NCBI RefSeq assembly: GCF_024125425.1
Contig: NZ_JAMXWN010000004.1
Location: forward strand, 1 to 64,000
Direction of reading: 5' to 3'
Length of the DNA stretch: 64,000 nt
From: Sporolactobacillus kofuensis
Lineage (GTDB): Bacteria; Bacillota; Bacilli; Bacillales; Sporolactobacillaceae
Shown here: one piece after another, positions 1 through 64,000 of the stretch
Position numbering within the stretch: position 1 is the stretch's first letter
Layout: each line of letters begins with the position of its first letter
Notes under the pieces: generated by a model
Databases searched by the model: none
What the model was told of the DNA's origin: nothing
The model's input: the letters and a program-made list of their open reading frames with translations, nothing else
Translations under genes and position numbers: made by a program

Positions 1-16
1 AAACAGCAACTCGATT

Positions 17-265
17 ATTATAACATCTTAACCAATCAAATGTCAACATCTTTTTTTAAAGAAGAAAGAAACAGTTTGTTAGATTAACGACGCATCAACA
101 ATCGAAGTATTAAAATGACAAGAAAGATTTTAACATGTACAGCTGAACTTTGTCAACTATAAAATAAATGAGAATCGAATCTTTCTGACACGATTCGTGC
201 TAATCATGCAAAATCTTGTAAAAGACAACGTCAACTAATTTAACATGGATCAATGAAATCGTCAA
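17..265 (-). promoter_or_regulatory. tandem leftward promoter candidates
   Basis: Four TTGAC(A/G) elements face left, out of the window. The best has -35 TTGACA at 46..41 and -10 TATAAT at 22..17 with an 18-bp spacer, a full consensus match. A second has TTGACA at 156..151 and TTAAAA at 133..128 with a 17-bp spacer. Two weaker ones have TTGACG at 234..229 and at 265..260. Stacked strong promoters suggest a highly expressed transcript beyond the edge. In B. subtilis the genes after perR are ygzB, ygxA and the rrnD operon, so an rRNA operon is a reasonable inference, but it is not in this window. The rest of 1-340 is AT-rich and I see no gene in it. Confidence 0.55.
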
Positions 266-381
266 TACCTTTTTTTATACAATATAGAAGTATAACTATT
301 CATCAGAATTTTTCTTTAGAGTAGGGAAAAAAGTAACGGATGCGCGTTGGAAATAGCATGGTTCTGCAGCTTTCCGATGAG

Positions 382-449
382 TTTTGCGCGGGAACATGCG
401 GTTTCGCGCGCTCTATAGGTGGTTTCGCACGTTTTATTTGTTTCACGCA
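382..449. repeat. phased TTTCGCGCG repeat, copy 1
   Basis: Four related 9-mers lie at 382, 402, 423 and 441: TTTTGCGCG, TTTCGCGCG, TTTCGCACG and TTTCACGCA. They are 18-21 bp apart, about two helical turns. The array sits just beyond the perR terminator. A second array of the same design lies at 21167-21239, also just beyond the terminator of a leftward gene. Confidence 0.6.
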
Positions 450-487
450 TAATCCACAAATCGATTATTTAATACTTTCTAGACAAC

Positions 488-514
488 AAAAAACACCGCG
501 TTGTTCACGCGATG
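488..514 (-). terminator. perR terminator
   Basis: Read leftward, an 8-bp stem (507-514 pairing with 494-501, one G-T pair) with a 5-nt loop is followed by six Ts. It lies 27 nt after the perR stop codon, a good Rho-independent terminator. Confidence 0.75.
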
Positions 515-540
515 CCGATCTATTTACTATTTGAAATTCA

Positions 541-1023
541 TCATCCAACAGATGTTTCATGCCCCAGTCCCATTGTGTCCTCTTTGCTTTCTTTTTCCTG
601 ACATTCGGGGCAGAGACCATATACTTCAAGGCGATGATGGTCGACCTTAAATCCTGTGACTTGGGCAGCTAAATCCTCTACTTCATCAAGGCCAGGATAA
701 AAGAAATCAACAATCTTCCCACACTTACTGCAAATAATATGATAGTGACGTTTTGTAGAAAAATCGAAACGGCTGGATGCATCACCGTAGGTTAATTCTT
801 TAACTAATCCTGTCTTTTTGAAAACACGCAAGTTATTATAAACCGTTGCAACACTCATATTTGGAAACTTGTGTTCAAGGGCTTTATAGATTTCATCTGC
901 AGTAGGATGTGAATCGGAAATTACTAAGTATTCAAGAATCGCATGACGCTGCGGTGTAATACGTACCCCGGAGCTCTTTAACATTTCAATAGCATGATCT
1001 ACTTTTAAAGTTTTTTCGCTCAT
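541..1023 (-). CDS. perR: peroxide-sensing regulator PerR
   Basis: Fur-family repressor that senses H2O2 by iron-catalysed oxidation of its metal-binding histidines. The 160-residue protein is nearly collinear with B. subtilis PerR. The regulatory metal ligands are all present (H39, D87, H93, H95, D106), as are the four structural-zinc cysteines (C98, C101, C138, C141). The winged helix is in the N-terminal half, around the segment [15 protein letters not shown] chose the ATG at 1023 because GAGGTG lies 7 nt upstream; an ATG two codons earlier sits too close to it. The C-terminus is about 15 residues longer than in B. subtilis. PerR boxes elsewhere in the window, notably before pfeT, are plausible targets. 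Confidence 0.96.
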
Positions 1024-1242
1024 CGCCATGCACCTCGCTTTCAACAATATTAATAATCAAAATCAATTATCAGATTAAAATCGTTATAATTACATTTTCA
1101 GTGTACATTGTTAAAGCTTATCCTGTCAATGCTCAGCACTTCTACTTGCCGATTCTTATAGGATGTCCTCATCATCTAGTTTGTCGCTCTTTACCAAAAT
1201 AAATGCATGACGAATCATTATTGTCGGCAACAAGTATAGATG

Positions 1243-1274
1243 AAAAAATCGAGAGCCGCGGCTCCCGATTTTTT
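1243..1274. terminator. bcp terminator (symmetric)
   Basis: A near-perfect palindrome, A-rich on one side and T-rich on the other (AAAAAATCG, GAGCCGCGGCTC, CGATTTTTT), lies 54 nt downstream of the bcp stop. It can work on both strands and separates bcp from perR transcription. Confidence 0.75.
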
Positions 1275-1327
1275 CATTTAACGAGCTATTGTGAGAACAA
1301 CCTCTACTTGTTATTACCGCTTATGCT

Positions 1328-1795
1328 TTACGCTAGATGTTCTTTTACATAGGCATAGACTTCGTCAACATGGCCGGCAACCTTTACTTTTGGCCAAACT
1401 TTATCAATAACTCCTTCTTTATTGATAATAAATGTAGAACGCACAATGCCCATTGCCTTTTTCCCGAAGTTATTCTTCATCTGCCAACTCCCGTATTGCT
1501 CTGCAACCGCATGATCCGGATCGGAAAGAAGCGTAAAAGGCAATGTGTGTTTCTCAGTAAATTTCTGATGTTTCTCTACAGTATCTGGGCTAATCCCCAA
1601 CACTACCGTATTCAATTGTTCAAAAAGTTGGTTCTGATCGCGAAAATCGCAAGCCTCCGTTGTGCATCCCGGTGTCATATCTCTTGGATAGAAATAGAGA
1701 ACAACATTCTTGCCCCTAAAGTCTTCAAGTTTTACGGTGTTCCCCTCTGTTGCCTTCAATTCAAAATTTGGTGCTTCGTTTCCTGCTTCTAACAT
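1328..1795 (-). CDS. bcp: thiol peroxidase Bcp/PrxQ
   Basis: Peroxiredoxin of the BCP/PrxQ group, which reduces H2O2 and organic peroxides in the cytoplasm. The 155-residue protein carries the peroxidatic cysteine C44 in PRDMTPGCTTEACDF and a second cysteine at C49, the usual resolving position for this subgroup. The ATG at 1795 is preceded by AAAGGA with 9-nt spacing; an ATG six codons upstream lacks a ribosome site. The position next to perR matches ygaF in B. subtilis. It has its own terminator and so probably its own promoter. Confidence 0.94.
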   Translation of the reverse strand: MLEAGNEAPNFELKATEGNTVKLEDFRGKNVVLYFYPRDMTPGCTTEACDFRDQNQLFEQLNTVVLGISPDTVEKHQKFTEKHTLPFTLLSDPDHAVAEQYGSWQMKNNFGKKAMGIVRSTFIINKEGVIDKVWPKVKVAGHVDEVYAYVKEHLA

Positions 1796-2181
1796 TTTCC
1801 TAATTCCTTTCATTTTAAAATAACATGCATTTCATCCGTTACCACTCACTGATAACTTTCCCAAAAGGTGTTCGTTCAGTGCGTTCCTTCTATAATAATA
1901 TATCAATCGTTAAAAAAACGTTAAGCGGAACGCTCAGAAACACATCCAATGTGTAAACTGTTTCTTAGAGGAATAATGTGCTGAAAGATATAACGGATTG
2001 TTTATCAACAAATGTTGTATTTTCATGGAAGGTTTAGTAGGGCGTGGTACGAGACGCTGCCGCGAACCGTTCCCGGAGCCACAATCAAGCTAATATTAAC
2101 ACTTACACACATTAGTGCAGTGAGCGCAAGAGTGCTATTAATGATAAAATAGATATGGAAACTGTTAGCGTGGGTGATTTT

Positions 2182-2808
2182 ATGGATATCAAGAGCATTG
2201 CAAGACGCATTGAAAATGACGAAGCGATTATTGGTGAAGAAACTGCGAAAAAGTCTGCAGTTTTTATTCCTCTGATCCTTCAAGAGGATACATGGTCAAT
2301 CTTATTGGAAGTTCGTGCCGCTCAATTAAAGAGGCAACCTGGAGATATTTGTTTTCCAGGTGGACGGAGCGAAAAAAGAGATGGTTCAGTGCGCGAAACC
2401 GCGATTAGAGAAACGTGCGAAGAACTTGGCATCACAAAGGAACACATCACGATGATTGGGCAAATGGGAACATGCATTACCACCTCTGAACTTTTTATCT
2501 ATCCTTTTGTGGGCGTCCTTGATCAACCGGAACTGATTCGCCCAAATCCGGATGAAGTTCAAGAGATCTTTACCATTCCGCTTCCTTGGCTGATGAAGCA
2601 AATTCCTGAAAAACATATGCTCACCTTCTCTGTGAACGAATCCGATGATTTTCCCTATGATCGAATTGTTTCCGGGAAGAACTATGCATTTCGCGACCTA
2701 CAAATCACCGAACCCTTTTATGATTATGAGGGCCGAACAATTTGGGGACTCACCGCACGCGTACTCGAACACTTTGTTTTTCTCATGAATCATCGCATGT
2801 TCGATTAA
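2182..2808 (+). CDS. CoA-pyrophosphatase-type Nudix hydrolase
   Basis: Nudix hydrolase of the CoAse (UPF0035) group, expected to split CoA or acyl-CoA into 4'-phosphopantetheine and 3',5'-ADP. The Nudix box spans residues 60-84, starting at PGG and ending RETCEELGI. It is preceded by the CoAse-type segment LLEVRAAQLKRQPGDICF. The length of 208 residues is typical. I prefer the ATG at 2182, which follows GGTGAT complementary to the 16S rRNA end; an ATG nine codons upstream (2155) is the alternative. It is single and on the strand opposite to bcp. The substrate is inferred from family motifs only. Confidence 0.85.
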   Translation: MDIKSIARRIENDEAIIGEETAKKSAVFIPLILQEDTWSILLEVRAAQLKRQPGDICFPGGRSEKRDGSVRETAIRETCEELGITKEHITMIGQMGTCITTSELFIYPFVGVLDQPELIRPNPDEVQEIFTIPLPWLMKQIPEKHMLTFSVNESDDFPYDRIVSGKNYAFRDLQITEPFYDYEGRTIWGLTARVLEHFVFLMNHRMFD

Positions 2809-2908
2809 TTCTTCACTGAGAGTAGATTTACTTGTTATTTCTTAATCGTTAATAGATACTTATTAATGGTAATAAATGAACCCAATGGTTTAAGGAGAGG
2901 TTAGGCAC

Positions 2909-4204
2909 ATGGATATACATACTTCTGAATCACTTTACAAAGAAGCACTGGAAAATATCGTTGGCGGTGTTAACAGTCCGTCACGTTCTTTCGCTGCCGT
3001 CGGCGGTGGCGCACCAGTCTTTATGAAAAAAGGAAAAGGCGCATACTTCTGGGATGAAGATGGTAACCGATACATTGACTATCTTGCAGCTTATGGCCCA
3101 ATCATTACAGGATTCGCTCATCCGCACATTACCGAAGCGATTAAGAAGCAAGCTGAACTTGGTGTGCTTTATGGAACACCGACAGCACTGGAATCAAAGC
3201 TTGCCATCATGTTGAAAAAGGCAATTCCGTCCTTAGATAAAGTTCGTTTCACAAATTCAGGAACTGAATCGGTAATGTCTACTGTTCGCGTTGCCCGCGC
3301 TTACACTGGCCGAACGAAAATCTTGAAATTTGCCGGCAGTTATCATGGCCATTTTGATCTTGTTCTAGTCGCAGCAGGTTCAGGCCCATCGACGCTTGGT
3401 TCACCGGATTCTGCAGGTGTTACCGAAAGCACAGCCAAAGAGGTCATTACTGTACCGTTTAACAATGTTGAGACATTGAAACAAGCCTTTGATAAATGGG
3501 GTCAGGATATTGCCGGCGTTCTCGTTGAACCGATTGTCGGAAACTTTGGTATGGTTATGCCGAAACCAGGTTTTCTCGAAGCAATTAATGACATTGCGCA
3601 TAAAGCCGGCGCAGTTGTCATCTTTGATGAAGTCATCACGAACTTCCGTTTCATGTACGGCGGTGCACAAAACTATCTCGGTGTTACACCTGACCTTACA
3701 GCGATGGGTAAGATCATTGGTGGTGGACTACCCATCGGTGCTTACGGCGGAAGAAAAGAAATTATAGATGAAGTTGCACCTCTTGGCCCTGCCTATCAGG
3801 CAGGAACAATGGCTGGTAACCCGCTCTCTATGGCAAGTGGTATTGCTTGTCTTGAAGTACTCCAAACACCAGGCATTTACGAAGAGATGGATCGCTTAGG
3901 TAAGAAACTGGAAGAGGGGATCTATGCAGTAAATGAGCACTATCATCTTCCGATTGCTATCAATCGTATTGGTGGTTCCATGACGTTGTATTTCTCAGAT
4001 CATGAAGTTACAAACTATGATGAAGCGAAAGCAACCGATAGTGAAATGTTTGGCCGCTTCTTCAAATATATGTTAGAAAAAGGCGTAAATCTTGCCCCTT
4101 CGAAGTATGAAGCGTGGTTCCTGACAACCGAGCATACGGAGAAGGATATTGACGAAACTCTTGAAGCCGTTGATTATGCATTTGCTCAGCTCGCAAAATC
4201 ATGA
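2909..4204 (+). CDS. gsaB: glutamate-1-semialdehyde 2,1-aminomutase
   Basis: PLP enzyme that turns glutamate-1-semialdehyde into 5-aminolevulinate, the C5-pathway haem precursor. The 431-residue length fits HemL/GsaB. The PLP lysine is K268 in [18 protein letters not shown]. The cofactor Asp pair FDE lies at 239-241, and NSGTES at 116-121. An AAGGAG site precedes the ATG. It lies alone rather than in a hemAXCDBL operon, and its neighbours (bcp, perR, YgaE-like) match B. subtilis gsaB, the second copy there. A strong terminator follows. Confidence 0.94.
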
Positions 4205-4217
4205 GTGTACTTAATTA

Positions 4218-4245
4218 AGAGAGCGGCTTGAGCCGCTCTCTTTTT
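4218..4245 (+). terminator. gsaB terminator
   Basis: Perfect 9-bp stem GAGAGCGGC/GCCGCTCTC with a TTGA loop, followed by a run of Ts. Confidence 0.9.
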
Positions 4246-4273
4246 CGTTAACGATCAAAGGAGGTTGATGGTC

Positions 4274-5338
4274 ATGCATCTTGGTGCACGCAGTCTTAAG
4301 ACCGGAGTAGCCGTAACCATTGCTTTAATGACGTCAATTGCTTTGGGGATGACACCACCCATAATGGCCGGTGTTGCAGCAGCAATGACCACCCGCCCTT
4401 CGGTTCAACGCTCGCTCCGTGCCATGGTTCAGAACATCATTGGGAACTTTATTGGTGCGCTCATCGCTGTGGGCGTTGTCATCATCTTTGGCGACACGCC
4501 AATTGTTGTCGGTCTTGCGGTTGTCTTTGTCATTGCGCTTCATCTCAAATTTGGACTCCATCGGACCTTGACACTAACGATGGTAACCGTCATCTTCATC
4601 ATGTCCAGCGGCATGCAGGGCAACGTGCAATTTCTCTTAGAAGGCGTTCGCAGATTTTCGATGATCTGTATTGGCGTAGTGTCTGCAACCTTAGTGAACT
4701 TGTTGATCTTCCCGCCGCATTATGAGAAAACACTCTATGAACAGATTCTAGCTCAGACTACCCAGCTGTTTAAGTGGATACGTTTGCTTAGTGGTGGCGC
4801 TTCGGATAATACCAAGATCAAGAGTGAAATGGACGCTTTTGATCGTAATAAGTTGAAAATCGAAAATTATTATCATTGGTATAAGGAAGAGCGTATTTTC
4901 AGTAGAAAGTCACGACTCGCAAAGTTGAGACGCACAGTCATTTTTCGTGAAATGATTACCGCGACTCGTCTCCTACATCAAGCACTGAACGAACTCGATC
5001 GAAATGAGAATACCTATCGACTGCTTCCCGACGCTTTCCGCGAAACACTGCGTCTCCAGCTCAGTGGATTAATGACGTTCCATGAACGAGTTTTGCTCAA
5101 ATTCGATGGCAAGATAAGACGGAAACGTCATGAAGAGCAGGCGAAGAAAGACTACAAGCATCGATCGGAAATTGCGGATACGTTCTTCTCTTTCTTTGCA
5201 GAGAATAACACGGATGATTGGCTCGATGTATTACCACTTATATCGACGATTATCGATTATAGCCAGCATGTTGAACATCTTGATTTACTTGTTGAGAGTT
5301 ATCAATCCTTTCATAAGAAAGTGAATCCTATTTCATAA
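4274..5338 (+). CDS. ygaE: YgaE-like membrane protein (aromatic acid exporter/FUSC type)
   Basis: Integral membrane protein of 354 residues. The first ~155 residues hold about five to six hydrophobic helices, starting GARSLKTGVAVTIALM and including the family-like segment AAAMTTRPSVQRSLR. The remaining ~200 residues are charged and helical, probably cytoplasmic. This is the layout of the aromatic-acid-exporter/FUSC group. Position beside gsaB matches B. subtilis ygaE. The substrate is unknown. ATG 4274 is 9 nt after AAAGGAGG; the in-frame ATG and TTG upstream overlap that site. Confidence 0.78.
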   Translation: MHLGARSLKTGVAVTIALMTSIALGMTPPIMAGVAAAMTTRPSVQRSLRAMVQNIIGNFIGALIAVGVVIIFGDTPIVVGLAVVFVIALHLKFGLHRTLTLTMVTVIFIMSSGMQGNVQFLLEGVRRFSMICIGVVSATLVNLLIFPPHYEKTLYEQILAQTTQLFKWIRLLSGGASDNTKIKSEMDAFDRNKLKIENYYHWYKEERIFSRKSRLAKLRRTVIFREMITATRLLHQALNELDRNENTYRLLPDAFRETLRLQLSGLMTFHERVLLKFDGKIRRKRHEEQAKKDYKHRSEIADTFFSFFAENNTDDWLDVLPLISTIIDYSQHVEHLDLLVESYQSFHKKVNPIS

Positions 5339-5340
5339 TT

Positions 5341-5380
5341 AAAGAACACCTGTGTCGATCTGGACACAGGTGTTCTTTTT
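5341..5380 (+). terminator. ygaE terminator
   Basis: A long perfect stem (AAAGAACACCTGTGTC and its complement) around a 6-nt loop ends in five Ts, directly after the ygaE stop. Confidence 0.9.
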
Positions 5381-5521
5381 ATATCTGCACGACTTCACAG
5401 CGATGCCCAAGCAGAGTTCCCTTTCTAAGACTAAAGACGTACCCGAAGATACAGCTCTCGCTCATTATGGAGAAATCACGTCTTTTGTATGATTAAGTCA
5501 CGGAAAGGGGGATGAAATCTA

Positions 5522-5860
5522 ATGAAAAAATTTGCACTGTTTCTACTTGGAATCGTCAGTTTAATCGTCCTGCTCACTCACGTTGGCCCAATGATCGGAT
5601 TGATCGTCAGCCTTGCTGTTCTCTACTTTGCTTTTAAGAAATTCAATCACGCAGATTCCACCGCAGGAAAACTGTTGTGGGCGATCATCGGAACTATTGC
5701 CTTGATCTTTTCCCTTGGTAACGTTCCTGCCATCGTCGGCATTGTCGCACTTGCCGGCCTCTCCTTTGCTTATAAAGCTTGGGATAACAAGACAGATTAC
5801 GTTGAATCCAATAACCCATTCGATCATTTTGAGAAAGAATGGAAAGAATTTCGTTCATGA
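5522..5860 (+). CDS. LiaI-like small membrane protein
   Basis: Protein of 112 residues with three to four short hydrophobic helices in its first ~90 residues and a hydrophilic tail ending DHFEKEWKEFRS. It occupies the liaI position, immediately before the PspA/LiaH gene. LiaI anchors LiaH at the membrane in B. subtilis, and the same role is inferred here from position and topology, not from clear sequence similarity. An AAAGGGGG site precedes the ATG. The 150-nt space before liaH holds only a small stem (AGTGG/CCACT) and no clear promoter. Confidence 0.65.
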   Translation: MKKFALFLLGIVSLIVLLTHVGPMIGLIVSLAVLYFAFKKFNHADSTAGKLLWAIIGTIALIFSLGNVPAIVGIVALAGLSFAYKAWDNKTDYVESNNPFDHFEKEWKEFRS

Positions 5861-6006
5861 ATGCACTAGGAAACAATGAGAATGTCCCAAAAGTGGCAGC
5901 CCACTTCTGTCTCAATATGGTTGCGCATTTACGCTTAAGCAGCTTATGAAAAGTTGTCTGACACTCAAATTTTTATAAAAAGCATTTGAAAAAGGAGATT
6001 ATACAA

Positions 6007-6645
6007 ATGAGTAATCTATTCACCCGACTAAAAGACTCAATCTCGGCAGATCTTAACGACCTGCTTGATCAAAAAGAGCAAAAGAATCCCATAGCTATGC
6101 TTAATCAACATTTGCGTCGCTGTGAGAAAGAAGTGAAACGGGTTCGCGAACTGATTGACCGTCAATATCTACTGAAAGATCAATTTATTAAGGAATACCA
6201 TGAAGCATCCGACATGGCGGACAAAAGAGCGCATCAAGCGAACATCGCCGAGCGCGCATCGGAAACAGAGCTCTATGCTTTTGCTACGCGAGAACAAGCC
6301 GATTACAAACAAAAAGCCGAACGATTGAAAAGTGCCTATGATACCACCGTACAACAACTTGATCAACTGGAGCAAAAATACGCAGAAATGAAACGAAAAT
6401 TAAAGGATATGTACCTCAAGCGTATGGAACTGATGAGCCGTGAAAATATCGCAAATGCTAACCATCGGATCAACACAATCATTGAGCCGGAACGCGCATT
6501 TGGCCAATCCTTTTCCAGATTCGAGGAAAGCGAACTCTACCTTGAACAACTGGAACAAAAAGTCAATACACGTCATCATCAAAATGCTATTGATGCACGA
6601 ATCCGAGAGCTCGAACGTGAATTGGAAAAGAGTAACGCACAATAA
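6007..6645 (+). CDS. liaH: phage-shock protein PspA/LiaH
   Basis: PspA/IM30/ESCRT-III-like envelope-stress protein, 212 residues and almost entirely helical coiled coil. It opens MSNLFTRLKDSISADLNDLL, the usual amphipathic N-terminus that contacts the membrane. Charged heptads run through residues 20-210. The ATG at 6007 follows AAAAGGAGAT. It is the second gene of the lia operon. LiaH forms oligomeric assemblies that support a damaged membrane, here probably under control of liaFSR downstream. Confidence 0.92.
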   Translation: MSNLFTRLKDSISADLNDLLDQKEQKNPIAMLNQHLRRCEKEVKRVRELIDRQYLLKDQFIKEYHEASDMADKRAHQANIAERASETELYAFATREQADYKQKAERLKSAYDTTVQQLDQLEQKYAEMKRKLKDMYLKRMELMSRENIANANHRINTIIEPERAFGQSFSRFEESELYLEQLEQKVNTRHHQNAIDARIRELERELEKSNAQ

Positions 6646-6739
6646 TGAAGTGATTCTACGCTACAGAACTCGGTAATCCGCTGTTCTTCACTCAAACATG
6701 AGGAGCAGCTAGCCTGTCCCCTGTAAGGGTGCTAAAATG

Positions 6740-6766
6740 AGAAAAGGCGTGTTCCACGCCTTTTCT
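6740..6766 (+). terminator. weak intra-operon terminator after liaH
   Basis: A 12-bp perfect stem (AGAAAAGGCGTG, loop TTC, then the complement) is followed by a broken T tract (ACTCTATTT). The poor T run suggests partial read-through into liaFSR, giving a major liaI-liaH transcript and a minor full-length one. Confidence 0.65.
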
Positions 6767-6813
6767 ACTCTATTTGAAGGTAAAACCACAGCGAGAAAGG
6801 CAGATGACGACCA

Positions 6814-7545
6814 TTGTTTCAGCAACTAAAAAAAGATCAATACAGCTGGCTTATTATTGTCTGCCTTCTCCTCGTTGTGATTCAAACCACGTTTGACGGT
6901 TGGGGCTTTCTCTTCCCAGCTGTTTTATTTAGTGCCTTGCTCTATTACGGTCGAAAGAATAAACCGAAAAAAAAAGGGAAAATCCTGTTCTGGATCGGTT
7001 TGATTGGCCTTGGTTTCACCATTCTCAATCTACTTGTTTTTAAACTCATCATTATTGCCTTATTTATCTGCTTCCTCATTGATTTTATTCAGAGAAAAAA
7101 GCATCCGAGACAAATCGTTCCGGATTTTGAGCATCCTTCCGCACCTGGTGATGAGCAGATCAACATACTCCCTACTCTCTTAAAAAATAAATGGTTTGGC
7201 CACCAAGAAACGCCTCATGAAGATTATGAATGGCGCGATATTACGATTCAGACAGGTGCCGGAGATACGATTATTGATTTAAGCCACACGATTCTTCCAA
7301 AAAGGGAATCGATTATCTTCATTAGACATCTTGCCGGCAGAATCAAAATTCTCGTACCCTATGATGTCGACGTATGCTTACATTATTCAGTTGTTCTCGG
7401 ACAACTGGACTTCTTTGATCATCATGAACATCAATTGGTTCATGAAGTAAGGGCACTACAGACAAGTCGTTATGCTGAGGCCGACCAGAAAGTGAAAATC
7501 ATGATCTCTTCTTTAGCAGGCGGTCTGGAGGTGCGACGCATATGA
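6814..7545 (+). CDS. liaF: LiaF, negative regulator of LiaS
   Basis: Membrane protein of 243 residues that keeps the LiaS kinase off in unstressed cells. About four hydrophobic segments fill residues 12-92, followed by a soluble C-terminal domain from ~115 onward of the LiaF/DUF2154 beta type (DITIQTGAGDTIIDLS, later GRIKILVPYDVDVCLHYSVV). It starts with TTG at 6814 with GAAAGG upstream; the nearer ATG at 6804 is in another frame. It overlaps liaS by 4 nt (ATGA), so translation is coupled. No liaG gene is present between liaH and liaF, unlike B. subtilis. Confidence 0.85.
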   Translation: MFQQLKKDQYSWLIIVCLLLVVIQTTFDGWGFLFPAVLFSALLYYGRKNKPKKKGKILFWIGLIGLGFTILNLLVFKLIIIALFICFLIDFIQRKKHPRQIVPDFEHPSAPGDEQINILPTLLKNKWFGHQETPHEDYEWRDITIQTGAGDTIIDLSHTILPKRESIIFIRHLAGRIKILVPYDVDVCLHYSVVLGQLDFFDHHEHQLVHEVRALQTSRYAEADQKVKIMISSLAGGLEVRRI

Positions 7546-8588
7546 CCGCGATCAAGCGCTCTGTAATGATCGGCATCGGTTTCGCACTGACTTGCCTTTT
7601 ACTCTTTTCAACGGTCTTCTTTTTCACATTTCCACTAAGCGACTGGAACATGCTTTGGAAACAACAGATTGGCCATCTTCCCTTTGTTTTTATCGTCCCT
7701 ATTCTTGCCTTATTCATTGGTGCTCTGGCTGGATTGATCACCGGGCTACACTGGCGTCAGCAAATGATTCTTTTAGACGATGCTCTCGAAAGAGTGGAAC
7801 AAGGCAAACCCATTGATGCAAATCAGTCTATGGGTCATTCAGCTGAATTAAAAACGATTTTCGAGCACACAAACAAATTAAGTACTCAAATGACGAAACT
7901 GACTCAACTCGCCCAACAAACGGCAAACACTACTTCCGCAATTGAGGAAAAAGCGATTCAGAAGATCGTATCTGAAGAAAGAAATCGGCTTGCTCGAGAA
8001 CTGCATGATTCGGTCAGCCAACAACTGTTTGCCGCTTCGATGCTCATGTCGACAATCAATGAACTGCGCCACGGATCTGATGATTCAGAAAGCCGGCAAC
8101 TTAAGCTCGTTGAACAAACCATTCATCAATCCCAGCTTGAAATGCGAGCTCTGTTTCTCCATCTTCGACCTGTTCAACTTCACGGCAAAGCATTAAAGCA
8201 AGGAATGGAAGAATTGCTGCTCGAATTAAAACAAAAAGTGCCCATGACTATCCATGCGACCATCGAATCTGTGAAACTTGATCGCGGGATTGAGGATCAA
8301 CTCTTTCGTATTTTACAAGAATCGGTTTCGAACACTTTGCGTCATGCAAAAGCACAAAATCTGGACGTTCTCCTCGTTAAACGTGAATCCTTTGTCATTC
8401 TTCGTATCACGGATGACGGAATCGGTTTCCAAGTAAAAGCGTCGAAACCCGGTGCTTATGGGCTTCAGAATATAAAAGAACGTAGTACTCAAATTGGTGC
8501 GCAAATGAAACTAGTGAGTGTACCAAATCAAGGAACGCAGCTAGAAGTTAAAGTGCCGATAATAAAAGGAGAGGAACGCTTTGATTAA
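7542..8588 (+). CDS. liaS: sensor histidine kinase LiaS
   Basis: NarL-type histidine kinase of 348 residues that responds to cell-envelope damage. Two transmembrane helices (about 8-30 and 48-68) enclose a very short extracellular loop, the intramembrane-sensing design. A HAMP-like linker follows. The phosphoacceptor is H155 in [17 protein letters not shown]. The HATPase domain carries [15 protein letters not shown] and DDGIGF. It overlaps liaF by 4 nt and liaR by 8 nt, so the three form one translation-coupled unit. Confidence 0.92.
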
Positions 8589-9213
8589 TGTTGTTCTTGT
8601 TGACGATCATGAGATGGTACGCATCGGTGTTTCGGCTTACCTATCTGCCCAACCCGACATCAACGTTGTCGGTGAGGCGGATAATGGTCGTGACGCCATA
8701 GATTTGGTGCTGCACCTGCGACCAGACATTGTCCTGATGGATCTCGTGATGGAGGAAATGGACGGTATCGAAGCAACAAAGCGTATTGTTGAAAAATGGC
8801 CAGAAGTGAAAATCATTATTGTGACAAGTTTTCTTGATGATGACAAGGTGTATCCTGCAATCGAAGCCGGAGCAACCAGTTACCTTCTTAAGACATCCAA
8901 AGCAAGCGATATTGCAAAAGCGATCCGATCAACTGATCATGGACAATCTGTTCTTGAACCTGAAGTTACGGAAAAAGTGATGGCTCGTATGAAGACGAGA
9001 CAGAACAGGCCACTGCATGATGAACTCACAAATCGTGAAATGGAGGTTCTCCTGCTCATGGCCCGAGGAAAAAGCAACCAAGAAATCGCTGATGACCTTT
9101 TTATTGCTTTGAAAACAGTTAAAGTGCATGTGAGCAACATCCTGAGCAAATTGGAAGTACAAGATCGCACTCAAGCGGTTATCTATGCATTTCAGCATAA
9201 TCTTTGCCAATGA
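8581..9213 (+). CDS. liaR: response regulator LiaR
   Basis: NarL/LuxR-type response regulator of 210 residues. The receiver has the phosphorylated D54 in [12 protein letters not shown] plus D8, D9 and K103 (LKTS). The LuxR-type helix-turn-helix spans about 145-205 ([20 protein letters not shown] onward). It starts with TTG at 8581 after AGGAGAGG, inside the end of liaS. LiaR would activate the liaI-liaH promoter. I did not find a convincing LiaR operator upstream of 5522. Confidence 0.92.
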
Positions 9214-9247
9214 ATTGGAGCAAAAGATATCTTGCATTGAAAAAGCA

Positions 9248-9291
9248 AAGCCCCCCGTCATCCTGCATAGAGGATGACGGGGGGCTTTCTT
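9248..9291. terminator. shared liaR/oppA terminator
   Basis: A very strong 18-bp stem (AAAGCCCCCCGTCATCCT and its complement) lies between the converging liaR and oppA genes and can stop both. Confidence 0.9.
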
Positions 9292-9302
9292 GTTTAAGGA
9301 AA

Positions 9303-10904
9303 TTATTTAATCGTTACGTCTTCGAGAGGTTCACTACCGGTAGGGCTTGGTGCAAAACCGGAAATTGTGCTCTTGCCAACGAGTGCGGCTTTCGCATATT
9401 CGAGTGGAACCCAAGGAGCGTCTTCATGAATAATCTTCTGAGCTTTTTCATAGAGTGCAACACGTTTTGCATCATTTGTTTCCGTTTGAGCAGCGATCAG
9501 CACTTTATGAAGCGGTTCACTCTTATAGAAGGAAAGGTTGTTTGAACCGGCACTATCTTTATCAAGTAATGTGTAAAGGAAGTTGTCCGGATCTCCGTTA
9601 TCGCCAATCCAACCCATGAGATACATTGGAGCGCCGCCCTTTTGCAGCTTAGTAATGTATGAAGACCATTCAACGTTTTCAATTTTTACTTTAACACCGA
9701 TCTTTGCAAAGTTAGCTTGAAGTGCTTCAGCTGTCTTTGCTGGCTGTGGCATATAGTCACGTGGGTTCGACATCGTATACAGTGTCGTCGTGAATCCATG
9801 TGGATAACCTGCTTCAGCAAGCAATTTCTTCGCAGCTTTCAGATCAAATGGGTAATCTTTGATGCTCTTATCAAAGCCAAGAAGCACTGGTGGCATTGGG
9901 TTCGTTGCTGGTTGTGCCTGTCCGTTGTAGAAAGCCTTATTGATCGCTTCTTTATCAACAGCCATGTTCAATGCCTGACGAACTTTTTTATTGTCAAAAG
10001 GCTTCATTGTTACATTAAAGCCAAGGTAAGCAACGTTCATCGGTGGACGATAGTAGACATGAAGATCTTTGTCGCTCTTCAAGCCATTGATATCACTTGG
10101 GTTCAGACCATCCATAATATCAATTTCGCCGTTTTTCAGTGCATTCAGACGAGAACTGTTGTCCGGAATGACTTTAAAGACAATGGAGTCAAGTTTTGGC
10201 AATCCTTTTTTCCAGTAATGTTTGTTTTTAACCAATGTAATCGTATTGTTCTTTTTCCAGTTCTTAAATACAAATGGGCCAGTACCGACTCCGGAATTAG
10301 CACCGTATTTGTCGCCGTATTTCTTAATTGCTGTCGGACTTGAAATGGCGAAAGGTGACATTGCCAAGTTCTTCAAGAATGGTGCGGAAGATCTTTTCAG
10401 TGTGAACACTACTGTGTTAGCGTTCGGTGCGGTAACACTCTTAATTACGAGACTGGCGTCACCTTTATAACCGCCGAACATTGAAGGGAAGTATGCGAAT
10501 TTTCCTGATTTCTTGCCATTCATCCAACGTTCAAAGTTGTAGACAACAGCATCTGCGTTAAATGCAGTACCATCAGAGAATTTCACGCCTTTACGAAGAT
10601 TGAAGGTATATGTTTTTCCGTCGCTGCTGATTTTCCAGCTCGTTGCGAGGCTTGGTTTTACCTCCGTAGTTTGATTCTTATAGTCGTAAGCTACCAAAGT
10701 GTCAAAAATATTCTGTGTCACTCGGAATGATTCACCATCTGTAACCACAGCTGGGTCAAGAGATGTTGTATCAGCGCCACGGCCGAAAACAAGCGTCTTG
10801 CTGCTATCGTCGGATTTGCTTGACGAACTATTGCCGCAACCCGTAAGTGCCATTGCAAGTGCAATAACAAGGGCGAGCGTCAAGCTCAAATACTTCTTCT
10901 TCAT
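9303..10904 (-). CDS. oppA: oligopeptide ABC transporter, substrate-binding lipoprotein
   Basis: Family-5 extracellular solute-binding protein of 533 residues (DppE/AppA/OppA type), the last gene of the transporter operon. The lipoprotein signal is MKKKYLSL...ALTGC with lipobox cysteine C23, followed by a Ser/Lys-rich linker. Mid-protein segments such as GTGPFVFKNWKKNN and VRQALNMAVDKEAI are typical of SBP_bac_5. The ATG at 10904 has AAGGGGG upstream; the open frame extends 22 codons further without a site. It would capture oligopeptides or dipeptides outside the membrane. The exact ligand cannot be told. Confidence 0.9.
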   Translation of the reverse strand: MKKKYLSLTLALVIALAMALTGCGNSSSSKSDDSSKTLVFGRGADTTSLDPAVVTDGESFRVTQNIFDTLVAYDYKNQTTEVKPSLATSWKISSDGKTYTFNLRKGVKFSDGTAFNADAVVYNFERWMNGKKSGKFAYFPSMFGGYKGDASLVIKSVTAPNANTVVFTLKRSSAPFLKNLAMSPFAISSPTAIKKYGDKYGANSGVGTGPFVFKNWKKNNTITLVKNKHYWKKGLPKLDSIVFKVIPDNSSRLNALKNGEIDIMDGLNPSDINGLKSDKDLHVYYRPPMNVAYLGFNVTMKPFDNKKVRQALNMAVDKEAINKAFYNGQAQPATNPMPPVLLGFDKSIKDYPFDLKAAKKLLAEAGYPHGFTTTLYTMSNPRDYMPQPAKTAEALQANFAKIGVKVKIENVEWSSYITKLQKGGAPMYLMGWIGDNGDPDNFLYTLLDKDSAGSNNLSFYKSEPLHKVLIAAQTETNDAKRVALYEKAQKIIHEDAPWVPLEYAKAALVGKSTISGFAPSPTGSEPLEDVTIK

Positions 10905-11012
10905 AAATATCCCCCTTACATTCTTATGTCTGTCTAGTAAATCTTTACCATTGTACCTCTTATTTTCCACACAGACAACTGACTAACGAGAAAATTAAGA
11001 ATACTAGATTTA

Positions 11013-11912
11013 TTAATTTTTCATCCGTGGATCCAGTGCATCACGAAGGCCATCACCGATGAGATTAAACCCAACGACAACGAGTACAATAGCTAGTCCG
11101 GGAAACAATACAGTCCATGGGGCATTCTGAATATATTCCCTAGAGTCAGAGAGCATCTTGCCCCACTCTGGAAGCGGTGCCTGTGCACCCATACCAAGAA
11201 AACCCAGTCCTGCGGCATCAAGAATTGCTGTCGCAATATTTAGAGTCCCTTGAACAATAATCGGAGCAAAACTATTGGGTAGGACGTGATGAAAAATAAT
11301 GCGCATATCCCCCATACCGATTGAACGCGCGGCCACGACATATTCCTCTTCTTTAACCGTGAGTACTCTTGATCGAACCAGACGGCCGAACACAGGCACA
11401 TTAACGATGGCGATCGCAACGAGTGCATTGTTCAATGATGGTCCGAGAATCGCAACAATCGCGATCGAGAGCAAGATACTCGGGAAGGCGAGCAAGATAT
11501 CAAATGCACGTGAGATCAGTACATCCAGAAATTTGCCGAAGTAACCGGCAATCACACCGAGAAAGGTGCCAACGATGATTGATCCGATTACTGCCAAAAA
11601 TCCAACACGCAGTGAAAGGCGTGCGCCAAATATGATTCTGCTGAAGATATCGCGACCAAAATCGTCGGTACCAAACCAATGAGCAGCCGACGGGGGTTGG
11701 AGCCTTATTCCAATATTCTGGTCATTAATACCTTGCGGAGTTATGAAGTTCGCAAAGATTGCCAGAAGAACGAAGAAAGCCACAATAATGCTTCCCGCTA
11801 TGGCAGGCTTATTTTTTCTAAATGCCTTCCAAAAATCGTTGATCGCCATGATCATCGGGCTTTTGTCTTTCACAATGTATTGCTCAGGTTTGGCCTGAGT
11901 TGCTTGTGACAT
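11013..11912 (-). CDS. oppC: peptide ABC transporter permease (OppC/DppC type)
   Basis: Inner-membrane permease of 299 residues. A soluble N-terminal leader, then one helix near residue 40 (AIAGSIIVAFFVLLAIFANF), a periplasmic-type stretch with HWFGTDDFGRDIFSR, and the BPD_transp_1 core with five more helices. The ATPase-contacting EAA-type loop is VVAARSIGMGDMRIIFHHVLPN. It starts 27 nt after the oppB stop with AAGGGGTGAAGG before the ATG. It pairs with OppB to form the channel. Confidence 0.9.
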   Translation of the reverse strand: MSQATQAKPEQYIVKDKSPMIMAINDFWKAFRKNKPAIAGSIIVAFFVLLAIFANFITPQGINDQNIGIRLQPPSAAHWFGTDDFGRDIFSRIIFGARLSLRVGFLAVIGSIIVGTFLGVIAGYFGKFLDVLISRAFDILLAFPSILLSIAIVAILGPSLNNALVAIAIVNVPVFGRLVRSRVLTVKEEEYVVAARSIGMGDMRIIFHHVLPNSFAPIIVQGTLNIATAILDAAGLGFLGMGAQAPLPEWGKMLSDSREYIQNAPWTVLFPGLAIVLVVVGFNLIGDGLRDALDPRMKN

Positions 11913-11939
11913 CCTTCACCCCTTCTTTCCTATGTGTTT

Positions 11940-12944
11940 TTAACGGTACTTAATTCGAGGATCAAACAGTCCATACAGCAGATCAACAATGAAATTGACC
12001 ATAACAAAAATGAAAGCAATGACGAGAATTCCTGATTGAATGACCGGATAATCACGATATTGAATCGCATTGTAAATGTATAACCCAACACCGGGCCAAC
12101 CAAAGATGGTTTCAGTCAATATTGCACCGCCTAGAAGTAATCCGGTTTGAAGACCAATAACAGTCAGAATCGGTATAAAAGCATTTTTCAAGGCATACTT
12201 GTAGACAATCCATATCATGCGCTGCCCTTTCGCTTTCGCTGTTCGAATATAATCGGACTTCAGTACTTCAAGCATACTGGAACGTGTCATTCTCGCGATA
12301 ATTGCTGTTGGAATCGTAGCGAGAGCGATCGCCGGGAGAATTAAATGCCGGATGACCATCCAGAATTGATCAAAACGACCTTGCAACAGGGTATCGATCA
12401 AATAAAGGTTGGTAATCGGATTAACACTATTCCTTATATCATCTCGACCAATCGAAGGTAGCCATTGCAGCTTAATTGAAAAGCCCCATTGTTCAAGAAG
12501 GCCGAGCCAGAATACAGGCATGGACACACCAATAAGTGCAAGAATCATAGCCGTATAATCCAAAAAAGAATTCTGTTTCCATGCACTAATAATACCTGCG
12601 TTAATCCCAACAAATACGGCGATGATCATCGCAACGAATGAAAGTTCGATGGTTGCCGCCAAATGTGGCCATATTTCACTGGAAATTGGAGAATTGGTTT
12701 GAATCGATGTACCTAAATTTCCACTCAATATATCCTTTAAATAGGAAAAGTATTGAACATACCAAGGATTATCTAACCCTAACGATTTGTTTAGGCTGTG
12801 TATAGCTTCAGGGGTTGCTTTTGTTCCAAGGATGGTCAAAGCAGGATTACCTGGTATCGCATGAATAATTCCAAATACGATCAACGTCATGCCAAGGAGA
12901 ACAGGGATAAGCATAAGCAACCTTTTTACTGAATAATACAACAT
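11940..12944 (-). CDS. oppB: peptide ABC transporter permease (OppB/DppB type)
   Basis: Permease of 334 residues opening MLYYSVKRLLMLIPVLLGMT, the standard first helix of OppB/DppB proteins, with the hallmark HAIPGNPA soon after. Six helices are visible and the EAA-type loop reads YIRTAKAKGQ. I place the start at the ATG 12944, 9 nt after GAGGTG. The frame is open 25 codons further upstream, but that part is unlike the family. Confidence 0.9.
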   Translation of the reverse strand: MLYYSVKRLLMLIPVLLGMTLIVFGIIHAIPGNPALTILGTKATPEAIHSLNKSLGLDNPWYVQYFSYLKDILSGNLGTSIQTNSPISSEIWPHLAATIELSFVAMIIAVFVGINAGIISAWKQNSFLDYTAMILALIGVSMPVFWLGLLEQWGFSIKLQWLPSIGRDDIRNSVNPITNLYLIDTLLQGRFDQFWMVIRHLILPAIALATIPTAIIARMTRSSMLEVLKSDYIRTAKAKGQRMIWIVYKYALKNAFIPILTVIGLQTGLLLGGAILTETIFGWPGVGLYIYNAIQYRDYPVIQSGILVIAFIFVMVNFIVDLLYGLFDPRIKYR

Positions 12945-13039
12945 GAATACGTTCACCTCTCTTGTGACACACAGCAGTTCGTGTGATGGTAACTCAGGCA
13001 TCGCCAATGCCTTTTGCATGCCAAAGGCGATAAATTATT

Positions 13040-14008
13040 TTAATGAAAAAGATGGCAAGAAACCATTCTGCCGTCATCCAATTTCTTTAAATGCGGTCGT
13101 TCTTTCGAGCAAATGTCCATCGCAACCGGACAACGGTCATGGAACGTGCAACCAGCCGGTGGGTGTGCAGGGCTCGGTACATCACCTTGAAGGATAATGC
13201 GTTGTGTTTTCACTTCCGGATCAGGAACGGGTACTGCGGATAGCAATGCCTTTGTATATGGATGATTCGGATGGTTATAGAGATTCTCGCTTTCGGAGAG
13301 TTCCACAATCTTTCCTAGATACATAACGCCTACACGGTCACTGATATGCCGCACAACACTTAGATCATGAGCAATGAAAATATAAGTAAGATTGAACTGT
13401 TTCTGCAAATCTTTCAAAAGGTTCAAAACTTGAGATTGGACCGAAACATCCAGAGCTGAAACTGGTTCGTCGGCGATAATCACTTTTGGGCGAACGGCTA
13501 GGGCTCTAGCGATGCCAATTCTTTGTCGCTGTCCACCACTAAATTGATGCGGATAACGTCCGGCATGATATGCGCTCAATCCGACAAGTTCCAGTAGTTC
13601 TTCTACCCGCTTCTGACGCTGCTTACGATCCCCCATCTTGTGAACAATCATCGGCTCTTCAATGATATGTCCTACTGTGTGACGAGGATTCAGAGATGCA
13701 AAAGGATCCTGAAAGATCATTTGAATGTCTTTCCTCGCTTTTCGCATCTCACCTTTGGAAAGATCCATGAGATTCTTGCCATTAAAGACAATTTTCCCTT
13801 CTGTTGGTTCAATTAAGCGCATAATCATGCGACCAGTTGTCGATTTCCCACAGCCGGATTCGCCGACAATACCGAGTGTTTCTCCTTCTTGGACGGAAAA
13901 GCTAACACCATCTACCGCCCGAACAGTCTCGGAAACTTTTCCAAAACCACCACTTTTAATAGGGTAATATTTTTTGAGATTTTCAACTTGTAATAGCGGT
14001 TCACTCAT
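13040..14008 (-). CDS. oppF: peptide ABC transporter ATPase (OppF/AppF type)
   Basis: ATP-binding subunit of 322 residues. Walker A is [11 protein letters not shown], the signature [15 protein letters not shown] and Walker [13 protein letters not shown]. The C-terminal oligopeptide/dipeptide extension has the cysteine-bearing segment [17 protein letters not shown]. It starts 15 nt after oppD with AGGAG upstream of the ATG. It works as a heterodimer with OppD. Confidence 0.93.
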
Positions 14009-14023
14009 GGAAGTAACTCCTTT

Positions 14024-14995
14024 CTACGCCTGTTCCTGATGCAGAAAACAGCGTGATTTGTGAGAATCGCCCAATAACTCGGGCGTATTCTCTTTACATT
14101 TATCCATAACAAATTCGCATCGAGGTGCGAACAGGCAGCCTTGACGAATGGATCCCGGCTTTGGAACGCTTCCTTTGATGGTATACAGCTTGTCTTTCTT
14201 TCCGTACAAATCAGGAATTGATTGAATCAACCCTTCTGTGTAGGGATGTTTCGGATGGTTAAAAATATCCTTAACATCACCTTCCTCAACGACTTTTCCC
14301 GCATACATGACAACAACTCGGTTACACATTTGTGCAACCACACCTAAATCATGAGTAATCATAATAATAGCGGTGTTCGTCTCTTTGTTCAGTTTTACCA
14401 TCAAGTCCAGAATTTGTGCCTGAATGGTTACATCTAGGGCCGTTGTCGGTTCATCCGCAATCAAGACCTTTGGATTACAGGACATTGCCATGGCAATCAT
14501 CACGCGTTGCCGCATCCCTCCTGAGAGTTCATGCGGATATTCATTAAGAAGTTCTTTTGCTCGAGGCAAACCGACTAATTTTAACAGTTCAACTGCTCGA
14601 TCAGTTAACGCCTGCTTTGAAAGATGATTATGTAAACGAATGGCTTCTATTAATTGATCACCAATTGTAAAAACCGGATTGAGCGAGGTCATCGGTTCCT
14701 GGAAAATCATCGCAATGTCATTTCCACGCAACTTTCTCATTCTCGACTCTTTTGCATGGCTGATGTCTTCACCTTTGTAATAAATATGCCCGCCTACGAT
14801 TTTTCCAGGAGGGGAAGGCAATAGTCCCATAATCGAAAGAGAGGTCACACTTTTCCCACAGCCGGATTCACCGACAATGCCGAGAATTTCTCCTTCATTT
14901 ACAGAAAAATTGATGCCATCCACTGCTGGAACCTCTCCATCATCTGTAAAAAAAGAGGTTTTCAATCCATCTACCTTTAAAATAGCTTCGCTCAT
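14024..14995 (-). CDS. oppD: peptide ABC transporter ATPase (OppD/AppD type)
   Basis: First gene of the operon, 323 residues. Walker A is [11 protein letters not shown], signature [15 protein letters not shown], Walker [13 protein letters not shown], and the OppD-type C-terminal segment [17 protein letters not shown]. The ATG at 14995 lies 9 nt after GGAGGTG; the in-frame GTG four codons upstream is part of that site. The gene order D-F-B-C-A, with ATPases first, resembles the B. subtilis app operon (ATPase genes first). Confidence 0.93.
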
Positions 14996-15112
14996 TAGCT
15001 TTTTCACCTCCCTATAATTGGATATTATACCATTTTGTCAGAAAAGCGCAGATTTTTTTATTTTTTTGATGTGAGCAGTTCTAACAAACCTAGACCATTT
15101 TCACTTAAATAG

Positions 15113-15150
15113 AAAACGCCCTGTCCATAACCTGGACAGAGCGTTTTTTT
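15113..15150 (-). terminator. sspE terminator
   Basis: Stem AAAACGC-CTGTCC with its complement GGACAG-GCGTTTT and a 7-nt loop, followed on the leftward strand by a T-rich tract. It separates sspE from the opp operon. Confidence 0.75.
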
Positions 15151-15163
15151 CGTGCAAAGGTGA

Positions 15164-15325
15164 TTACTGCTTATTTTGCTGCGACTTTTGGTTTTGCTGA
15201 CGAACTTCTTGTGCGTTGGTTTCGCTAGCAAATTCATTGCTGAATTGTCCGTTTTTGGACTGGGCATTTTGTTTTTTCACGTGTTGTACATCAGTGCCCG
15301 CATTCATATTCATATTCTTAGCCAT
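15164..15325 (-). CDS. sspE: gamma-type small acid-soluble spore protein
   Basis: Protein of 53 residues rich in Asn, Gln, Lys, Ala and Ser, with the gamma-SASP segment FASETNAQEVRQQN. The family serves as an amino-acid store in spores and is broken down by the GPR protease at germination. GGAGGTGAT precedes the ATG with ideal spacing. It has only one of the two repeats of B. subtilis SspE (84 residues), a common reduced form. Its place beside mutY matches B. subtilis sspE. Expression would be in the forespore (sigma-G), inferred from family knowledge. Confidence 0.92.
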   Translation of the reverse strand: MAKNMNMNAGTDVQHVKKQNAQSKNGQFSNEFASETNAQEVRQQNQKSQQNKQ

Positions 15326-15370
15326 TGAGTATCACCTCCACCAACATAATCTAGCCAAAAGCAAGAAAAA

Positions 15371-16447
15371 TTATGTATGTTCCTGTCGATTTTTTTTCAC
15401 CCATTCGATTACCTTTTGATGAGAAACCGGAAATGGATAATGCTGCATATCATTTAAAGACATCCATTTCTCTCTTTCTTTCAACCGTCTATCTTCCTGA
15501 ATCTGCCCTTTAAACAGTGAAAGCTGCCAGATCAAATGTGAGAATCGATGCGTATAAGTAAAGGACTGCTGGCGAAAGTCAATTTTACCAACTCGTGATT
15601 GAATGAACTGTTCTCTTTGACTCTGTTCTGCATACTCATCCAAAGCTACCATAGGAAATTGCCACATCCCGGCAAGCAACCCTTGCTCCGGTCGTTGTTC
15701 GATTAGATAGCGTCCGTGTTCATCTGTAATGAGAAGCACAGCATAATTCAGTGTGCGTAGTTTGGCTTTTCCAGTCTTAACAGGATATTCAAGCTGCACA
15801 CCTTCTTTGTAGGCAAGACAGTAATTTTGAATCGGACATTCCGTACATTCTGTTGTCTTCGGCCTACAGATCATTGCACCGAGATCCATAAGCGCCTGGT
15901 TAAATGCTGAGGGAACTGTTTCAATGATCAAATTACTCGCTAGGGCTTCAAATTTTTTTCTCGTCTTTTGCTTTGAAATATCATCATCAATAAGAAAAAC
16001 ACGGGACAGCACGCGCATTAAGTTGCCATCGATTGCGGGCTCTGGTTCGTTAAAGGCAATACTAAGGAGTGCGGCTGCAGTGTATGGGCCGATTCCGGTA
16101 ATTGACAACAAATCCTTTTTGCGCTCAGGAAGCGTGCTGTCGTATTTTTCAACGACCTCGCGGACACCCTCCTGAAGATGACGGGCGCGCGAATAATAGC
16201 CAAGACCTTCCCAGCATTTAAGCACTTCCTGCTCCGAAGCTGAAGCAAGTGCTGAGGGTGTTGGAAACTGCTTGATAAATCGTTCATAATAAGGAATAAC
16301 TGTGTTCACTTGTGTTTGCTGAAGCATCACTTCAGAGATCCAAATATAATAAGGATTAGACGTCTCTCTCCATGGTAACTTCCGCCCTTCCTGGTGGAAC
16401 CAATCGAGCAGATCATGATTAAACGACTGTATTGTTTGTAAATCCAT
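15371..16447 (-). CDS. mutY: adenine DNA glycosylase MutY
   Basis: Base-excision glycosylase of 358 residues that removes adenine mispaired with 8-oxoguanine. The catalytic Glu is E39 (SEVMLQQTQV). The helix-hairpin-helix is LLSITGIGPYTAAALLSIAF (113-132) and the catalytic Asp is D140 (PAIDGNLMRV). The [4Fe-4S] ligands are C194, C201, C204 and C210. The C-terminal Nudix-like domain reads 8-oxoG (around GLLAGMWQFPM). The ATG at 16447 follows GAAAGG by 9 nt; seven upstream in-frame codons overlap that site. It corresponds to yfhQ of B. subtilis. Confidence 0.95.
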   Translation of the reverse strand: MDLQTIQSFNHDLLDWFHQEGRKLPWRETSNPYYIWISEVMLQQTQVNTVIPYYERFIKQFPTPSALASASEQEVLKCWEGLGYYSRARHLQEGVREVVEKYDSTLPERKKDLLSITGIGPYTAAALLSIAFNEPEPAIDGNLMRVLSRVFLIDDDISKQKTRKKFEALASNLIIETVPSAFNQALMDLGAMICRPKTTECTECPIQNYCLAYKEGVQLEYPVKTGKAKLRTLNYAVLLITDEHGRYLIEQRPEQGLLAGMWQFPMVALDEYAEQSQREQFIQSRVGKIDFRQQSFTYTHRFSHLIWQLSLFKGQIQEDRRLKEREKWMSLNDMQHYPFPVSHQKVIEWVKKNRQEHT

Positions 16448-16591
16448 AAGCTTCAACCTTTCACTCACTCATTTCTCTCTATACATTGCCAGAAATATCC
16501 CTTTCATTATCCTTGATTTTGTGTGACAATGAAAGCAGATAAACTGGTTTCGAAAAGCAGTTTAACAATCAAGGGAGGACACAGGTTTTCA

Positions 16592-17581
16592 ATGGATACA
16601 GCGACTCATATTGTTATGGGATTTGGTTTGGCTGGTTTAGCGACACTTGATCCCGCCATCGTTCAAAATCCGCTGGCGTATCAAGCAGTAACAATCGGCG
16701 TTGTTGCAGGTTCTGTGATTCCTGATATTGACACGGTTCTTAAATTAAAAGATAACGCGACCTACATCCGCAATCACCGGGGTATGACGCACTCACTCCC
16801 GGCAACGATGCTTTGGCCGTTCTTGCTAACGGCAATTATTATGGCACTGATGCCGAGTGCTAGCTATGGTCACGAACTACTTTGGACATTCCTAGCCGTC
16901 TCTATTCATGTATTTGTGGACATTTTCAATGCTTACGGTACTCAAGCCGTTCGCCCGTTCACCGAAAAATGGGTAGCTTTGGGCACGATTAATATATTTG
17001 ATCCCTTTATTTTCAGTATGCATTTAATCGGCTTTGGTATTTGGCAAACCATTGGCCATCCAGGGATCACTTTTAGTCTGATCTACTTGATCATTGCTGT
17101 TTATTATGTCCTGCGCGGCATCTATCATCGACAAACAATCAAAAGTGTGAAGCGGAGCATTCCCGGGCTTACGAAGATCTATCTCTCACCGACCATGCGC
17201 TGGTCACACTACCACGTGGCAGCAGAAAGCCATGATTATTACTACGTGGGTAAAATAAACGGATGCAAATTACACCTGATTGATCGATTTGAACGTACAC
17301 CAATTGACTTTGATAATCCAAAGATTCAAGCTGCTGTTCAAGACAAGAACGTACGCGCTTTTCTTTCGTTTTCACCCATATATCATTGGGCAATTAAGGA
17401 ACGTAACGGGAAATTTATTATTCAATTCACTGATTTAAGATACTATTCGAAAGGCACTTACCCATTCACCGCAACGGTCTGGCTTGATAAGAATCTTACC
17501 GTGCAAAGCTCATTTACAGGTTGGGTATTCAGTGAACAGAAGTTGCGTAAGAAATTAGTCATTGCTCGTTCCCATTCTTGA
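16592..17581 (+). CDS. yfhP: YfhP-type membrane-bound metal-dependent hydrolase
   Basis: Protein of 329 residues of the YdjM/YfhP family (LexA-binding, inner-membrane metal-dependent hydrolase). It begins MDTATHIVMGFGLAGLATLD, as in YfhP. Metal-ligand candidates are H6, the IPDIDT motif, NHRGMTHSLPA and HVFVDIFNAYGTQ. Four or five hydrophobic helices fill residues 1-200, and a soluble C-terminal domain follows. The open frame runs 23 codons upstream, but this start matches the family. It is divergent from mutY, as in B. subtilis. The substrate is unknown. Confidence 0.87.
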   Translation: MDTATHIVMGFGLAGLATLDPAIVQNPLAYQAVTIGVVAGSVIPDIDTVLKLKDNATYIRNHRGMTHSLPATMLWPFLLTAIIMALMPSASYGHELLWTFLAVSIHVFVDIFNAYGTQAVRPFTEKWVALGTINIFDPFIFSMHLIGFGIWQTIGHPGITFSLIYLIIAVYYVLRGIYHRQTIKSVKRSIPGLTKIYLSPTMRWSHYHVAAESHDYYYVGKINGCKLHLIDRFERTPIDFDNPKIQAAVQDKNVRAFLSFSPIYHWAIKERNGKFIIQFTDLRYYSKGTYPFTATVWLDKNLTVQSSFTGWVFSEQKLRKKLVIARSHS

Positions 17582-17591
17582 TCGTGCAATG

Positions 17592-17630
17592 AAAATAAGG
17601 ACCGGACGATTTTTGTCCGGTCCTTATTTT
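17592..17630 (+). terminator. yfhP terminator
   Basis: Perfect 16-bp stem (AAAATAAGGACCGGAC and complement) with a 7-nt loop, just after the yfhP stop. Confidence 0.9.
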
Positions 17631-17640
17631 GCATTGATTA

Positions 17641-17736
17641 TGCTTCGATTGCGCGCTATCCGCGGGCGCACCGTGAGCCTCCCTCGTACAGGCAAAAGTC
17701 TGCAGGGTCTCGCAAGCACTTGATTCCGGAGGCGTT
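17641..17736 (-). repeat. dispersed GC-rich repeat, copy A
   Basis: Read leftward it carries GAGGGAGGCTCACGG, GCGCCCGCGG and GCAATCGAAGCATAATC, preceded by CGAGACCCTGCAG. The same blocks occur at 41591-41713 and (leftward) at 54852-54960, all intergenic. I recall similar elements in many Bacillaceae genomes. Copy A fills the space between the converging yfhP and recX. No open frame is conserved. Confidence 0.7.
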
Positions 17737-17820
17737 GTGTGAAGGCTTCACATTTACCTCATTCTGCATGCCCGGCTAAGGTCAGACCAAACCGAGTTTG
17801 TAAATCATTTACTTCATATA

Positions 17821-18636
17821 TTATTCCACATTGCTGGTCCGTTCACGTATAAATGCATTAATCGCATCCAGTGGAAAACCTTTTCGATAAAGATAGTTCT
17901 TTACTTTTAAAGCAAATTCTCGGCCTGAGTATTTCTTATATTTCTGCATCGCTTTTTCCGCCTGATGCACCAAAGCACTCTTTTCATTCTCTATCAGAAA
18001 ATCAGTCATTTCATTAAGGACTTGTTCGCTAATTTCTCTGGAATAGCCTCTTTGCATGAGCAATCTGGAAAGAACAAGTCGTGCCTCGGTTTTTGATTTT
18101 TTATTTTTTACCGACGAGGTTTGTTTGATCAAGTATTTTCTTGCGTGTTCGACCTGCTGATCCAGAGGAAACAATTCATCTGCCTGCGCTGCGAGATCTT
18201 GAGCAACACCGGCTTGGATCAATTCTCTATAGATCAGTTGCGGTCCTTTTGTAGATGTTTGGATTCTCGTACGAACAAAAGAAACAGCGAACTCACTGTC
18301 ATTCAGAAGATTTTCTTCTTCAAGCCGTTGAATCGCATAATGAACTTGTTCCGCACCAAATTGTTTCTTTTCAAGATATGCTCTCAACTCGAATACACTA
18401 TGCATTCTATATGAAAGGTAACGTATGCCTGCATTGTAGGCACGAATTCCAGAGGCTTCATTCCTTAATACCTCTACTTGTTGAACGGATAATTCTAAGC
18501 CCTTTCGCAAACCTTCACGCACCAGAATGTCTTCATGGACACTCAGCGTTGTTATCTTTTCATCATCTTCAGAAATTTCGATATCGAAAAATCCCTGCTC
18601 TTTGTCATTCGTCCGTATTCTGGTGATCAGCGCCAT
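17821..18636 (-). CDS. recX: recombination regulator RecX
   Basis: RecX protein of 271 residues that modulates RecA filaments. It is made of repeated three-helix units, seen in segments such as YLSYRMHSVFELRAYLEKK, AIQRLEEENLLNDSEFAVSF and RLLMQRGYSREISEQVLN. The start at ATG 18636 gives the usual length, with GGGGGC upstream. The open frame continues 26 codons further but is unlike RecX. It corresponds to yfhG in B. subtilis. I see no LexA box nearby. Confidence 0.9.
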   Translation of the reverse strand: MALITRIRTNDKEQGFFDIEISEDDEKITTLSVHEDILVREGLRKGLELSVQQVEVLRNEASGIRAYNAGIRYLSYRMHSVFELRAYLEKKQFGAEQVHYAIQRLEEENLLNDSEFAVSFVRTRIQTSTKGPQLIYRELIQAGVAQDLAAQADELFPLDQQVEHARKYLIKQTSSVKNKKSKTEARLVLSRLLMQRGYSREISEQVLNEMTDFLIENEKSALVHQAEKAMQKYKKYSGREFALKVKNYLYRKGFPLDAINAFIRERTSNVE

Positions 18637-18814
18637 GCATTCAGCCCCCAGCTCTTTTATCAATATCATATCATAAACTTTTATCTTCGTTTGGAAAAAT
18701 GAGGGAAACTCCATTCGCTCTTTCTAACAGGCAGCGATGCATGATTTATGGAATAAAAAATCATTTATTTTTCTGAATTTATGAGGTCAACTAAACTGAA
18801 AATGTCAATAACTC

Positions 18815-18982
18815 TGTGGATAAGTGGATAACTCATGAAAATCCTTAAAGAATAACGATTCAAAATGTGTATCATTTTGTTTACAACTATTCTATTTTTT
18901 GTGGATAGTGTGCATAAGTCTGTTGAAAAGCTTGTATTACTTTGTCTTTTTTTGTCAAGTGTGTGGATAAACCTGTGGATTC
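18815..18982 (+). other. cluster of six DnaA boxes
   Basis: Six boxes with the same orientation lie in 168 bp as three close pairs: TGTGGATAA at 18815 and AGTGGATAA at 18823; TGTGGATAG at 18900 and TGTGCATAA at 18909; TGTGGATAA at 18962 and TGTGGATTC at 18974. Two are perfect matches to the DnaA box TTATCCACA (reverse complement), three have one mismatch and one has two. The 508-bp recX-pdaA gap around them is AT-rich and holds no credible gene. No dnaA or dnaN is nearby, so this is more like a DnaA-binding cluster outside the origin than oriC. Confidence 0.72.
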
Positions 18983-19144
18983 TGTTCGTAACTTTTTTCG
19001 AGTTTTTTTTAATACCTTCATCCTGAGGGATTAAGGCGTTCACTTTTAGGGATGCAAGACTTCAAAAAAAGAAGAAAACCAAATTCTTGTGAATGAGGTT
19101 TCCAAAGATGTTGCTATTTAGTTTCGCACAGCTAAATTCTCAGA

Positions 19145-19924
19145 TTACCATAACACTGAAGGAAGTATCCGCTCCGCCATCAAGTCATCAAGGCTTCGGA
19201 ATTGATACCCCTGCTTCTTAAGATCATGGATCACACGTGGTAATGCTTGGGCATTATCCCGAGAAACCGTATGAAGCAAAAGGATAGCTCCAGGATGGAT
19301 TCGGTTCATAATATGTTCGTACGCATAGTCTGCCCCATGCTGATCATCCCGGATCCAATCCCTATAGGCCGCCGACCAGAATACGCTAATATAGCCTTCA
19401 TCTTTGCCCAGCTTAAGCGACCGTTCACTAAACGTTCCTCTTGGAGGCCGCAGATAAATCATTCGTTGGTCACCGGTTAGTTTTGTATAACGGGTTTTTA
19501 GCTTCTTAAGTTCTTCCTTATATCGTGCATCACTGATTTTCGATAGATCGGGATGTCCCCAAGAATGGTTACCAATAAGATGCCCTTCTTTAACCATACG
19601 TTTTACCATATTCGGTTGATCTGAAATATAATGTCCGGTGACGAAAAAAGTAGCCGGGACATGTTCTTTCTTAAGCGTATCAAGAATTCCTGCAGTGTAC
19701 CCTGCTTCATAACCATTATCAAAGGTTAGAAAGAGTTCTTTTTTTGAGGAATCACCAATATAGATGCCATCATATTTTTTCAGCAATGCCTCATATTCTG
19801 GTTCTGTCGTCGCCGGTTGATTATTTTTTGCGGGTTTGAAATACCAATCTTCCGCACTACTTGAAAATGGGTGAAAGATCAGTCCGCATGTTGCGATGAG
19901 CAGTACAAGTGCAAGTTTTTTCAC
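19145..19924 (-). CDS. pdaA: polysaccharide deacetylase PdaA (spore cortex)
   Basis: Secreted NodB-type deacetylase of 259 residues. PdaA removes acetyl groups from N-acetylmuramic acid so that muramic delta-lactam can form in spore cortex. The signal peptide covers residues 1-24. The catalytic core has the PdaA-type motif LTFDNGYEAGYT (D69; N replaces the usual second D), metal ligands H120 and H124 in GNHSWGHPDL, and RPPRGTFS at 159-166. It starts with GTG after AGGAGAGGTGATC. Confidence 0.92.
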   Translation of the reverse strand: MKKLALVLLIATCGLIFHPFSSSAEDWYFKPAKNNQPATTEPEYEALLKKYDGIYIGDSSKKELFLTFDNGYEAGYTAGILDTLKKEHVPATFFVTGHYISDQPNMVKRMVKEGHLIGNHSWGHPDLSKISDARYKEELKKLKTRYTKLTGDQRMIYLRPPRGTFSERSLKLGKDEGYISVFWSAAYRDWIRDDQHGADYAYEHIMNRIHPGAILLLHTVSRDNAQALPRVIHDLKKQGYQFRSLDDLMAERILPSVLW

Positions 19925-19974
19925 ACGATCACCTCTCCTATATAGGTTGACCGTTTTTCTCGCATTTATGTTTA

Positions 19975-20178
19975 TTATTTTTCAGTGCGTTTGTCCGACC
20001 AGTCATCACGAAACCTTTGAATTTTCACTTCTAAGTTCGCCATCATCGCCAAAATGTTATCTAGATCTTCACAATCGACTGTTTGGGCATCTAATGCGTT
20101 CACAACCTGAGTGAGTAGTTTGAATCGATTTTTCAAATAAACCACCTGATCAGATTTCGAATGTGTCGCTCTCCCCAT
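19975..20178 (-). CDS. small SE1561-family (YfjT-like) protein
   Basis: Protein of 67 residues, soluble and mostly helical, opening MGRATHSKSDQVVYLKNRFK. The pattern and place just upstream of pdaA match the small SE1561-family proteins (YfjT in B. subtilis); function unknown. GGAGGTG lies 6 nt before the ATG at 20178. It precedes pdaA by 50 nt on the same strand and may be co-transcribed. Confidence 0.7.
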   Translation of the reverse strand: MGRATHSKSDQVVYLKNRFKLLTQVVNALDAQTVDCEDLDNILAMMANLEVKIQRFRDDWSDKRTEK

Positions 20179-20261
20179 GTCCAGCACCTCCGCATTTACT
20201 TCTTTCTTTACTTTAGCACAGTGGGCATGGACCGTCTGGGTTTTTGATTAAACTGCTGCCA

Positions 20262-21041
20262 TCATCGCACCATATAGCGAAGCGAGACATGGTCCTGAAT
20301 GGGCATCCAGGCCCCTATACCTTGCTGCATTATGTTCTTCGCTTCAATGTTTGCTTTTCCACCCCGAAGCACAAGGAAGACTTCGCCATAAGTTATTTTG
20401 CCACGTTCATTCACCGCAGGAACAAAACCATACAAGTGACCGATTTGTTTCGATTGCACCTGATAAGGTCGGTCAATTTTTGTACCGGCACCGATAATGG
20501 TTGAAAATGAAATTGGCAAGTGTGTTTTAACCAATGTTTTTGCCATGATTAATTGACTGGCTTCCTCCATTTTCGGAACCTCCGAAGTTAATCCTCCGTT
20601 GACTTTCGCCTGTGCTTTCTGAATATAATCAAGTTGCTGACCATTTTTGCTGCCCCGTGCATCTACCGCGTTATCATTAATCTTCTTGTACTCCCAATTC
20701 ACAGACGTTTCTTTGGATACATAATTGAGCGGCCATTCGCCTAAATAAATACGTGCAGAATAGCCGATCGACCATTTGGACGGATGGATGACCGACTCAT
20801 TTAATAATTTAATCAACACTGGATTTTCAATAGCAACATTTGCGGTCTTAAGCAAAGCTTTTGTCTCACGACTGGGGACGAGTTCTGAGGCATCATGTGT
20901 TGGATTCGGGTACGTATTCTCCTTCGATATATCCACAACAAATTCAGGCAGTTTATTCGGAACCGCACTCTTCGCTTCAACTCCTGATTGAAAAGCAAAA
21001 AGAAGAATGAAGCTGGAGACAAGGGCTACGATTTTCTTCAT
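20262..21041 (-). CDS. yfkD: YfkD-like secreted protein
   Basis: Protein of 259 residues with a clear signal peptide (MKKIVALVSSFILLFAFQSG, cleavage near residue 24). The rest is soluble with no known catalytic motif, and resembles YfkD of Bacillus, whose role is unknown. The ATG at 21041 follows AAAAGGAG; seven further codons upstream are open but lie over the ribosome site. The neighbours pdaA and yfkF agree with the assignment. Confidence 0.8.
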   Translation of the reverse strand: MKKIVALVSSFILLFAFQSGVEAKSAVPNKLPEFVVDISKENTYPNPTHDASELVPSRETKALLKTANVAIENPVLIKLLNESVIHPSKWSIGYSARIYLGEWPLNYVSKETSVNWEYKKINDNAVDARGSKNGQQLDYIQKAQAKVNGGLTSEVPKMEEASQLIMAKTLVKTHLPISFSTIIGAGTKIDRPYQVQSKQIGHLYGFVPAVNERGKITYGEVFLVLRGGKANIEAKNIMQQGIGAWMPIQDHVSLRYMVR

Positions 21042-21166
21042 ATCAGAAAACTCCTTTTTCACTTATCTTCTGCTTGCTCCCATGAATTTATCCAAGAAGT
21101 GAAGTACGGCTAAGTCACATTTTATTAAAAGGTGTCTCAAAAACCTATTGAATGTCCGCCACCCTT

Positions 21167-21239
21167 TTTCGCGCGGTTTCCGATCAGATTCGCGCGTATT
21201 CACGGATTTTTCGGCGCCCTTTTGAATCTGTTTCGCACG
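21167..21239. repeat. phased TTTCGCGCG repeat, copy 2
   Basis: Four units at 21167, 21188, 21209 and 21231 (TTTCGCGCG, ATTCGCGCG, TTTCGGCGC, TTTCGCACG) are spaced 21, 21 and 22 bp. Same design as 382-449, again ~40 bp beyond a leftward terminator. The gap 21042-21338 otherwise holds only that terminator. Confidence 0.6.
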
Positions 21240-21274
21240 ACACGCACTCACCATCCTCTATGTGCTTTACAGAA

Positions 21275-21315
21275 CAAAAAACCGCAAGCAGCTTATTGCA
21301 CGCCACTTACGGTTA
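21275..21315 (-). terminator. aminotransferase terminator
   Basis: Read leftward, the stem ACCGTAAG/CTTGCGGT encloses a 17-nt loop and is followed by six Ts. Confidence 0.7.
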
Positions 21316-21338
21316 TATGAAGCAAATTTTTCAGTTCA

Positions 21339-22514
21339 TCAATCAAAAAGATGCAATTGTCCGATCCGTTCAACGGCTTCGGCAAGTCTTTCTGGTTCAC
21401 TAAGAAGTCCGATCCGCACATAATTTTCGCCGCTTGTTCCAAATCCTACACCTGGCGCAAGGACAACATGTGCTTTTTCAAGTACATACTCGAAAAATGA
21501 CTCTGAAGTGTATCCTTCAGGAACAGGTAACCAACCAAAAAATGAGCCCTTGGACGGTACTGCATTCCAACCGATCTTGTGCGCGGCATCAAAAAAAGCA
21601 TTACGACGTGATTCATAACGTTGCACAAGCTCTCGGACACAGTCTTGAGAACTAAGTAAAGCTGTGGCACTCGCTTCCTGGATTCCTCCGAACAAACTAA
21701 CAAAATAATGATCCTGGAACAGCTCAATTGCTTCGATGACACTCTTATTGCCAAGTGCGAAACCGACACGCCATCCGGCCATGTTGTAGGTTTTTGACAT
21801 GGTATAAGTCTCTATACCGACCTCTTTTGCTCCTGGGGTCTGCAGAAAGCTGCGCGGTTTCTGGCCATCAAAGCCCAGTGCGCCATATGCAAAATCATGC
21901 AATACGCAAATATTATGGCGCTCAGCTACGTTCACCGTCTCTTCAAAAAAGTCAGCCGGTGCTGTCGCTGCGGTTGGATTGTTCGGATAGTTAAGAAACA
22001 TCAACTTTGCTTTATCTAACAGGCTTTCCGACATCGATCCATAATCAGGGAGAAATGCATTTTCTTCTCGGAGTGGCATCTTTTCCATAGTCAGGTTTGC
22101 CAGTGCAAATCCGGATAAATAGTCCGGATAACCCGGATCCGGCATCAATACCGTATCCCCACTATTTAATAAGCATTCACCAATTTCAACAAGTCCGGTT
22201 TTCGATCCGAAAAGAATCGCGACTTCTGTCTTCGGGTCAAGATCCACATCATATTCACGCTTATAAAAGGTTGCGACCGCTTCTTTAAGAAAATCATAAC
22301 CTCTAAACGGTGAATACTTGTGATAGAGCGGGTTCGCCGCTGCATTCTGTAGCGATTTAACAATGTGCGGAGGTGTTGGTTGATCAGGATTTCCCTGACC
22401 CAGATTAATTACATCATAACCCTTTGCAATTTCTGCATTGGTTTTCACAACCAGGTCGGCAAAAAATTGCTTGGGCAAACGGTTTAGAGCATCAGATTTT
22501 GCAAAATCGACCAT
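21339..22514 (-). CDS. mtnE: class I/II aminotransferase, MtnE-like
   Basis: PLP-dependent fold-type I aminotransferase of 391 residues. The PLP lysine is K241 in TYTMSKTYNMAGWRVGF, with LNYPNNPT (174-181) and HDFAYGALGFDG (206-217) completing the cofactor site and RIGLL near the end binding the substrate carboxylate. The opening ...LPKQFFADLV...VINLGQGNPDQPTPPHIV closely resembles B. subtilis MtnE, which converts 2-keto-4-methylthiobutyrate to methionine. No other methionine-salvage gene is in the window, so the substrate is inferred; DapL or AspC-like activity is possible. The ATG at 22514 follows TGGAAGTGG. Confidence 0.8.
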   Translation of the reverse strand: MVDFAKSDALNRLPKQFFADLVVKTNAEIAKGYDVINLGQGNPDQPTPPHIVKSLQNAAANPLYHKYSPFRGYDFLKEAVATFYKREYDVDLDPKTEVAILFGSKTGLVEIGECLLNSGDTVLMPDPGYPDYLSGFALANLTMEKMPLREENAFLPDYGSMSESLLDKAKLMFLNYPNNPTAATAPADFFEETVNVAERHNICVLHDFAYGALGFDGQKPRSFLQTPGAKEVGIETYTMSKTYNMAGWRVGFALGNKSVIEAIELFQDHYFVSLFGGIQEASATALLSSQDCVRELVQRYESRRNAFFDAAHKIGWNAVPSKGSFFGWLPVPEGYTSESFFEYVLEKAHVVLAPGVGFGTSGENYVRIGLLSEPERLAEAVERIGQLHLFD

Positions 22515-22800
22515 CCATTTCCACTTCCAAATCTATGAATATAATTTTCAGTGCATTAAAAATAGTTATAAAGAAACAGTACCTTTATTTTGGTAGATCA
22601 GCAACGATTTGTAAAGGATACTTGGCTCATCAAAGAAAAAAAGAATAATTCTGGTGTATGATGTCCGCTCACATTTCCAATGATCTGGAAAATTTTTATC
22701 ATCAGGACGCATCACCTAAAATCAGGTATACTTGATCTTGCTGAGTTTGTTCGGACATTAATGAGCATCCATTTTCTTGTGGACAGAAGGAGCAACAGGT
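22515..22800. other. divergent promoter region, no gene
   Basis: AT-rich space between the diverging aminotransferase and MFS genes. A rightward -10-like TATACT lies near 22727 without a good -35. No riboswitch core (S-box, T-box) is visible and I see no small gene. Confidence 0.5.
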
Positions 22801-24003
22801 ATGAACACCGCTTATCAACGTTTCCAATTTTCATTACTGATCAGTACTGTCTTTATTTGTGGTGCGGCTGAAGGCATGCTACTCCCAGTAATCGCGACGC
22901 TACTTGAAAAAAATGATGTACCCGCGATTCTGAACGGTGTTGGCTCAATGTCGCTTTATGTAGGCATGTTGCTCTCTGTTCCGCTCATGGAGAAACCCAT
23001 GCGGCGATTGGGTTATAAGCTCTTTCTTATTTTTGGATTAGCTCTGATCACCATCCCTCTTTTCCTTTTTCCTCTATGGATAAATATCTGGTTTTGGTTT
23101 GCATTAAGAATCTGTGTTGGTTTTGGCGACAGTATGCTTCATTTTGCCGCACAAACATGGATTACGATTGACAGTCCTCCAGGAAAACGTGGCCGTACTA
23201 TTTCTTTCTATGGTTTTTCTTTTGGATTAGGCATCGCAGCAGGTCCTATGCTTGTACGTCTTCTTGACTACGGTACAGCCGTTCCATTCATTATAAGTGG
23301 TTTCTTTTGTACGGTCGTGTTGTTCCTGTTGCTGCTCCTTAAAAATGAATTTCCTGAACTGGTCGATACGAACGATTCATCTGTACAGCAACTTTTCACT
23401 CGCTATAAAAAAGTCATTACTGCAGCGTGGTCAGGGCTCGTGACCACTTTTGCTTTCGGCTATCTCGAAACGTCAATGAATAACAGTTTTCCTATTTTTG
23501 CTTTGAGAAATGGGTATACGCTCGATGCGATGTCAGCCCTACTTCCGGCCTTCGTTATGGGAGGATTATTGACTCAGGTTCCATTAGGCATGATCGGCGA
23601 CCGAATGGGGCGCAAACGATTACTTCCGCTCATGTGTCTGTTAGGGTCTATTTCTCTTGCACTCACTGGATTGTTGTCGGTATATTTTTACGGGATCTTC
23701 TTCACCTTACTAGCGGCCGGCATGTTGATTGGTTCCCTCTATTCGATGAGTATGAGCTATGTCAGTGACTTGCTTGAGCGTGAACAAATCCCGCTCGGCA
23801 ATATTCTAATGATGATCTGCTACAGCATGGGATGCATTGTGGGACCTGTAACAGGAAACACGCTCATCAACTTTATCCATGGGAGTGGATTATTCTACGG
23901 AATTGCTCTCTTCATTTTGCTTGCTTCAGTAAGTTGTTGGATTCATCAAAAGTCCCTTGCGCGTCACAACTACTATGGTGAAAAGGCAGCCTCAGGTCAG
24001 TGA
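22801..24003 (+). CDS. yfkF: MFS transporter, YfkF-like
   Basis: Major facilitator of 400 residues with 12 predicted helices. The loop 2-3 region carries a degenerate MFS signature (EKPMRRLGYKLFL), and the loop 8-9 copy is stronger (GMIGDRMGRKRLLPLM). N- and C-terminal halves are joined by a loop near residue 195. The place between yfkD-like and yfkH-like genes points to YfkF, a predicted drug or metabolite exporter; substrate unknown. The ATG at 22801 follows AAGGAGC; eight upstream codons are open but include that site. Confidence 0.82.
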   Translation: MNTAYQRFQFSLLISTVFICGAAEGMLLPVIATLLEKNDVPAILNGVGSMSLYVGMLLSVPLMEKPMRRLGYKLFLIFGLALITIPLFLFPLWINIWFWFALRICVGFGDSMLHFAAQTWITIDSPPGKRGRTISFYGFSFGLGIAAGPMLVRLLDYGTAVPFIISGFFCTVVLFLLLLLKNEFPELVDTNDSSVQQLFTRYKKVITAAWSGLVTTFAFGYLETSMNNSFPIFALRNGYTLDAMSALLPAFVMGGLLTQVPLGMIGDRMGRKRLLPLMCLLGSISLALTGLLSVYFYGIFFTLLAAGMLIGSLYSMSMSYVSDLLEREQIPLGNILMMICYSMGCIVGPVTGNTLINFIHGSGLFYGIALFILLASVSCWIHQKSLARHNYYGEKAASGQ

Positions 24004-24080
24004 TACAATTCGTGCTGCTTACGCTCTTGTAGATCCCCCATGAACCTTCCCCTTCAAGTTGCATATGCTATGAGAGCAAC

Positions 24081-24112
24081 GGGCTTTCCTACGCGCGCAG
24101 TGAAGCCCCTCC
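24081..24112 (-). repeat. decayed fragment of the dispersed repeat
   Basis: GGGCTTTCC, CGCGCGC, GTGA and GCCCCTCC occur here in the same order as the 3' part of copy A at 17641-17736 (GCGCTATCC, GGGCGC, GTGA, GCCTCCC). The match is short and broken, so this may be a remnant or chance. Confidence 0.35.
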
Positions 24113-24121
24113 TTTAGGAGG
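24108..24121 (+). promoter_or_regulatory. ribosome-site-masking hairpin
   Basis: CCTCC, TTTA, GGAGG: the last five bases belong to the ribosome-binding site of the gene that starts at TTG 24130. Folding of the mRNA would hide that site. Confidence 0.45.
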
Positions 24122-24129
24122 AATAGCTC

Positions 24130-24567
24130 TTGAAAAAAAATCTATTAGTACCGAACCTTAATGCAGCGACCCATTGGATGAATCAAAAAGTGACACGTGA
24201 AGGACTGATTGGCGCTCCATCACTGATTCATTTTTGGGCGATTAGTTGCTCGAAATGTAAAAATGCCCTGCCTGTCATCCAATCGATCCGTGAAAAGTAT
24301 CCTCAAGAATTGAATGTTGTAGCCATTCACATGCCTTTGTCTGAGGCAGATTTGGATGTCAATGAGGTTGCACATGTTGCAGCGGACTATTCCATCACTG
24401 AACCTATTTTAATTGATAATAAGCATCATCTTGCCGATCTGTTTGGTAATCGATTTGTCCCTGCATACTATTTGTTTGACGCAGGCGGACATCTTGTCGA
24501 GTATCACTTAGGCGAACGTGGTGCACTTCGCATATACAAGGCTACCGATCGTCTGCTCCATCGTTAA
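24130..24567 (+). CDS. TlpA-like redoxin
   Basis: Thioredoxin-fold protein of 145 residues with the active-site pair C36-x-x-C39 (WAISCSKCKNALP) and the cis-Pro segment FVPAYYLFD. It has no signal peptide or membrane anchor, unlike ResA or StoA, so it should act in the cytoplasm as a thiol-disulphide reductase or AhpC/TSA-type reductant. TTG start, 8 nt after AGGAGG. It ends 4 nt inside the end of the converging VanZ-like gene. The partner is unknown. Confidence 0.8.
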   Translation: MKKNLLVPNLNAATHWMNQKVTREGLIGAPSLIHFWAISCSKCKNALPVIQSIREKYPQELNVVAIHMPLSEADLDVNEVAHVAADYSITEPILIDNKHHLADLFGNRFVPAYYLFDAGGHLVEYHLGERGALRIYKATDRLLHR

Positions 24568-25004
24568 TGAGAATAGAAAATAATCACCTTTCGTCTAAGC
24601 GTCTGGACAATCATGAAGAATAACCAGCCAATGAGTGTACCCAGAGTATTTAACAGGATGTCGTCAATATCGAATATTCTTGCTGCAAAGAAATATTGAC
24701 AGAGTTCGATCACAGCACTCACCATACATCCCAAGCTCAACTGCCACGCAAATCGTTGTTTTGAACGGATAATCATAGGCAAAAAAATACCTAATGGAAG
24801 AAAAAGTATGACATTTCCAACTATATTTTTTATAAAAAGTGCACTACTGCCACTCCTCAACATCAGGCGTACACTACTGAACGGTATCAGGTTGCTTGAT
24901 TTTCCGTACGTGTAATAGTTATGCGTGAAAAGTGTGAGAAAGATGAGAGTGAACAGATAAAGGATAAAGGCGATCACTAGATACTTATTTATTCTATACA
25001 GCAT
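24564..25004 (-). CDS. VanZ-family membrane protein
   Basis: Membrane protein of 146 residues with four helices and the VanZ-family pattern NLIPFSS, then IVGNVILFLPLGIFLP, then ELCQYFFAARIFDIDDILLNTLGTLIGW. VanZ itself gives teicoplanin resistance, but most homologues have no known role and no van genes are present here. The ATG at 25004 follows GGGGGGAG. Confidence 0.85.
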   Translation of the reverse strand: MLYRINKYLVIAFILYLFTLIFLTLFTHNYYTYGKSSNLIPFSSVRLMLRSGSSALFIKNIVGNVILFLPLGIFLPMIIRSKQRFAWQLSLGCMVSAVIELCQYFFAARIFDIDDILLNTLGTLIGWLFFMIVQTLRRKVIIFYSH

Positions 25005-25157
25005 GGCCACTCCCCCCATCCCTATAAGTATGATTTCGAGGAGAAATGATGCCCCTAAATAAAATCGAAGAATAAAAGTGACTCTAAGCTGGACATATAG
25101 TTCCCTATGCTCTACAATAAATGTAAATTAGTTTAAAATAATTATAATTTATTTTTC

Positions 25158-25226
25158 AATGCTGTCGCTAGCTCTAGCGGCAGCATTGACTGCTTTTAGG
25201 GGTTACGATGATGATTATTATTCTCA
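25158..25226 (+). promoter_or_regulatory. pfeT leader: hairpin plus Fur-box-like segment
   Basis: A hairpin of about 14 bp (25158-25189) is followed after 18 nt by GATGATGATTATTATTCTC (25208-25226), which matches 15 of 19 bases of the classic Fur box. The same pair of elements, with the same spacing, lies before the VIT-family gene at 31382-31450. The hairpin core TGCTGTC/GGCAGCA is identical in both, while six flanking base pairs change on both sides and still pair. A candidate -10 (TATAAT at 25144) would start the RNA at the hairpin. Confidence 0.6.
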
Positions 25227-25298
25227 ATTAAAAACATTTGATTTCAATTTCTGCTTGAAAAGTAAAAAATTCATAGTATCATATAATTAATATCATTT

Positions 25299-25313
25299 AA
25301 TAATTATTATAAT
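25299..25313 (+). promoter_or_regulatory. PerR box before pfeT
   Basis: TAATAATTATTATAA matches the PerR consensus TTATAATNATTATAA at 13 of 14 fixed positions. It ends 25 nt before the pfeT start, where a bound repressor would block expression. B. subtilis pfeT (zosA) is a known PerR target. Confidence 0.75.
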
Positions 25314-25338
25314 TTGAAATTTGAAGAGGGGTTGATTA

Positions 25339-27264
25339 ATGATGATGCAAGAAGCAAACCTCGCACAAACTCCGAATAGAAATCATTCGTTTGAACCTAT
25401 TCATAGACTTTGGAAAAACCATGGTGAACTCATCGCCGCACTGACCGGGGGTGCGCTGACCTTGGTCGCCTATTTGCTCAGCCTAGTGAGTGTGCCAAAT
25501 ATTTGGCTACTCTACCCACTGGCGTATATAATCGGTGGATTTTTCAAAGCAAGAGAAGGGATTACTGATACGGTGAAGACGCACCAGCTAAATGTTGAAC
25601 TCCTAATGGTCACCGCTGCAATCGGTGCAGCCTGCATCGGCCATTGGATGGAAGGTGCAATCCTGATCTTTATCTTCGCTTTGAGTGGCGCGCTCGAAAC
25701 CTACTCAACTGCAAAAAGTACGAATGCCCTTTCCTCTCTAATGGAACTTCAACCGGAAGTGGCACGACTGGTCACAAATAATCAAGAACACATAATTTCA
25801 GTCACAACGATTCAACCTGGAGATACCATCCATGTTATGCCTGGAGAACGCATTCCTGCCGATGGTGTGATTCTCAAAGGTGAAACCACTGTCAATGAAG
25901 CCACGATGACCGGTGAATCTGTTCCTGTCTACAAAAAGAAGGGAACGTCCCTTATGGCGGGCACAATGAACATTGACGGCAGTGTCTTTGTCCGTGTAAC
26001 CAAAAAGAGTCATGACTCATTATTTAGTAAAATATTGGAACTTGTTCAGTCCGCACAAAAAGAGAAAGCACCGACACAGCTCTTCATTGAACGCTTTGAA
26101 CGAACCTATGTAAAAATCGTGTTACTTGCTACAGCAGTGATGCTCTTTGCACCGCATTTTTTGTTTGGGTGGTCATGGAGTGACACGATTTACCGTGCCA
26201 TGGTGCTTCTTGTTGTCGCATCCCCATGTGCACTCGTTGCTTCGACAACACCAGCCGTTCTTTCAGCCGTAGCCTATGGTGCACGTCGCGGCATTCTCAT
26301 CAAGGGCGGTGTTCATCTGGAACAATTAGCCACAGTTAAAGCGATTGCCTTCGATAAAACCGGAACCATGACAAAAGGGTCTCCGGAAGTCGTATCCTTT
26401 ATTAATTGTAGCGGACGAGACGACAAAACATTTTTAGCAGAAATCGCTGCCGTTGAGAACCAGTCGTCCCACCCACTTGGTACAGCGATTGTGACTTTTG
26501 CTGCAAAACATTCTGCAGCAGCACTCCCTTCGGCAAGTAATATTAAGGTTATTCCGGGTTTTGGTGTAAAGGGAACCGTTGGAGAAACCGACTATCAGAT
26601 TGGCAAGAGACAAATGATGGATCGTGATGCTCTTGATCAATTCACAAAGGAGAATCGTTCATCTGAAATCGATGAAAGTCAAACGTTGGTGTATGTCGCC
26701 ACGGCTGGGAAAGTGATCGGTCTGTTCACCTTAAAGGATCAAATCCGTGAATCAACGGTTGCTGCAATTGAGAAACTGAAGAAATTCGGGATCCATACCA
26801 TCATGTTGACCGGTGATCATGAAAAAACTGCGGAGGCGATTCAAAATGAATCCGGCGTTGACAGTTATATCGCAAATTGTCTTCCGGAAAATAAAGTTAT
26901 CGCGATTAAAAAGTTGAGTGAGCACTATGGAAGCGTGGCTATGGTTGGTGATGGAATCAACGATACACCTGCACTTGCCCAGGCTTCGGTCGGGCTTGCT
27001 ATGGGCGCGGGTAACGATGCGGCTCTAGAAACCGCCGATATCGTATTAATGAAGAATGACCTTTCAAAGATTGCTGAAGCTGTTCGTTTGTCACGGAAAA
27101 TGAGTAAAATTATCAAAATGAATAGCACGTTCGCTCTAGCCATGATTGCTTTCCTACTCGCAGTTAATTTCTTACAATTTCTTACCATGCCTTTTGGCGT
27201 CATTGGTCATGAGGGGAGCACCATTCTTGTTATTCTGAATGGACTAAGATTATTACGTGGCTAA
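25339..27264 (+). CDS. pfeT: P1B4-type metal-efflux ATPase PfeT
   Basis: P-type ATPase of 641 residues that exports a transition metal, most likely Fe(II). It has no N-terminal metal-binding domain. Key motifs: TGES (191-194), transmembrane SPC (295-297), phosphorylated D339 in DKTGT, TGDH, GDGINDTP near 537, and HEGST (624-628) in the last helix. SPC with HEGST defines the P1B-4 group, unlike CPC of copper or zinc pumps. The upstream PerR box supports PfeT/ZosA, since B. subtilis PfeT is PerR-regulated and pumps iron. AGAGGGG precedes the ATG. A bidirectional terminator follows. Confidence 0.9.
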   Translation: MMMQEANLAQTPNRNHSFEPIHRLWKNHGELIAALTGGALTLVAYLLSLVSVPNIWLLYPLAYIIGGFFKAREGITDTVKTHQLNVELLMVTAAIGAACIGHWMEGAILIFIFALSGALETYSTAKSTNALSSLMELQPEVARLVTNNQEHIISVTTIQPGDTIHVMPGERIPADGVILKGETTVNEATMTGESVPVYKKKGTSLMAGTMNIDGSVFVRVTKKSHDSLFSKILELVQSAQKEKAPTQLFIERFERTYVKIVLLATAVMLFAPHFLFGWSWSDTIYRAMVLLVVASPCALVASTTPAVLSAVAYGARRGILIKGGVHLEQLATVKAIAFDKTGTMTKGSPEVVSFINCSGRDDKTFLAEIAAVENQSSHPLGTAIVTFAAKHSAAALPSASNIKVIPGFGVKGTVGETDYQIGKRQMMDRDALDQFTKENRSSEIDESQTLVYVATAGKVIGLFTLKDQIRESTVAAIEKLKKFGIHTIMLTGDHEKTAEAIQNESGVDSYIANCLPENKVIAIKKLSEHYGSVAMVGDGINDTPALAQASVGLAMGAGNDAALETADIVLMKNDLSKIAEAVRLSRKMSKIIKMNSTFALAMIAFLLAVNFLQFLTMPFGVIGHEGSTILVILNGLRLLRG

Positions 27265-27312
27265 TACACATGCGCAGGATTTTACTCAACCTTGCCAACG
27301 ATACAATTTTCG

Positions 27313-27347
27313 AAAAACGAGTCCTAGGATTTAATGGACTCGTTTTT
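27313..27347. terminator. pfeT/yfkH shared terminator
   Basis: Stem AAAAACGAGTCC/GGACTCGTTTTT with an 11-nt loop lies between the converging pfeT and yfkH. Confidence 0.85.
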
Positions 27348-27360
27348 ATTTTAAAAAGAA

Positions 27361-28191
27361 CTATTCATGACCTGATTGATTTAATTCGTGAATGATGGCG
27401 TTGATTTGTCCGCCAATAATAATCGTGAGTGCAGTCAGGTAGAACCAAAGCATGAGAATAATGATGCCTCCCAAGGTTCCGTATGTTGACGAATAGTTGC
27501 CAAAATAACGAACATAAAAGGAAAAACCATAGGAGACAATCTGCCAGCCGGCACCAGCAATAACCGCTCCAACCATCACTTCATCCATTCTCAACTTTAT
27601 ATTTGGTCCAAGACGATAGAGAAAAGCAAAGATAATTATAATGACGAGAAAAGTAACAAATGTACTGATGACGGACCACATATCTGCGAACGTATCCGAT
27701 AGACCAATAGAAGCCAGAAAGCTTCTGGCAAGCCCGGCAGAAACGACATTCACTGCAAGGGTCATCACAATTGCGAAGACCATTGCTATTGTAAAACACA
27801 TCGCCAATAAGCGGATAATCAAAAATGAGCGTGATTCCTTAACTTGATACGCATGATTCAAGGTGCGCATCAAGGCATTAATCGCGCTCGAAGCCGGCCA
27901 AAGCGTCGCAATGACCCCTACAGAAAGCAATCCACCGCGCTTGGTAAATACACCATCAAGATTCTGTTGAATGAGTGTTAAGACCTCTTTTGGAAAGAAA
28001 GCACCCGTCAAAGTAATGAGTTGTTCTTGCCGAAGTCCGAGATAAGGAATAATCGCAAATAGGAAAATGAACAGCGGAAAAAGCGACAACAGAAAATAGT
28101 ACGCTAATGTTGCCGCTAAATCCGCAGTATTGTCTTCCACAAACCGTTTGCCCAGAAGTTTGGCGAAGAGTCGAATTTTACGTAATTGCAT
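27361..28191 (-). CDS. yfkH: YihY/BrkB-family membrane protein (YfkH-like)
   Basis: Integral membrane protein of 276 residues with six helices. Family hallmarks are LAYYFLLSLFPLFIFL near the start, LWPASSAINALMRTLNHAY in the middle and YGTLGGIIILMLWFYLTA near the end. It was once called ribonuclease BN, but the family is now seen as membrane proteins of unknown transport function. I prefer the ATG at 28191 (MQLRKIRLFAKLL), as in YfkH; an ATG 12 codons upstream (28227) is also possible. It follows the YtxH gene on the same strand with a ~50-nt gap. Confidence 0.87.
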   Translation of the reverse strand: MQLRKIRLFAKLLGKRFVEDNTADLAATLAYYFLLSLFPLFIFLFAIIPYLGLRQEQLITLTGAFFPKEVLTLIQQNLDGVFTKRGGLLSVGVIATLWPASSAINALMRTLNHAYQVKESRSFLIIRLLAMCFTIAMVFAIVMTLAVNVVSAGLARSFLASIGLSDTFADMWSVISTFVTFLVIIIIFAFLYRLGPNIKLRMDEVMVGAVIAGAGWQIVSYGFSFYVRYFGNYSSTYGTLGGIIILMLWFYLTALTIIIGGQINAIIHELNQSGHE

Positions 28192-28241
28192 TTTCCCCAC
28201 TAATCTCCATCCCCGGTCTCTCTTCATCCTCATCCAAACAA

Positions 28242-28799
28242 TTAATGTGAATGCTTGACAGGATGCTTCTTCATTCCGCTTTTTGCTTTTGGCTGCTGGG
28301 AAGATGCCGATACGTTCTGATGTTTCGTATAATTCGGCAGTGTTCCCGGGTTAGGTACCGTTGTTTCATTTTCAAGCCGTTGCAATGCTTCTTGCTCCGT
28401 ATCAATAAGTACAGGTTCTTGGTAATTGGCAATAGACTTACCTGATTGCCTAATTTTTCCTACCATGTCCGCAAACTCAGTACCGACTTCCATAACGTAT
28501 TGATACGTATTACCCGTACTCGTTCTCGCCTTCTCCACACGGTCAATCATTTGCTCAAAGTCATTCGATGCCTCACGTACCAAGCCCTTAAGCCGTGTAC
28601 CCGTCACTTTCATATACTTGCCAACTTGATCCGGATGTTGATAGATCGTTCGAATCAACCGGCCGCCGTTCGTTACCGCTGTCGACATATTGTGGCCCCA
28701 GACCGATCGTGTCTCGCGGCTCATCAGTGACAAACCGCAGCCAACCATGCTGCCGATCAGCATAAATTTGCCCATCTGGCTTTTGCCATAAACACTCAT
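28242..28799 (-). CDS. YtxH-like protein (YfkI position)
   Basis: Protein of 185 residues. A short hydrophobic segment (MGKFMLIGSMVGCGLSLM) near the N-terminus is followed by a long helical charged region and a basic His/Lys-rich tail (KKHPVKHSH). This fits YtxH-type general-stress proteins. It lies between the yfkH- and yfkJ-like genes, where B. subtilis has yfkI. GAGGAGG precedes the ATG at 28799. The function is unknown. Confidence 0.65.
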   Translation of the reverse strand: MSVYGKSQMGKFMLIGSMVGCGLSLMSRETRSVWGHNMSTAVTNGGRLIRTIYQHPDQVGKYMKVTGTRLKGLVREASNDFEQMIDRVEKARTSTGNTYQYVMEVGTEFADMVGKIRQSGKSIANYQEPVLIDTEQEALQRLENETTVPNPGTLPNYTKHQNVSASSQQPKAKSGMKKHPVKHSH

Positions 28800-28922
28800 C
28801 AGATTCTGCCTCCTCGCAGTGCTGTAATTCCTAAAAGGATTACATGAATTAGTCTGCACACTGGAGCGAGTTAATATGAGGCAATCTTAACTCAGATCAT
28901 TGTTAAATAGTGGTGTTTCATC

Positions 28923-29384
28923 TTAAATCTGTTTCTTAAGCTCTTCAATCAAGCAGTCTGTGCCTTGATCGATCAACTGGAACACTTCCTCAAATCGTCC
29001 GGTATAGTATGGATCCGGAACATCTGCCAAAGCATGGTTTGGCAGCAAGCTCATAAATCTGCTCACTTTATCCGCATCGACTTTCCTAGCCAAATGAAGA
29101 AGATCCTGTTCATTCTGACGATCCATGGCAATAATACGATCATATTTTTGAAAATCATCAGGCTGAACTTGACGGGCCTTTATCTGATCGAAGGAAATAC
29201 CGACTTTGTTCAATTGCTTCTGTGTTCCTTGATGCGGTGGATCGCCGATATGCCAGTTGCCTGTTCCTGCCGAATCCACACTAATTCGATCCGACAGTCC
29301 TGCTTGAGAAATCTTATGTCGTAACACAGCCTCAGCCATCGGTGAGCGACAAATATTGCCGAGACAAACAAATAGCACATGCAT
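28923..29384 (-). CDS. yfkJ: low-molecular-weight protein-tyrosine phosphatase (YfkJ-like)
   Basis: Phosphatase of 153 residues. The P-loop is C7LGNICRS (CX5R) with nucleophile C7 and R13, and the general-acid motif DPYY lies at the far end. It acts on phosphotyrosine, perhaps phosphoarginine in some relatives; the residue after GN is Ile, which in this family goes with phosphotyrosine rather than the Thr of arginine phosphatases. First gene of a leftward set yfkJ-ytxH-yfkH, as in B. subtilis yfkJIH. AAGGAG precedes the ATG. Confidence 0.92.
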   Translation of the reverse strand: MHVLFVCLGNICRSPMAEAVLRHKISQAGLSDRISVDSAGTGNWHIGDPPHQGTQKQLNKVGISFDQIKARQVQPDDFQKYDRIIAMDRQNEQDLLHLARKVDADKVSRFMSLLPNHALADVPDPYYTGRFEEVFQLIDQGTDCLIEELKKQI

Positions 29385-29502
29385 AACACTAAGCTCCTTA
29401 ATGAAATCCTATTTCTATACTATCAGTTCATTCAAGAAACAACAAAATCTAAACCTTAGGCAATGTGCTACAATTACTGAAGATGCAGAAAGAAGGGATA
29501 CC

Positions 29503-31290
29503 ATGGAAAAATTGAACCAACAGTGGGACCTCGAAACAATCTTTAACGGCGGCTCCACTTCGCCTGATTTTCAATCGTTTCTAAATACACTGAGCGATGA
29601 AATTGACGCATTTACCCAAACATTGACGTCACGACACACATCATTTACCGTTGACGACGGAGCGACATTCATTGATTTGGTACGCACCGATGAACTGTTG
29701 CGTAAGAAATTGAATGAAGCAGGCGCTTATGTGGAATGTCTGACCGCTCAGAACATTAAAGATCAGAATGCTGCGTTGGCAAACAACAGAATCCAAAGTC
29801 TTGATGCCGCGCTGAACGCAGCGGATAGTTTATTTGAAAATATACTTCGACAAATCTCAGATGCAAATTGGGCGGGCTTACTCGGTATGGATGCCCTGAA
29901 AGAAGTACAATTTGCGCTTCGTGAAAAAAGAGAACGTTCCAGGAAAAAACTTAGTGCCGAGCAGGAACAGCTCATCAGTGGGTTAGCCGTAGATGGCTAT
30001 CATGGCTGGGAAGATCTCTATTATAGTCTGATCGGTAAAATGGAAATTACTCTTGAAAAAGACGGCAAAGAAGAGACGCTTTCCGTGAGTCAAGCGAATA
30101 ATCTGCTCGACGATGGCGAAAGAACAATGAGAAAACGTGCGTTTGAGGCGCTTGAATCCGCTTGGAGCGATCATGCCGACCTTTTTGCAGCAGCGCTGAA
30201 TCACATTGCCGGATATCGAATCACTGCGTATAAAGCACGCGGCTGGGACAACATTCTTGACGAACCCCTTGACTATAACCGCATGTCGGAACAGACCTTA
30301 TCAACGATGTGGTCCGTGATTGATCACGCTAAACCAAAACTTGTTCAATTCATGAAACGTAAAGCAGAACTGCTTCACTTAAAGAAGCTCTCCTGGTTTG
30401 ATGTTGATGCACCACTGAGTAACAACAGCAGCAAAGGATCCTATGAAGATGCTGCAACGTTTATCACCAAGCATTTTGGCTCATTTAATCCAAACATGGC
30501 TTCTTTCGCAAAAAATGCATTGGAGAATCGCTGGATTGAAGCTGAAAACAGAGCAAATAAGCGTCCTGGAGGTTTCTGCACCAATTTTCCAATATCCGGA
30601 CAATCTCGGATCTTTATGACCTTTAGTGGCACAACGGGAAATCGATCAACACTTGCTCATGAACTGGGTCATGCCTACCATCAATCACTCATGAATGATT
30701 TGCCTTACCTCTCACAAAACTATGCAATGAACGTTGCTGAAACCGCATCTACCTTCTCTGAAATGATTGTCAGCGATGCGGCACAAGCTGCGGCGAAGAC
30801 CAAAGAAGAACGGATAACATTCCTTGCAGATAAGCTCGAACGCTGCGTCGCATTGCTTATGAATATTCATGCGCGATTCCTTTTTGAAACACGCTTCTAT
30901 GCAGAACGAAAAAATGGCGTGGTCAGCGTAGACCGACTCAACCAGCTCATGACCGATGCTCAGAAAGAAGCTTATCTCGATTCACTTGATGTCTATCACC
31001 CAACTTTCTGGGCATCAAAACTTCATTTCTACATTACGAACTGGCCGTTCTATAATTTTCCGTACACGTTCGGATTTTTATTTAGCACAGGGATCTACGT
31101 CCGTGCACGCCAAGAAGGTCCGGCATTTGCGGCAAATTACGATGCCCTGCTTCGCGATACCGGCCGAATGACGACCGAACAACTTGCGGAAAAACATTTG
31201 GCTGTTGACTTAACGAAACCCGCTTTTTGGCAGAGTGCACTCGATTATTTGATGCGCGATGTTGACGAGTTTTTAGCCCTTACCAAGTAA
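29503..31290 (+). CDS. pepF: M3-family oligoendopeptidase (PepF)
   Basis: Zinc metallopeptidase of 595 residues that cuts oligopeptides in the cytoplasm. The zinc site is H386-E387-x-x-H390 (TLAHELGHAYH), with the third ligand expected in ETASTFSEMIV. The GTTGNRSTLAHE context is typical of the pepF/M3 group. The ATG at 29503 follows AGAAGGG; the open frame runs 49 codons upstream into the yfkJ promoter area and should be ignored. It may process peptides brought in by the opp system, which is an inference. Confidence 0.92.
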   Translation: MEKLNQQWDLETIFNGGSTSPDFQSFLNTLSDEIDAFTQTLTSRHTSFTVDDGATFIDLVRTDELLRKKLNEAGAYVECLTAQNIKDQNAALANNRIQSLDAALNAADSLFENILRQISDANWAGLLGMDALKEVQFALREKRERSRKKLSAEQEQLISGLAVDGYHGWEDLYYSLIGKMEITLEKDGKEETLSVSQANNLLDDGERTMRKRAFEALESAWSDHADLFAAALNHIAGYRITAYKARGWDNILDEPLDYNRMSEQTLSTMWSVIDHAKPKLVQFMKRKAELLHLKKLSWFDVDAPLSNNSSKGSYEDAATFITKHFGSFNPNMASFAKNALENRWIEAENRANKRPGGFCTNFPISGQSRIFMTFSGTTGNRSTLAHELGHAYHQSLMNDLPYLSQNYAMNVAETASTFSEMIVSDAAQAAAKTKEERITFLADKLERCVALLMNIHARFLFETRFYAERKNGVVSVDRLNQLMTDAQKEAYLDSLDVYHPTFWASKLHFYITNWPFYNFPYTFGFLFSTGIYVRARQEGPAFAANYDALLRDTGRMTTEQLAEKHLAVDLTKPAFWQSALDYLMRDVDEFLALTK

Positions 31291-31357
31291 AAGCGTAGAA
31301 CCAAAGTTAAATTATAGACAAATGATTGGTTTCCATATAAAATAAAGTAAAATCAGA

Positions 31358-31450
31358 TAATAATTATTTTAATATTGATAGACATGCTGTCATCCATTTG
31401 GGGTGGCAGCATGTTCCGTTTTCAGGGTTATGAAGATGATTACCATTCTC
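31358..31450 (+). promoter_or_regulatory. VIT-gene leader: AT-rich box, hairpin, Fur-box-like segment
   Basis: TAATAATTATTTTAA (31358-31372) matches 12 of 14 fixed PerR-box positions. A 14-bp hairpin follows (31382-31414), then GAAGATGATTACCATTCTC (31432-31450), 14 of 19 bases of the Fur box. Hairpin and downstream segment match the pfeT leader at 25158-25226. Confidence 0.55.
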
Positions 31451-31498
31451 ATTTATCTATTACTATTTTCAATTTATGAGGAAGAGGAGTTACTGACT

Positions 31499-32176
31499 AT
31501 GGACCATATAACGAACGATTTTAGCCAAAAATTAAATGTACTTCGCGCCGGTGTTCTCGGTGCCAATGACGGTATTGTCTCTACGGCAGGCATCGTCATC
31601 GGTGTCGCCGGGGCAACTACTCATACCGTAACGTTGCTCATTTCCGGACTAGCCGGTCTCGTGGCCGGTGCACTTTCAATGGGCGGCGGTGAGTATGTTT
31701 CCGTGAGTACACAAAAAGACACGGAGAAAGCGGTGGTCGAAGCAGAAAAGGTCAGACTTAGGGACGACTATGAAGGTGAAGTGAGCGAATTGGCCAATAT
31801 CTATGTGAAAAATGGCCTGTCGGAGGATTTATCAAAAAAAGTTGCTGTCGAGTTAATGAATAAAGACGCACTCGGTGCCCACGCCCGTGCGGAACTCGGC
31901 GTCAAGCCTAACGATTATGTTAATCCATGGTATGCCGCTTTTTCATCGATGGGTTCGTTTTCGATTGGTGCCACTCTTCCCCTGCTGTCGATTCTCCTAA
32001 CACCGTTGTCGATCCGTGTGCCCTTTACGGTAAGCACCGTCCTTATTGCACTCGGTTTGACCGGTTACATCAGTGCTCATTTAGGCGGCGCACCGAAGAA
32101 ACCAGCTGTTATTCGAAATATGTTCGTCGGCGCATTGACCATGGCTGTGACGTTTACCGTCGGTCGGCTCATTTGA
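31499..32176 (+). CDS. VIT-family Fe(II)/Mn(II) transporter
   Basis: Membrane protein of 225 residues of the VIT1/CCC1 family, which moves ferrous iron or manganese out of the cytosol. It opens with the family segment LRAGVLGANDGIVSTAGIVI. GGGEYVSVSTQKDTEKA leads into the cytoplasmic metal-binding hairpin (EVSELANIYVKNGLSEDLSKKVAVELM). Five helices are visible. GAAGAGGAG precedes the ATG. An in-frame ATG at 31431 would add a hydrophobic leader unlike the family. The leader shared with pfeT suggests joint control by iron. Confidence 0.88.
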   Translation: MDHITNDFSQKLNVLRAGVLGANDGIVSTAGIVIGVAGATTHTVTLLISGLAGLVAGALSMGGGEYVSVSTQKDTEKAVVEAEKVRLRDDYEGEVSELANIYVKNGLSEDLSKKVAVELMNKDALGAHARAELGVKPNDYVNPWYAAFSSMGSFSIGATLPLLSILLTPLSIRVPFTVSTVLIALGLTGYISAHLGGAPKKPAVIRNMFVGALTMAVTFTVGRLI

Positions 32177-32286
32177 TCTTTGTGTCCTCATGCAGTCTCC
32201 CTTTCCGCTTCATTCACGCCCTCTGCACTTTTCAGTTATAATGGTCTATATAAGTTTGGGCGTTAAAATTGAAGGGAGTCTGTGCT

Positions 32287-34023
32287 TTGACTATAGATAA
32301 AGAACCACTCATCAGACGGATCAACGTTGCCGCAAAAAAGGAACCTGCAGATCTCGTCATCAAGAATGGCACTGTTATCGACGTATTCAGCAGTGAATTA
32401 TTAAAGACTGATGTCGCAATTTGTGACGGAATGATTGTTGGACTTGGCGACTATGAAGGCATAAAAACAATCGATGCACGCGGAAAATATATTAGTCCTG
32501 CTTTTATTGACGCGCATGTACACATTGAATCCTCACTGCTTACACCAGGAGCTTTTTCTGACGTTCTCGCTGTGCATGGGGTTACTGCAGCGATCACTGA
32601 TCCACATGAAATTGCAAATGTGCTTGGTACGTCCGGAATTCAATTCATGCTTGAGCGTGCAAAGGAAAGCAGCATTGATCTCTATGTCATGCTGCCATCA
32701 TCCGTACCTGCGACCTCTTTCGAACATAATGGGGCAACGCTGAATGCCGATGATCTTGAGCCGCTCTTTCAAAATGAACATGTTCTTGGTCTCGCAGAAG
32801 TCATGGATTTTCCCGCCGTACTTCATGCAGATCCTTCGATGGTTAATAAACTGGCGATGACATTAAACCATAGCTGGCGTATTGATGGGCACGCGGCAGG
32901 GCTTGATGAACAAGGCATAAATGTCTATAAAGCTGTCGGTATCCGTACCGATCATGAATGTGTGAACATCGATGAAGCAAAAGCGCGCTTGTCACGAGGG
33001 ATGTATGTCATGATCCGGCAGGGAACTGTTGCCAAAGATTTACCGCAGCTCATCGATCTCGTGAATGAAGCGAACAGTCGACGCTTCCTCTTTTGTACGG
33101 ATGATAAGTACCCGGATGATCTTCTGCGTGAAGGCAGCGTCGATCATAATGTACGCATGGCGATTGACCATGGATTAGATCCGATCACATGTATTAAAAT
33201 GGCATCTCTGAACGCTGCCGAATGTTATGGATTCCGTGAAAAAGGTGCGATTGCTCCAGGTTACGAAGCGAATTTTCTTCTTCTCGATGATCTTGAGAAG
33301 GTCTCAATTAGCAAAGTATTTGCTCATGGAAAACTCGTAGCAGAAAATGGAATTCCTGTTCAAAACCACAACCGCTCCTTATTCATGGCAGAAAATCACC
33401 CGCTCACCTTGCCTGTGCTCACACCCGAGCAATTTGCGGTTAAATTAAGTTCCTCTCAAAAAGCGCATGTTATTGAGATTATTCCGAACAGCTTAGTGAC
33501 GCGTGATGTGATTGAGCATGTCCCAGTACAAGATGGTCACTTTCATTTTTCAAAAGGGAAAGATTATCTGAAGATGGCGGTGATCGAACGGCACAAAGGA
33601 CTTGGCACGATCGGATTAGCAATCGTCAAGGGCTTTGGCATGAATGCCGGTGCAATCGCAACAACCATTGCTCATGACTCCCATAACTTAGTAGTCACAG
33701 GCTGTAATGATGAAGATATGATCGCAGCTGCAGAACGGTTAAAAGTGATTGATGGCGGCATGGTTGTCGTCGAAAACGGAAAAATACTTGCGGAGCTTGC
33801 ACTTCCGATCGCCGGATTGATGACTGATGCCCCTGCAGAGGATGTTGCGGAAGCACTCAAACGGCTACGAAATGCAGCGTCAATGCTTGGCGTTTCGGAA
33901 TCATTCAACCCATTTTTAACGCTGTCCTTCTTAAGCCTGCCGGTCATTCCGGATCTCAAACTCACGGACACCGGCTTATTTGATGTGCGTGCTTTCAAAC
34001 ATATTGCAGTATCTGCAGATTAA
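32287..34023 (+). CDS. ade: adenine deaminase
   Basis: Metal-dependent amidohydrolase of 578 residues that converts adenine to hypoxanthine and ammonia. The metal motif is FIDAHVHIESSLLTPGAF, with further histidines in DPHEIANV and GHAAG. The C-terminal adenine-deaminase domain includes HKGLGTIGLAIVKGFG and AHDSHNLVVTGCNDEDM. Length fits AdeC. TTG start at 32287 after AAGGGAG. I see no purine riboswitch or PurR box upstream. Confidence 0.93.
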   Translation: MTIDKEPLIRRINVAAKKEPADLVIKNGTVIDVFSSELLKTDVAICDGMIVGLGDYEGIKTIDARGKYISPAFIDAHVHIESSLLTPGAFSDVLAVHGVTAAITDPHEIANVLGTSGIQFMLERAKESSIDLYVMLPSSVPATSFEHNGATLNADDLEPLFQNEHVLGLAEVMDFPAVLHADPSMVNKLAMTLNHSWRIDGHAAGLDEQGINVYKAVGIRTDHECVNIDEAKARLSRGMYVMIRQGTVAKDLPQLIDLVNEANSRRFLFCTDDKYPDDLLREGSVDHNVRMAIDHGLDPITCIKMASLNAAECYGFREKGAIAPGYEANFLLLDDLEKVSISKVFAHGKLVAENGIPVQNHNRSLFMAENHPLTLPVLTPEQFAVKLSSSQKAHVIEIIPNSLVTRDVIEHVPVQDGHFHFSKGKDYLKMAVIERHKGLGTIGLAIVKGFGMNAGAIATTIAHDSHNLVVTGCNDEDMIAAAERLKVIDGGMVVVENGKILAELALPIAGLMTDAPAEDVAEALKRLRNAASMLGVSESFNPFLTLSFLSLPVIPDLKLTDTGLFDVRAFKHIAVSAD

Positions 34024-34054
34024 CGGATGAACTGTTATTTAAGGAGGAGCTTTC

Positions 34055-35434
34055 TTGTTATCGTTACCTGAAGCATTTAGAACGAAAATCACTACGATGA
34101 TGGGTGCGGAAGAAGCGGCGCTGTTCTTTGAAACCTATCAACAGAATCGAGCAGTTGGACTGCGCGTAAACCCATTGAAAGTTACAGGCGAGCAACTTAT
34201 GGAACGTCCGGAGTTCCATCTCCAGCCCATTCCTTTTTGCCAAACCGGTTATTATTATGAAGAACACGACCTGCCTGGGAAACATCCGTTTCACCAAGCA
34301 GGACTTTACTACATTCAAGAACCGAGTGCAATGTTTGTCGCAGAAACGCTCGGTGCCGAACCTGGCGATCATGTGCTTGATTTATGCGCAGCACCTGGTG
34401 GAAAATCGACACAAATCGCTGCCTCAATGCAAAATTCAGGCCTACTTATCTCGAATGAACCTTATCCGAAACGGGCCAAAGCGCTGTCGGAAAATATTGA
34501 ACGGATGGGCATAACAAATACAGTTGTTACTAATGAAACACCAGAACGGTTAGCTCATTATTTCCCGGGCTATTTTGACAAGATTCTCGTTGACGCCCCA
34601 TGTTCCGGAGAAGGAATGTTTCGGAAAGACCCCGATGCGATGCAATACTGGAGCCCGGATCATGTCGCAGATTGTGCACGACTTCAAGCCCAAATTCTTG
34701 ACCAAGCCTATCTGATGCTGCGTTCCGGTGGGGTTCTTGTCTACTCAACCTGCACCTTCTCGCCGGAGGAAGACGAACAAATGATTGAGCAACTCCTTGA
34801 AAAATATCCAGATCTTGAACTGTTGCCGATTGAAAAATCATTTGGTGTTGCTGATGGTCGTCCACAATGGACAAGATCCAAGCAAGATGAACTATCGAAA
34901 ACGGCACGATTATGGCCGCATCACTTACAAGGAGAAGGACATTTCGTTGCAAAACTGCTTAAGAAAAGTGAGACAGAATCTCGCAGAAATAAAACTGCGG
35001 TTTCTGCTAAACCAAGTGAGCTGAGCGATTTCCAGCAGTTTGAGAAAGCTGTATTAGCGAAGAAACTTGACGGTATTTTTCATTTTTCAGGTAACCAGCT
35101 CTTTCTGCTTCCCTTTGACTGTCCAGATTTCGGGAAATTAAAAGTGATTCGTTTCGGGCTCCATCTTGGTGAACAAAAAAAGAATCGATTCGAACCCAAC
35201 CATGCGCTCGCACTTGCACTTCCTTCAAGTGCCTTCCAGCAGCAATTAGCGCTTCACTACACTGAAAATCAATGGGACAGCTATCTGCGCGGGGAAACCT
35301 TACCGCTTACCGACAATATTAAAGGCTGGACTGTTGTTACAATTGATGGATTCCCACTCGGTTGGGGAAAAGCTGCCGGTGGAATTCTGAAGAATTTCTA
35401 CCCAAAAGGATTGCGACGCAGAGGGTTAAAATAA
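34055..35434 (+). CDS. RsmF-like rRNA (cytosine-C5) methyltransferase
   Basis: SAM-dependent RNA m5C methylase of the NOL1/NOP2/Sun group, 459 residues. SAM binding: VLDLCAAPGGKSTQIA. Catalytic cysteines: DAPCSGEGMF and STCTFSPEED. The C-terminal part from ~300 on matches the extra RNA-binding domains of RsmF/YebU. TTG start at 34055 after AAGGAGGAG, 31 nt after ade. The modified base is expected in 16S rRNA but cannot be fixed from sequence. Confidence 0.88.
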   Translation: MLSLPEAFRTKITTMMGAEEAALFFETYQQNRAVGLRVNPLKVTGEQLMERPEFHLQPIPFCQTGYYYEEHDLPGKHPFHQAGLYYIQEPSAMFVAETLGAEPGDHVLDLCAAPGGKSTQIAASMQNSGLLISNEPYPKRAKALSENIERMGITNTVVTNETPERLAHYFPGYFDKILVDAPCSGEGMFRKDPDAMQYWSPDHVADCARLQAQILDQAYLMLRSGGVLVYSTCTFSPEEDEQMIEQLLEKYPDLELLPIEKSFGVADGRPQWTRSKQDELSKTARLWPHHLQGEGHFVAKLLKKSETESRRNKTAVSAKPSELSDFQQFEKAVLAKKLDGIFHFSGNQLFLLPFDCPDFGKLKVIRFGLHLGEQKKNRFEPNHALALALPSSAFQQQLALHYTENQWDSYLRGETLPLTDNIKGWTVVTIDGFPLGWGKAAGGILKNFYPKGLRRRGLK

Positions 35435-35457
35435 TTAGGGAAAAGGAGGATGAGCCT

Positions 35458-36312
35458 ATGCCACTCTTGCGAATGGGCGACACAGTCGGACTGATTTCCT
35501 GTTCGGATGGCCTTTATCCCGAAGAACAATCAGCAATCATAAGCATTGAGCAAACACTGAACAGTCTAGGATTAAAGGTGATGAAAGCAACCACCCTATA
35601 TCGCAGTACTCGTTCTCCATTTAGTGGTACACATCAGGAACGTGCCGCAGAACTGATGTGTCTCGTTAACAATGCTGAGATCAAAGCCATTTTTGACATT
35701 TCCGGTGGGGACAGTGCCAATCAAATTCTTAATGATCTCAACTTTGAACAAATCCGTGAATCTAATAGCCCGTTTATCGGTATGAGTGATTTGTCAGTGA
35801 TCAATAACGCGATCTATGCCCAAACAGGAAAATCTTCCTATCACTACAGAGTCAAAAATCTTGCTGGAAATTTCCCGCAAGCGCAGCAAGTGTTTACACA
35901 TGCATTCATGGAAGATCATGACGCACCTTCATTTCAGTATCGCTGGCTACGCGGTCAGGAGATGAGTGGGACGATCATCGGCGGTAATATTCGCTGTTTT
36001 CTTAAACTCGCCGGTACACCTTATTTCCCGGATCCTACAAATAAAATACTCTTCCTCGAGGCATTAGGCGGGGGCTCAGCACGGATGGCTTCACTGCTCG
36101 CACAATTAGATCAACTGGCTGTGTTTCAGCAATGTTCCGGTGTGCTGCTCGGTACTTTTTCATCCATGCAAGCCAAACATGATCAGCCTTCCATCGAACA
36201 ACTCGTACTTGAAGTCACCGACCGCTATCATTTGCCCGTAGCCAAAACAGAGCAACTCGGCCATAGAGAAGATGCTCATTGCCTACCGATCGGTGCATCA
36301 ATCAGATTGTGA
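35458..36312 (+). CDS. S66-family peptidase (LD-carboxypeptidase/MccF type)
   Basis: Serine peptidase of 284 residues of family S66, which either trims murein tetrapeptides (LdcA) or inactivates microcin C-like compounds (MccF). The nucleophile is the Ser in FIGMSDLSVINNA, the family GxSD motif. The Glu and His of the triad are likely in LFLEALGGG and LGHREDAHCLPIGA. No signal peptide, so cytoplasmic. AAGGAGGATG precedes the ATG at 35458, 23 nt after the methylase stop. It may be co-transcribed with ade and the methylase. Confidence 0.85.
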   Translation: MPLLRMGDTVGLISCSDGLYPEEQSAIISIEQTLNSLGLKVMKATTLYRSTRSPFSGTHQERAAELMCLVNNAEIKAIFDISGGDSANQILNDLNFEQIRESNSPFIGMSDLSVINNAIYAQTGKSSYHYRVKNLAGNFPQAQQVFTHAFMEDHDAPSFQYRWLRGQEMSGTIIGGNIRCFLKLAGTPYFPDPTNKILFLEALGGGSARMASLLAQLDQLAVFQQCSGVLLGTFSSMQAKHDQPSIEQLVLEVTDRYHLPVAKTEQLGHREDAHCLPIGASIRL

Positions 36313-36322
36313 GGATCGCTTG

Positions 36323-36380
36323 AAAATTCGTAACTAACCATGTAAAAATCGTAACGAACCCTAAAAAATCGTAACGAACA
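36323..36380 (+). repeat. three phased ATCGTAACGAAC repeats
   Basis: Three direct repeats: AAAATTCGTAACTAACC, AAAAATCGTAACGAACC and AAAAATCGTAACGAACA, with the core TCGTAAC at 36328, 36349 and 36369 (21 and 20 bp apart). The two better copies contain the dyad TCGT-A-ACGA. They lie between the S66 stop and its terminator, so they would be transcribed. Confidence 0.6.
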
Positions 36381-36388
36381 CCTTAAAT

Positions 36389-36418
36389 TGCCCCCCAGCT
36401 CAAACTTTGTGTGGGGCA
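36389..36418 (+). terminator. S66 gene terminator candidate
   Basis: TGCCCC and GGGGCA pair around an 18-nt spacer. The T run after it is poor, so efficiency is uncertain. Confidence 0.5.
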
Positions 36419-36581
36419 TTCATGCTTTCTGATTGTATTTTACACACCATTTCTCTTCTTATTGAAAATTACGGTGATGCCTTTACATTCTTATAACTGA
36501 GGTGTTTTGATTGTTAATCTGATGTAGAGCTGTAATCGTTTTTCTCGATGTAATGACTTGATGAAGTGATGTACAATCACG

Positions 36582-36615
36582 AAAACGGACCCGGTAAACT
36601 GCGGTGTCCGTTTTT
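36582..36615. terminator. araC-type gene terminator
   Basis: Stem AAAACGGAC/GTCCGTTTT with a 14-nt loop, 25 nt beyond the stop of the leftward AraC gene. It can act in both directions. Confidence 0.7.
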
Positions 36616-36639
36616 GTATGATTCATTGTTATACACCTA

Positions 36640-37533
36640 TTAATTTTGTTTTTTAACGACCGGAATGTAGATGTCGCATATCTTTCCTTCGTCCGACATG
36701 CAACGGTCATCGTACCGTTCAAAGTCGACACAATTCGGTGCATACTCGTATCCGGATTTTGGAAACCATTCATTAAAGATGTAGTTCCATGTGCCCTGAA
36801 TAGCAGATACAAAGTTCGTGGCATTACAAGGCGGTGTCGAAAAGACAGCATAAGTTGCTGGCGGCAATTCACAAACGTGATAACCATCAGGGATTGCTGC
36901 GCCAGCCTTCGGTTCAATTCCGATTACATAGTCAAATTCGCCGTTCTCCGGATCTTCAGGAAAACACGCACCATACTCATCATGGTTGTCAACAAAGCTT
37001 TCAGCGTGCAGTCTTTCCATCCTCCCGTTACTCATATAGTCGTCCCAAAAAGCCGGAATTGCCTTACTGTTTTCTCCGTCGGACGAGGTCGTCTTAAGGG
37101 CAAAGCCCACAAGCTTTTCAGCAGGGCGCGTAACAATTTTCGGTTCCAAAATAATTCCTCCAGTCAAATAATTGTTTGTGCGAGGAAGGTTTGGCGGGAA
37201 AGGGCGATCACTATGTGCATGCAAACGGTAGGTTCCCGGCGAGCAGCCGAAGTAACGGCGAAAAGCTTTACTAAATCCCGAGTGGGTTTCAAAACCATAT
37301 TCCAATGAAATGTCGAGAATACGCCGGCCGGAAGTGAGTTCGTGTGCAGCATAAGAAAGACGGCGGTTCCGTACATAGACCATCACTGAATAGCCGACGC
37401 CCCACTGGAATACCCTGCAGAAATGCCAGGTTGAAAATCCGGCGCGTGCGGCTAAACGATCCGGGCTAAGATCGTCTGTGATATGTTCGTCAACATATTC
37501 CAGAATCTCCTGCAACATTGTCATCGAGTCCAT
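36640..37533 (-). CDS. AraC-family regulator with GyrI-like effector domain
   Basis: Transcription regulator of 297 residues (Rob/SoxS-like architecture). The N-terminal ~110 residues form the double helix-turn-helix AraC domain (LAARAGFSTWHFCRVFQWGV, then ILDISLEYGFETHSGFSKAF and FGCSPGTYR). Residues ~140-297 are a GyrI-like/BacR effector-binding domain (VTRPAEKLVGFALKT ... YAPNCVDFERYDD) that binds small amphipathic ligands. GGGAGGAAGGGG precedes the ATG at 37533; the frame is open 66 codons upstream without support. No adjacent efflux gene, so targets are unknown. Confidence 0.88.
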   Translation of the reverse strand: MDSMTMLQEILEYVDEHITDDLSPDRLAARAGFSTWHFCRVFQWGVGYSVMVYVRNRRLSYAAHELTSGRRILDISLEYGFETHSGFSKAFRRYFGCSPGTYRLHAHSDRPFPPNLPRTNNYLTGGIILEPKIVTRPAEKLVGFALKTTSSDGENSKAIPAFWDDYMSNGRMERLHAESFVDNHDEYGACFPEDPENGEFDYVIGIEPKAGAAIPDGYHVCELPPATYAVFSTPPCNATNFVSAIQGTWNYIFNEWFPKSGYEYAPNCVDFERYDDRCMSDEGKICDIYIPVVKKQN

Positions 37534-38011
37534 TAAGCATCCCCTTCCTCCCGAACGGTAAACCCAGTATAACAAGAGTAAAGAAGAGATGCTGTTCCAA
37601 ATTTGCGAAGTTCGGAGATCACGATCCGCGTTCTCTGCAGAAAAAAAAAAAACAGCCAAGCGTTTGATTCGATCACAAGAACCTAACCAACATCTTGACT
37701 GCACATAAAATAAAAGAGCCGCTTGTTCCATGTTTCAGTCACAAGCCGTTTTCTAAAACAGGCCAAAAGACCTGTACTTGTCATCATAGAGCAAATGAAC
37801 GAAAAATAAAAGCTATTCGATAGATTTGTCAATATTTTGTTATTTCTGTCATTATTAGCATTTTCCATCTTCTCTTTTCTTTACTTTCCCCTTCTTTCAC
37901 TTCGAGCAATCACCCGCCTCAGTTTCTTTTTTCGGTACGTTGCATTAATATAGTAATGGAAACGGTTCATTAATTGATCGTGACATGATCTCAAGAAAGA
38001 AGTGTAATCAC
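37534..38011. other. gene-free region with a candidate cre site
   Basis: This 478-bp region holds no credible gene. ATGGAAACGGTTCAT at 37956-37970 fits the catabolite-control consensus WTGNAANCGNWNNCW at all but one fixed position, 42 nt before the arginase-like gene. A 12-A tract lies near 37640 and a weak stem (GCTTGT/ACAAGC) near 37722-37748. Confidence 0.4.
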
Positions 38012-38833
38012 ATGACTTTGTTGCATCATGACATCACATTCTGTAATTTCGATGGTACGTATGAAATGCAAGATGAACTGCTCGCGATGGTGCCCCATCA
38101 TTGGATCGATTTTCGCAATTTAAGAGGCACACATTTGTATTGTTCTGCTGAAGCTTATTCGACGATCGCTCATCAATTAAACGCGTGCGCTCACCGGGGG
38201 CTTACTTTTTTAGGAAGCGGAAACTATCATTATGTAACGCTCGCATTAATGAAGCAAATCACTGAACCGTTCACATTGATCCTCTTTGATCACCATACTG
38301 ATTTGAAAGAAGGCAGAATCGGTACTTTGCTCTCTTGCGGATCATGGGTACGCCATGCCCTCTCTGAAGTGCCCAATCTCCAAAAAGTAATCATTCTAGG
38401 TCCTAATTCTGCCAACACCCAAATCTCAATACCTAAACGCAATCAGGTGACTTTGCTTCCTGAGCATAACTTTCCCTCTGAGCAACGATTATCGGCATTC
38501 ATTCCTACAGATACGGTTTACGTCAGTATCGATAAAGATCTATTATCAACACAAAATGCCGAAACGAACTGGGATCAAGGGCATTTGCGATTAGCAAAAC
38601 TCCTTGAATTTCTGGACATACTTTTGACCAATAAAAAAGTTGAAGGTATGGATGTATGCGGAGAATGGCCCACTCAGCCTCATCAGCACCTTGATCCCCA
38701 AACCCTTGTCCGGATAAAGAAAAATGAATGGTGTAATCGTTGTATTGCTCAAACGTTTTTGAATCACAGGAAAGATGATCAATTAAAAAACGAACATTCA
38801 ACTGAATACACGCGTCACAAAATTACTACTTAA
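38012..38833 (+). CDS. divergent arginase-family (ureohydrolase-like) protein
   Basis: Protein of 273 residues with the three metal motifs of the arginase/agmatinase fold in altered form: GSGNYHYVTLAL (for GGDHS), LFDHHTDL (for DAHxD) and VSIDKDLLS (for SxDxDxxDP). The metal-binding His and Asp residues are mostly kept, so binding of two Mn ions is plausible. Sequence around them differs from true arginases and the loop that recognises the guanidino substrate cannot be identified. The start may be ATG 38012 or ATG 37985; neither has a good ribosome site. A candidate cre site precedes it. Confidence 0.65.
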   Translation: MTLLHHDITFCNFDGTYEMQDELLAMVPHHWIDFRNLRGTHLYCSAEAYSTIAHQLNACAHRGLTFLGSGNYHYVTLALMKQITEPFTLILFDHHTDLKEGRIGTLLSCGSWVRHALSEVPNLQKVIILGPNSANTQISIPKRNQVTLLPEHNFPSEQRLSAFIPTDTVYVSIDKDLLSTQNAETNWDQGHLRLAKLLEFLDILLTNKKVEGMDVCGEWPTQPHQHLDPQTLVRIKKNEWCNRCIAQTFLNHRKDDQLKNEHSTEYTRHKITT

Positions 38834-38857
38834 TCTATGAAATTACAGGATAAACAT

Positions 38858-38898
38858 AAAACCGCTGTCCCTCCAATAATTGGAGAAACAGCGGTTTC
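38858..38898. terminator. terminator between arginase-like gene and yfkM
   Basis: Stem AAACCGCTGT..CTCCAA with complement TTGGAG..ACAGCGGTTT, a 3-nt loop and two small internal mismatches. It serves both converging genes. Confidence 0.85.
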
Positions 38899-38913
38899 TT
38901 ACATTTTTTCTAA

Positions 38914-39423
38914 TTAAGCGAGCACTTTCAAGCTTTCACGGTTAAATGCCGGAATATCATCAGGTGTACGACTCGTCACAAGGTTGTGGCAAACGACAAC
39001 TTCCTCGTCTTTATAGTTAGCACCGGCATTCTTTAAATCAACAGCTATTGATTTATAACCGGTAATGTTACGATCCTTAACAGATTCTGCAGTGATTAAG
39101 AGCTGCGGACCATGGCAGATCGCAAAGACAGCTTTGTCATCATCCATAAATGCTTTTGTGAAGTTGACAAAACGATCGTCATCTCTCAGATTATCTGGTG
39201 AATAACCGCCGGCGATCAACAATGCGTCAAAATCAGCTGGTTTTACATCGTCGATTGATGCATCAGCCGTAACTTTAGCACCGTGCTTTCCCGTGATGAC
39301 TGCGCCTTTCTGCTTCCCGATTACGGTCACAGTATGACCGGCTTCCTTATACGCCTGTGCCGGTCCAGTAAATTCAACATCTTCGAAATCATCCGCCAGT
39401 ACTGCTGCAATATTCTTTGCCAT
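38914..39423 (-). CDS. yfkM: DJ-1/PfpI-family protein (YfkM-like)
   Basis: Cytoplasmic protein of 169 residues of the DJ-1/PfpI superfamily (general stress protein 18 type). The nucleophile is C103 in VFAICHGPQLL, followed by H104, with the supporting Glu at about E17 in the FEDVEF segment. Such proteins act as glyoxalase III and have been reported as protein or nucleotide deglycases; the exact activity is debated. AAGGGGG precedes the ATG. The nearby yfkH-J block agrees with YfkM. Confidence 0.9.
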   Translation of the reverse strand: MAKNIAAVLADDFEDVEFTGPAQAYKEAGHTVTVIGKQKGAVITGKHGAKVTADASIDDVKPADFDALLIAGGYSPDNLRDDDRFVNFTKAFMDDDKAVFAICHGPQLLITAESVKDRNITGYKSIAVDLKNAGANYKDEEVVVCHNLVTSRTPDDIPAFNRESLKVLA

Positions 39424-39577
39424 GTGTAAATCCCCCTTACATTCATTCAGGGATAACCTGTCCGAACAATGAAAATACTATTCAGATGTTTTTCGCCGAA
39501 CAGGAACTCCCTGTCAACACTTTTCATTATAGAAAACAAGTAAAACTGTATCAAACAATCTGCTTGAAACGACTCAA

Positions 39578-40426
39578 TCAGTACTTTCGATAAACGTATG
39601 GTGATTTTGGTTTTTCCATTTGATGCCACTTGGTCACCTTCAGTACCGGTATTGTCTGCTTAAAGGGTTGATAATAAGTTTCTGATAATTGTCCCTCTGC
39701 ACGAATCCATGTATCGTCTTTGTACGTGACATTTTGTGGAAACTGAACCATCATACCAAATACGCCGGCATCAGCGATACAGTGAATAATACCGAAGCGG
39801 AACAAGAACAACTGATTATGTTCCAAGGAGTCGCCATGGTAGACAAAGCCCATGATGGAAAGCTTCTTATTGTCGAAGTTCCCTGGATAATTGTAGACCG
39901 CTTCAAGTGCACGGAGATAATTGTCGTCATCAAGGTACAGACGATCAGGCTTACTATATTTCTCCATGTCCGACTCCAGCATCTTTTTATACGTACTGCT
40001 CTCATAATATTGACTCGTATCCGGTTTGAGGATCTGATGATTCGCATACTGATCCTTGTCATTATCGATTTCAGCAAAATGGAAACCCTTTGCTCGAACA
40101 ATATTCGAGTCCAGAGTTGCAATAGGGAGAAACAATCCGGTAATTAGCGGGAAGACCACTAGAAGATACGTCACGGTTTTCTTCCACCACGAATTATTTT
40201 CATGGCTATGGTCATGTCCGAAGATCTCTTTTTCTACAGAGGCGTGCTGCTTGCTCCCCTCCTTGTTCCACTTCACAATTTGATAGATGGCCATCGCCCC
40301 AATGACAAAAATCATTGAAAAGGAAAGATAGCCATAACGCATATTTATATACTTACTAATATCTCCGGTTAAATGTAGATGCAAGAATAGATAGGCAAAC
40401 CCAAATAGAATGATAAAGCGTATCAT
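39578..40426 (-). CDS. ycgQ: TIGR03943-family membrane protein (YcgQ-like)
   Basis: Membrane protein of 282 residues. Three helices fill the first ~110 residues, with the metal-binding-like stretch FGHDHSHEN between helices two and three. The remaining ~160 residues are outside and contain FGIIHCIADAGVFGMMVQFP, typical of the family. It starts 13 nt after the permease stop with an ideal AAAGGAGGTG site, so the pair is one operon. B. subtilis ycgQ-ycgR is Zur-regulated, and a zinc-related role is inferred. Confidence 0.85.
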   Translation of the reverse strand: MIRFIILFGFAYLFLHLHLTGDISKYINMRYGYLSFSMIFVIGAMAIYQIVKWNKEGSKQHASVEKEIFGHDHSHENNSWWKKTVTYLLVVFPLITGLFLPIATLDSNIVRAKGFHFAEIDNDKDQYANHQILKPDTSQYYESSTYKKMLESDMEKYSKPDRLYLDDDNYLRALEAVYNYPGNFDNKKLSIMGFVYHGDSLEHNQLFLFRFGIIHCIADAGVFGMMVQFPQNVTYKDDTWIRAEGQLSETYYQPFKQTIPVLKVTKWHQMEKPKSPYVYRKY

Positions 40427-40439
40427 GGCCGCACCTCCT

Positions 40440-41345
40440 TTAAATCAACAATGCACCGACAAACACACTGAGAAAAATGAGCGTGATGAGTCCGGCAACA
40501 AATTTCTTCTTAAAGGTTGAAAGCATCATAATCAGATTTTTAATATCAACCATCGCCCCAAATACAAGAAACGCAGTGAGCGGTCCTGGAGGAAAAGTGG
40601 CCCGAAATGATGAAGCGACAAATGCATCTGCTTCGGAACAAAGCGACATAATAAAAGCAAGGATCATCATGACAAGAATTGCTGTGACTTGTGTTCCACC
40701 GAACGAAAGCAACGTACTTTGTTTTATGAACGTCTGCATCGCCGCAGCAATAAACGCCCCAAATACAAGATACTTACAGACGGAAAAGAATTCATCGATG
40801 GCATGATCCATAGTCCCTCTAAATTTATCCATGAAGGTAATAGGATGCACATGCTCAGATTCGTGATGACCATGATGATGATCATGGTCTATTCTCTTTT
40901 CGAGATAGTCCCGCAATTGATTCTCAGGAAAGAGATAGGAAACAAGCAAGCCAACAACAATAGCCACCGCAATGGCGAGTCCGGCTCGATAGAAGACCAT
41001 TTGCCAACTGCTGCCAAAGGCAATATAGGTCGCGAACAAGACAACCGGATTAATAATCGGACCTGCAAGCATGAACGCTATGGCAGCCGGAAGCGGCACC
41101 TGTTTCTTTACTAATCGTTCCGTGATTGGTACAATCCCGCATTCACAGGCAGGAAAAAGAGCGCCCATACATGTACCGAAAACGACAGATCCTACTCTAT
41201 TTTTAGGGACAATGCGGGCAACCAAACGATCGGTCACAAACATTTGAATAATTGCTGAAAGAAACACACCAATGACGATAAAAGGAATAGCTTCAATCAT
41301 AATACTCATAAAAATCGTATTTAATTGCAGAAATGAATGACTCAA
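40440..41345 (-). CDS. ycgR: permease YcgR (DUF318)
   Basis: Permease of 301 residues with about eight helices. Family motifs are FPACECGIVPITERL in the first half and SLCSEADAFVASSF in the second, an internal duplication typical of DUF318/ArsP-like permeases. A cytoplasmic His-rich loop (HDHHHGHHESEHVH, near 155-170) can bind zinc or a similar metal. TTG start at 41345, close after GGAGGTGAC. First gene of the ycgR-ycgQ unit. Confidence 0.87.
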   Translation of the reverse strand: MSHSFLQLNTIFMSIMIEAIPFIVIGVFLSAIIQMFVTDRLVARIVPKNRVGSVVFGTCMGALFPACECGIVPITERLVKKQVPLPAAIAFMLAGPIINPVVLFATYIAFGSSWQMVFYRAGLAIAVAIVVGLLVSYLFPENQLRDYLEKRIDHDHHHGHHESEHVHPITFMDKFRGTMDHAIDEFFSVCKYLVFGAFIAAAMQTFIKQSTLLSFGGTQVTAILVMMILAFIMSLCSEADAFVASSFRATFPPGPLTAFLVFGAMVDIKNLIMMLSTFKKKFVAGLITLIFLSVFVGALLI

Positions 41346-41402
41346 GAACCGTCACCTCCGATCAACAACGCAGAATGCGTGAGTAGCGACTATTTCTATT
41401 TA

Positions 41403-41413
41403 ATCATAATGAT
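41403..41413 (-). promoter_or_regulatory. Fur-family-like dyad upstream of ycgR
   Basis: ATCATAATGAT is a perfect 5-1-5 palindrome in an AT-rich stretch 58 nt before the ycgR start. It could be a Fur/Zur-type core, but it lacks the full Zur consensus. Confidence 0.35.
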
Positions 41414-41590
41414 CTAAGATTCGCGAACACCATCTATTTTTGTTCGGATCAAACCTTTCCTAGTCTACCACCGCAATTCAGCAAAAACAAAAATATAGGG
41501 ACTTTTGATAAGTAAAGATAGTATAAAATTTTGGCGTTAAATACTCGGATGAACGGCATCGATTTCGTCAAATTTAGGCTCATACACGAA

Positions 41591-41713
41591 GATGCGAGAC
41601 GTCTGCGGAGCGTTCCTGCTGATCGCGAGCCAGGTGAGACCCCGCAGATTACATGCGTGTATGAGGAGGCTCACGGATCGCCCGCGGCAAGCGAGCAATC
41701 GAAGCACAATTGG
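41591..41713 (+). repeat. dispersed GC-rich repeat, copy B
   Basis: GATGCGAGACGTCTGCGG, then GGTGAGACCCCGCAG, GAGGAGGCTCACGG, GCCCGCGG and GCGAGCAATCGAAGCA. CTGCGG and CCGCAG blocks can pair. It lies between ycgR and the MerR gene and is the best-preserved copy together with 54852-54960. Confidence 0.75.
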
Positions 41714-41779
41714 TGCAAACGATGGGCTAGTTTTGTGCCCCGCTTATCTTAACAACTGCATCAGTAAATAAAAATAGGC

Positions 41780-41810
41780 TTGAGCTTGACGCAACGTCAA
41801 GGTATAAGAT
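41780..41810 (+). promoter_or_regulatory. MerR-type promoter with operator
   Basis: -35 TTGAGC (41780-41785) and -10 TAAGAT (41805-41810) are separated by 19 bp, the over-long spacing of MerR-activated promoters. The palindrome CTTGACG-CAA-CGTCAAG starts at the last base of the -35 and fills most of the spacer. The MerR gene starts 23 nt downstream, so self-activation is likely. Confidence 0.75.
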
Positions 41811-41833
41811 AGAAAAAGTAAGGAGGGGCGCCC

Positions 41834-42598
41834 ATGCATTACACCATCAAACAACTGGGAAATCTAGCTGGAGTCAGTACACGAACTTTACGCTACTACG
41901 ATAAGCTAAATCTATTAAAACCTGAATTTGTGAACGCGTCCGGTTATCGAATCTACGGGCCAAAACAAGTGGATCTTCTTCAACAAATTCTCTTCTTCAA
42001 AGAGCTAAAATTCAGCTTAAAAGAAATACACAACATACTTGCCTCACCCGATTTTAATCGCGTGGATGCCCTCACTGCACAGTACACTAAATTAATTGAA
42101 GAGAAAAAGCGGCTAGAGCAGCTGATTGCAAACGTTGAGAAGACATTGGACTCTGAAAAAGGAGTGATTAAGATGAGTGATCAGGAGAAATTTGAAGGAT
42201 TAAAAAAAGAAATGCTGAATCAAAATGAAAAAAACTATGGCAAAGAAATCCGCGAAAAATACGGAGAGGAAACCATAAATCAATCTAATAAAAAATTCGC
42301 AAACTTGAGTAAAGGAGAGTATGACGCATCGATCGATGTCCAGCAGAAAATGTTCCAACAATTAAAAGAAGCCATGCAGCTTGGTGATCCGACAAGTACA
42401 CCGGCACAAAGAGCCGCAGATCTACATCGGCAATGGCTCGGGTATTTCTGGACCTTTTACTCCAAAGAAGCTCATGCCGGATTAACGCAAATGTATGTGG
42501 ACGATCCTAGATTTACAAAATACTATGATGAACGTCTTGGAACTGGTGCCGCAAAGATGCTTCGTGATGCCGTACTCGTTTACACAAAGATGGAATGA
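41834..42598 (+). CDS. MerR-family regulator with TipAS drug-sensing domain
   Basis: Regulator of 254 residues with the layout of TipAL/Mta. The winged helix is at 1-70 (IKQLGNLAGVSTRTLRYYDK, SGYRIY), a dimerising coiled coil at ~75-115, and a TipAS-like domain at ~120-254 (LGYFWTFYSKEAHAGLTQMYVDDPRF). TipAS binds thiopeptides and related hydrophobic compounds. AAGGAGG precedes the ATG. No exporter is adjacent, so the output is unclear apart from its own promoter. Confidence 0.9.
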   Translation: MHYTIKQLGNLAGVSTRTLRYYDKLNLLKPEFVNASGYRIYGPKQVDLLQQILFFKELKFSLKEIHNILASPDFNRVDALTAQYTKLIEEKKRLEQLIANVEKTLDSEKGVIKMSDQEKFEGLKKEMLNQNEKNYGKEIREKYGEETINQSNKKFANLSKGEYDASIDVQQKMFQQLKEAMQLGDPTSTPAQRAADLHRQWLGYFWTFYSKEAHAGLTQMYVDDPRFTKYYDERLGTGAAKMLRDAVLVYTKME

Positions 42599-42640
42599 AA
42601 AGGAAGGAAGCCTAACAAGGGATTCCTTCCTTTGTTTCTT
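42597..42640 (+). terminator. merR terminator
   Basis: Stem AAAGGAAGGAA/TTCCTTCCTTT with a 13-nt loop and a T-rich tail right after the stop. Confidence 0.8.
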
Positions 42641-42770
42641 AATCTCCTCACAAATACCAAATGGATGGCCCAGCAATCAGAAATCTCATTTTAATTCGAG
42701 CATTATTATATAATCTAAATATTCAGAGTGTTATAATTAAAAAAATACGTTTATCAAGGAGGGGCCATTG

Positions 42771-43412
42771 GTGCGGAATATAATAAAATTTGCAGGGGTA
42801 ATGCCTTTGATCGCGCTCGCAGCATGTGGTGGAGCATCCTATTCATATCAAAATGAGGCGTCCGATACAGTACGAAAAACGACTGTCAACAATGCTTCCA
42901 AAGCGACAACATCAGCGCACGAAGTCAAGGTCAAAACAGAGACATTCAAAGATAACGGCACCATACCCAATAATCCCTATTTCTCAGTGTTGATCTATCC
43001 CGGCGCGTTTAAAGGGCGAACCAATCAACTAGTGAAAACATTTGAAAAGAATAATTGGGGCAATAATTGGGTGGATGGTGTTTTTACGTACCACCATTTC
43101 CATAGCACTTCCCATGAAGTACTCGGCGTGATTTCCGGACACGCGACACTTCGGCTTGGTGGTGAGAATGGAAAAGATTTTAAGGTTTCGGCTGGTGACG
43201 TTGTTGTTCTTCCAGCGGGAACAGGACATAAACGTCTCTCATCAAGTAGCGACTTTTCGATCGCTGGGGGATACCCAAACGGTCAAGACTATGATACGCA
43301 AACTAAAGAAACACAAACGTTAAAAGCTAATATCTCCCGTGTTGGCAAACCGAAACAAGACCCCGTCTACGGAAATCAGGGGCCGTTGCTTCATATATGG
43401 AAAGACAGATAA
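42771..43412 (+). CDS. cupin-domain lipoprotein
   Basis: Protein of 213 residues with a lipoprotein signal (lipobox LAAC, then GGASYSY) and a single cupin barrel. Cupin motif 1 is degenerate (YHHFHSTSHEVLGVISG), motif 2 is VSAGDVVVLPAGTGHKRL. The histidines needed for metal binding are present. Related cupins are often cytoplasmic, so the lipid anchor is unusual. GTG 42771 is 8 nt after AAGGAGG; TTG one codon earlier is possible. Function unknown. Confidence 0.8.
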   Translation: MRNIIKFAGVMPLIALAACGGASYSYQNEASDTVRKTTVNNASKATTSAHEVKVKTETFKDNGTIPNNPYFSVLIYPGAFKGRTNQLVKTFEKNNWGNNWVDGVFTYHHFHSTSHEVLGVISGHATLRLGGENGKDFKVSAGDVVVLPAGTGHKRLSSSSDFSIAGGYPNGQDYDTQTKETQTLKANISRVGKPKQDPVYGNQGPLLHIWKDR

Positions 43413-43430
43413 GTGGACTTCTCTGCACCC

Positions 43431-43805
43431 TTACAAATGCAAGCGATGAAGAAGGCGCGATCGGTAATTTTTAAAAGTAGAAGAATGTCGTACGGATCTT
43501 TTTTCCATTAATTGATTAAATTGCAGCCGTTTAAACCGCAATTCCTTACTCAAGCGCTCGCTTTCCTGATCGTCTTCGCAACATTTGAGCAAATCGGTTA
43601 AGGTTACGATCTCTTTTCGCAGCTGCACTTCTTCAGGAAGGATTCCTGCGTTCTTTAACATCTTGTATCCGGCGCGAAGATCTGGTGGAACCGCTGAAAG
43701 ATCTTCCAGAACTAAAGGTTTCCCCTTACCTGGAAGATGATCAAAAGCGCCGGCGCTCAAACCTTCTTTAATTTTTTCTTCAGCCATCATTTCAATGAGA
43801 CCCAT
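43431..43805 (-). CDS. DUF1992 protein (DnaJ-homologue subfamily C28-like)
   Basis: Small soluble protein of 124 residues with the DUF1992 pattern AEEKIKEGLSAGAFDHLPGKGKPL followed by PPDLRAGYKMLKNAGILPEEVQL (key residues given in parts). The family has no J domain and no known role in bacteria. Its ATG overlaps the oxidoreductase stop (TAATG), so the two are translated together. Confidence 0.85.
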   Translation of the reverse strand: MGLIEMMAEEKIKEGLSAGAFDHLPGKGKPLVLEDLSAVPPDLRAGYKMLKNAGILPEEVQLRKEIVTLTDLLKCCEDDQESERLSKELRFKRLQFNQLMEKRSVRHSSTFKNYRSRLLHRLHL

Positions 43806-45385
43806 TATTCATCCTTCTGTCCGTTTGAAAATTTGCGTTCTTGATTCAAATGGTCTGATTCTGAGAAAATCACTGATAATGGATCCTTTGCCGTACCGTC
43901 AATCACTTCCCCGGTCGCCTGGAATCGTGAACCATGGCAAGGGCAATCCCATGTGTGTTCTCCTTGATTCCAGTTTACTTCACAGCCCATATGCGGGCAA
44001 GTCGCATCAACAACGGTTAGCTTTCCTTGATCATCCCGGTATGCACCGACTCTTTTTCCATGAAGAGAAGCAATCCGTCCTTGATCATTCGTCAAAGGTT
44101 CATCAAGAGGCTCCACTTTTTCGAGTTTGCCTTTAATCAGGTTTCCCGCTGTTTTCATATTTTCAACGAGGAAGCTGGCGAGCATTGGTGCAGCTTCAAT
44201 ACGCGAAGGACTAAATAGATCAATATAGGGATTCGTACGTTTCCTAACGAGATCGGTTAGCAATGTTGCTGCCAGAGTCCCTGTTGTCATCCCCCACTTA
44301 TGAAATCCCGCTGCGATAAAGAGATTTGATGTATGTTTTGCCAGCCGTCCGATATAAGGTATTTGATCAAGCGTTGTAAAATCTTGTGCCGACCAATGAG
44401 CGACAATATTCTTTTCGCCAAAACTTTGCTCTGCAAAATCGGCGAGCCTTTGAAAATGAATGTCCATACGCTCCCCGCGACCAGTCTTATGATTTTCGCC
44501 ACCGACCAAGAGATAATTCTTTTGGTTCAGCCTCAATCCACGAATCGAACGTTTCGGATCACTGGCGCTGATATACATGCCTTCAGGAGGGGGTGAATCT
44601 GTCTCGCAAGCAATGAGATAAGAACGTTCAGGAAACATTCTGGAGAAATAAAATCGATTATCGTAAAAAGGAAAGTGAGAACAAATCAGCACATTTCGGC
44701 AACGAATGGTGGATCCATTTTTTGTCGTGACGAGCGGATTTGCCCCTTCCTTTATATCTTCTGCCAACGTTTCTTCATAGATGGGTACTTTGCGCTTCAC
44801 AAGATCGGAAAGCAATGCGTGCAAGTACATAAGCGGATGAAATTGCGCCTGTCCGGGCATAACCAGTCCATTCTTCACTTGAAAAGGCAGGTGAAGGTCA
44901 TCTTGTAATGTTCCCGCAATCCCTAATTGATCATACGCAGCCTTTTCTTTCTCAATCGAGCGTGCCTCTTGATCTGTTGTCGCATAGATGATGGCAGGCT
45001 GAATTTCAAAATCACATTGTATGTTATAAGTTGAAATATATTTGCCAATCCAATGCAGTGCTTCTTTATTTGCATCATAGTAAAGTTTTGCTTTCTCTGG
45101 CCCAACCTCATGAATCAAACGGTCATAAATTAAACCATGCTGTGCTGTGATTTTCGCAGTTGTATACCCGCTCGTGCCACTCGCAACCGATCCGGCATCG
45201 ATAAGGACCACCGACACTCCTTCACGGGCCAACTTATAGGCAGCGGTGATCCCAGTAATTCCTGCCCCGACAACCAGCGTATCTGTTTCAATATTCTCTT
45301 GCAGTGATTGAAACGTTGGCAGATGAACGGTATCCCTCCATAAAGAAGATGTTTCATTGACTAAAAAACGTGATTGTTGATCCAT
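43805..45385 (-). CDS. yhfW: FAD-dependent oxidoreductase with C-terminal Rieske domain (YhfW-like)
   Basis: Two-domain protein of 526 residues. Residues ~36-400 are a DAO/GlcD-type FAD oxidoreductase with the dinucleotide motif VVGAGITGITAAYKL. The C-terminal Rieske domain has [2Fe-2S] ligands C463, H465, C481 and H484, with C468 and C483 placed for the stabilising disulphide. Same layout as B. subtilis YhfW. The substrate is unknown. GGAGGAGGG precedes the ATG; it is coupled to the DUF1992 gene. Confidence 0.9.
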   Translation of the reverse strand: MDQQSRFLVNETSSLWRDTVHLPTFQSLQENIETDTLVVGAGITGITAAYKLAREGVSVVLIDAGSVASGTSGYTTAKITAQHGLIYDRLIHEVGPEKAKLYYDANKEALHWIGKYISTYNIQCDFEIQPAIIYATTDQEARSIEKEKAAYDQLGIAGTLQDDLHLPFQVKNGLVMPGQAQFHPLMYLHALLSDLVKRKVPIYEETLAEDIKEGANPLVTTKNGSTIRCRNVLICSHFPFYDNRFYFSRMFPERSYLIACETDSPPPEGMYISASDPKRSIRGLRLNQKNYLLVGGENHKTGRGERMDIHFQRLADFAEQSFGEKNIVAHWSAQDFTTLDQIPYIGRLAKHTSNLFIAAGFHKWGMTTGTLAATLLTDLVRKRTNPYIDLFSPSRIEAAPMLASFLVENMKTAGNLIKGKLEKVEPLDEPLTNDQGRIASLHGKRVGAYRDDQGKLTVVDATCPHMGCEVNWNQGEHTWDCPCHGSRFQATGEVIDGTAKDPLSVIFSESDHLNQERKFSNGQKDE

Positions 45386-45576
45386 GTGGACCCTCCTCCA
45401 CCTGAGCCGTGAGTGCTCAAGACTTAAAGTCAGTGTGCCCCGACTATGGAGAATTATCCGAGAAAATTATTGTCACATGATACGAAACAAATAGCCTGTA
45501 TATGCAGGTCCTAGGAAGCTACAAGAGATTCATTCTTCAGCCCTTTTTCTTTAGCTTTCCATAGCTCAAATGGTCA

Positions 45577-46563
45577 TTATTTCTCGTCATTTGGAAACAA
45601 GATCCCGCTTTGCACGCGTGCAGTTTCCATCGTTTTCAGTACCATTCGACTCAAATTTCGTAAGTTCAAATACTCAGCGTGATCTTCTTGATCCAAGAGA
45701 TCAGCAAAATGAGCAATTTCAAAGATTTTATCATCAGCTTCAGTATGTTCGGCGATCACTATCGGTTTCTTATCATGAGCATCAATCCATTCAAGGCGTT
45801 CAATATTCGATGCGTTATTGATCCGTAAGCTGCCCTTTTCCCCATGAATTTCCGAAGGTGCATCTGAATGTGCGATCTTCGAGCAAAGTAATGTACAAAT
45901 AAATGATTCATATACCAGAACCATTGTTCCGCTGCCGTCAACACCACTTGAAAGTTTAATTGGATAATAAGCGACATCTTTTGGCTCACCAAATAACGCA
46001 ATCGCTACATAGAGAGGATAGACCCCTAAATCTTCAAGTGCACCTCCTGCAAATTGAGAAGAAAAAATGTTGCTCACATGCCCATCCAAGAATTGATCGT
46101 AACGAGAAGAATACTGAATCAGCTGTAAAACTGCTGAACGGAGTTGTCCGGTACGCGGCAATTCTTGCTTCAATTTTTTGAATACCGGAGTTTGAATAGT
46201 TCGTATTGCTTCAAAAAGATAAACATGATGCTCGTCCGCAATGCGAACCGCCTCATCAAATTCTTTTAGCGTTGTAAAAATCGGCTTTTCACAGATCACA
46301 TGCTTTCCCGCGCGAAGCAGAACTTCGACTTGCTGAAAGTGCAAGCCATTCGGCGAAGCCACATAGACAATGTCCACTTCCGGACTCTTTGCGAGTGTTT
46401 CTAATGAGGAAAAATAAAGATTTGCACCAAATTGCTCAGCGAATTGCTTGGCATTTTGCGCAGATCTTGAATAGGCACCAACGTATTCAAAACGTCCCGT
46501 TTCTTTAACCGTTTTCACAAATTGTTGCGTTATTTTACTTGTTCCAATTGTTGCCATTCTCAT
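45577..46563 (-). CDS. Gfo/Idh/MocA-family dehydrogenase
   Basis: NAD(P)-dependent oxidoreductase of 328 residues. The N-terminal Rossmann fold opens MRMATIGTSKITQQFV, lacking the full GxGxxG. The catalytic region has VICEKPIFTTLKEFDEA, with the family Lys of EKP. The C-terminal half is the alpha/beta dimerisation domain (FAGGALEDLGVYPLYVAIALFG in parts). Resembles YulF/YrbE-type proteins acting on sugars or inositols. ATG 46563 is 9 nt after GGAGG. Single gene. Confidence 0.85.
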   Translation of the reverse strand: MRMATIGTSKITQQFVKTVKETGRFEYVGAYSRSAQNAKQFAEQFGANLYFSSLETLAKSPEVDIVYVASPNGLHFQQVEVLLRAGKHVICEKPIFTTLKEFDEAVRIADEHHVYLFEAIRTIQTPVFKKLKQELPRTGQLRSAVLQLIQYSSRYDQFLDGHVSNIFSSQFAGGALEDLGVYPLYVAIALFGEPKDVAYYPIKLSSGVDGSGTMVLVYESFICTLLCSKIAHSDAPSEIHGEKGSLRINNASNIERLEWIDAHDKKPIVIAEHTEADDKIFEIAHFADLLDQEDHAEYLNLRNLSRMVLKTMETARVQSGILFPNDEK

Positions 46564-46747
46564 TGTCATAACCCTCCAGTTTCTTCACTAATAATCCTAT
46601 TATAACGGTATATCATTCATCATGATAGCCTTTTCATTTTCGTTACATAAATATAAAAATTTCCCCATAAACTTGATTTTCCTATGCATTTTAAAGTATA
46701 AGTAATGTTGCAGATAAAATGATTAATAATAGTCGGAGGACGAATTT

Positions 46748-48040
46748 ATGATATACGGGCTTAAAAAAGTCAAACAACAGCCGCTTATCTTGGGATTAAT
46801 TTTGTTATATTTGCTCCCGCCTGTTGGTATGGCTTGGTTCGTTGGTTATGCCATTATTGAGTGGCGCGCACAATTTATTGAAAAGAAGTCGATACCTACT
46901 GATTTGATCAGCATACTCCTTGCACTTATGGCTATTTCATCAATTGGCGCGGTTCTCGTAAGCTGGCAAGTTACCGACTTAGCTTCAACCTTGATCTTAG
47001 TCGGTTATCTTGGTATCTATCTATTCATGTTGCGTCATCCCGAACAGTTGCATATCCATCAATTCACTTGGATCACTGTTTTTGGTGGCGTTTATATTTT
47101 TATTTCGGATAAGCTGCTTAACTTCATCCCGAAAGATACGCTCATCGGTCAGGCTGCATCATTCCTTACCGGACATTTTTTGTTTGGCTACGTGGGAAAA
47201 CCACGTCTCTATGGATCAACTTTTAACCCCAATTATGCTTGTTATTTGTTGATTCTCGCACTTGCCTTTCTGTTGGTGGAATTATTGCGTGCAGTGCATA
47301 TGAAAAATACGAAACTGATTGCATTATCACTGGTCATCTTGCCTCTCCTTGATCTCGGAATATACGATACAGGATCAAGAGCTGGATTCGTTATTATGTT
47401 TCTGCTCCATCTGCTCTTCGTATACAAACTAAATTTACGGCTATTTTTTCCAATTGCAGCCCTAGTGATCGCCAGCGCACCTTTTCTCTACCGTTGGATG
47501 CCGCGTTCTGATGGCACCGAATCTTCAATGGCAAAGCGAATCGAAATTTGGGGCAACAGTTGGCACATCTTTAAAGAGAATCCGGTATTTGGTGCCACTT
47601 CGCTTGGTTTTGGTCGCGATTATGCTGAGCTAAACGGTCAAAATATCCCACATGCTCATGACCTGTTTCTGGCAATCTTCTCAACATCGGGTGTTTTTTG
47701 TGGCTTGTTCTTTCTCTTTGTCCTTTGTATCAGTGGATTCACTTTACTTCGTGCACAAAGACTAAACACAAAGACGAATGATGAAGCTTCACTCTTTTTC
47801 TTTACAATGCCGACGATTATCGCTTATGGCATTATGGATTTTGAATTATCATCTCCACAAGTCCTAATTATTGTACTGATCCTACTTTCTTATTGGACCA
47901 GATATGCAGCGGCATTGAACCAATTTATATGGTTGCGGAAGATAACGAAACTCTTTCTTCATACTAAAATTCATTTGCTGAAACGCAAGAAAAGCAATGC
48001 AGCCATGTTGCAATCCTATAAAGAGATGTCTGGAAAATGA
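46748..48040 (+). CDS. O-antigen ligase/Wzy-like membrane protein
   Basis: Polytopic membrane protein of 430 residues with about 11-12 helices. The large extracellular loop near 260-310 holds the Wzy_C/WaaL-type pattern RIEIWGNSWHIFKENPVFG followed by HAHDLFLAIFSTSG, including the conserved His. Such enzymes join or polymerise glycans at the outer face of the membrane. No glycosyltransferase, flippase or capsule gene is nearby, so it is an orphan. TCGGAGG precedes the ATG. A terminator follows. Confidence 0.82.
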   Translation: MIYGLKKVKQQPLILGLILLYLLPPVGMAWFVGYAIIEWRAQFIEKKSIPTDLISILLALMAISSIGAVLVSWQVTDLASTLILVGYLGIYLFMLRHPEQLHIHQFTWITVFGGVYIFISDKLLNFIPKDTLIGQAASFLTGHFLFGYVGKPRLYGSTFNPNYACYLLILALAFLLVELLRAVHMKNTKLIALSLVILPLLDLGIYDTGSRAGFVIMFLLHLLFVYKLNLRLFFPIAALVIASAPFLYRWMPRSDGTESSMAKRIEIWGNSWHIFKENPVFGATSLGFGRDYAELNGQNIPHAHDLFLAIFSTSGVFCGLFFLFVLCISGFTLLRAQRLNTKTNDEASLFFFTMPTIIAYGIMDFELSSPQVLIIVLILLSYWTRYAAALNQFIWLRKITKLFLHTKIHLLKRKKSNAAMLQSYKEMSGK

Positions 48041-48101
48041 GCTTCAGATCGTTTGAAAGTGAAGAAAAGTGATAATCAATACTAAATTTATGCTTGTGTC
48101 A

Positions 48102-48127
48102 AGAACTTGCCAATCGGCAAGTTTTCT
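48102..48127 (+). terminator. terminator after the ligase-like gene
   Basis: Stem AACTTGCC/GGCAAGTT with an AATC loop and a short T run. Confidence 0.75.
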
Positions 48128-48198
48128 ACTATGATTGCGGTGTTTATAGGAGAAGTACCTATCTACTTGGTCAGAAGAAATGAGAGGATGAATAACCG

Positions 48199-49023
48199 TT
48201 GTTACAAAAATTAGCGTTTATTGGTTCTGGTGAACTTGCGGAATCTTTACTCAAAGGATTTCTTGATAAAAAATTTATTTCTGCCGATCGTGTCTGGATG
48301 AACAATCGATCAAATGGTGAACGGTTGAAAGATTTGGAAGAAACCTTTCACGTCCATACCACACAAGACAAGAAAATTGCTCTTGATGCGGCGGACATTG
48401 TTATTTTTGCTTTCAGACCGGCGGATACGGAATCAGCCATCAATGAAATGAAGGCATATTTACGTCCAAATCAATTAATCATCTCACTGATGGTTGGTGT
48501 ACCAACCTCATTCATCCGCTCCGCTTCGGGTATCGATCTACCAGTGGTTCGTGCAATGCCCAATACCTCGGCCTCGATCGGGTTATCCGCAACCGGCATC
48601 GCAGCCGGAGAAATGGTTTCTGAGCAACAGCTGGAGCTTGCAAAGCAATTATTTGAAACCGTTGGGACAGTCACTATTGTCAAGGAAAGTGAGATCGATG
48701 TAATCGCTGGCGTAGCCGGAAGCGGTCCTGCCTACCTTTATTATCTCGCCAATGCTATGCAAGAGGCCGGTATTCAGGAAGGAATTTCTAAAGAATCCTC
48801 CGCACAACTCGTGATGCAAACTTTACTTGGCGCAACGCATCTTTTGAATCAGTCTGGAAAATCTGCTCAAGATTTATTAAAAGCTGTTGCAACGCCTGGA
48901 GGTACCACTCAAGCAGGTATTGATACGCTCGATGAAAATCATGTGAAACAATCCGTCGTTGACTGCGTGCATCAAGCAATTGTCCGTGCAAAAGAAATGA
49001 GTACACCTTTTACAAAAAATTAA
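48199..49023 (+). CDS. proC: pyrroline-5-carboxylate reductase
   Basis: NAD(P)H enzyme of 274 residues, the last step of proline synthesis. N-terminal Rossmann fold LAFIGSGELAESLLKGFL, then VVRAMPNTSASIG and the C-terminal signature AGVAGSGPAYLYYLANAM ... LLKAVATPGGTTQAGIDTL in parts. TTG start after GAGGATG. No proA or proB is adjacent. Confidence 0.94.
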   Translation: MLQKLAFIGSGELAESLLKGFLDKKFISADRVWMNNRSNGERLKDLEETFHVHTTQDKKIALDAADIVIFAFRPADTESAINEMKAYLRPNQLIISLMVGVPTSFIRSASGIDLPVVRAMPNTSASIGLSATGIAAGEMVSEQQLELAKQLFETVGTVTIVKESEIDVIAGVAGSGPAYLYYLANAMQEAGIQEGISKESSAQLVMQTLLGATHLLNQSGKSAQDLLKAVATPGGTTQAGIDTLDENHVKQSVVDCVHQAIVRAKEMSTPFTKN

Positions 49024-49417
49024 TACAATGTTAGATTATTGGACATATCTTTGATTTAATCTGCTTGAAAAACCGCACCTTAAAAAACCATGTCAGATAA
49101 TATGACAAATTTTCTAAAACGTCAGCTAAAGGGTGCTATGATGATCTCGTAAGCTTTAACACACCTTCTGTTGCAGTTAACCTTAAGTTAAGATGTTTGA
49201 TCTTGATTTAGGAAACCATCATTTACTCGTTTGCGATGAGATGCTGACCGGCATTCTTATCGCATATTTTTTTTGCTGTAATAGAGGACTAGGGATAGTT
49301 TTAAGATTGCTTTATAGACTGTGCCTGTTCCGTTATAATAGTTAGGTAGTCTTGCCTAGTGAGGATTGTTCAGCAACTCGCACGCGGCCGTCACACAAAA
49401 CGAAGAGGGGCAACATC
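49024..49417. other. upstream region of the GH92-like gene
   Basis: No gene. A -10 TATAAT at 49334-49339 lacks a good -35 at 17 bp, so activation may be needed. TGTCA-N7-TGACA (49091-49107) is a small dyad that could be an operator. I see no good cre site. Confidence 0.4.
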
Positions 49418-52400
49418 ATGGATTTAAAGATTTTCACGAAAATAGTCATCAGTTGTATTTCACTATGTCTGGTCACCTCTTCTTTACCTGGTCCTATGAT
49501 GCATGGTGCCGATGCGAAGAACAACAGTCCGCTTTTCTTCACCTCATTCGAAAAAGGCGATCCTGCACTTTCATGGAAAAATCAAAATGAGCAATCAGGA
49601 AAAGGCAAGTTAATGACAGAGGGGATTACGCCGTTAAACGGCAAGGGGAAAACAATGACCACTTTGGTTACTAAAGGGCCGGAGAACCTCTACAATGCCT
49701 CGAAAAAAAATGGTTGGACAGGCAGCCACGTACTTACCTACTCAGGGAAAGTTACAGGTAACGCCGACAGCTATGCATTCAACAAATTATTTAATGTGAA
49801 TATTAAAGTTTCTGCAAATACGGAGCTCTCCTATTTAATTGCTCCCGAATCGACCAAAACTGATCCACAAGCAGAGGCTGCAAGCTATGTTTCAGTGGAT
49901 CTTGCATTTTCCGACGGTAGTTATTTACATGACTTAAAAAAAGTAAACGATCAGGATGGCTTTGGCATAACCCCTAAGGATCAAGGGAAATCCGATACCC
50001 TTTTGATGAACCAATGGAATCAAAAAATAATTTCACTCGGTGCGGCAGCCAAAGGAAAAACGATAAAACGAATAATAATTGCCTACAAAGCACCGCGCGC
50101 TAACGTTTCGTTTAAAGGCGCTCTAGACGATATTCGAATTGATAATCATCCATCATTAACTACTGATCGTACACCGGTCGATCAGGTTAATATTTTTCGT
50201 GGTACCGCATCTGGAAAGGCCTTTGCACGCGGAAACACTTCCCCAGCTATAGGGGTACCAAATGGCTTCACTTACTGGGCACCGGCGATTAACAGTAGTG
50301 CAAAGGCACACATTTATCCTTATAACCAAAATAATGATCCGAATAATTTACCTGAAATACAATCCTTTTCACTCAGTCAATCGGCCAATGACCAAGCAGG
50401 CATTCAACAGTCATTTCAAGTCATGCCTTCAGACTTTTCGGGTACGCCAAGTGCAAACCGATTAGGACGTGGAGCAGCCTTCAAGCGTTCTGATGAATTT
50501 TCTTCCCCCTATCGTTATCAGGTGACTTTTGCCAATGGAATGAAAACAGAACTGGCAGCAACGAGCCATGCGGCAATCATGCGCTATTCATTTATTGGGA
50601 CAAACGGTAACTTGATCTTTGATAACTTGAATCGCCACGGGAGCCTGACGCTTCACCCGGAAACACAATCATTGGAAGGCTATACCGATAGCAAAGACGC
50701 ATCGACAGGCAATGATAACCGGTTGTTTTTCTATGCAGAAGTCGATCAACCCGTATCCGATTACGGACGTCTATCCGGGCAAGGCCGTGACCAATCGACC
50801 GCTTTCTTTAAGTTCGACACCACCGACAAAAAGAACGTTACGCTACGCATTGCCAGTTCTTTAATTAGCGTGGCTCAGGCCAAGAAAAATTTAAACCAGG
50901 AAATCGGCAAACACACGTCTTTAAAAGATGTTGAAAACAAAGCGAAGAAAGAATGGAACAAGCGGCTTGAACGTGTAACTGTTGAAGGAGGAGCTGCGCA
51001 GCAATCCACGCTTTATTCTAATCTTTACCGGCTCTATCTCTCACCAAATATTGGCTATGAGAATACAGGATCAAAGAAGAAACCAGATTATCGTTACGCT
51101 GATCTGAGTGTGCCTGCAAGCACTGCCAACACGTCTGAACACACTGGTGCACCAATTAAGAAAGGTCAAATTTATGTAAATAGCAACTTTTCTTATAGCG
51201 CACAAACAGCATGGCCGATTTATGCACTTCTGGAACCCAAACTTACCGGAAAAATGATTAATGGTTTCCTCACTGCCTATAAAAACGACGGGGTATTTGA
51301 TCCAGATGCAGGTCCTGCCTTTGCAGATGCTGTAGTTAAAGGTGTGCCGGGTGTCCATTCATCTGTACTCTATCAGGCAATGCTCCAATCCAGTTCTGTA
51401 CCGCAGGAACATGATGATGATACCTTTACCGGCTATCTTTCATCCAAACAAAAAGACAGCGTAAGCCGAACGTTATCTCAGAGCATAACGGATTATTCGC
51501 TCGGAAATTTCGCTAACTATTTGGCACAACGACATCCGAACAACACCCAATATGCAGATGATAGCCGCTATTATCTAAGACAATCTCAGAATTATTTATA
51601 TCTGTTTAACCATAAGCGAGATTCTTTTACCGAACGAAACAAAGATGGAAAGTGGGCGGCAAGCGACGGATCAAATCCGTCACTTAAAAACAAGACCTTA
51701 GATGACTGGGCGTACGCGTTTAACGTCCCTCAGGATGGACAAGGTCTAGCTAATCTGTATGGAGGTCAAGATGCTCTAACCCGCAAGCTTGATCAGTTTT
51801 TCCGTAACCCGCCACAAGACAAAGCGTTCAGCAGCCTTCAGAAGCACGCAAGAATCGCGTACAGCGGTCATTTAGGAATGTTCACGCTCGATCAAGCAGC
51901 GTCACCATCTCAACCGTATATGTATTTATTCGCTTCTGCGCCTTGGAAAACACAGAGTACATTACGTGCCATCATGAATCGCTTCTACACGGGAGGAATG
52001 ATCGGTCAGGGTTATTTAGGGTCTGATAACGGAGCAATACTCTCTGGCTTCTATCTGTTTGGCGCGTTAGGTATTTATCCGCTTCAAAAGGGTACACCTG
52101 ATTACGTCATTGGTGCGCCCTATTTCAAGCGAATGGCCGTACATTTGGAGAATGGACATACCTTGATCATCAATGCACCAAATGTGAGCAATAAAAATAA
52201 CTATGTTCAACAGGTCGCATTCAATGGACAAATGGTAAACGCAACAACGATTTCTGCAGCACAATTAGCGAATGGGGGAACATTGACTTTCATAATGGGT
52301 GCAGACCCATCAAGTTGGGGCACTTCATCTGATGCTTTGCCGGATTCACAAACTGCTCAGTCTACAGATGGCTCAGAATTTTATCCAGAACCCTTAGCAG

Positions 52401-53074
52401 ATTTGACAGGGTATGCTTCACAGATTACCTCTCATGCCAGTCAATCTTTAAGACGTTTAACGGACAATAATTCAGTAACTGCGGCAAAATTCCATTCGGA
52501 TCATCCCTCAGTTACGCTCCAATTTGATTCAGAGAATCGCAGGGTAGAAATGTATACCCTGACCTCCTCAAACAAAAGCAAAACCAGTGATCCAAAGGAT
52601 TGGACACTTTGGGGCTCAGATGATGGAATGAACTGGGATCTAATTGATCGAAGAACGGATCAATCCTTTAAATGGAGAGCAATGACGCGCGCATTCTCTA
52701 TAAAGAATCCACAAGCTTATGGTTATTACAAGCTGACCGTTACAAAGAAAAGTAATGAGGATCCATTGGCGATCAGCGAATGGCAATTGCTTGGCTACTC
52801 AGGAATTCGAAGTGGATTTGAGCACATGCAAAACGAGATCATACATCAGTTTAAACTGAAGAATTTGAGTGAATCCGAGACAACCGCTCTATCTGATAAA
52901 CTCAATCAAGCACAAATCGCCTACCTAAACGGCAATCTATCTTCTTCAGTGTATTACATGCAATCCTATGTGCAGGTCATCAATTCATTTATTTATCAAG
53001 CGACGGCTTCGCAAAAAGTTAGACAAGGTCTTACAGCGGATGCACACGCAATCATTAATTTGATGACCGATTAA
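49418..53074 (+). CDS. secreted GH92-like glycosidase with F5/8C and FIMAH domains
   Basis: Exported protein of 1218 residues. Signal peptide ~1-33; a jelly-roll-like region ~40-250; a GH92 N-terminal beta domain ~265-520; a GH92 catalytic (alpha/alpha) domain ~530-960; an F5/8-type C discoidin domain ~985-1130; and a C-terminal helical FIMAH-like domain (~1140-1218). GH92 enzymes are Ca-dependent exo-alpha-mannosidases. SVSRTL, PWKTQ, SDNG (D870) and GALGIYP are kept, but the WD signature, the EGN motif carrying the general acid (T760 aligned by eye) and NEPSH are changed. Activity is therefore doubtful. AAGAGGGG precedes the ATG. Confidence 0.8.
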   Translation: MDLKIFTKIVISCISLCLVTSSLPGPMMHGADAKNNSPLFFTSFEKGDPALSWKNQNEQSGKGKLMTEGITPLNGKGKTMTTLVTKGPENLYNASKKNGWTGSHVLTYSGKVTGNADSYAFNKLFNVNIKVSANTELSYLIAPESTKTDPQAEAASYVSVDLAFSDGSYLHDLKKVNDQDGFGITPKDQGKSDTLLMNQWNQKIISLGAAAKGKTIKRIIIAYKAPRANVSFKGALDDIRIDNHPSLTTDRTPVDQVNIFRGTASGKAFARGNTSPAIGVPNGFTYWAPAINSSAKAHIYPYNQNNDPNNLPEIQSFSLSQSANDQAGIQQSFQVMPSDFSGTPSANRLGRGAAFKRSDEFSSPYRYQVTFANGMKTELAATSHAAIMRYSFIGTNGNLIFDNLNRHGSLTLHPETQSLEGYTDSKDASTGNDNRLFFYAEVDQPVSDYGRLSGQGRDQSTAFFKFDTTDKKNVTLRIASSLISVAQAKKNLNQEIGKHTSLKDVENKAKKEWNKRLERVTVEGGAAQQSTLYSNLYRLYLSPNIGYENTGSKKKPDYRYADLSVPASTANTSEHTGAPIKKGQIYVNSNFSYSAQTAWPIYALLEPKLTGKMINGFLTAYKNDGVFDPDAGPAFADAVVKGVPGVHSSVLYQAMLQSSSVPQEHDDDTFTGYLSSKQKDSVSRTLSQSITDYSLGNFANYLAQRHPNNTQYADDSRYYLRQSQNYLYLFNHKRDSFTERNKDGKWAASDGSNPSLKNKTLDDWAYAFNVPQDGQGLANLYGGQDALTRKLDQFFRNPPQDKAFSSLQKHARIAYSGHLGMFTLDQAASPSQPYMYLFASAPWKTQSTLRAIMNRFYTGGMIGQGYLGSDNGAILSGFYLFGALGIYPLQKGTPDYVIGAPYFKRMAVHLENGHTLIINAPNVSNKNNYVQQVAFNGQMVNATTISAAQLANGGTLTFIMGADPSSWGTSSDALPDSQTAQSTDGSEFYPEPLADLTGYASQITSHASQSLRRLTDNNSVTAAKFHSDHPSVTLQFDSENRRVEMYTLTSSNKSKTSDPKDWTLWGSDDGMNWDLIDRRTDQSFKWRAMTRAFSIKNPQAYGYYKLTVTKKSNEDPLAISEWQLLGYSGIRSGFEHMQNEIIHQFKLKNLSESETTALSDKLNQAQIAYLNGNLSSSVYYMQSYVQVINSFIYQATASQKVRQGLTADAHAIINLMTD

Positions 53075-53113
53075 TTATATAAATACACTCTAAAGATAGG
53101 ATGGGTAGCCTCA

Positions 53114-53623
53114 ATGCAGAATTCTGTAATGATTCGTGATGCACGTAAAGAAGATTTGGCTGATATCGTCTCAATTTATAATTCAACGATTCCAGGACGT
53201 ATGGTGACTGCAGATACTGAGCCTGTGACTGTTCAGGACCGTTTGCCATGGTTCGAGGCCCATCAAGAAGATCAAAGGCGCCCTCTATGGGTTGCTGAAA
53301 TTGATGGAACTCTATGTGGCTGGCTAAGCCTCAGCAACTTTTACGGTCGTCCTGCTTACCAATCAACTGTAGAAATAAGCATTTACTTAGATGAACGTTT
53401 TCGAGGTATGGGCATCGGCTCTGGATTTGTTCGTTATGCCCTAGAACATTGCAAAGCGTTAGGAATTAATACGGTCCTCGCTTTTATTTTCGGACAGAAC
53501 ACACCAAGTCTCCACCTCTTCGAGCGATTTGGCTTCGAACGTTGGGGCACATGTCCAAGGGTTGCCGTTCTAGATGGCATAGAGCGGGATTTGGTGATCA
53601 TGGGACACCGAGTCACTGACTAG
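53114..53623 (+). CDS. ywnH: GNAT acetyltransferase (YwnH/phosphinothricin type)
   Basis: Acetyl-CoA-dependent N-acetyltransferase of 169 residues. It opens with MIRDARKEDLADIVSIYNST and has the TADTEPVT segment found in YwnH/Pat proteins. The acetyl-CoA loop is DERFRGMGIGSGFVRYAL and the last part FGQNTPSLHLFERFGFERWG. Family members acetylate phosphinothricin or methionine sulfone/sulfoximine. It lies 39 nt after the GH92-like stop with GGATGGG upstream, so may be co-transcribed. Confidence 0.88.
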   Translation: MQNSVMIRDARKEDLADIVSIYNSTIPGRMVTADTEPVTVQDRLPWFEAHQEDQRRPLWVAEIDGTLCGWLSLSNFYGRPAYQSTVEISIYLDERFRGMGIGSGFVRYALEHCKALGINTVLAFIFGQNTPSLHLFERFGFERWGTCPRVAVLDGIERDLVIMGHRVTD

Positions 53624-53626
53624 CCC

Positions 53627-53667
53627 GATAGGAAAGGTACAGACAGTCCTATAGGTCCTTTCTTATC
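53627..53667 (+). terminator. acetyltransferase terminator
   Basis: GATAGGAAAGG pairs with CCTTTCTTATC (one G-T pair) across a 19-nt loop, right after the stop. Confidence 0.6.
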
Positions 53668-53687
53668 CCTATGAGCTTTTTTCTTTG

Positions 53688-53724
53688 AAAAAACGGCAGT
53701 TGCGTAATCGCAGCTGCCGTTTTT
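53688..53724. terminator. strong terminator between acetyltransferase and murB
   Basis: Stem AAAAACGGCAG-TGCG with CGCA-CTGCCGTTTTT, loop TAAT, symmetric and usable by both converging genes. Confidence 0.88.
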
Positions 53725-53783
53725 GAACAAAGAAGCATTTCAGTATAATCTTAGTCAAACTCATGCTTTACTTTGCTCAATTA

Positions 53784-54710
53784 TCATTTTCCATTCAATG
53801 CTTCGCCAATAATTCGTACTTCAGTTTCCAAATCAACACCAAATTTTTGTTTCACTGTGTCCTGGACATGCTTTATCAATTGAATATAATCTGAAGCGGT
53901 TCCGTGATCCACATTCACCATAAAGCCTGCATGTTTGGTTGACACCTCAACACCGCCGATCCGTGTTCCTTGTAACCCGCTATCCTGAATTAACTTTCCC
54001 GCAAAATAGCCGGTTGGTCTTTTGAACACACTGCCGCATGATGGATATTCCAGTGGTTGTTTCAGTTCACGCAGTGCTGTCAAACGATCCATCTCAGACT
54101 TTATTTGCTGAGGGTCCCCTGGCTGCAAGGCAAACGTTCCTTCTAATGCAAGATACCCTTCCTGTGATATCGCACTGTGCCGATAACCCATGGATAATGA
54201 CTTTTTATCCAATTGAATAATTTTGCCTGTTCGGTCAGCGACAACTGCTCCAGTCAATACATCAGCGGTTTCTCCACCATATGCACCTGCATTCATATAC
54301 AATGCACCACCGACAGATCCAGGTATACCACAGGCAAATTCAAGTCCGGTCAGATGGTTAGCCAACGCGAATCGTGAAACATCAATGATTGCCGCCCCGC
54401 TTTGTGCGATAATTGTGTCGCCTTCGCATCTGATTTTATTGAGCAATTCGCAGCTAATGACAATACCTCGTATCCCACCATCGCGCACGATAAGATTGGA
54501 GCCTTTACCTAAGATCGTTATCGGCAAAGCTTGTTCATTCGCATACGCAATGATTCGTCCTACTTCTTGATACGTTTTTGGAAGAACAAAGAGATCCGCC
54601 TGTCCCCCGGTATGCGTAAAGGTATATGTACTCAATTTCTCGTCTATTTTCACTTGCTCTTTGCTTGCAACCATTTTTACCAAATCAGTATAAATGTCAT
54701 TTTTGTTCAT
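53784..54710 (-). CDS. murB: UDP-N-acetylenolpyruvoylglucosamine reductase
   Basis: FAD enzyme of 308 residues that forms UDP-N-acetylmuramate for peptidoglycan. FAD-binding motifs: LGKGSNLIVRDGGIRG and ACGIPGSVGGALYMNAGAYG. The proton-donor serine region is YPSCGSVFKRP, followed by KLIQDSGLQGTRIGG; the C-terminal catalytic Glu is in ETEVRIIGE. It stands alone, not in a division cluster. AAAGGGA lies ~13 nt before the ATG. Confidence 0.94.
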   Translation of the reverse strand: MNKNDIYTDLVKMVASKEQVKIDEKLSTYTFTHTGGQADLFVLPKTYQEVGRIIAYANEQALPITILGKGSNLIVRDGGIRGIVISCELLNKIRCEGDTIIAQSGAAIIDVSRFALANHLTGLEFACGIPGSVGGALYMNAGAYGGETADVLTGAVVADRTGKIIQLDKKSLSMGYRHSAISQEGYLALEGTFALQPGDPQQIKSEMDRLTALRELKQPLEYPSCGSVFKRPTGYFAGKLIQDSGLQGTRIGGVEVSTKHAGFMVNVDHGTASDYIQLIKHVQDTVKQKFGVDLETEVRIIGEALNGK

Positions 54711-54851
54711 GCTTTCTATTCATTCCCTTTAAGCCAATTTTGATAAATTCATTGGCGACTTCCTGCTTTATTATTTATGCCATTGCTTGGCGGGTATGTC
54801 AACAGTATCTTAAGGATTACTGGCAAAAACCCCTGCGCTTATCTTGTATCC

Positions 54852-54960
54852 ATTTTGCTTTGATTGCTCGCTTGCTGTGGTCGATCCGTGAACCTCCTCG
54901 GTCTTCCCGCTCTCTGCGGGGTCTCACTTGGCTCGCACTCCCACAGGCGTCTCGCATCTC
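54852..54960 (-). repeat. dispersed GC-rich repeat, copy C
   Basis: Read leftward: GATGCGAGACGCCTGTGGG, AAGTGAGACCCCGCAGAG, GAGGAGGTTCACGGATCG, GCAAGCGAGCAATCAAAGC. It matches copy B (41591-41713) block by block in opposite orientation, and lies in the murB-GGDEF gap, which holds nothing else but a terminator. Confidence 0.75.
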
Positions 54961-54992
54961 TGCTGCATTTTTAGATAAATAGATTTCCTAAC

Positions 54993-55034
54993 TAAAAAAA
55001 GACCGTCAACAGACTCAATGAGGTCCGTACGGTC
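54993..55034 (-). terminator. terminator of the CheY-CheC-GGDEF operon
   Basis: Read leftward, GACCGT..ACGGTC-type stem with a long loop is followed by seven Ts. Confidence 0.7.
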
Positions 55035-55052
55035 ATCACAATTTTATTTATA

Positions 55053-55976
55053 TTACATATTATCCATACGTGACTGATGTTTGTTCACGTACATAAACTC
55101 GTCCGCTTTTTCTATAAGATCTTCGATGGTTTCACCGTCATCGGGATAAAAACTAATACCGATGCTCAGCGATAGCCAAATGTTATATCCGTCTTGAATA
55201 ATATGTCTTTTCCGATTTGCTTCAATCCTGTCGGCAATGATCTGATAATCCTCAAATGTATTGATATCCGGAAGGAGCACTACAAATTCATCGCCACCAA
55301 ATCTGCAGACGATATCATCTTTTCTTGTTGATTCCGTCAACAGACTTGCTACTCGAGTCATCACTTTGTCGCCTGTATTATGACCATAGGTATCATTTAT
55401 CATTTTAAATTCATTAACATCGACGAACATCAGGCCAAGCATGGTTCCACGTTGTTTGGCTACAGCGAGATACTTATCAGCAAATTTATCAAACAGCGCC
55501 CGATTTGCCACACCGGTTAATTTATCATAATAAGCAAGTTTCTCAATAACCTTTTCCTTTTGCTTCAGCTGGTTATTCAACTGAGACAGCTGGTTAACGT
55601 AGTCTCTCAGCTGATTGATTCTCAAGAACTGATTCGTCACATCAATAAATTCCAGCATAACCGCGACATTTCCCGACACTGAAATTCGGTTCATTTTCAG
55701 GTTTACTCGGTAATCTTGGCTAACCAGATGACGGTGCATGGCAGCAGAAAAGAAGACAGGGTTCCCGCCGGCAATAAGCCGCTTTACCGCATTATGGAAA
55801 AAAGGACGTTCAAGCATTGGCAATACTTCATCGACGCGATGCTTGAGAACATCTTCACTCTTCTTACCGGATAACTTTTCTATAAAAGGATTCCAGTAGG
55901 TAATAACGAGGTCTTCCGTAATAATGACGATACCCTCATTTATGCAGTTTAATACACCTGGTAGAATTGAATCCAT
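55053..55976 (-). CDS. PAS-GGDEF diguanylate cyclase
   Basis: Soluble protein of 307 residues. A PAS-like sensor (~10-115; IVIITEDLVITYWNPFIEKL), a coiled coil (~120-150), and a GGDEF domain (~150-307) with YYDKLTGVANRALFDKF, the intact active-site motif RFGGDEF and SIGISFYPDDG. It should make cyclic di-GMP. I see no clear RxxD inhibition site in the expected place. The ATG at 55976 follows GGAAGATGA, which holds the cheC-like stop; GTG 55982 is an alternative start. Third gene of its operon. Confidence 0.88.
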   Translation of the reverse strand: MDSILPGVLNCINEGIVIITEDLVITYWNPFIEKLSGKKSEDVLKHRVDEVLPMLERPFFHNAVKRLIAGGNPVFFSAAMHRHLVSQDYRVNLKMNRISVSGNVAVMLEFIDVTNQFLRINQLRDYVNQLSQLNNQLKQKEKVIEKLAYYDKLTGVANRALFDKFADKYLAVAKQRGTMLGLMFVDVNEFKMINDTYGHNTGDKVMTRVASLLTESTRKDDIVCRFGGDEFVVLLPDINTFEDYQIIADRIEANRKRHIIQDGYNIWLSLSIGISFYPDDGETIEDLIEKADEFMYVNKHQSRMDNM

Positions 55977-55982
55977 ATTCAC

Positions 55983-56621
55983 TCATCTTCCGTTATACAG
56001 TCTATCAATCTTATTCAGAATGTCATCTAGAGAGTTTAAGGTCATATTAATGACAATGGCGCCTGCAATTTCCGTCCCTTCAATATCAAAAGCCAAGAAC
56101 ATCATGAGTACAAGGCGGTAATCTTCAGTGTCAACAAAATGATCCGCACTTGCATTATTCAAAACATCAACCTCTGGGAGCGTGTACTCCACCGGTATGT
56201 TGACCGTATTACTTAATTCGCCAATGATGGAATTAATGACGATATTTCCGATCTCTTTGATTGTGTCAAAATCAATATCGGTAAAATCCAACGAATACTC
56301 CGTTTCATCATGCGTTTCATGAAGACAAAGATCGATAAAGTGATGCATTTTATCTGCAGGAAATAGAAGACTGACTTTTCCTTCCAACTGACTATCAAAG
56401 GAAATGGATGAAACCATTACCGCGCCCTCTGCAACTTGCTTCAAGTATTTATTCAGTTCAATTTTGCCCTTCTCCGCGTTGAGTATCCTCACACTCGGGA
56501 TCGTTAATCCGATTTGCTTATCAATAATGTCTGACAATGTACTTGCGGCTTGTCCGACACCAATATTAAATAATTCCGTCAAAATATCTTCTCTGCTGAT
56601 TTTACCGGCCACGTGCACCAT
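55983..56621 (-). CDS. CheC-like phosphatase
   Basis: Protein of 212 residues of the CheC/CheX/FliY phosphatase family. Both phosphatase motifs of the form DxxxExxN are present: DILTELFNIG (near 12-21) and DTIKEIGNIV (near 119-128). Two intact sites resemble CheC, which dephosphorylates CheY-P. The N-terminal motif reads NIGVGQAASTLS. The start overlaps the receiver gene by 20 nt; GTG codons at 56618 and 56612 are alternatives with better spacing. No che operon is nearby. Confidence 0.82.
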   Translation of the reverse strand: MVHVAGKISREDILTELFNIGVGQAASTLSDIIDKQIGLTIPSVRILNAEKGKIELNKYLKQVAEGAVMVSSISFDSQLEGKVSLLFPADKMHHFIDLCLHETHDETEYSLDFTDIDFDTIKEIGNIVINSIIGELSNTVNIPVEYTLPEVDVLNNASADHFVDTEDYRLVLMMFLAFDIEGTEIAGAIVINMTLNSLDDILNKIDRLYNGR

Positions 56622-56979
56622 TCCCTATGATGTTCGCTATCTCTCTTGCCTTCTTTTCATCCAGAGGCTTGTTTATGAAAGAGAGCACACCCATTTTTTC
56701 AACAACTTCGCGCACACGGTTCTGTACATCGGCAGAAAGCACAATCACTTTCGCTTCTCGATCAATCTGTTTTACTTTCTCAATAAGATCCTGGCCGCGT
56801 AATTTCGGCATCAATAAATCCACAATCATATAATCTGGTTTCGCTTCGTTAAATTTATGAAGTCCTTCTTCACCGTCTCCGGCAAAAACGAACTCAATAT
56901 CTTCTAAATATTGGTTTAGAAAGGAATATGTAATCTTCTGTGAAAACTTTGAGTCATCAACAATAAGTACTTTGGTCAC
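56602..56979 (-). CDS. CheY-like single-domain response regulator
   Basis: Receiver-only protein of 125 residues. It has D9, D10, the phosphorylated Asp in DYMIVDLLMPKLRG (near 53), the switch Ser in VIVLSADVQ and the Lys in FINKPL. There is no output domain, so it must act through partners, probably the CheC-like and GGDEF proteins encoded next. GTG start 56979 after AAGGAG (TTG one codon upstream is possible). First gene of the operon. Confidence 0.88.
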   Translation of the reverse strand: MTKVLIVDDSKFSQKITYSFLNQYLEDIEFVFAGDGEEGLHKFNEAKPDYMIVDLLMPKLRGQDLIEKVKQIDREAKVIVLSADVQNRVREVVEKMGVLSFINKPLDEKKAREIANIIGNGARGR

Positions 56980-57275
56980 CAAATATCACTCCTTCAATAA
57001 TTTCCATCCTATTTGGTACCTCGTTAGAAATGTAAAAGTACTTTCCTTCCTCCAAATAAACAGTTACAAATGAACTAGGTATTTATACACTGGAAATTTA
57101 TACAAATAGTATTAATTATACTACTTATTATTATAAATAGAAGGGCGGAAAAGACAAGAGAAAATATGTCTATTTTACTAGCGCTTTCATGGTAATTTAT
57201 TACATTATTAAATTAAAAGTTTAAAAAAATTCATTCAGTCCACAGTTCTTGTTCCTATTTCCCTTGAGATCAAAT
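56980..57275. other. AT-rich promoter region, no gene
   Basis: Very AT-rich upstream region of the CheY-CheC-GGDEF operon. Only short AT tracts and no clear operator or small gene are visible. Confidence 0.5.
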
Positions 57276-57301
57276 AAAAACGGTGGGATCAACCCCACCG
57301 T
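57276..57301 (-). terminator. terminator of the small gene
   Basis: Read leftward, CGGTGGG/CCCACCG stem with a 6-nt loop is followed by TTTTTATTTG. Confidence 0.75.
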
Positions 57302-57321
57302 AATCGAACAACATTATAAAT

Positions 57322-57522
57322 TCATTTTATATTATACTTTGTGAAAACCCTGACTGTCCGTCTCTCTTCTAGAAGACAAACGCCTTGTTTCCTGATAGCT
57401 TCAGCGATCAGGTCCAATTCTTGTAACATCGCACGCGATAAGAATCCGTTTTCAATGTTTTGTTTAATCGAATGATACAATCCAGTTAAATAGTTAGCAG
57501 AATAATGGTCATACGAACACAT
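57322..57522 (-). CDS. small helical protein, possibly Spo0E-like
   Basis: Protein of 66 residues starting MCSYDHYSANYLTGLYHSIK after GAGGGGGG, with its own terminator, so it is very likely expressed. The middle part (NGFLSRAMLQELDLIAEAIRK) loosely resembles Spo0E-family aspartyl phosphatases, which carry SQELD; here the Ser is missing (LQELDLI). I cannot confirm the family. If true, it would remove phosphate from Spo0A. It is divergent from the ComP-like kinase. Confidence 0.5.
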   Translation of the reverse strand: MCSYDHYSANYLTGLYHSIKQNIENGFLSRAMLQELDLIAEAIRKQGVCLLEERRTVRVFTKYNIK

Positions 57523-57771
57523 TGAGATCCCCCCTCGCAAAAGAAATGAGCCATTCCTGTTTTTCTCTCTCATTAACTATTTGTCTATATTTATGATCGC
57601 TATTATTTTTCTATTCTATTTTCTCCCCTATATTCACTATACGCCAGACGCTAACTTTAAAAATCCGTATTTTCCGCAATTATAAGAATTTTTATTTACT
57701 AAAGGAAAATTGTCAAAGAATGTTGAATTATGATTAAGAAAAAGAGAGAAATGGACTAGGAGTTGATGACT

Positions 57772-59859
57772 GTGAAGCCAAGATACATCACTTCATTCTT
57801 GTTATTATTTTTTCTTATTCTTAATAGTTACTACTGCTATCAATTTCAAAATATAGTTCATACTCATGATTTTCCAGAAGCTACTCCAATCCTCTTTGAA
57901 TATCTCTCGCTTTTCTTAGTTGGGCTCTTTTTTGTTTGCAATGGTATGTATTGCTACGTTATTAAACCAAACTCAATCATCACGAAACACTATTACGCCA
58001 TCCTGTTCGTTACGGGTCTTGCTATCAGTTCGGTCATTCCATCGGTACTAAATAATCCGCTTGCTCGTCTGATTGAGTTGTACTCCGTTCTCCTCATTCC
58101 AACTTTCAAGTATAAATTTTTTCTTTACTTTCCAACTGCTGCACGTCCAAAGGTCTATGAATATCTTTATACTGTGATAAAAGTCGTTTCTATTGTCCTG
58201 GGAACACTGTATGCACTTTCTGTTTTCCGCTTTCACTTGATACACAATCCCTTTAATACATTATTTAATCGGATAATTATTTTGTTCATAATATTCTCTT
58301 TGACTGCCAGTATCTACATTCTGATCCGAATGCATCAACATAACTCATTAAAAGTAAAGAATCAAATCATGATTCTTATCTTAAGCTTTTTCGTTTCATA
58401 TCTTCCTGTGGTCATATTCTGTGTTATTCCTTACTTTTTGGGAACATTAGATGGGGTTCTTTTTTACTACAGTTTGCTGAGCACGATCATTTCCCCGATT
58501 ACAATATCGTACATCCTAACTCAGCAAGAAATAATCGACGCTAAATTAAACTTAATTCCTTTATTCATGAGACTGACTACTCTTGTACTCTCACTCGCTC
58601 TGTCAGATAGCCTCTTCTATCTTTTTTTCTCTAAAGAAATGGAACATTTTCTGGCATTTAACTTATTTATCACGTTCATTTTGCTATTCTTTTTTTCTAC
58701 AAACAAATTATTTGATCGGCTCAGGCATCGCCCACTAGCAGATAAAACTAGAGAAATCAAACAGGAGAAAGAGCGCATTCTTCAGGGAGCGTTGAACGGA
58801 TACCATCTGACCACATGTGCACAACTGATTGTGAACTTTGTTCATCGGACTTTAGCAATTAATGGCGTCAGTTTGATCTGGAAACAGAAACATATTCCAA
58901 AAATTATATACGAGACAGGTATTTTCGCCAATAACGAACTCTCTTACCAATTCCTTAACAATAGCGAAACGGCAAATGAAGATCTGCAAAAGAAGCTGAC
59001 CGTTCTTCCATTACGTGACGGTGAGACTGACCGCGGATGGATTCTCATCGGTCAGAAGCTTAATGGAACAAAAATTAGTAAGATTGAACAATTTCTACTG
59101 GATGAAATTCGTGCAAATACTTTGGAACTGCTCAGAAGTTCGGAGAAAGTCGCAACTATGGGACAAGCATTGAAAAAGACCCGGTCCAAATCCTACACGC
59201 ATGAACAAATTAATCGTATCTTAATGAATGCGCTGGATGAACAACGTCGATCATTATCTATTTTTCTTCACGATGAAGTGCTACAAAATGTTATACTGTT
59301 AGAAAATAAGATTGAAATGTTTCATCGAAACAAACAAGTAGATAGTGCCGCATACCACGTCATTAAAGAATCCCTGATGAATGAAATCTATGAAATAAGG
59401 GAGAAATCACGTGAGTTGCATCCATTTATAGTCGAAGATCTCGGATTAGAGCAAAGTGTTGAATCCGTTAAAAAAAGATTTCAGAAAAATTATAATGTGA
59501 TTATCGACACGCACTATCAACTCAAGTTGACACTGATCTCCAAAACCCTTTCCATCGCAGCATTCCGCATCATTAAAGAACTCATCTACAACGCAATCAA
59601 ACACTCAGGCTCACGTGTTATTTCGATTTCTCTACTCTGTGTCGACCGCTACTTGGTCATGAAAGTCACTGATAAGGGAAAAGGGTTTGAAATTACCAAA
59701 GCCATCGATCATACACGTAGTGACCACATCGGACTCATCACGATTCAAAGACGCGTTGACCAGCTTAACGGATTAGTTGAAATACAGTCCGTTGTTGGAA
59801 AAGGTACAAGCATTAAAATTACATTGCCATTAGATTGGAATGAGGAACGTGACCATTAA
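57772..59859 (+). CDS. ComP-like sensor histidine kinase
   Basis: Membrane histidine kinase of 695 residues. Eight or nine helices fill residues ~5-325, then a GAF-like soluble region (~340-450), a coiled coil and the HisKA_3 domain with phosphoacceptor H in SLSIFLHDEVLQNVILLEN (near 500). The HATPase has IIKELIYNAIKHS and DKGKGF. This is ComP architecture. GTG 57772 is 9 nt after AGGAG; ATG 57766 is another option. It overlaps the regulator gene by 11 nt. No comQ/comX pheromone genes lie upstream, so the signal is unknown. Confidence 0.82.
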   Translation: MKPRYITSFLLLFFLILNSYYCYQFQNIVHTHDFPEATPILFEYLSLFLVGLFFVCNGMYCYVIKPNSIITKHYYAILFVTGLAISSVIPSVLNNPLARLIELYSVLLIPTFKYKFFLYFPTAARPKVYEYLYTVIKVVSIVLGTLYALSVFRFHLIHNPFNTLFNRIIILFIIFSLTASIYILIRMHQHNSLKVKNQIMILILSFFVSYLPVVIFCVIPYFLGTLDGVLFYYSLLSTIISPITISYILTQQEIIDAKLNLIPLFMRLTTLVLSLALSDSLFYLFFSKEMEHFLAFNLFITFILLFFFSTNKLFDRLRHRPLADKTREIKQEKERILQGALNGYHLTTCAQLIVNFVHRTLAINGVSLIWKQKHIPKIIYETGIFANNELSYQFLNNSETANEDLQKKLTVLPLRDGETDRGWILIGQKLNGTKISKIEQFLLDEIRANTLELLRSSEKVATMGQALKKTRSKSYTHEQINRILMNALDEQRRSLSIFLHDEVLQNVILLENKIEMFHRNKQVDSAAYHVIKESLMNEIYEIREKSRELHPFIVEDLGLEQSVESVKKRFQKNYNVIIDTHYQLKLTLISKTLSIAAFRIIKELIYNAIKHSGSRVISISLLCVDRYLVMKVTDKGKGFEITKAIDHTRSDHIGLITIQRRVDQLNGLVEIQSVVGKGTSIKITLPLDWNEERDH

Positions 59860-60451
59860 GATTATCTTAGTTGACGATCATCTGCTCATGTTGATGGGCC
59901 TAAAAGAATTGCTTGAGAAGGAAAAGGATTTTCACGTCATTGATGCACTACCGGATCCGAAAAATCTTGAAGAAGTGATTCGTATACATCCGCCCGAAAT
60001 TCTTGTCCTTGATGTTCGTTTAAAGGATACAAATGGGATTGAACTCACGAAACAGATCAAGAAGTTAAATCCAGAGTTAAAGATCATCATATTGTCCGGT
60101 TATCATTATGATGAGTACATCGAAGCCGCAAAGCAGGCAGGTGCCGATGCCTACATCAGCAAAGAGGAATCCAATCGGAAACTTGTTTTTGTCATTAGAC
60201 AAGTCTTTGCAGGTAAAAAGGTTTTCCCAAACATCCATCCCGAAGTTCAAACGGAAACATTAACGCCAAGAGAACGTGACATTCTCAATTTGATTGCTTC
60301 CGACATGACAACCAGCGAAATCAGCCAATCCTTATCAATTAGCAAACGTACGGTTGAATACCACATTTCATCCCTCATGCAAAAATTAGGAGCCGACTCT
60401 CGCGTCGGTGCTGTTGTTGCCGCAATCAAAAAAGGATTGCTTGGCATCTAA
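59849..60451 (+). CDS. NarL/ComA-like response regulator
   Basis: Response regulator of 200 residues. The receiver has IILVDDHLLM, the phosphorylated Asp in EILVLDVRLKDTNG and Lys in YISKEE. The LuxR-type helix-turn-helix is LTPRERDILNLIASDMTTSE with SKRTVEYHISSLMQKLG. GTG start inside the end of the kinase gene after GAGGAAC, so translation is coupled. Pairing with the ComP-like kinase is clear; calling it ComA would go beyond the data. Confidence 0.88.
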   Translation: MTIKIILVDDHLLMLMGLKELLEKEKDFHVIDALPDPKNLEEVIRIHPPEILVLDVRLKDTNGIELTKQIKKLNPELKIIILSGYHYDEYIEAAKQAGADAYISKEESNRKLVFVIRQVFAGKKVFPNIHPEVQTETLTPRERDILNLIASDMTTSEISQSLSISKRTVEYHISSLMQKLGADSRVGAVVAAIKKGLLGI

Positions 60452-60470
60452 TACCAGCAATCCTATTCTT
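60434..60470 (+). terminator. response-regulator terminator overlapping the stop
   Basis: GGATTGCT (inside the last codons) pairs with AGCAATCC after the stop, followed by TATTCTT. Confidence 0.6.
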
Positions 60471-60546
60471 TCAATGCATCGTTTCACACATGGTCAAGAG
60501 ATCGATCACTTCTCATGACCATGCGCAAAGCTTTTGCTTCTCATGC

Positions 60547-61425
60547 TTAAAATTTACGTTCACCATCATTTGAAGTCAGGATTTGGTACAGTTCAGGGCG
60601 GCGGTCACGGAAAATGCCCCATTCAAATCGCTGCGCTTGCAACTGATCGAGATCGAACTCAGCCACCAACGCTGTTTCACTTGTACGATCCGCCTCACAG
60701 ATCTTGTTTCCTTGCGGTCCGGCTATAAATGAAGAACCATAGAATGTGATCTGAGACTCATCATCGCTTTCCATTCCAATACGGTTTGAGGCGATAACAG
60801 GAACAAGATTAGATGCTGCATGGCCTAGCATACAAGCCTGCCAGTGATCCTTTGAATCGATTGACGAATCATAGGGTTCCGAACCAATCGCTGTCGGATA
60901 AAACAGCAATTCCGCACCCATTAATGTCATGCACCGAGCAGATTCAGGAAACCATTGATCCCAACAAATGCCGACACCAATCTTGCCGTAGCGGGTTTCC
61001 CATACTTTGAACCCTGTGTCTCCAGGATTAAAATAAAACTTTTCTTCATAACCGGGTCCATCCGGGATGTGGCTTTTGCGGTATGTTCCGAGCACAGTCC
61101 CGTCGGCATCAATCATCGCCATAGCATTGTAAAGGGCATTGTTCTTCCGCTCGTAAAAACTGATGGGCAGCACAACGTGGAGCTCGCGAGCAATTTTCTG
61201 AAAGTGAAGGATGGCCTTGTTTTCTTCCAGTGCTTTAGCTAAAGCATAATATTCCGTTTTTTCCTTCTGACAAAAATATGGCGTTTCAAACAATTCCTGA
61301 AGCAATATGATCTGAGCGTCTTCAGCAGCAGCCTTTCGAACAAGTGCTTCTGCTTTGCGAATATTATCATCAATGCTCCACGAACAACTCATTTGTGTTG
61401 CCGCGACCTTTACTTTTCTCATCAT
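60547..61425 (-). CDS. aguB: N-carbamoylputrescine amidohydrolase
   Basis: Nitrilase-superfamily enzyme of 292 residues that turns N-carbamoylputrescine into putrescine, CO2 and ammonia. The catalytic triad is E44 (LLQELFETPYF), K117 (TYRKSHIPDGPGY) and C154 (GVGICWDQWFPE). The segment DGPGYEEKFYFNPGD is typical of AguB. Its ATG overlaps the aguA stop by 4 nt (ATGATGA), so it is coupled to aguA. A loose inverted repeat, ATGGTCA/TGACCAT, lies downstream at about 60490-60523. Confidence 0.94.
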   Translation of the reverse strand: MMRKVKVAATQMSCSWSIDDNIRKAEALVRKAAAEDAQIILLQELFETPYFCQKEKTEYYALAKALEENKAILHFQKIARELHVVLPISFYERKNNALYNAMAMIDADGTVLGTYRKSHIPDGPGYEEKFYFNPGDTGFKVWETRYGKIGVGICWDQWFPESARCMTLMGAELLFYPTAIGSEPYDSSIDSKDHWQACMLGHAASNLVPVIASNRIGMESDDESQITFYGSSFIAGPQGNKICEADRTSETALVAEFDLDQLQAQRFEWGIFRDRRPELYQILTSNDGERKF

Positions 61426-62477
61426 GCAGAGTCCTCTTTCTTTTCAATAATCGGCATTTGCTGGGTGGAGCAGTGCACATTTCCGCCCTCACGGATGATC
61501 GCCATACCATCAACGGTGCGTATCGTCCGGTTCGGAAAAAGATCCTTAAGAATGGATAGCGCCTGCTTGTCCGTTTCTTCGGCGTCACCACCAAATATCG
61601 GCAGTATGATTCCCTGATTCACAAAATAAAAGTTCAGATAACTGAGCGTAAGCCGAGTATCCCGCTCAAAGCGAATTGGCGGTTGCGGAATACGAATGAT
61701 CTCCAGCTTTCTCCCCCGGGCATCAATACTGTTCTCCAAACGCCGGATATTCTCTTGAGTGATTTCGGCATTCTCATCATCCGAATCTTCACATGACTGG
61801 ATCAGTACTTTTCCTGGTGCGGCGAAACATGCGATGTTATCCACATGCCCATCCGTTTCATCACCAGAAAGTCCATTCTTCAACCAGATCACTTTTTCAA
61901 CATTTATATACATTTTTAAGTACTCTTCAATTTGCTCACGGTTCATAGTCGGATTGCGATTAGGATTCAACAAACATTGCTCTGTTGTCAGAAGTGTTCC
62001 CTCACCATCCACATGGAAGGAACCGCCTTCCATAACTAGAGGTGCGTCAAAGCAGGGAATCTGCATTGCGCTAAGAATCACCGGTGCCACTGCATCATCG
62101 AGATCCCATGGCTCATATTTCTCGCCCCATGCATTAAAGCGCCAGTTTACACCGGCCAATCTTCCCTGTTGATCCTTAATAAACGTTGGTCCATTGTCAC
62201 GAATCCAAGAATCGTTATGCGGAACAGCTATAATTTCAATCGGATGTTTCATCGGTTTACTCAAATAGGAGCGCACAATCTTTTGATCATCCGGATTCAC
62301 AAGCACGCTGACCGATTCAAATTCGGAAATTGCCTTGACAAATTCAGCATAGCCAGAGCAAACCCGTGCATACTCGTCTGGATAACACATCGATTCACGC
62401 ACCGGCCACGAAAGGAACGTCCGTTCATGGCTTTCCCACTCCGCCGGCATTTTATAAGTCAGTTCTTTCGGATTCAT
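61422..62477 (-). CDS. aguA: agmatine deiminase
   Basis: Enzyme of 351 residues that converts agmatine to N-carbamoylputrescine and ammonia. The peptidylarginine-deiminase-like fold shows SWPVRESMCYPDEY, NDSWIRDNGPTFI, LVMEGGSFHVDGEGT and GDETDGHVDNIACF. The catalytic cysteine is C336 in GGNVHCSTQQMP. ATG 62477 follows GAGGTATG; the 19 codons upstream are not family-like. aguA-aguB form an operon without an agmatine transporter, so agmatine may come from internal arginine decarboxylation. The products feed putrescine and spermidine. Confidence 0.95.
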   Translation of the reverse strand: MNPKELTYKMPAEWESHERTFLSWPVRESMCYPDEYARVCSGYAEFVKAISEFESVSVLVNPDDQKIVRSYLSKPMKHPIEIIAVPHNDSWIRDNGPTFIKDQQGRLAGVNWRFNAWGEKYEPWDLDDAVAPVILSAMQIPCFDAPLVMEGGSFHVDGEGTLLTTEQCLLNPNRNPTMNREQIEEYLKMYINVEKVIWLKNGLSGDETDGHVDNIACFAAPGKVLIQSCEDSDDENAEITQENIRRLENSIDARGRKLEIIRIPQPPIRFERDTRLTLSYLNFYFVNQGIILPIFGGDAEETDKQALSILKDLFPNRTIRTVDGMAIIREGGNVHCSTQQMPIIEKKEDSA

Positions 62478-62579
62478 GGCATACCTCACAATGATCATTA
62501 AAGTTGTCTTGATTAGTATGTTATCATAAATCATTCAAAACAAAAATGGACCTGGTTTGCCCAATCAGCCACGGAAAAT

Positions 62580-62614
62580 GCCCAAACAGTTAGATGGATC
62601 AAACTGCTTGGGCT
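62580..62614 (-). terminator. GGDEF gene terminator
   Basis: Read leftward, GCCCAA-CAGTT and AACTG-TTGGGC pair around a 10-nt loop and are followed by ATTTTCC. It lies ~105 nt beyond the stop of the leftward GGDEF gene. Confidence 0.6.
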
Positions 62615-62718
62615 CACTCTTGATTTTGAATGAAGTTCTTCTCAAACATTGCCTCTTGATGAGAAAAACAACAGGATCATTTAATCAGATATTTTTATTA
62701 AAAATTCATTCTATACGA

Positions 62719-63915
62719 TCACAATTCGGCTTTAAGTTCCTCTTGATAGTGTCCGCGATAGACCCCATTTTTTCCATTCCGTTTCGCTCCGTACAAGGCA
62801 TTATCACAAGAGATGTAGAGTGTTTCTATATCGGTGAATTGGTCGGGCAAGATCGTCAGAAGCCCAATGCTTATCGTATATTTCAGAGGCTGATTAGGTA
62901 GGAAGATCTGTGCTTGAGCAACTTCATTTCTTATTCTCTCAGCCAATAATGCAGACGCTTCTTCATCCATTCCCGGCATTAGAATTGCAAATTCATCACC
63001 GCCGAATCGACTGAACAGGTGATCTGGTTCGATCTGATTATAGATGCGTCTGGAAAGATCCCGCAATACACGATCGCCGATATCATGACCATGTGTATCA
63101 TTTATGCATTTAAAGCTGTCCACATCAAATAACAAAAAGGATAGCTTCTGCTTTTTCTTAGCATAATAATTGAGATAATACTCTGTCTGTGCAAAGAAAG
63201 CTCTACGATTCAATGTCTTCGTTAAATCATCATAATTCGCAAGGTGAACCAGTTCTTTATCGGTCATTTCTTTGAGTAGCAAGATGAAGCCCGTACCTCC
63301 CAGAATCATGGTCATATTGATCATAATAAAGCTAAATCCATAGGCAAACGAAGCAGCGTTCGAATCCAGGTCAGTGGAAGGATTGATAACCAGAGCAACA
63401 ATCGTGCGCGCCACTAATCCCAGTAACAAAATAAAGTACAGATACCCCATGGAGTGCATCAGCAAAGAGTGCTGTTTTCCTCGCGTCATTCGCCATACTG
63501 GAAGAACAAGAATTACCACCAATGCTACCGAGGCGAACGCAATTCTGATATGCGCTTGATTGAAAAAGAAGAGGATAATGTGAAAGCTAAGAATATATAA
63601 GACCGAAAACCAAAGATAGAGATTTCGAGTGGATCGATGATAACTTCTCGCCAATTTAAGCAGCGCGAGCACTTCAAAAGTATAGCCAATGAACAATAAA
63701 CTGTTTGCGAGTGAAACAGCTATCAGATCAAAAGCTCCTCCTCGAAAAATCGCGATGATCCAGGCAATGGTCTGGAGACACTTCCCATAGAAGAACGTAT
63801 TCAATGTATCATCGTCCCTGTGCCGCCATAGGTATGCCCCAATCAGAAAAACCATGACGACATTCCCGGTCACAAGGAAAGATAAAAACATTTTCATATC
63901 CATCAGAGCGTTCAT
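62719..63915 (-). CDS. membrane-bound GGDEF diguanylate cyclase
   Basis: Protein of 398 residues. Six to seven helices make an N-terminal membrane sensor (~10-225), then a GGDEF domain (~230-395) with NYDDLTKTLNRRAFF, DVDSFKCINDTHGHDIGD, the intact motif RFGGDEF and YTISIGLL. It should make cyclic di-GMP in response to a membrane signal. GATGGGGA precedes the ATG. Together with the PAS-GGDEF protein it is the second predicted cyclase in 9 kb. Confidence 0.9.
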   Translation of the reverse strand: MNALMDMKMFLSFLVTGNVVMVFLIGAYLWRHRDDDTLNTFFYGKCLQTIAWIIAIFRGGAFDLIAVSLANSLLFIGYTFEVLALLKLARSYHRSTRNLYLWFSVLYILSFHIILFFFNQAHIRIAFASVALVVILVLPVWRMTRGKQHSLLMHSMGYLYFILLLGLVARTIVALVINPSTDLDSNAASFAYGFSFIMINMTMILGGTGFILLLKEMTDKELVHLANYDDLTKTLNRRAFFAQTEYYLNYYAKKKQKLSFLLFDVDSFKCINDTHGHDIGDRVLRDLSRRIYNQIEPDHLFSRFGGDEFAILMPGMDEEASALLAERIRNEVAQAQIFLPNQPLKYTISIGLLTILPDQFTDIETLYISCDNALYGAKRNGKNGVYRGHYQEELKAEL

Positions 63916-64000
63916 TCCCCATCATCCTCATCCATAAAAAAACGAGATTTGTCCTTTTATTGTAACAAATATTGTCGAATTAGAATATTATTCGCAAACT

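Follow-up and report, generated by a model that had tools for sequence, protein, structure and literature searches.

A conserved single-strand DnaA-box cluster at the pdaA/recX locus of Sporolactobacillus and its likeness to the extra-oriC clusters of Bacillus subtilis

Introduction

Clusters of DnaA boxes lying outside oriC (DBCs) are described for Bacillus subtilis (Okumura 2012, in the account given by the review PMC5295017; binding data in PMC4447404), and the joint removal of six of them leads to early initiation of replication (PMC5295017, PMC13220808). The strongest DnaA regions of that organism are dnaA, dnaN, ywcI-vpr, gcp-ydiF, trmE, ywlC, sda-yqeG and yydA, and several clusters are known to control genes (PMC4447404). 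Among these eight regions, gcp(tsaD)-ydiF has 10 sites, and ATP-DnaA at 55 nM recovers about 16-fold more of its DNA than ADP-DnaA does (PMC4447404). In E. coli, DnaA is reported to favour boxes that lie 2-3 bp apart (PMC11317965). The cluster described here bears on the question of how DnaA is kept in check in Gram-positive bacteria, which do without the datA/DARS/Hda system of E. coli.

The cluster lies between recX and pdaA in a 64,000-nucleotide stretch of the Sporolactobacillus kofuensis genome (hereafter the window), and it is best read as a further member of the class of extra-oriC DnaA-box clusters. Like the DBCs of B. subtilis, it consists of multiple intergenic DnaA boxes in a mid-arm position away from oriC; unlike them, it occupies an unlisted locus, has all of its boxes on one strand, and is kept while both of its neighbours change. 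The top-20 list of B. subtilis DnaA sites (PMC4447404) has no entry at recX or pdaA. Our search of the open-access literature returned nothing relevant on DnaA boxes at recX, yfhF or pdaA, and nothing on DnaA in Sporolactobacillus.

Results

Scanning of the sequence confirmed the six DnaA boxes that an earlier note on this DNA had placed at 18815-18982, all on the minus strand, together with start-to-start distances of 8, 9 and 12 in the three box pairs; of the six, two are without mismatch, three carry a single one, and GAATCCACA, the sixth, carries two (Table 1). The array is longer than was noted at that time, running from 18803 to 18991 with its conserved degenerate boxes, for a total of about 10 boxes on one strand. 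RecX homology begins at codon 27 of its ORF and there is an ATG at 18636; with the RecX start so placed, the gap between the two genes extends over 18637-19144, which upholds the 508 bp given previously. The AT-richness ascribed to this gap is likewise borne out, as its 18715-19144 part has 32% GC vs 42% for the window.

Table 1. Features of the DnaA-box array, its flanking genes, and counterparts of known clusters elsewhere in the S. kofuensis genome. Percentages are mean column identities (12 Sporolactobacillus sequences).
Feature	Position	Strand	Remarks
Degenerate box TTATTGACA	18803-18811	-	2 mismatches; 12 bp from 18815 box
DnaA box TTATCCACA	18815-18823	-	perfect; 96%
DnaA box TTATCCACT	18823-18831	-	1 mismatch; starts 8 bp from 18815 box, sharing one base; 97%
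Degenerate box TGATACACA	18866-18874	-	2 mismatches; partly conserved, 79%
Degenerate box TTGTAAACA	18878-18886	-	several relatives have TTATCAACA or TTATCTACA; 22 bp from 18900 box; 84%
DnaA box CTATCCACA	18900-18908	-	1 mismatch; 92%
DnaA box TTATGCACA	18909-18917	-	1 mismatch; fits TTATNCACA consensus of PMC4447404; 88%
DnaA box TTATCCACA	18962-18970	-	perfect; 99%
DnaA box GAATCCACA	18974-18982	-	2 mismatches; weakest of six; 89%; core ATCCACA nearly invariant
Degenerate box TTACGAACA	18983-18991	-	outer end of array; 89%
Whole conserved cluster	18797-18995	-	profile R1, 131 bits; R1 was made from this and other sequences, so not an independent test
recX	17821-18636	-	downstream of cluster, same strand; NF010733, E 1e-61, below curated cut-off
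pdaA	19145-19924	-	cluster beyond its 3' end, same strand; TIGR02884, above cut-off
sda-yqeG counterpart	L062:8804-8901
yydA(rlmH) counterpart	L066:4722-5100
gcp(tsaD)-ydiF counterpart	L201		boxes 2897-3028 of reverse complement

Such a concentration of boxes is not expected from the composition of the DNA. When the 18715-19144 part was dinucleotide-shuffled 20,000 times, boxes carrying no more than one mismatch numbered 3 at the most over the two strands together; the native sequence has 5, all on one strand. The array is the sole place in the window where at least 3 such boxes fall within 200 bp, and the whole 2.96 Mb genome has only 41 perfect DnaA boxes. Several boxes within about 300 bp, beyond chance, are what is expected of a box cluster. 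No known RNA family was found in the window at gathering thresholds.

The outer degenerate box TTATTGACA is better conserved than the perfect boxes, being identical in 12 of 12 sequences. In the aligned relatives it holds an invariant, -35-like TTGACA, and in most relatives a second TTGACA follows the 18962 box; this motif in or near the array is possibly a -35 element, or possibly a special DnaA site. Neither the alignment nor a promoter scan revealed a -10 at a constant distance from the invariant TTGACA. The sigma-A scan placed no promoter at TTGACA, and on the same strand it returned one weak site (18697-18670), which is no more than is obtained in shuffles. Neither sigma-A promoter nor terminator signals at the cluster rose above chance in the scan.

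The cluster is kept in all 15 Sporolactobacillus genomes examined, the window genome counted. A search anchored on RecX located it within 1.5 kb upstream of recX in 9 of the 14 other genomes of the genus, while a search anchored on PdaA located it 3' of pdaA and on the same strand in 14 of 14 genomes with a pdaA match (window genome included); in the fifteenth (G007) it adjoins recX. The earlier note had named loss of the boxes in close relatives as what would tell against a DnaA cluster. Such a loss was apparent in G003, G005 and G011, which have no boxes within 1.5 kb upstream of recX, but only because no more than this interval was inspected, and the cluster sits beside pdaA in each of them. 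In G001 and G012 the contig ends upstream of recX, and the cluster is again present beside pdaA. As to whether the cluster is conserved beside recX in relatives, which the note had put forward for checking, the boxes are kept, and recX is not constant as their neighbour. Other genera of the Sporolactobacillaceae also carry the cluster on the pdaA strand (Terrilactibacillus and Tuberibacillus among them), and in two genera (G015 and G022) extra genes are inserted between it and pdaA.

The neighbour on the side away from pdaA may be recX, an XRE-type HTH-cupin regulator with its operon, an ABC operon, a GNAT gene or small ORFs. In most genomes this next gene is co-oriented with the cluster; the GNAT gene of G010 and the small ORFs of G020 and G025 are on the opposite strand. 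The ABC operon presumably encodes permease, ATPase and binding protein, the names beyond the tested permease having been read from the sequences, and the operon after the XRE-type regulator is one that we take to be potABCD, for polyamine uptake (names beyond the tested regulator similarly read). The HTH-cupin regulator and the apparent polyamine-uptake operon lie directly downstream of the cluster in S. nakayamae, S. laevolacticus and a further two (L148-L150, L153), taking the place that recX has in other species. Since the neighbours vary while the cluster stays, the element appears to be selected independently of either. A conserved role in acting on recX, one of the effects previously suggested, is therefore rejected, as the next gene changes within the family and the PdaA-anchored searches show the cluster staying in place where recX is far away. 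An action on pdaA, which had also been suggested, is unlikely, given the position of the cluster beyond the 3' end of that gene and the genes inserted between them in two genera. In Terrilactibacillus sp. S3-3 (G018, L162; completeness 75%) the recX, pdaA and dnaA matches are broken by frame changes or stops and the cluster is intact; the broken genes are probably assembly error.

Alignment of 15 clusters demonstrates that boxes and spacing are kept and the spacers far less so. Within that alignment, the 12 Sporolactobacillus sequences have a majority identity of 91.5% in box columns vs 65.5% in spacer columns, and when the box mask was shifted circularly, 0 of 199 shifts were as good as its true position. 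The recurrent spacing is about 12-42/53-9-22-13-43-8, with 53 replacing 42 in Sporolactobacillus, and in G008 and G009 there is an additional 11 bp between two boxes; these changes are of about 11 bp, the length of one helical turn. Coherence with a 10.5-bp phase reaches R 0.57-0.92 in the pdaA class (individual p values between <0.001 and 0.07), a moderate level, and at the other two loci it mostly falls short of significance; helical phasing is accordingly not claimed as a strict rule. The 12-bp start-to-start pairs of the array agree with the 2-3 bp separation that E. coli DnaA is reported to favour, and closely spaced pairs are a feature shared with the double DnaA boxes, datA and DARS1/2 of E. 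coli.

A sequence-only profile of the cluster was searched in 397 genomes of the order, and it matches nearly all of them, mostly weakly, where a match signifies a similar cluster and does not imply the same locus. Sixteen loci outside of the family were opened (L180-L195; gene names read from the sequences, with TsaD and GNAT identity tested). Eleven are beside tsaD and/or ydiF (L180, L182, L183, L184, L185, L186, L188, L189, L190, L193, L194), and the other five (L181, L187, L191, L192, L195) are beside recX or the GNAT gene that is upstream of recX in Sporolactobacillaceae. In at least 14 non-family genomes (G234, G297, G133, G062, G238, G274, G231, G044, G198, G367, G148, G246, G395, G305) a profile match lies upstream of recX, at a distance of 0.4-5 kb and on the strand of that gene, and with G072 and G346, added by their neighbouring genes, at least nine families besides Sporolactobacillaceae are represented; these tallies of genomes and families are minimum counts and not a rate. 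Nearness to recX thus recurs in other families, mostly with other genes in between. In Priestia abyssalis, Fictibacillus nanhaiensis and Pseudalkalibacillus salsuginis the cluster comes after pdaA and a methyltransferase gene, presumably rlmCD from its sequence; most other named Bacillaceae loci examined have no cluster within 2.5 kb of pdaA.

The tsaD-ydiF clusters of other Bacillales, as picked out by the profile, have a similar spacing (9-12-42-9-22-13-43) in 4 of 7 tested. The pdaA/recX clusters of related genomes share their spacing order with these four better than shuffled orders do (mostly p <0.04), in what is a partly biased comparison since most of the tsaD loci were chosen by the profile, and the remaining three match poorly. 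The window's own cluster, with 53 for 42, matched the spacing order of none of the tsaD clusters better than shuffles did. The tsaD clusters of G016, G019 and G024 were retrieved through the protein, which avoids the profile bias, and they show the template by eye. Unlike the pdaA/recX cluster, many tsaD clusters add a reverse-strand box; the S. kofuensis genome (G000) holds both kinds, its tsaD cluster being mixed-strand and its pdaA/recX cluster single-strand.

Canonical DnaA is encoded in the S. kofuensis genome (TIGR00362), with dnaA on a different contig from the window. In six near-complete relatives (G014, G002, G023, G018, G234, G274) the cluster is located 0.57-0.99 Mb from dnaA, or 12-26% of the genome, in a mid-arm position, and this distance resembles that of gcp-ydiF in B. 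subtilis (628 kb, PMC4447404).

Discussion

The boxes of the pdaA/recX array are conserved in relatives, and the array is located away from dnaA and oriC, both of which are characteristic of extra-oriC DnaA-box clusters. On the sequence evidence, its reading as such a cluster is well supported because the boxes and their spacing are conserved. We consider it fairly probable that the array is a stand-alone element of the B. subtilis type, one that limits free DnaA and tunes initiation, and its persistence while neighbours change was counted for this explanation. By analogy, titration of DnaA with a delay of initiation would be the best-supported function. DnaA would bind the pairs of boxes, which are close together and on one strand, and may then assemble into an ordered, cooperative complex upon the conserved spacing template; several DnaA molecules held at a mid-arm position would leave less of the protein free, and initiation at oriC could in this way be delayed or timed, with the dose of the cluster expected to double as the fork passes. 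Counted against this account were the following: the conservation of spacing is stricter than a simple sponge requires, the 10.5-bp phase coherence is moderate, and recX/pdaA is absent from the B. subtilis top-20 list.

The alternative with most in its favour is a DnaA-controlled promoter, in which bound DnaA activates or represses the co-oriented downstream gene (recX in the window, other operons in relatives) and so ties it to replication stress, as happens at sda. Such regulation may occur: the next gene is co-oriented in most genomes, the outermost box carries the -35-like TTGACA, clusters in other families lie upstream of recX, a recombination regulator, on the recX strand, and gene control by several B. 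subtilis clusters is on record (PMC4447404). The likeness to sda extends to the placement of DnaA boxes upstream of a gene, and the sda cluster has a counterpart in this genome. At sda, however, DnaA activates one conserved target, whereas no conserved downstream target is found here, the next gene varying within the family from recX to the XRE regulator with its pot-like operon, the ABC transporter, and genes on the opposite strand. As the scan furthermore found no sigma-A promoter at TTGACA, and the cluster may be as far as 1.4-5 kb from recX, we regard this alternative as rather unlikely. The cluster thus probably serves to dock DnaA and so tune its availability, not to switch an adjoining gene on or off.

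A nucleotide-switch element comparable to datA or DARS, where the ordered assembly would stimulate DnaA to hydrolyse ATP or let go of ADP instead of simply retaining the protein, would account for the rigid multi-box geometry, and the preference of the similar gcp(tsaD)-ydiF cluster for ATP-DnaA is in keeping with it. Nonetheless, datA requires IHF, DARS2 is reported as a DARS2-Fis complex, and B. subtilis is without IHF and these loci (PMC13220808), and initiation in B. subtilis is controlled at DnaA oligomerisation (PMC5295017, PMC4447404), such that we deem a switch of this type improbable. It is most improbable either that the array, for all its boxes in AT-rich DNA, is a secondary or relic origin, given its mid-arm locus in near-complete relatives and the dnaA and oriC-type clusters elsewhere, or that its boxes are chance or inherited functionless occurrences, since single boxes are common enough by chance but the shuffle test, the conservation of boxes over spacers and the recurrence across families speak against it.

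In its broader implications, the recurrent spacing bears directly upon whether such clusters act as an ordered complex or a passive sink, and a fixed geometry over several families, at a locus missing from the strong sites listed for the model species, points to structure and selection in extra-oriC clusters. We tentatively raise the possibility, as a conjecture less secure than titration, of a defined DnaA nucleoprotein module in Bacillales. It would be built on a fixed spacing template (about 8-10 boxes, all on one strand), occupy at least two loci, the recX/pdaA region and tsaD-ydiF, and be kept in about ten families, and it might act as an ordered complex (a nucleotide-state sensor or an initiation timer) and not as a passive sponge. 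The copy in the recX region would then have escaped notice through the absence of a strong site at that position in the model species B. subtilis.

The S. kofuensis genome has further clusters at dnaA, dnaA-dnaN, sda-yqeG, rlmH (yydA) and tsaD (gcp) at least, and with these separate clusters of known type present, that at pdaA/recX is an additional one. In two Sporolactobacillus genomes, G002 (L202) and G014 (L205), the 1.5 kb that follow tsaD hold no box cluster, although others of the genus have one there. Yet another cluster of S. kofuensis (L063:7789-7920; G000:C40:47788-47919), at a locus that is not among the strongest B. subtilis DnaA sites, is flanked by the 3' ends of two genes, one for an MFS-type transporter and the other a DUF488 gene.
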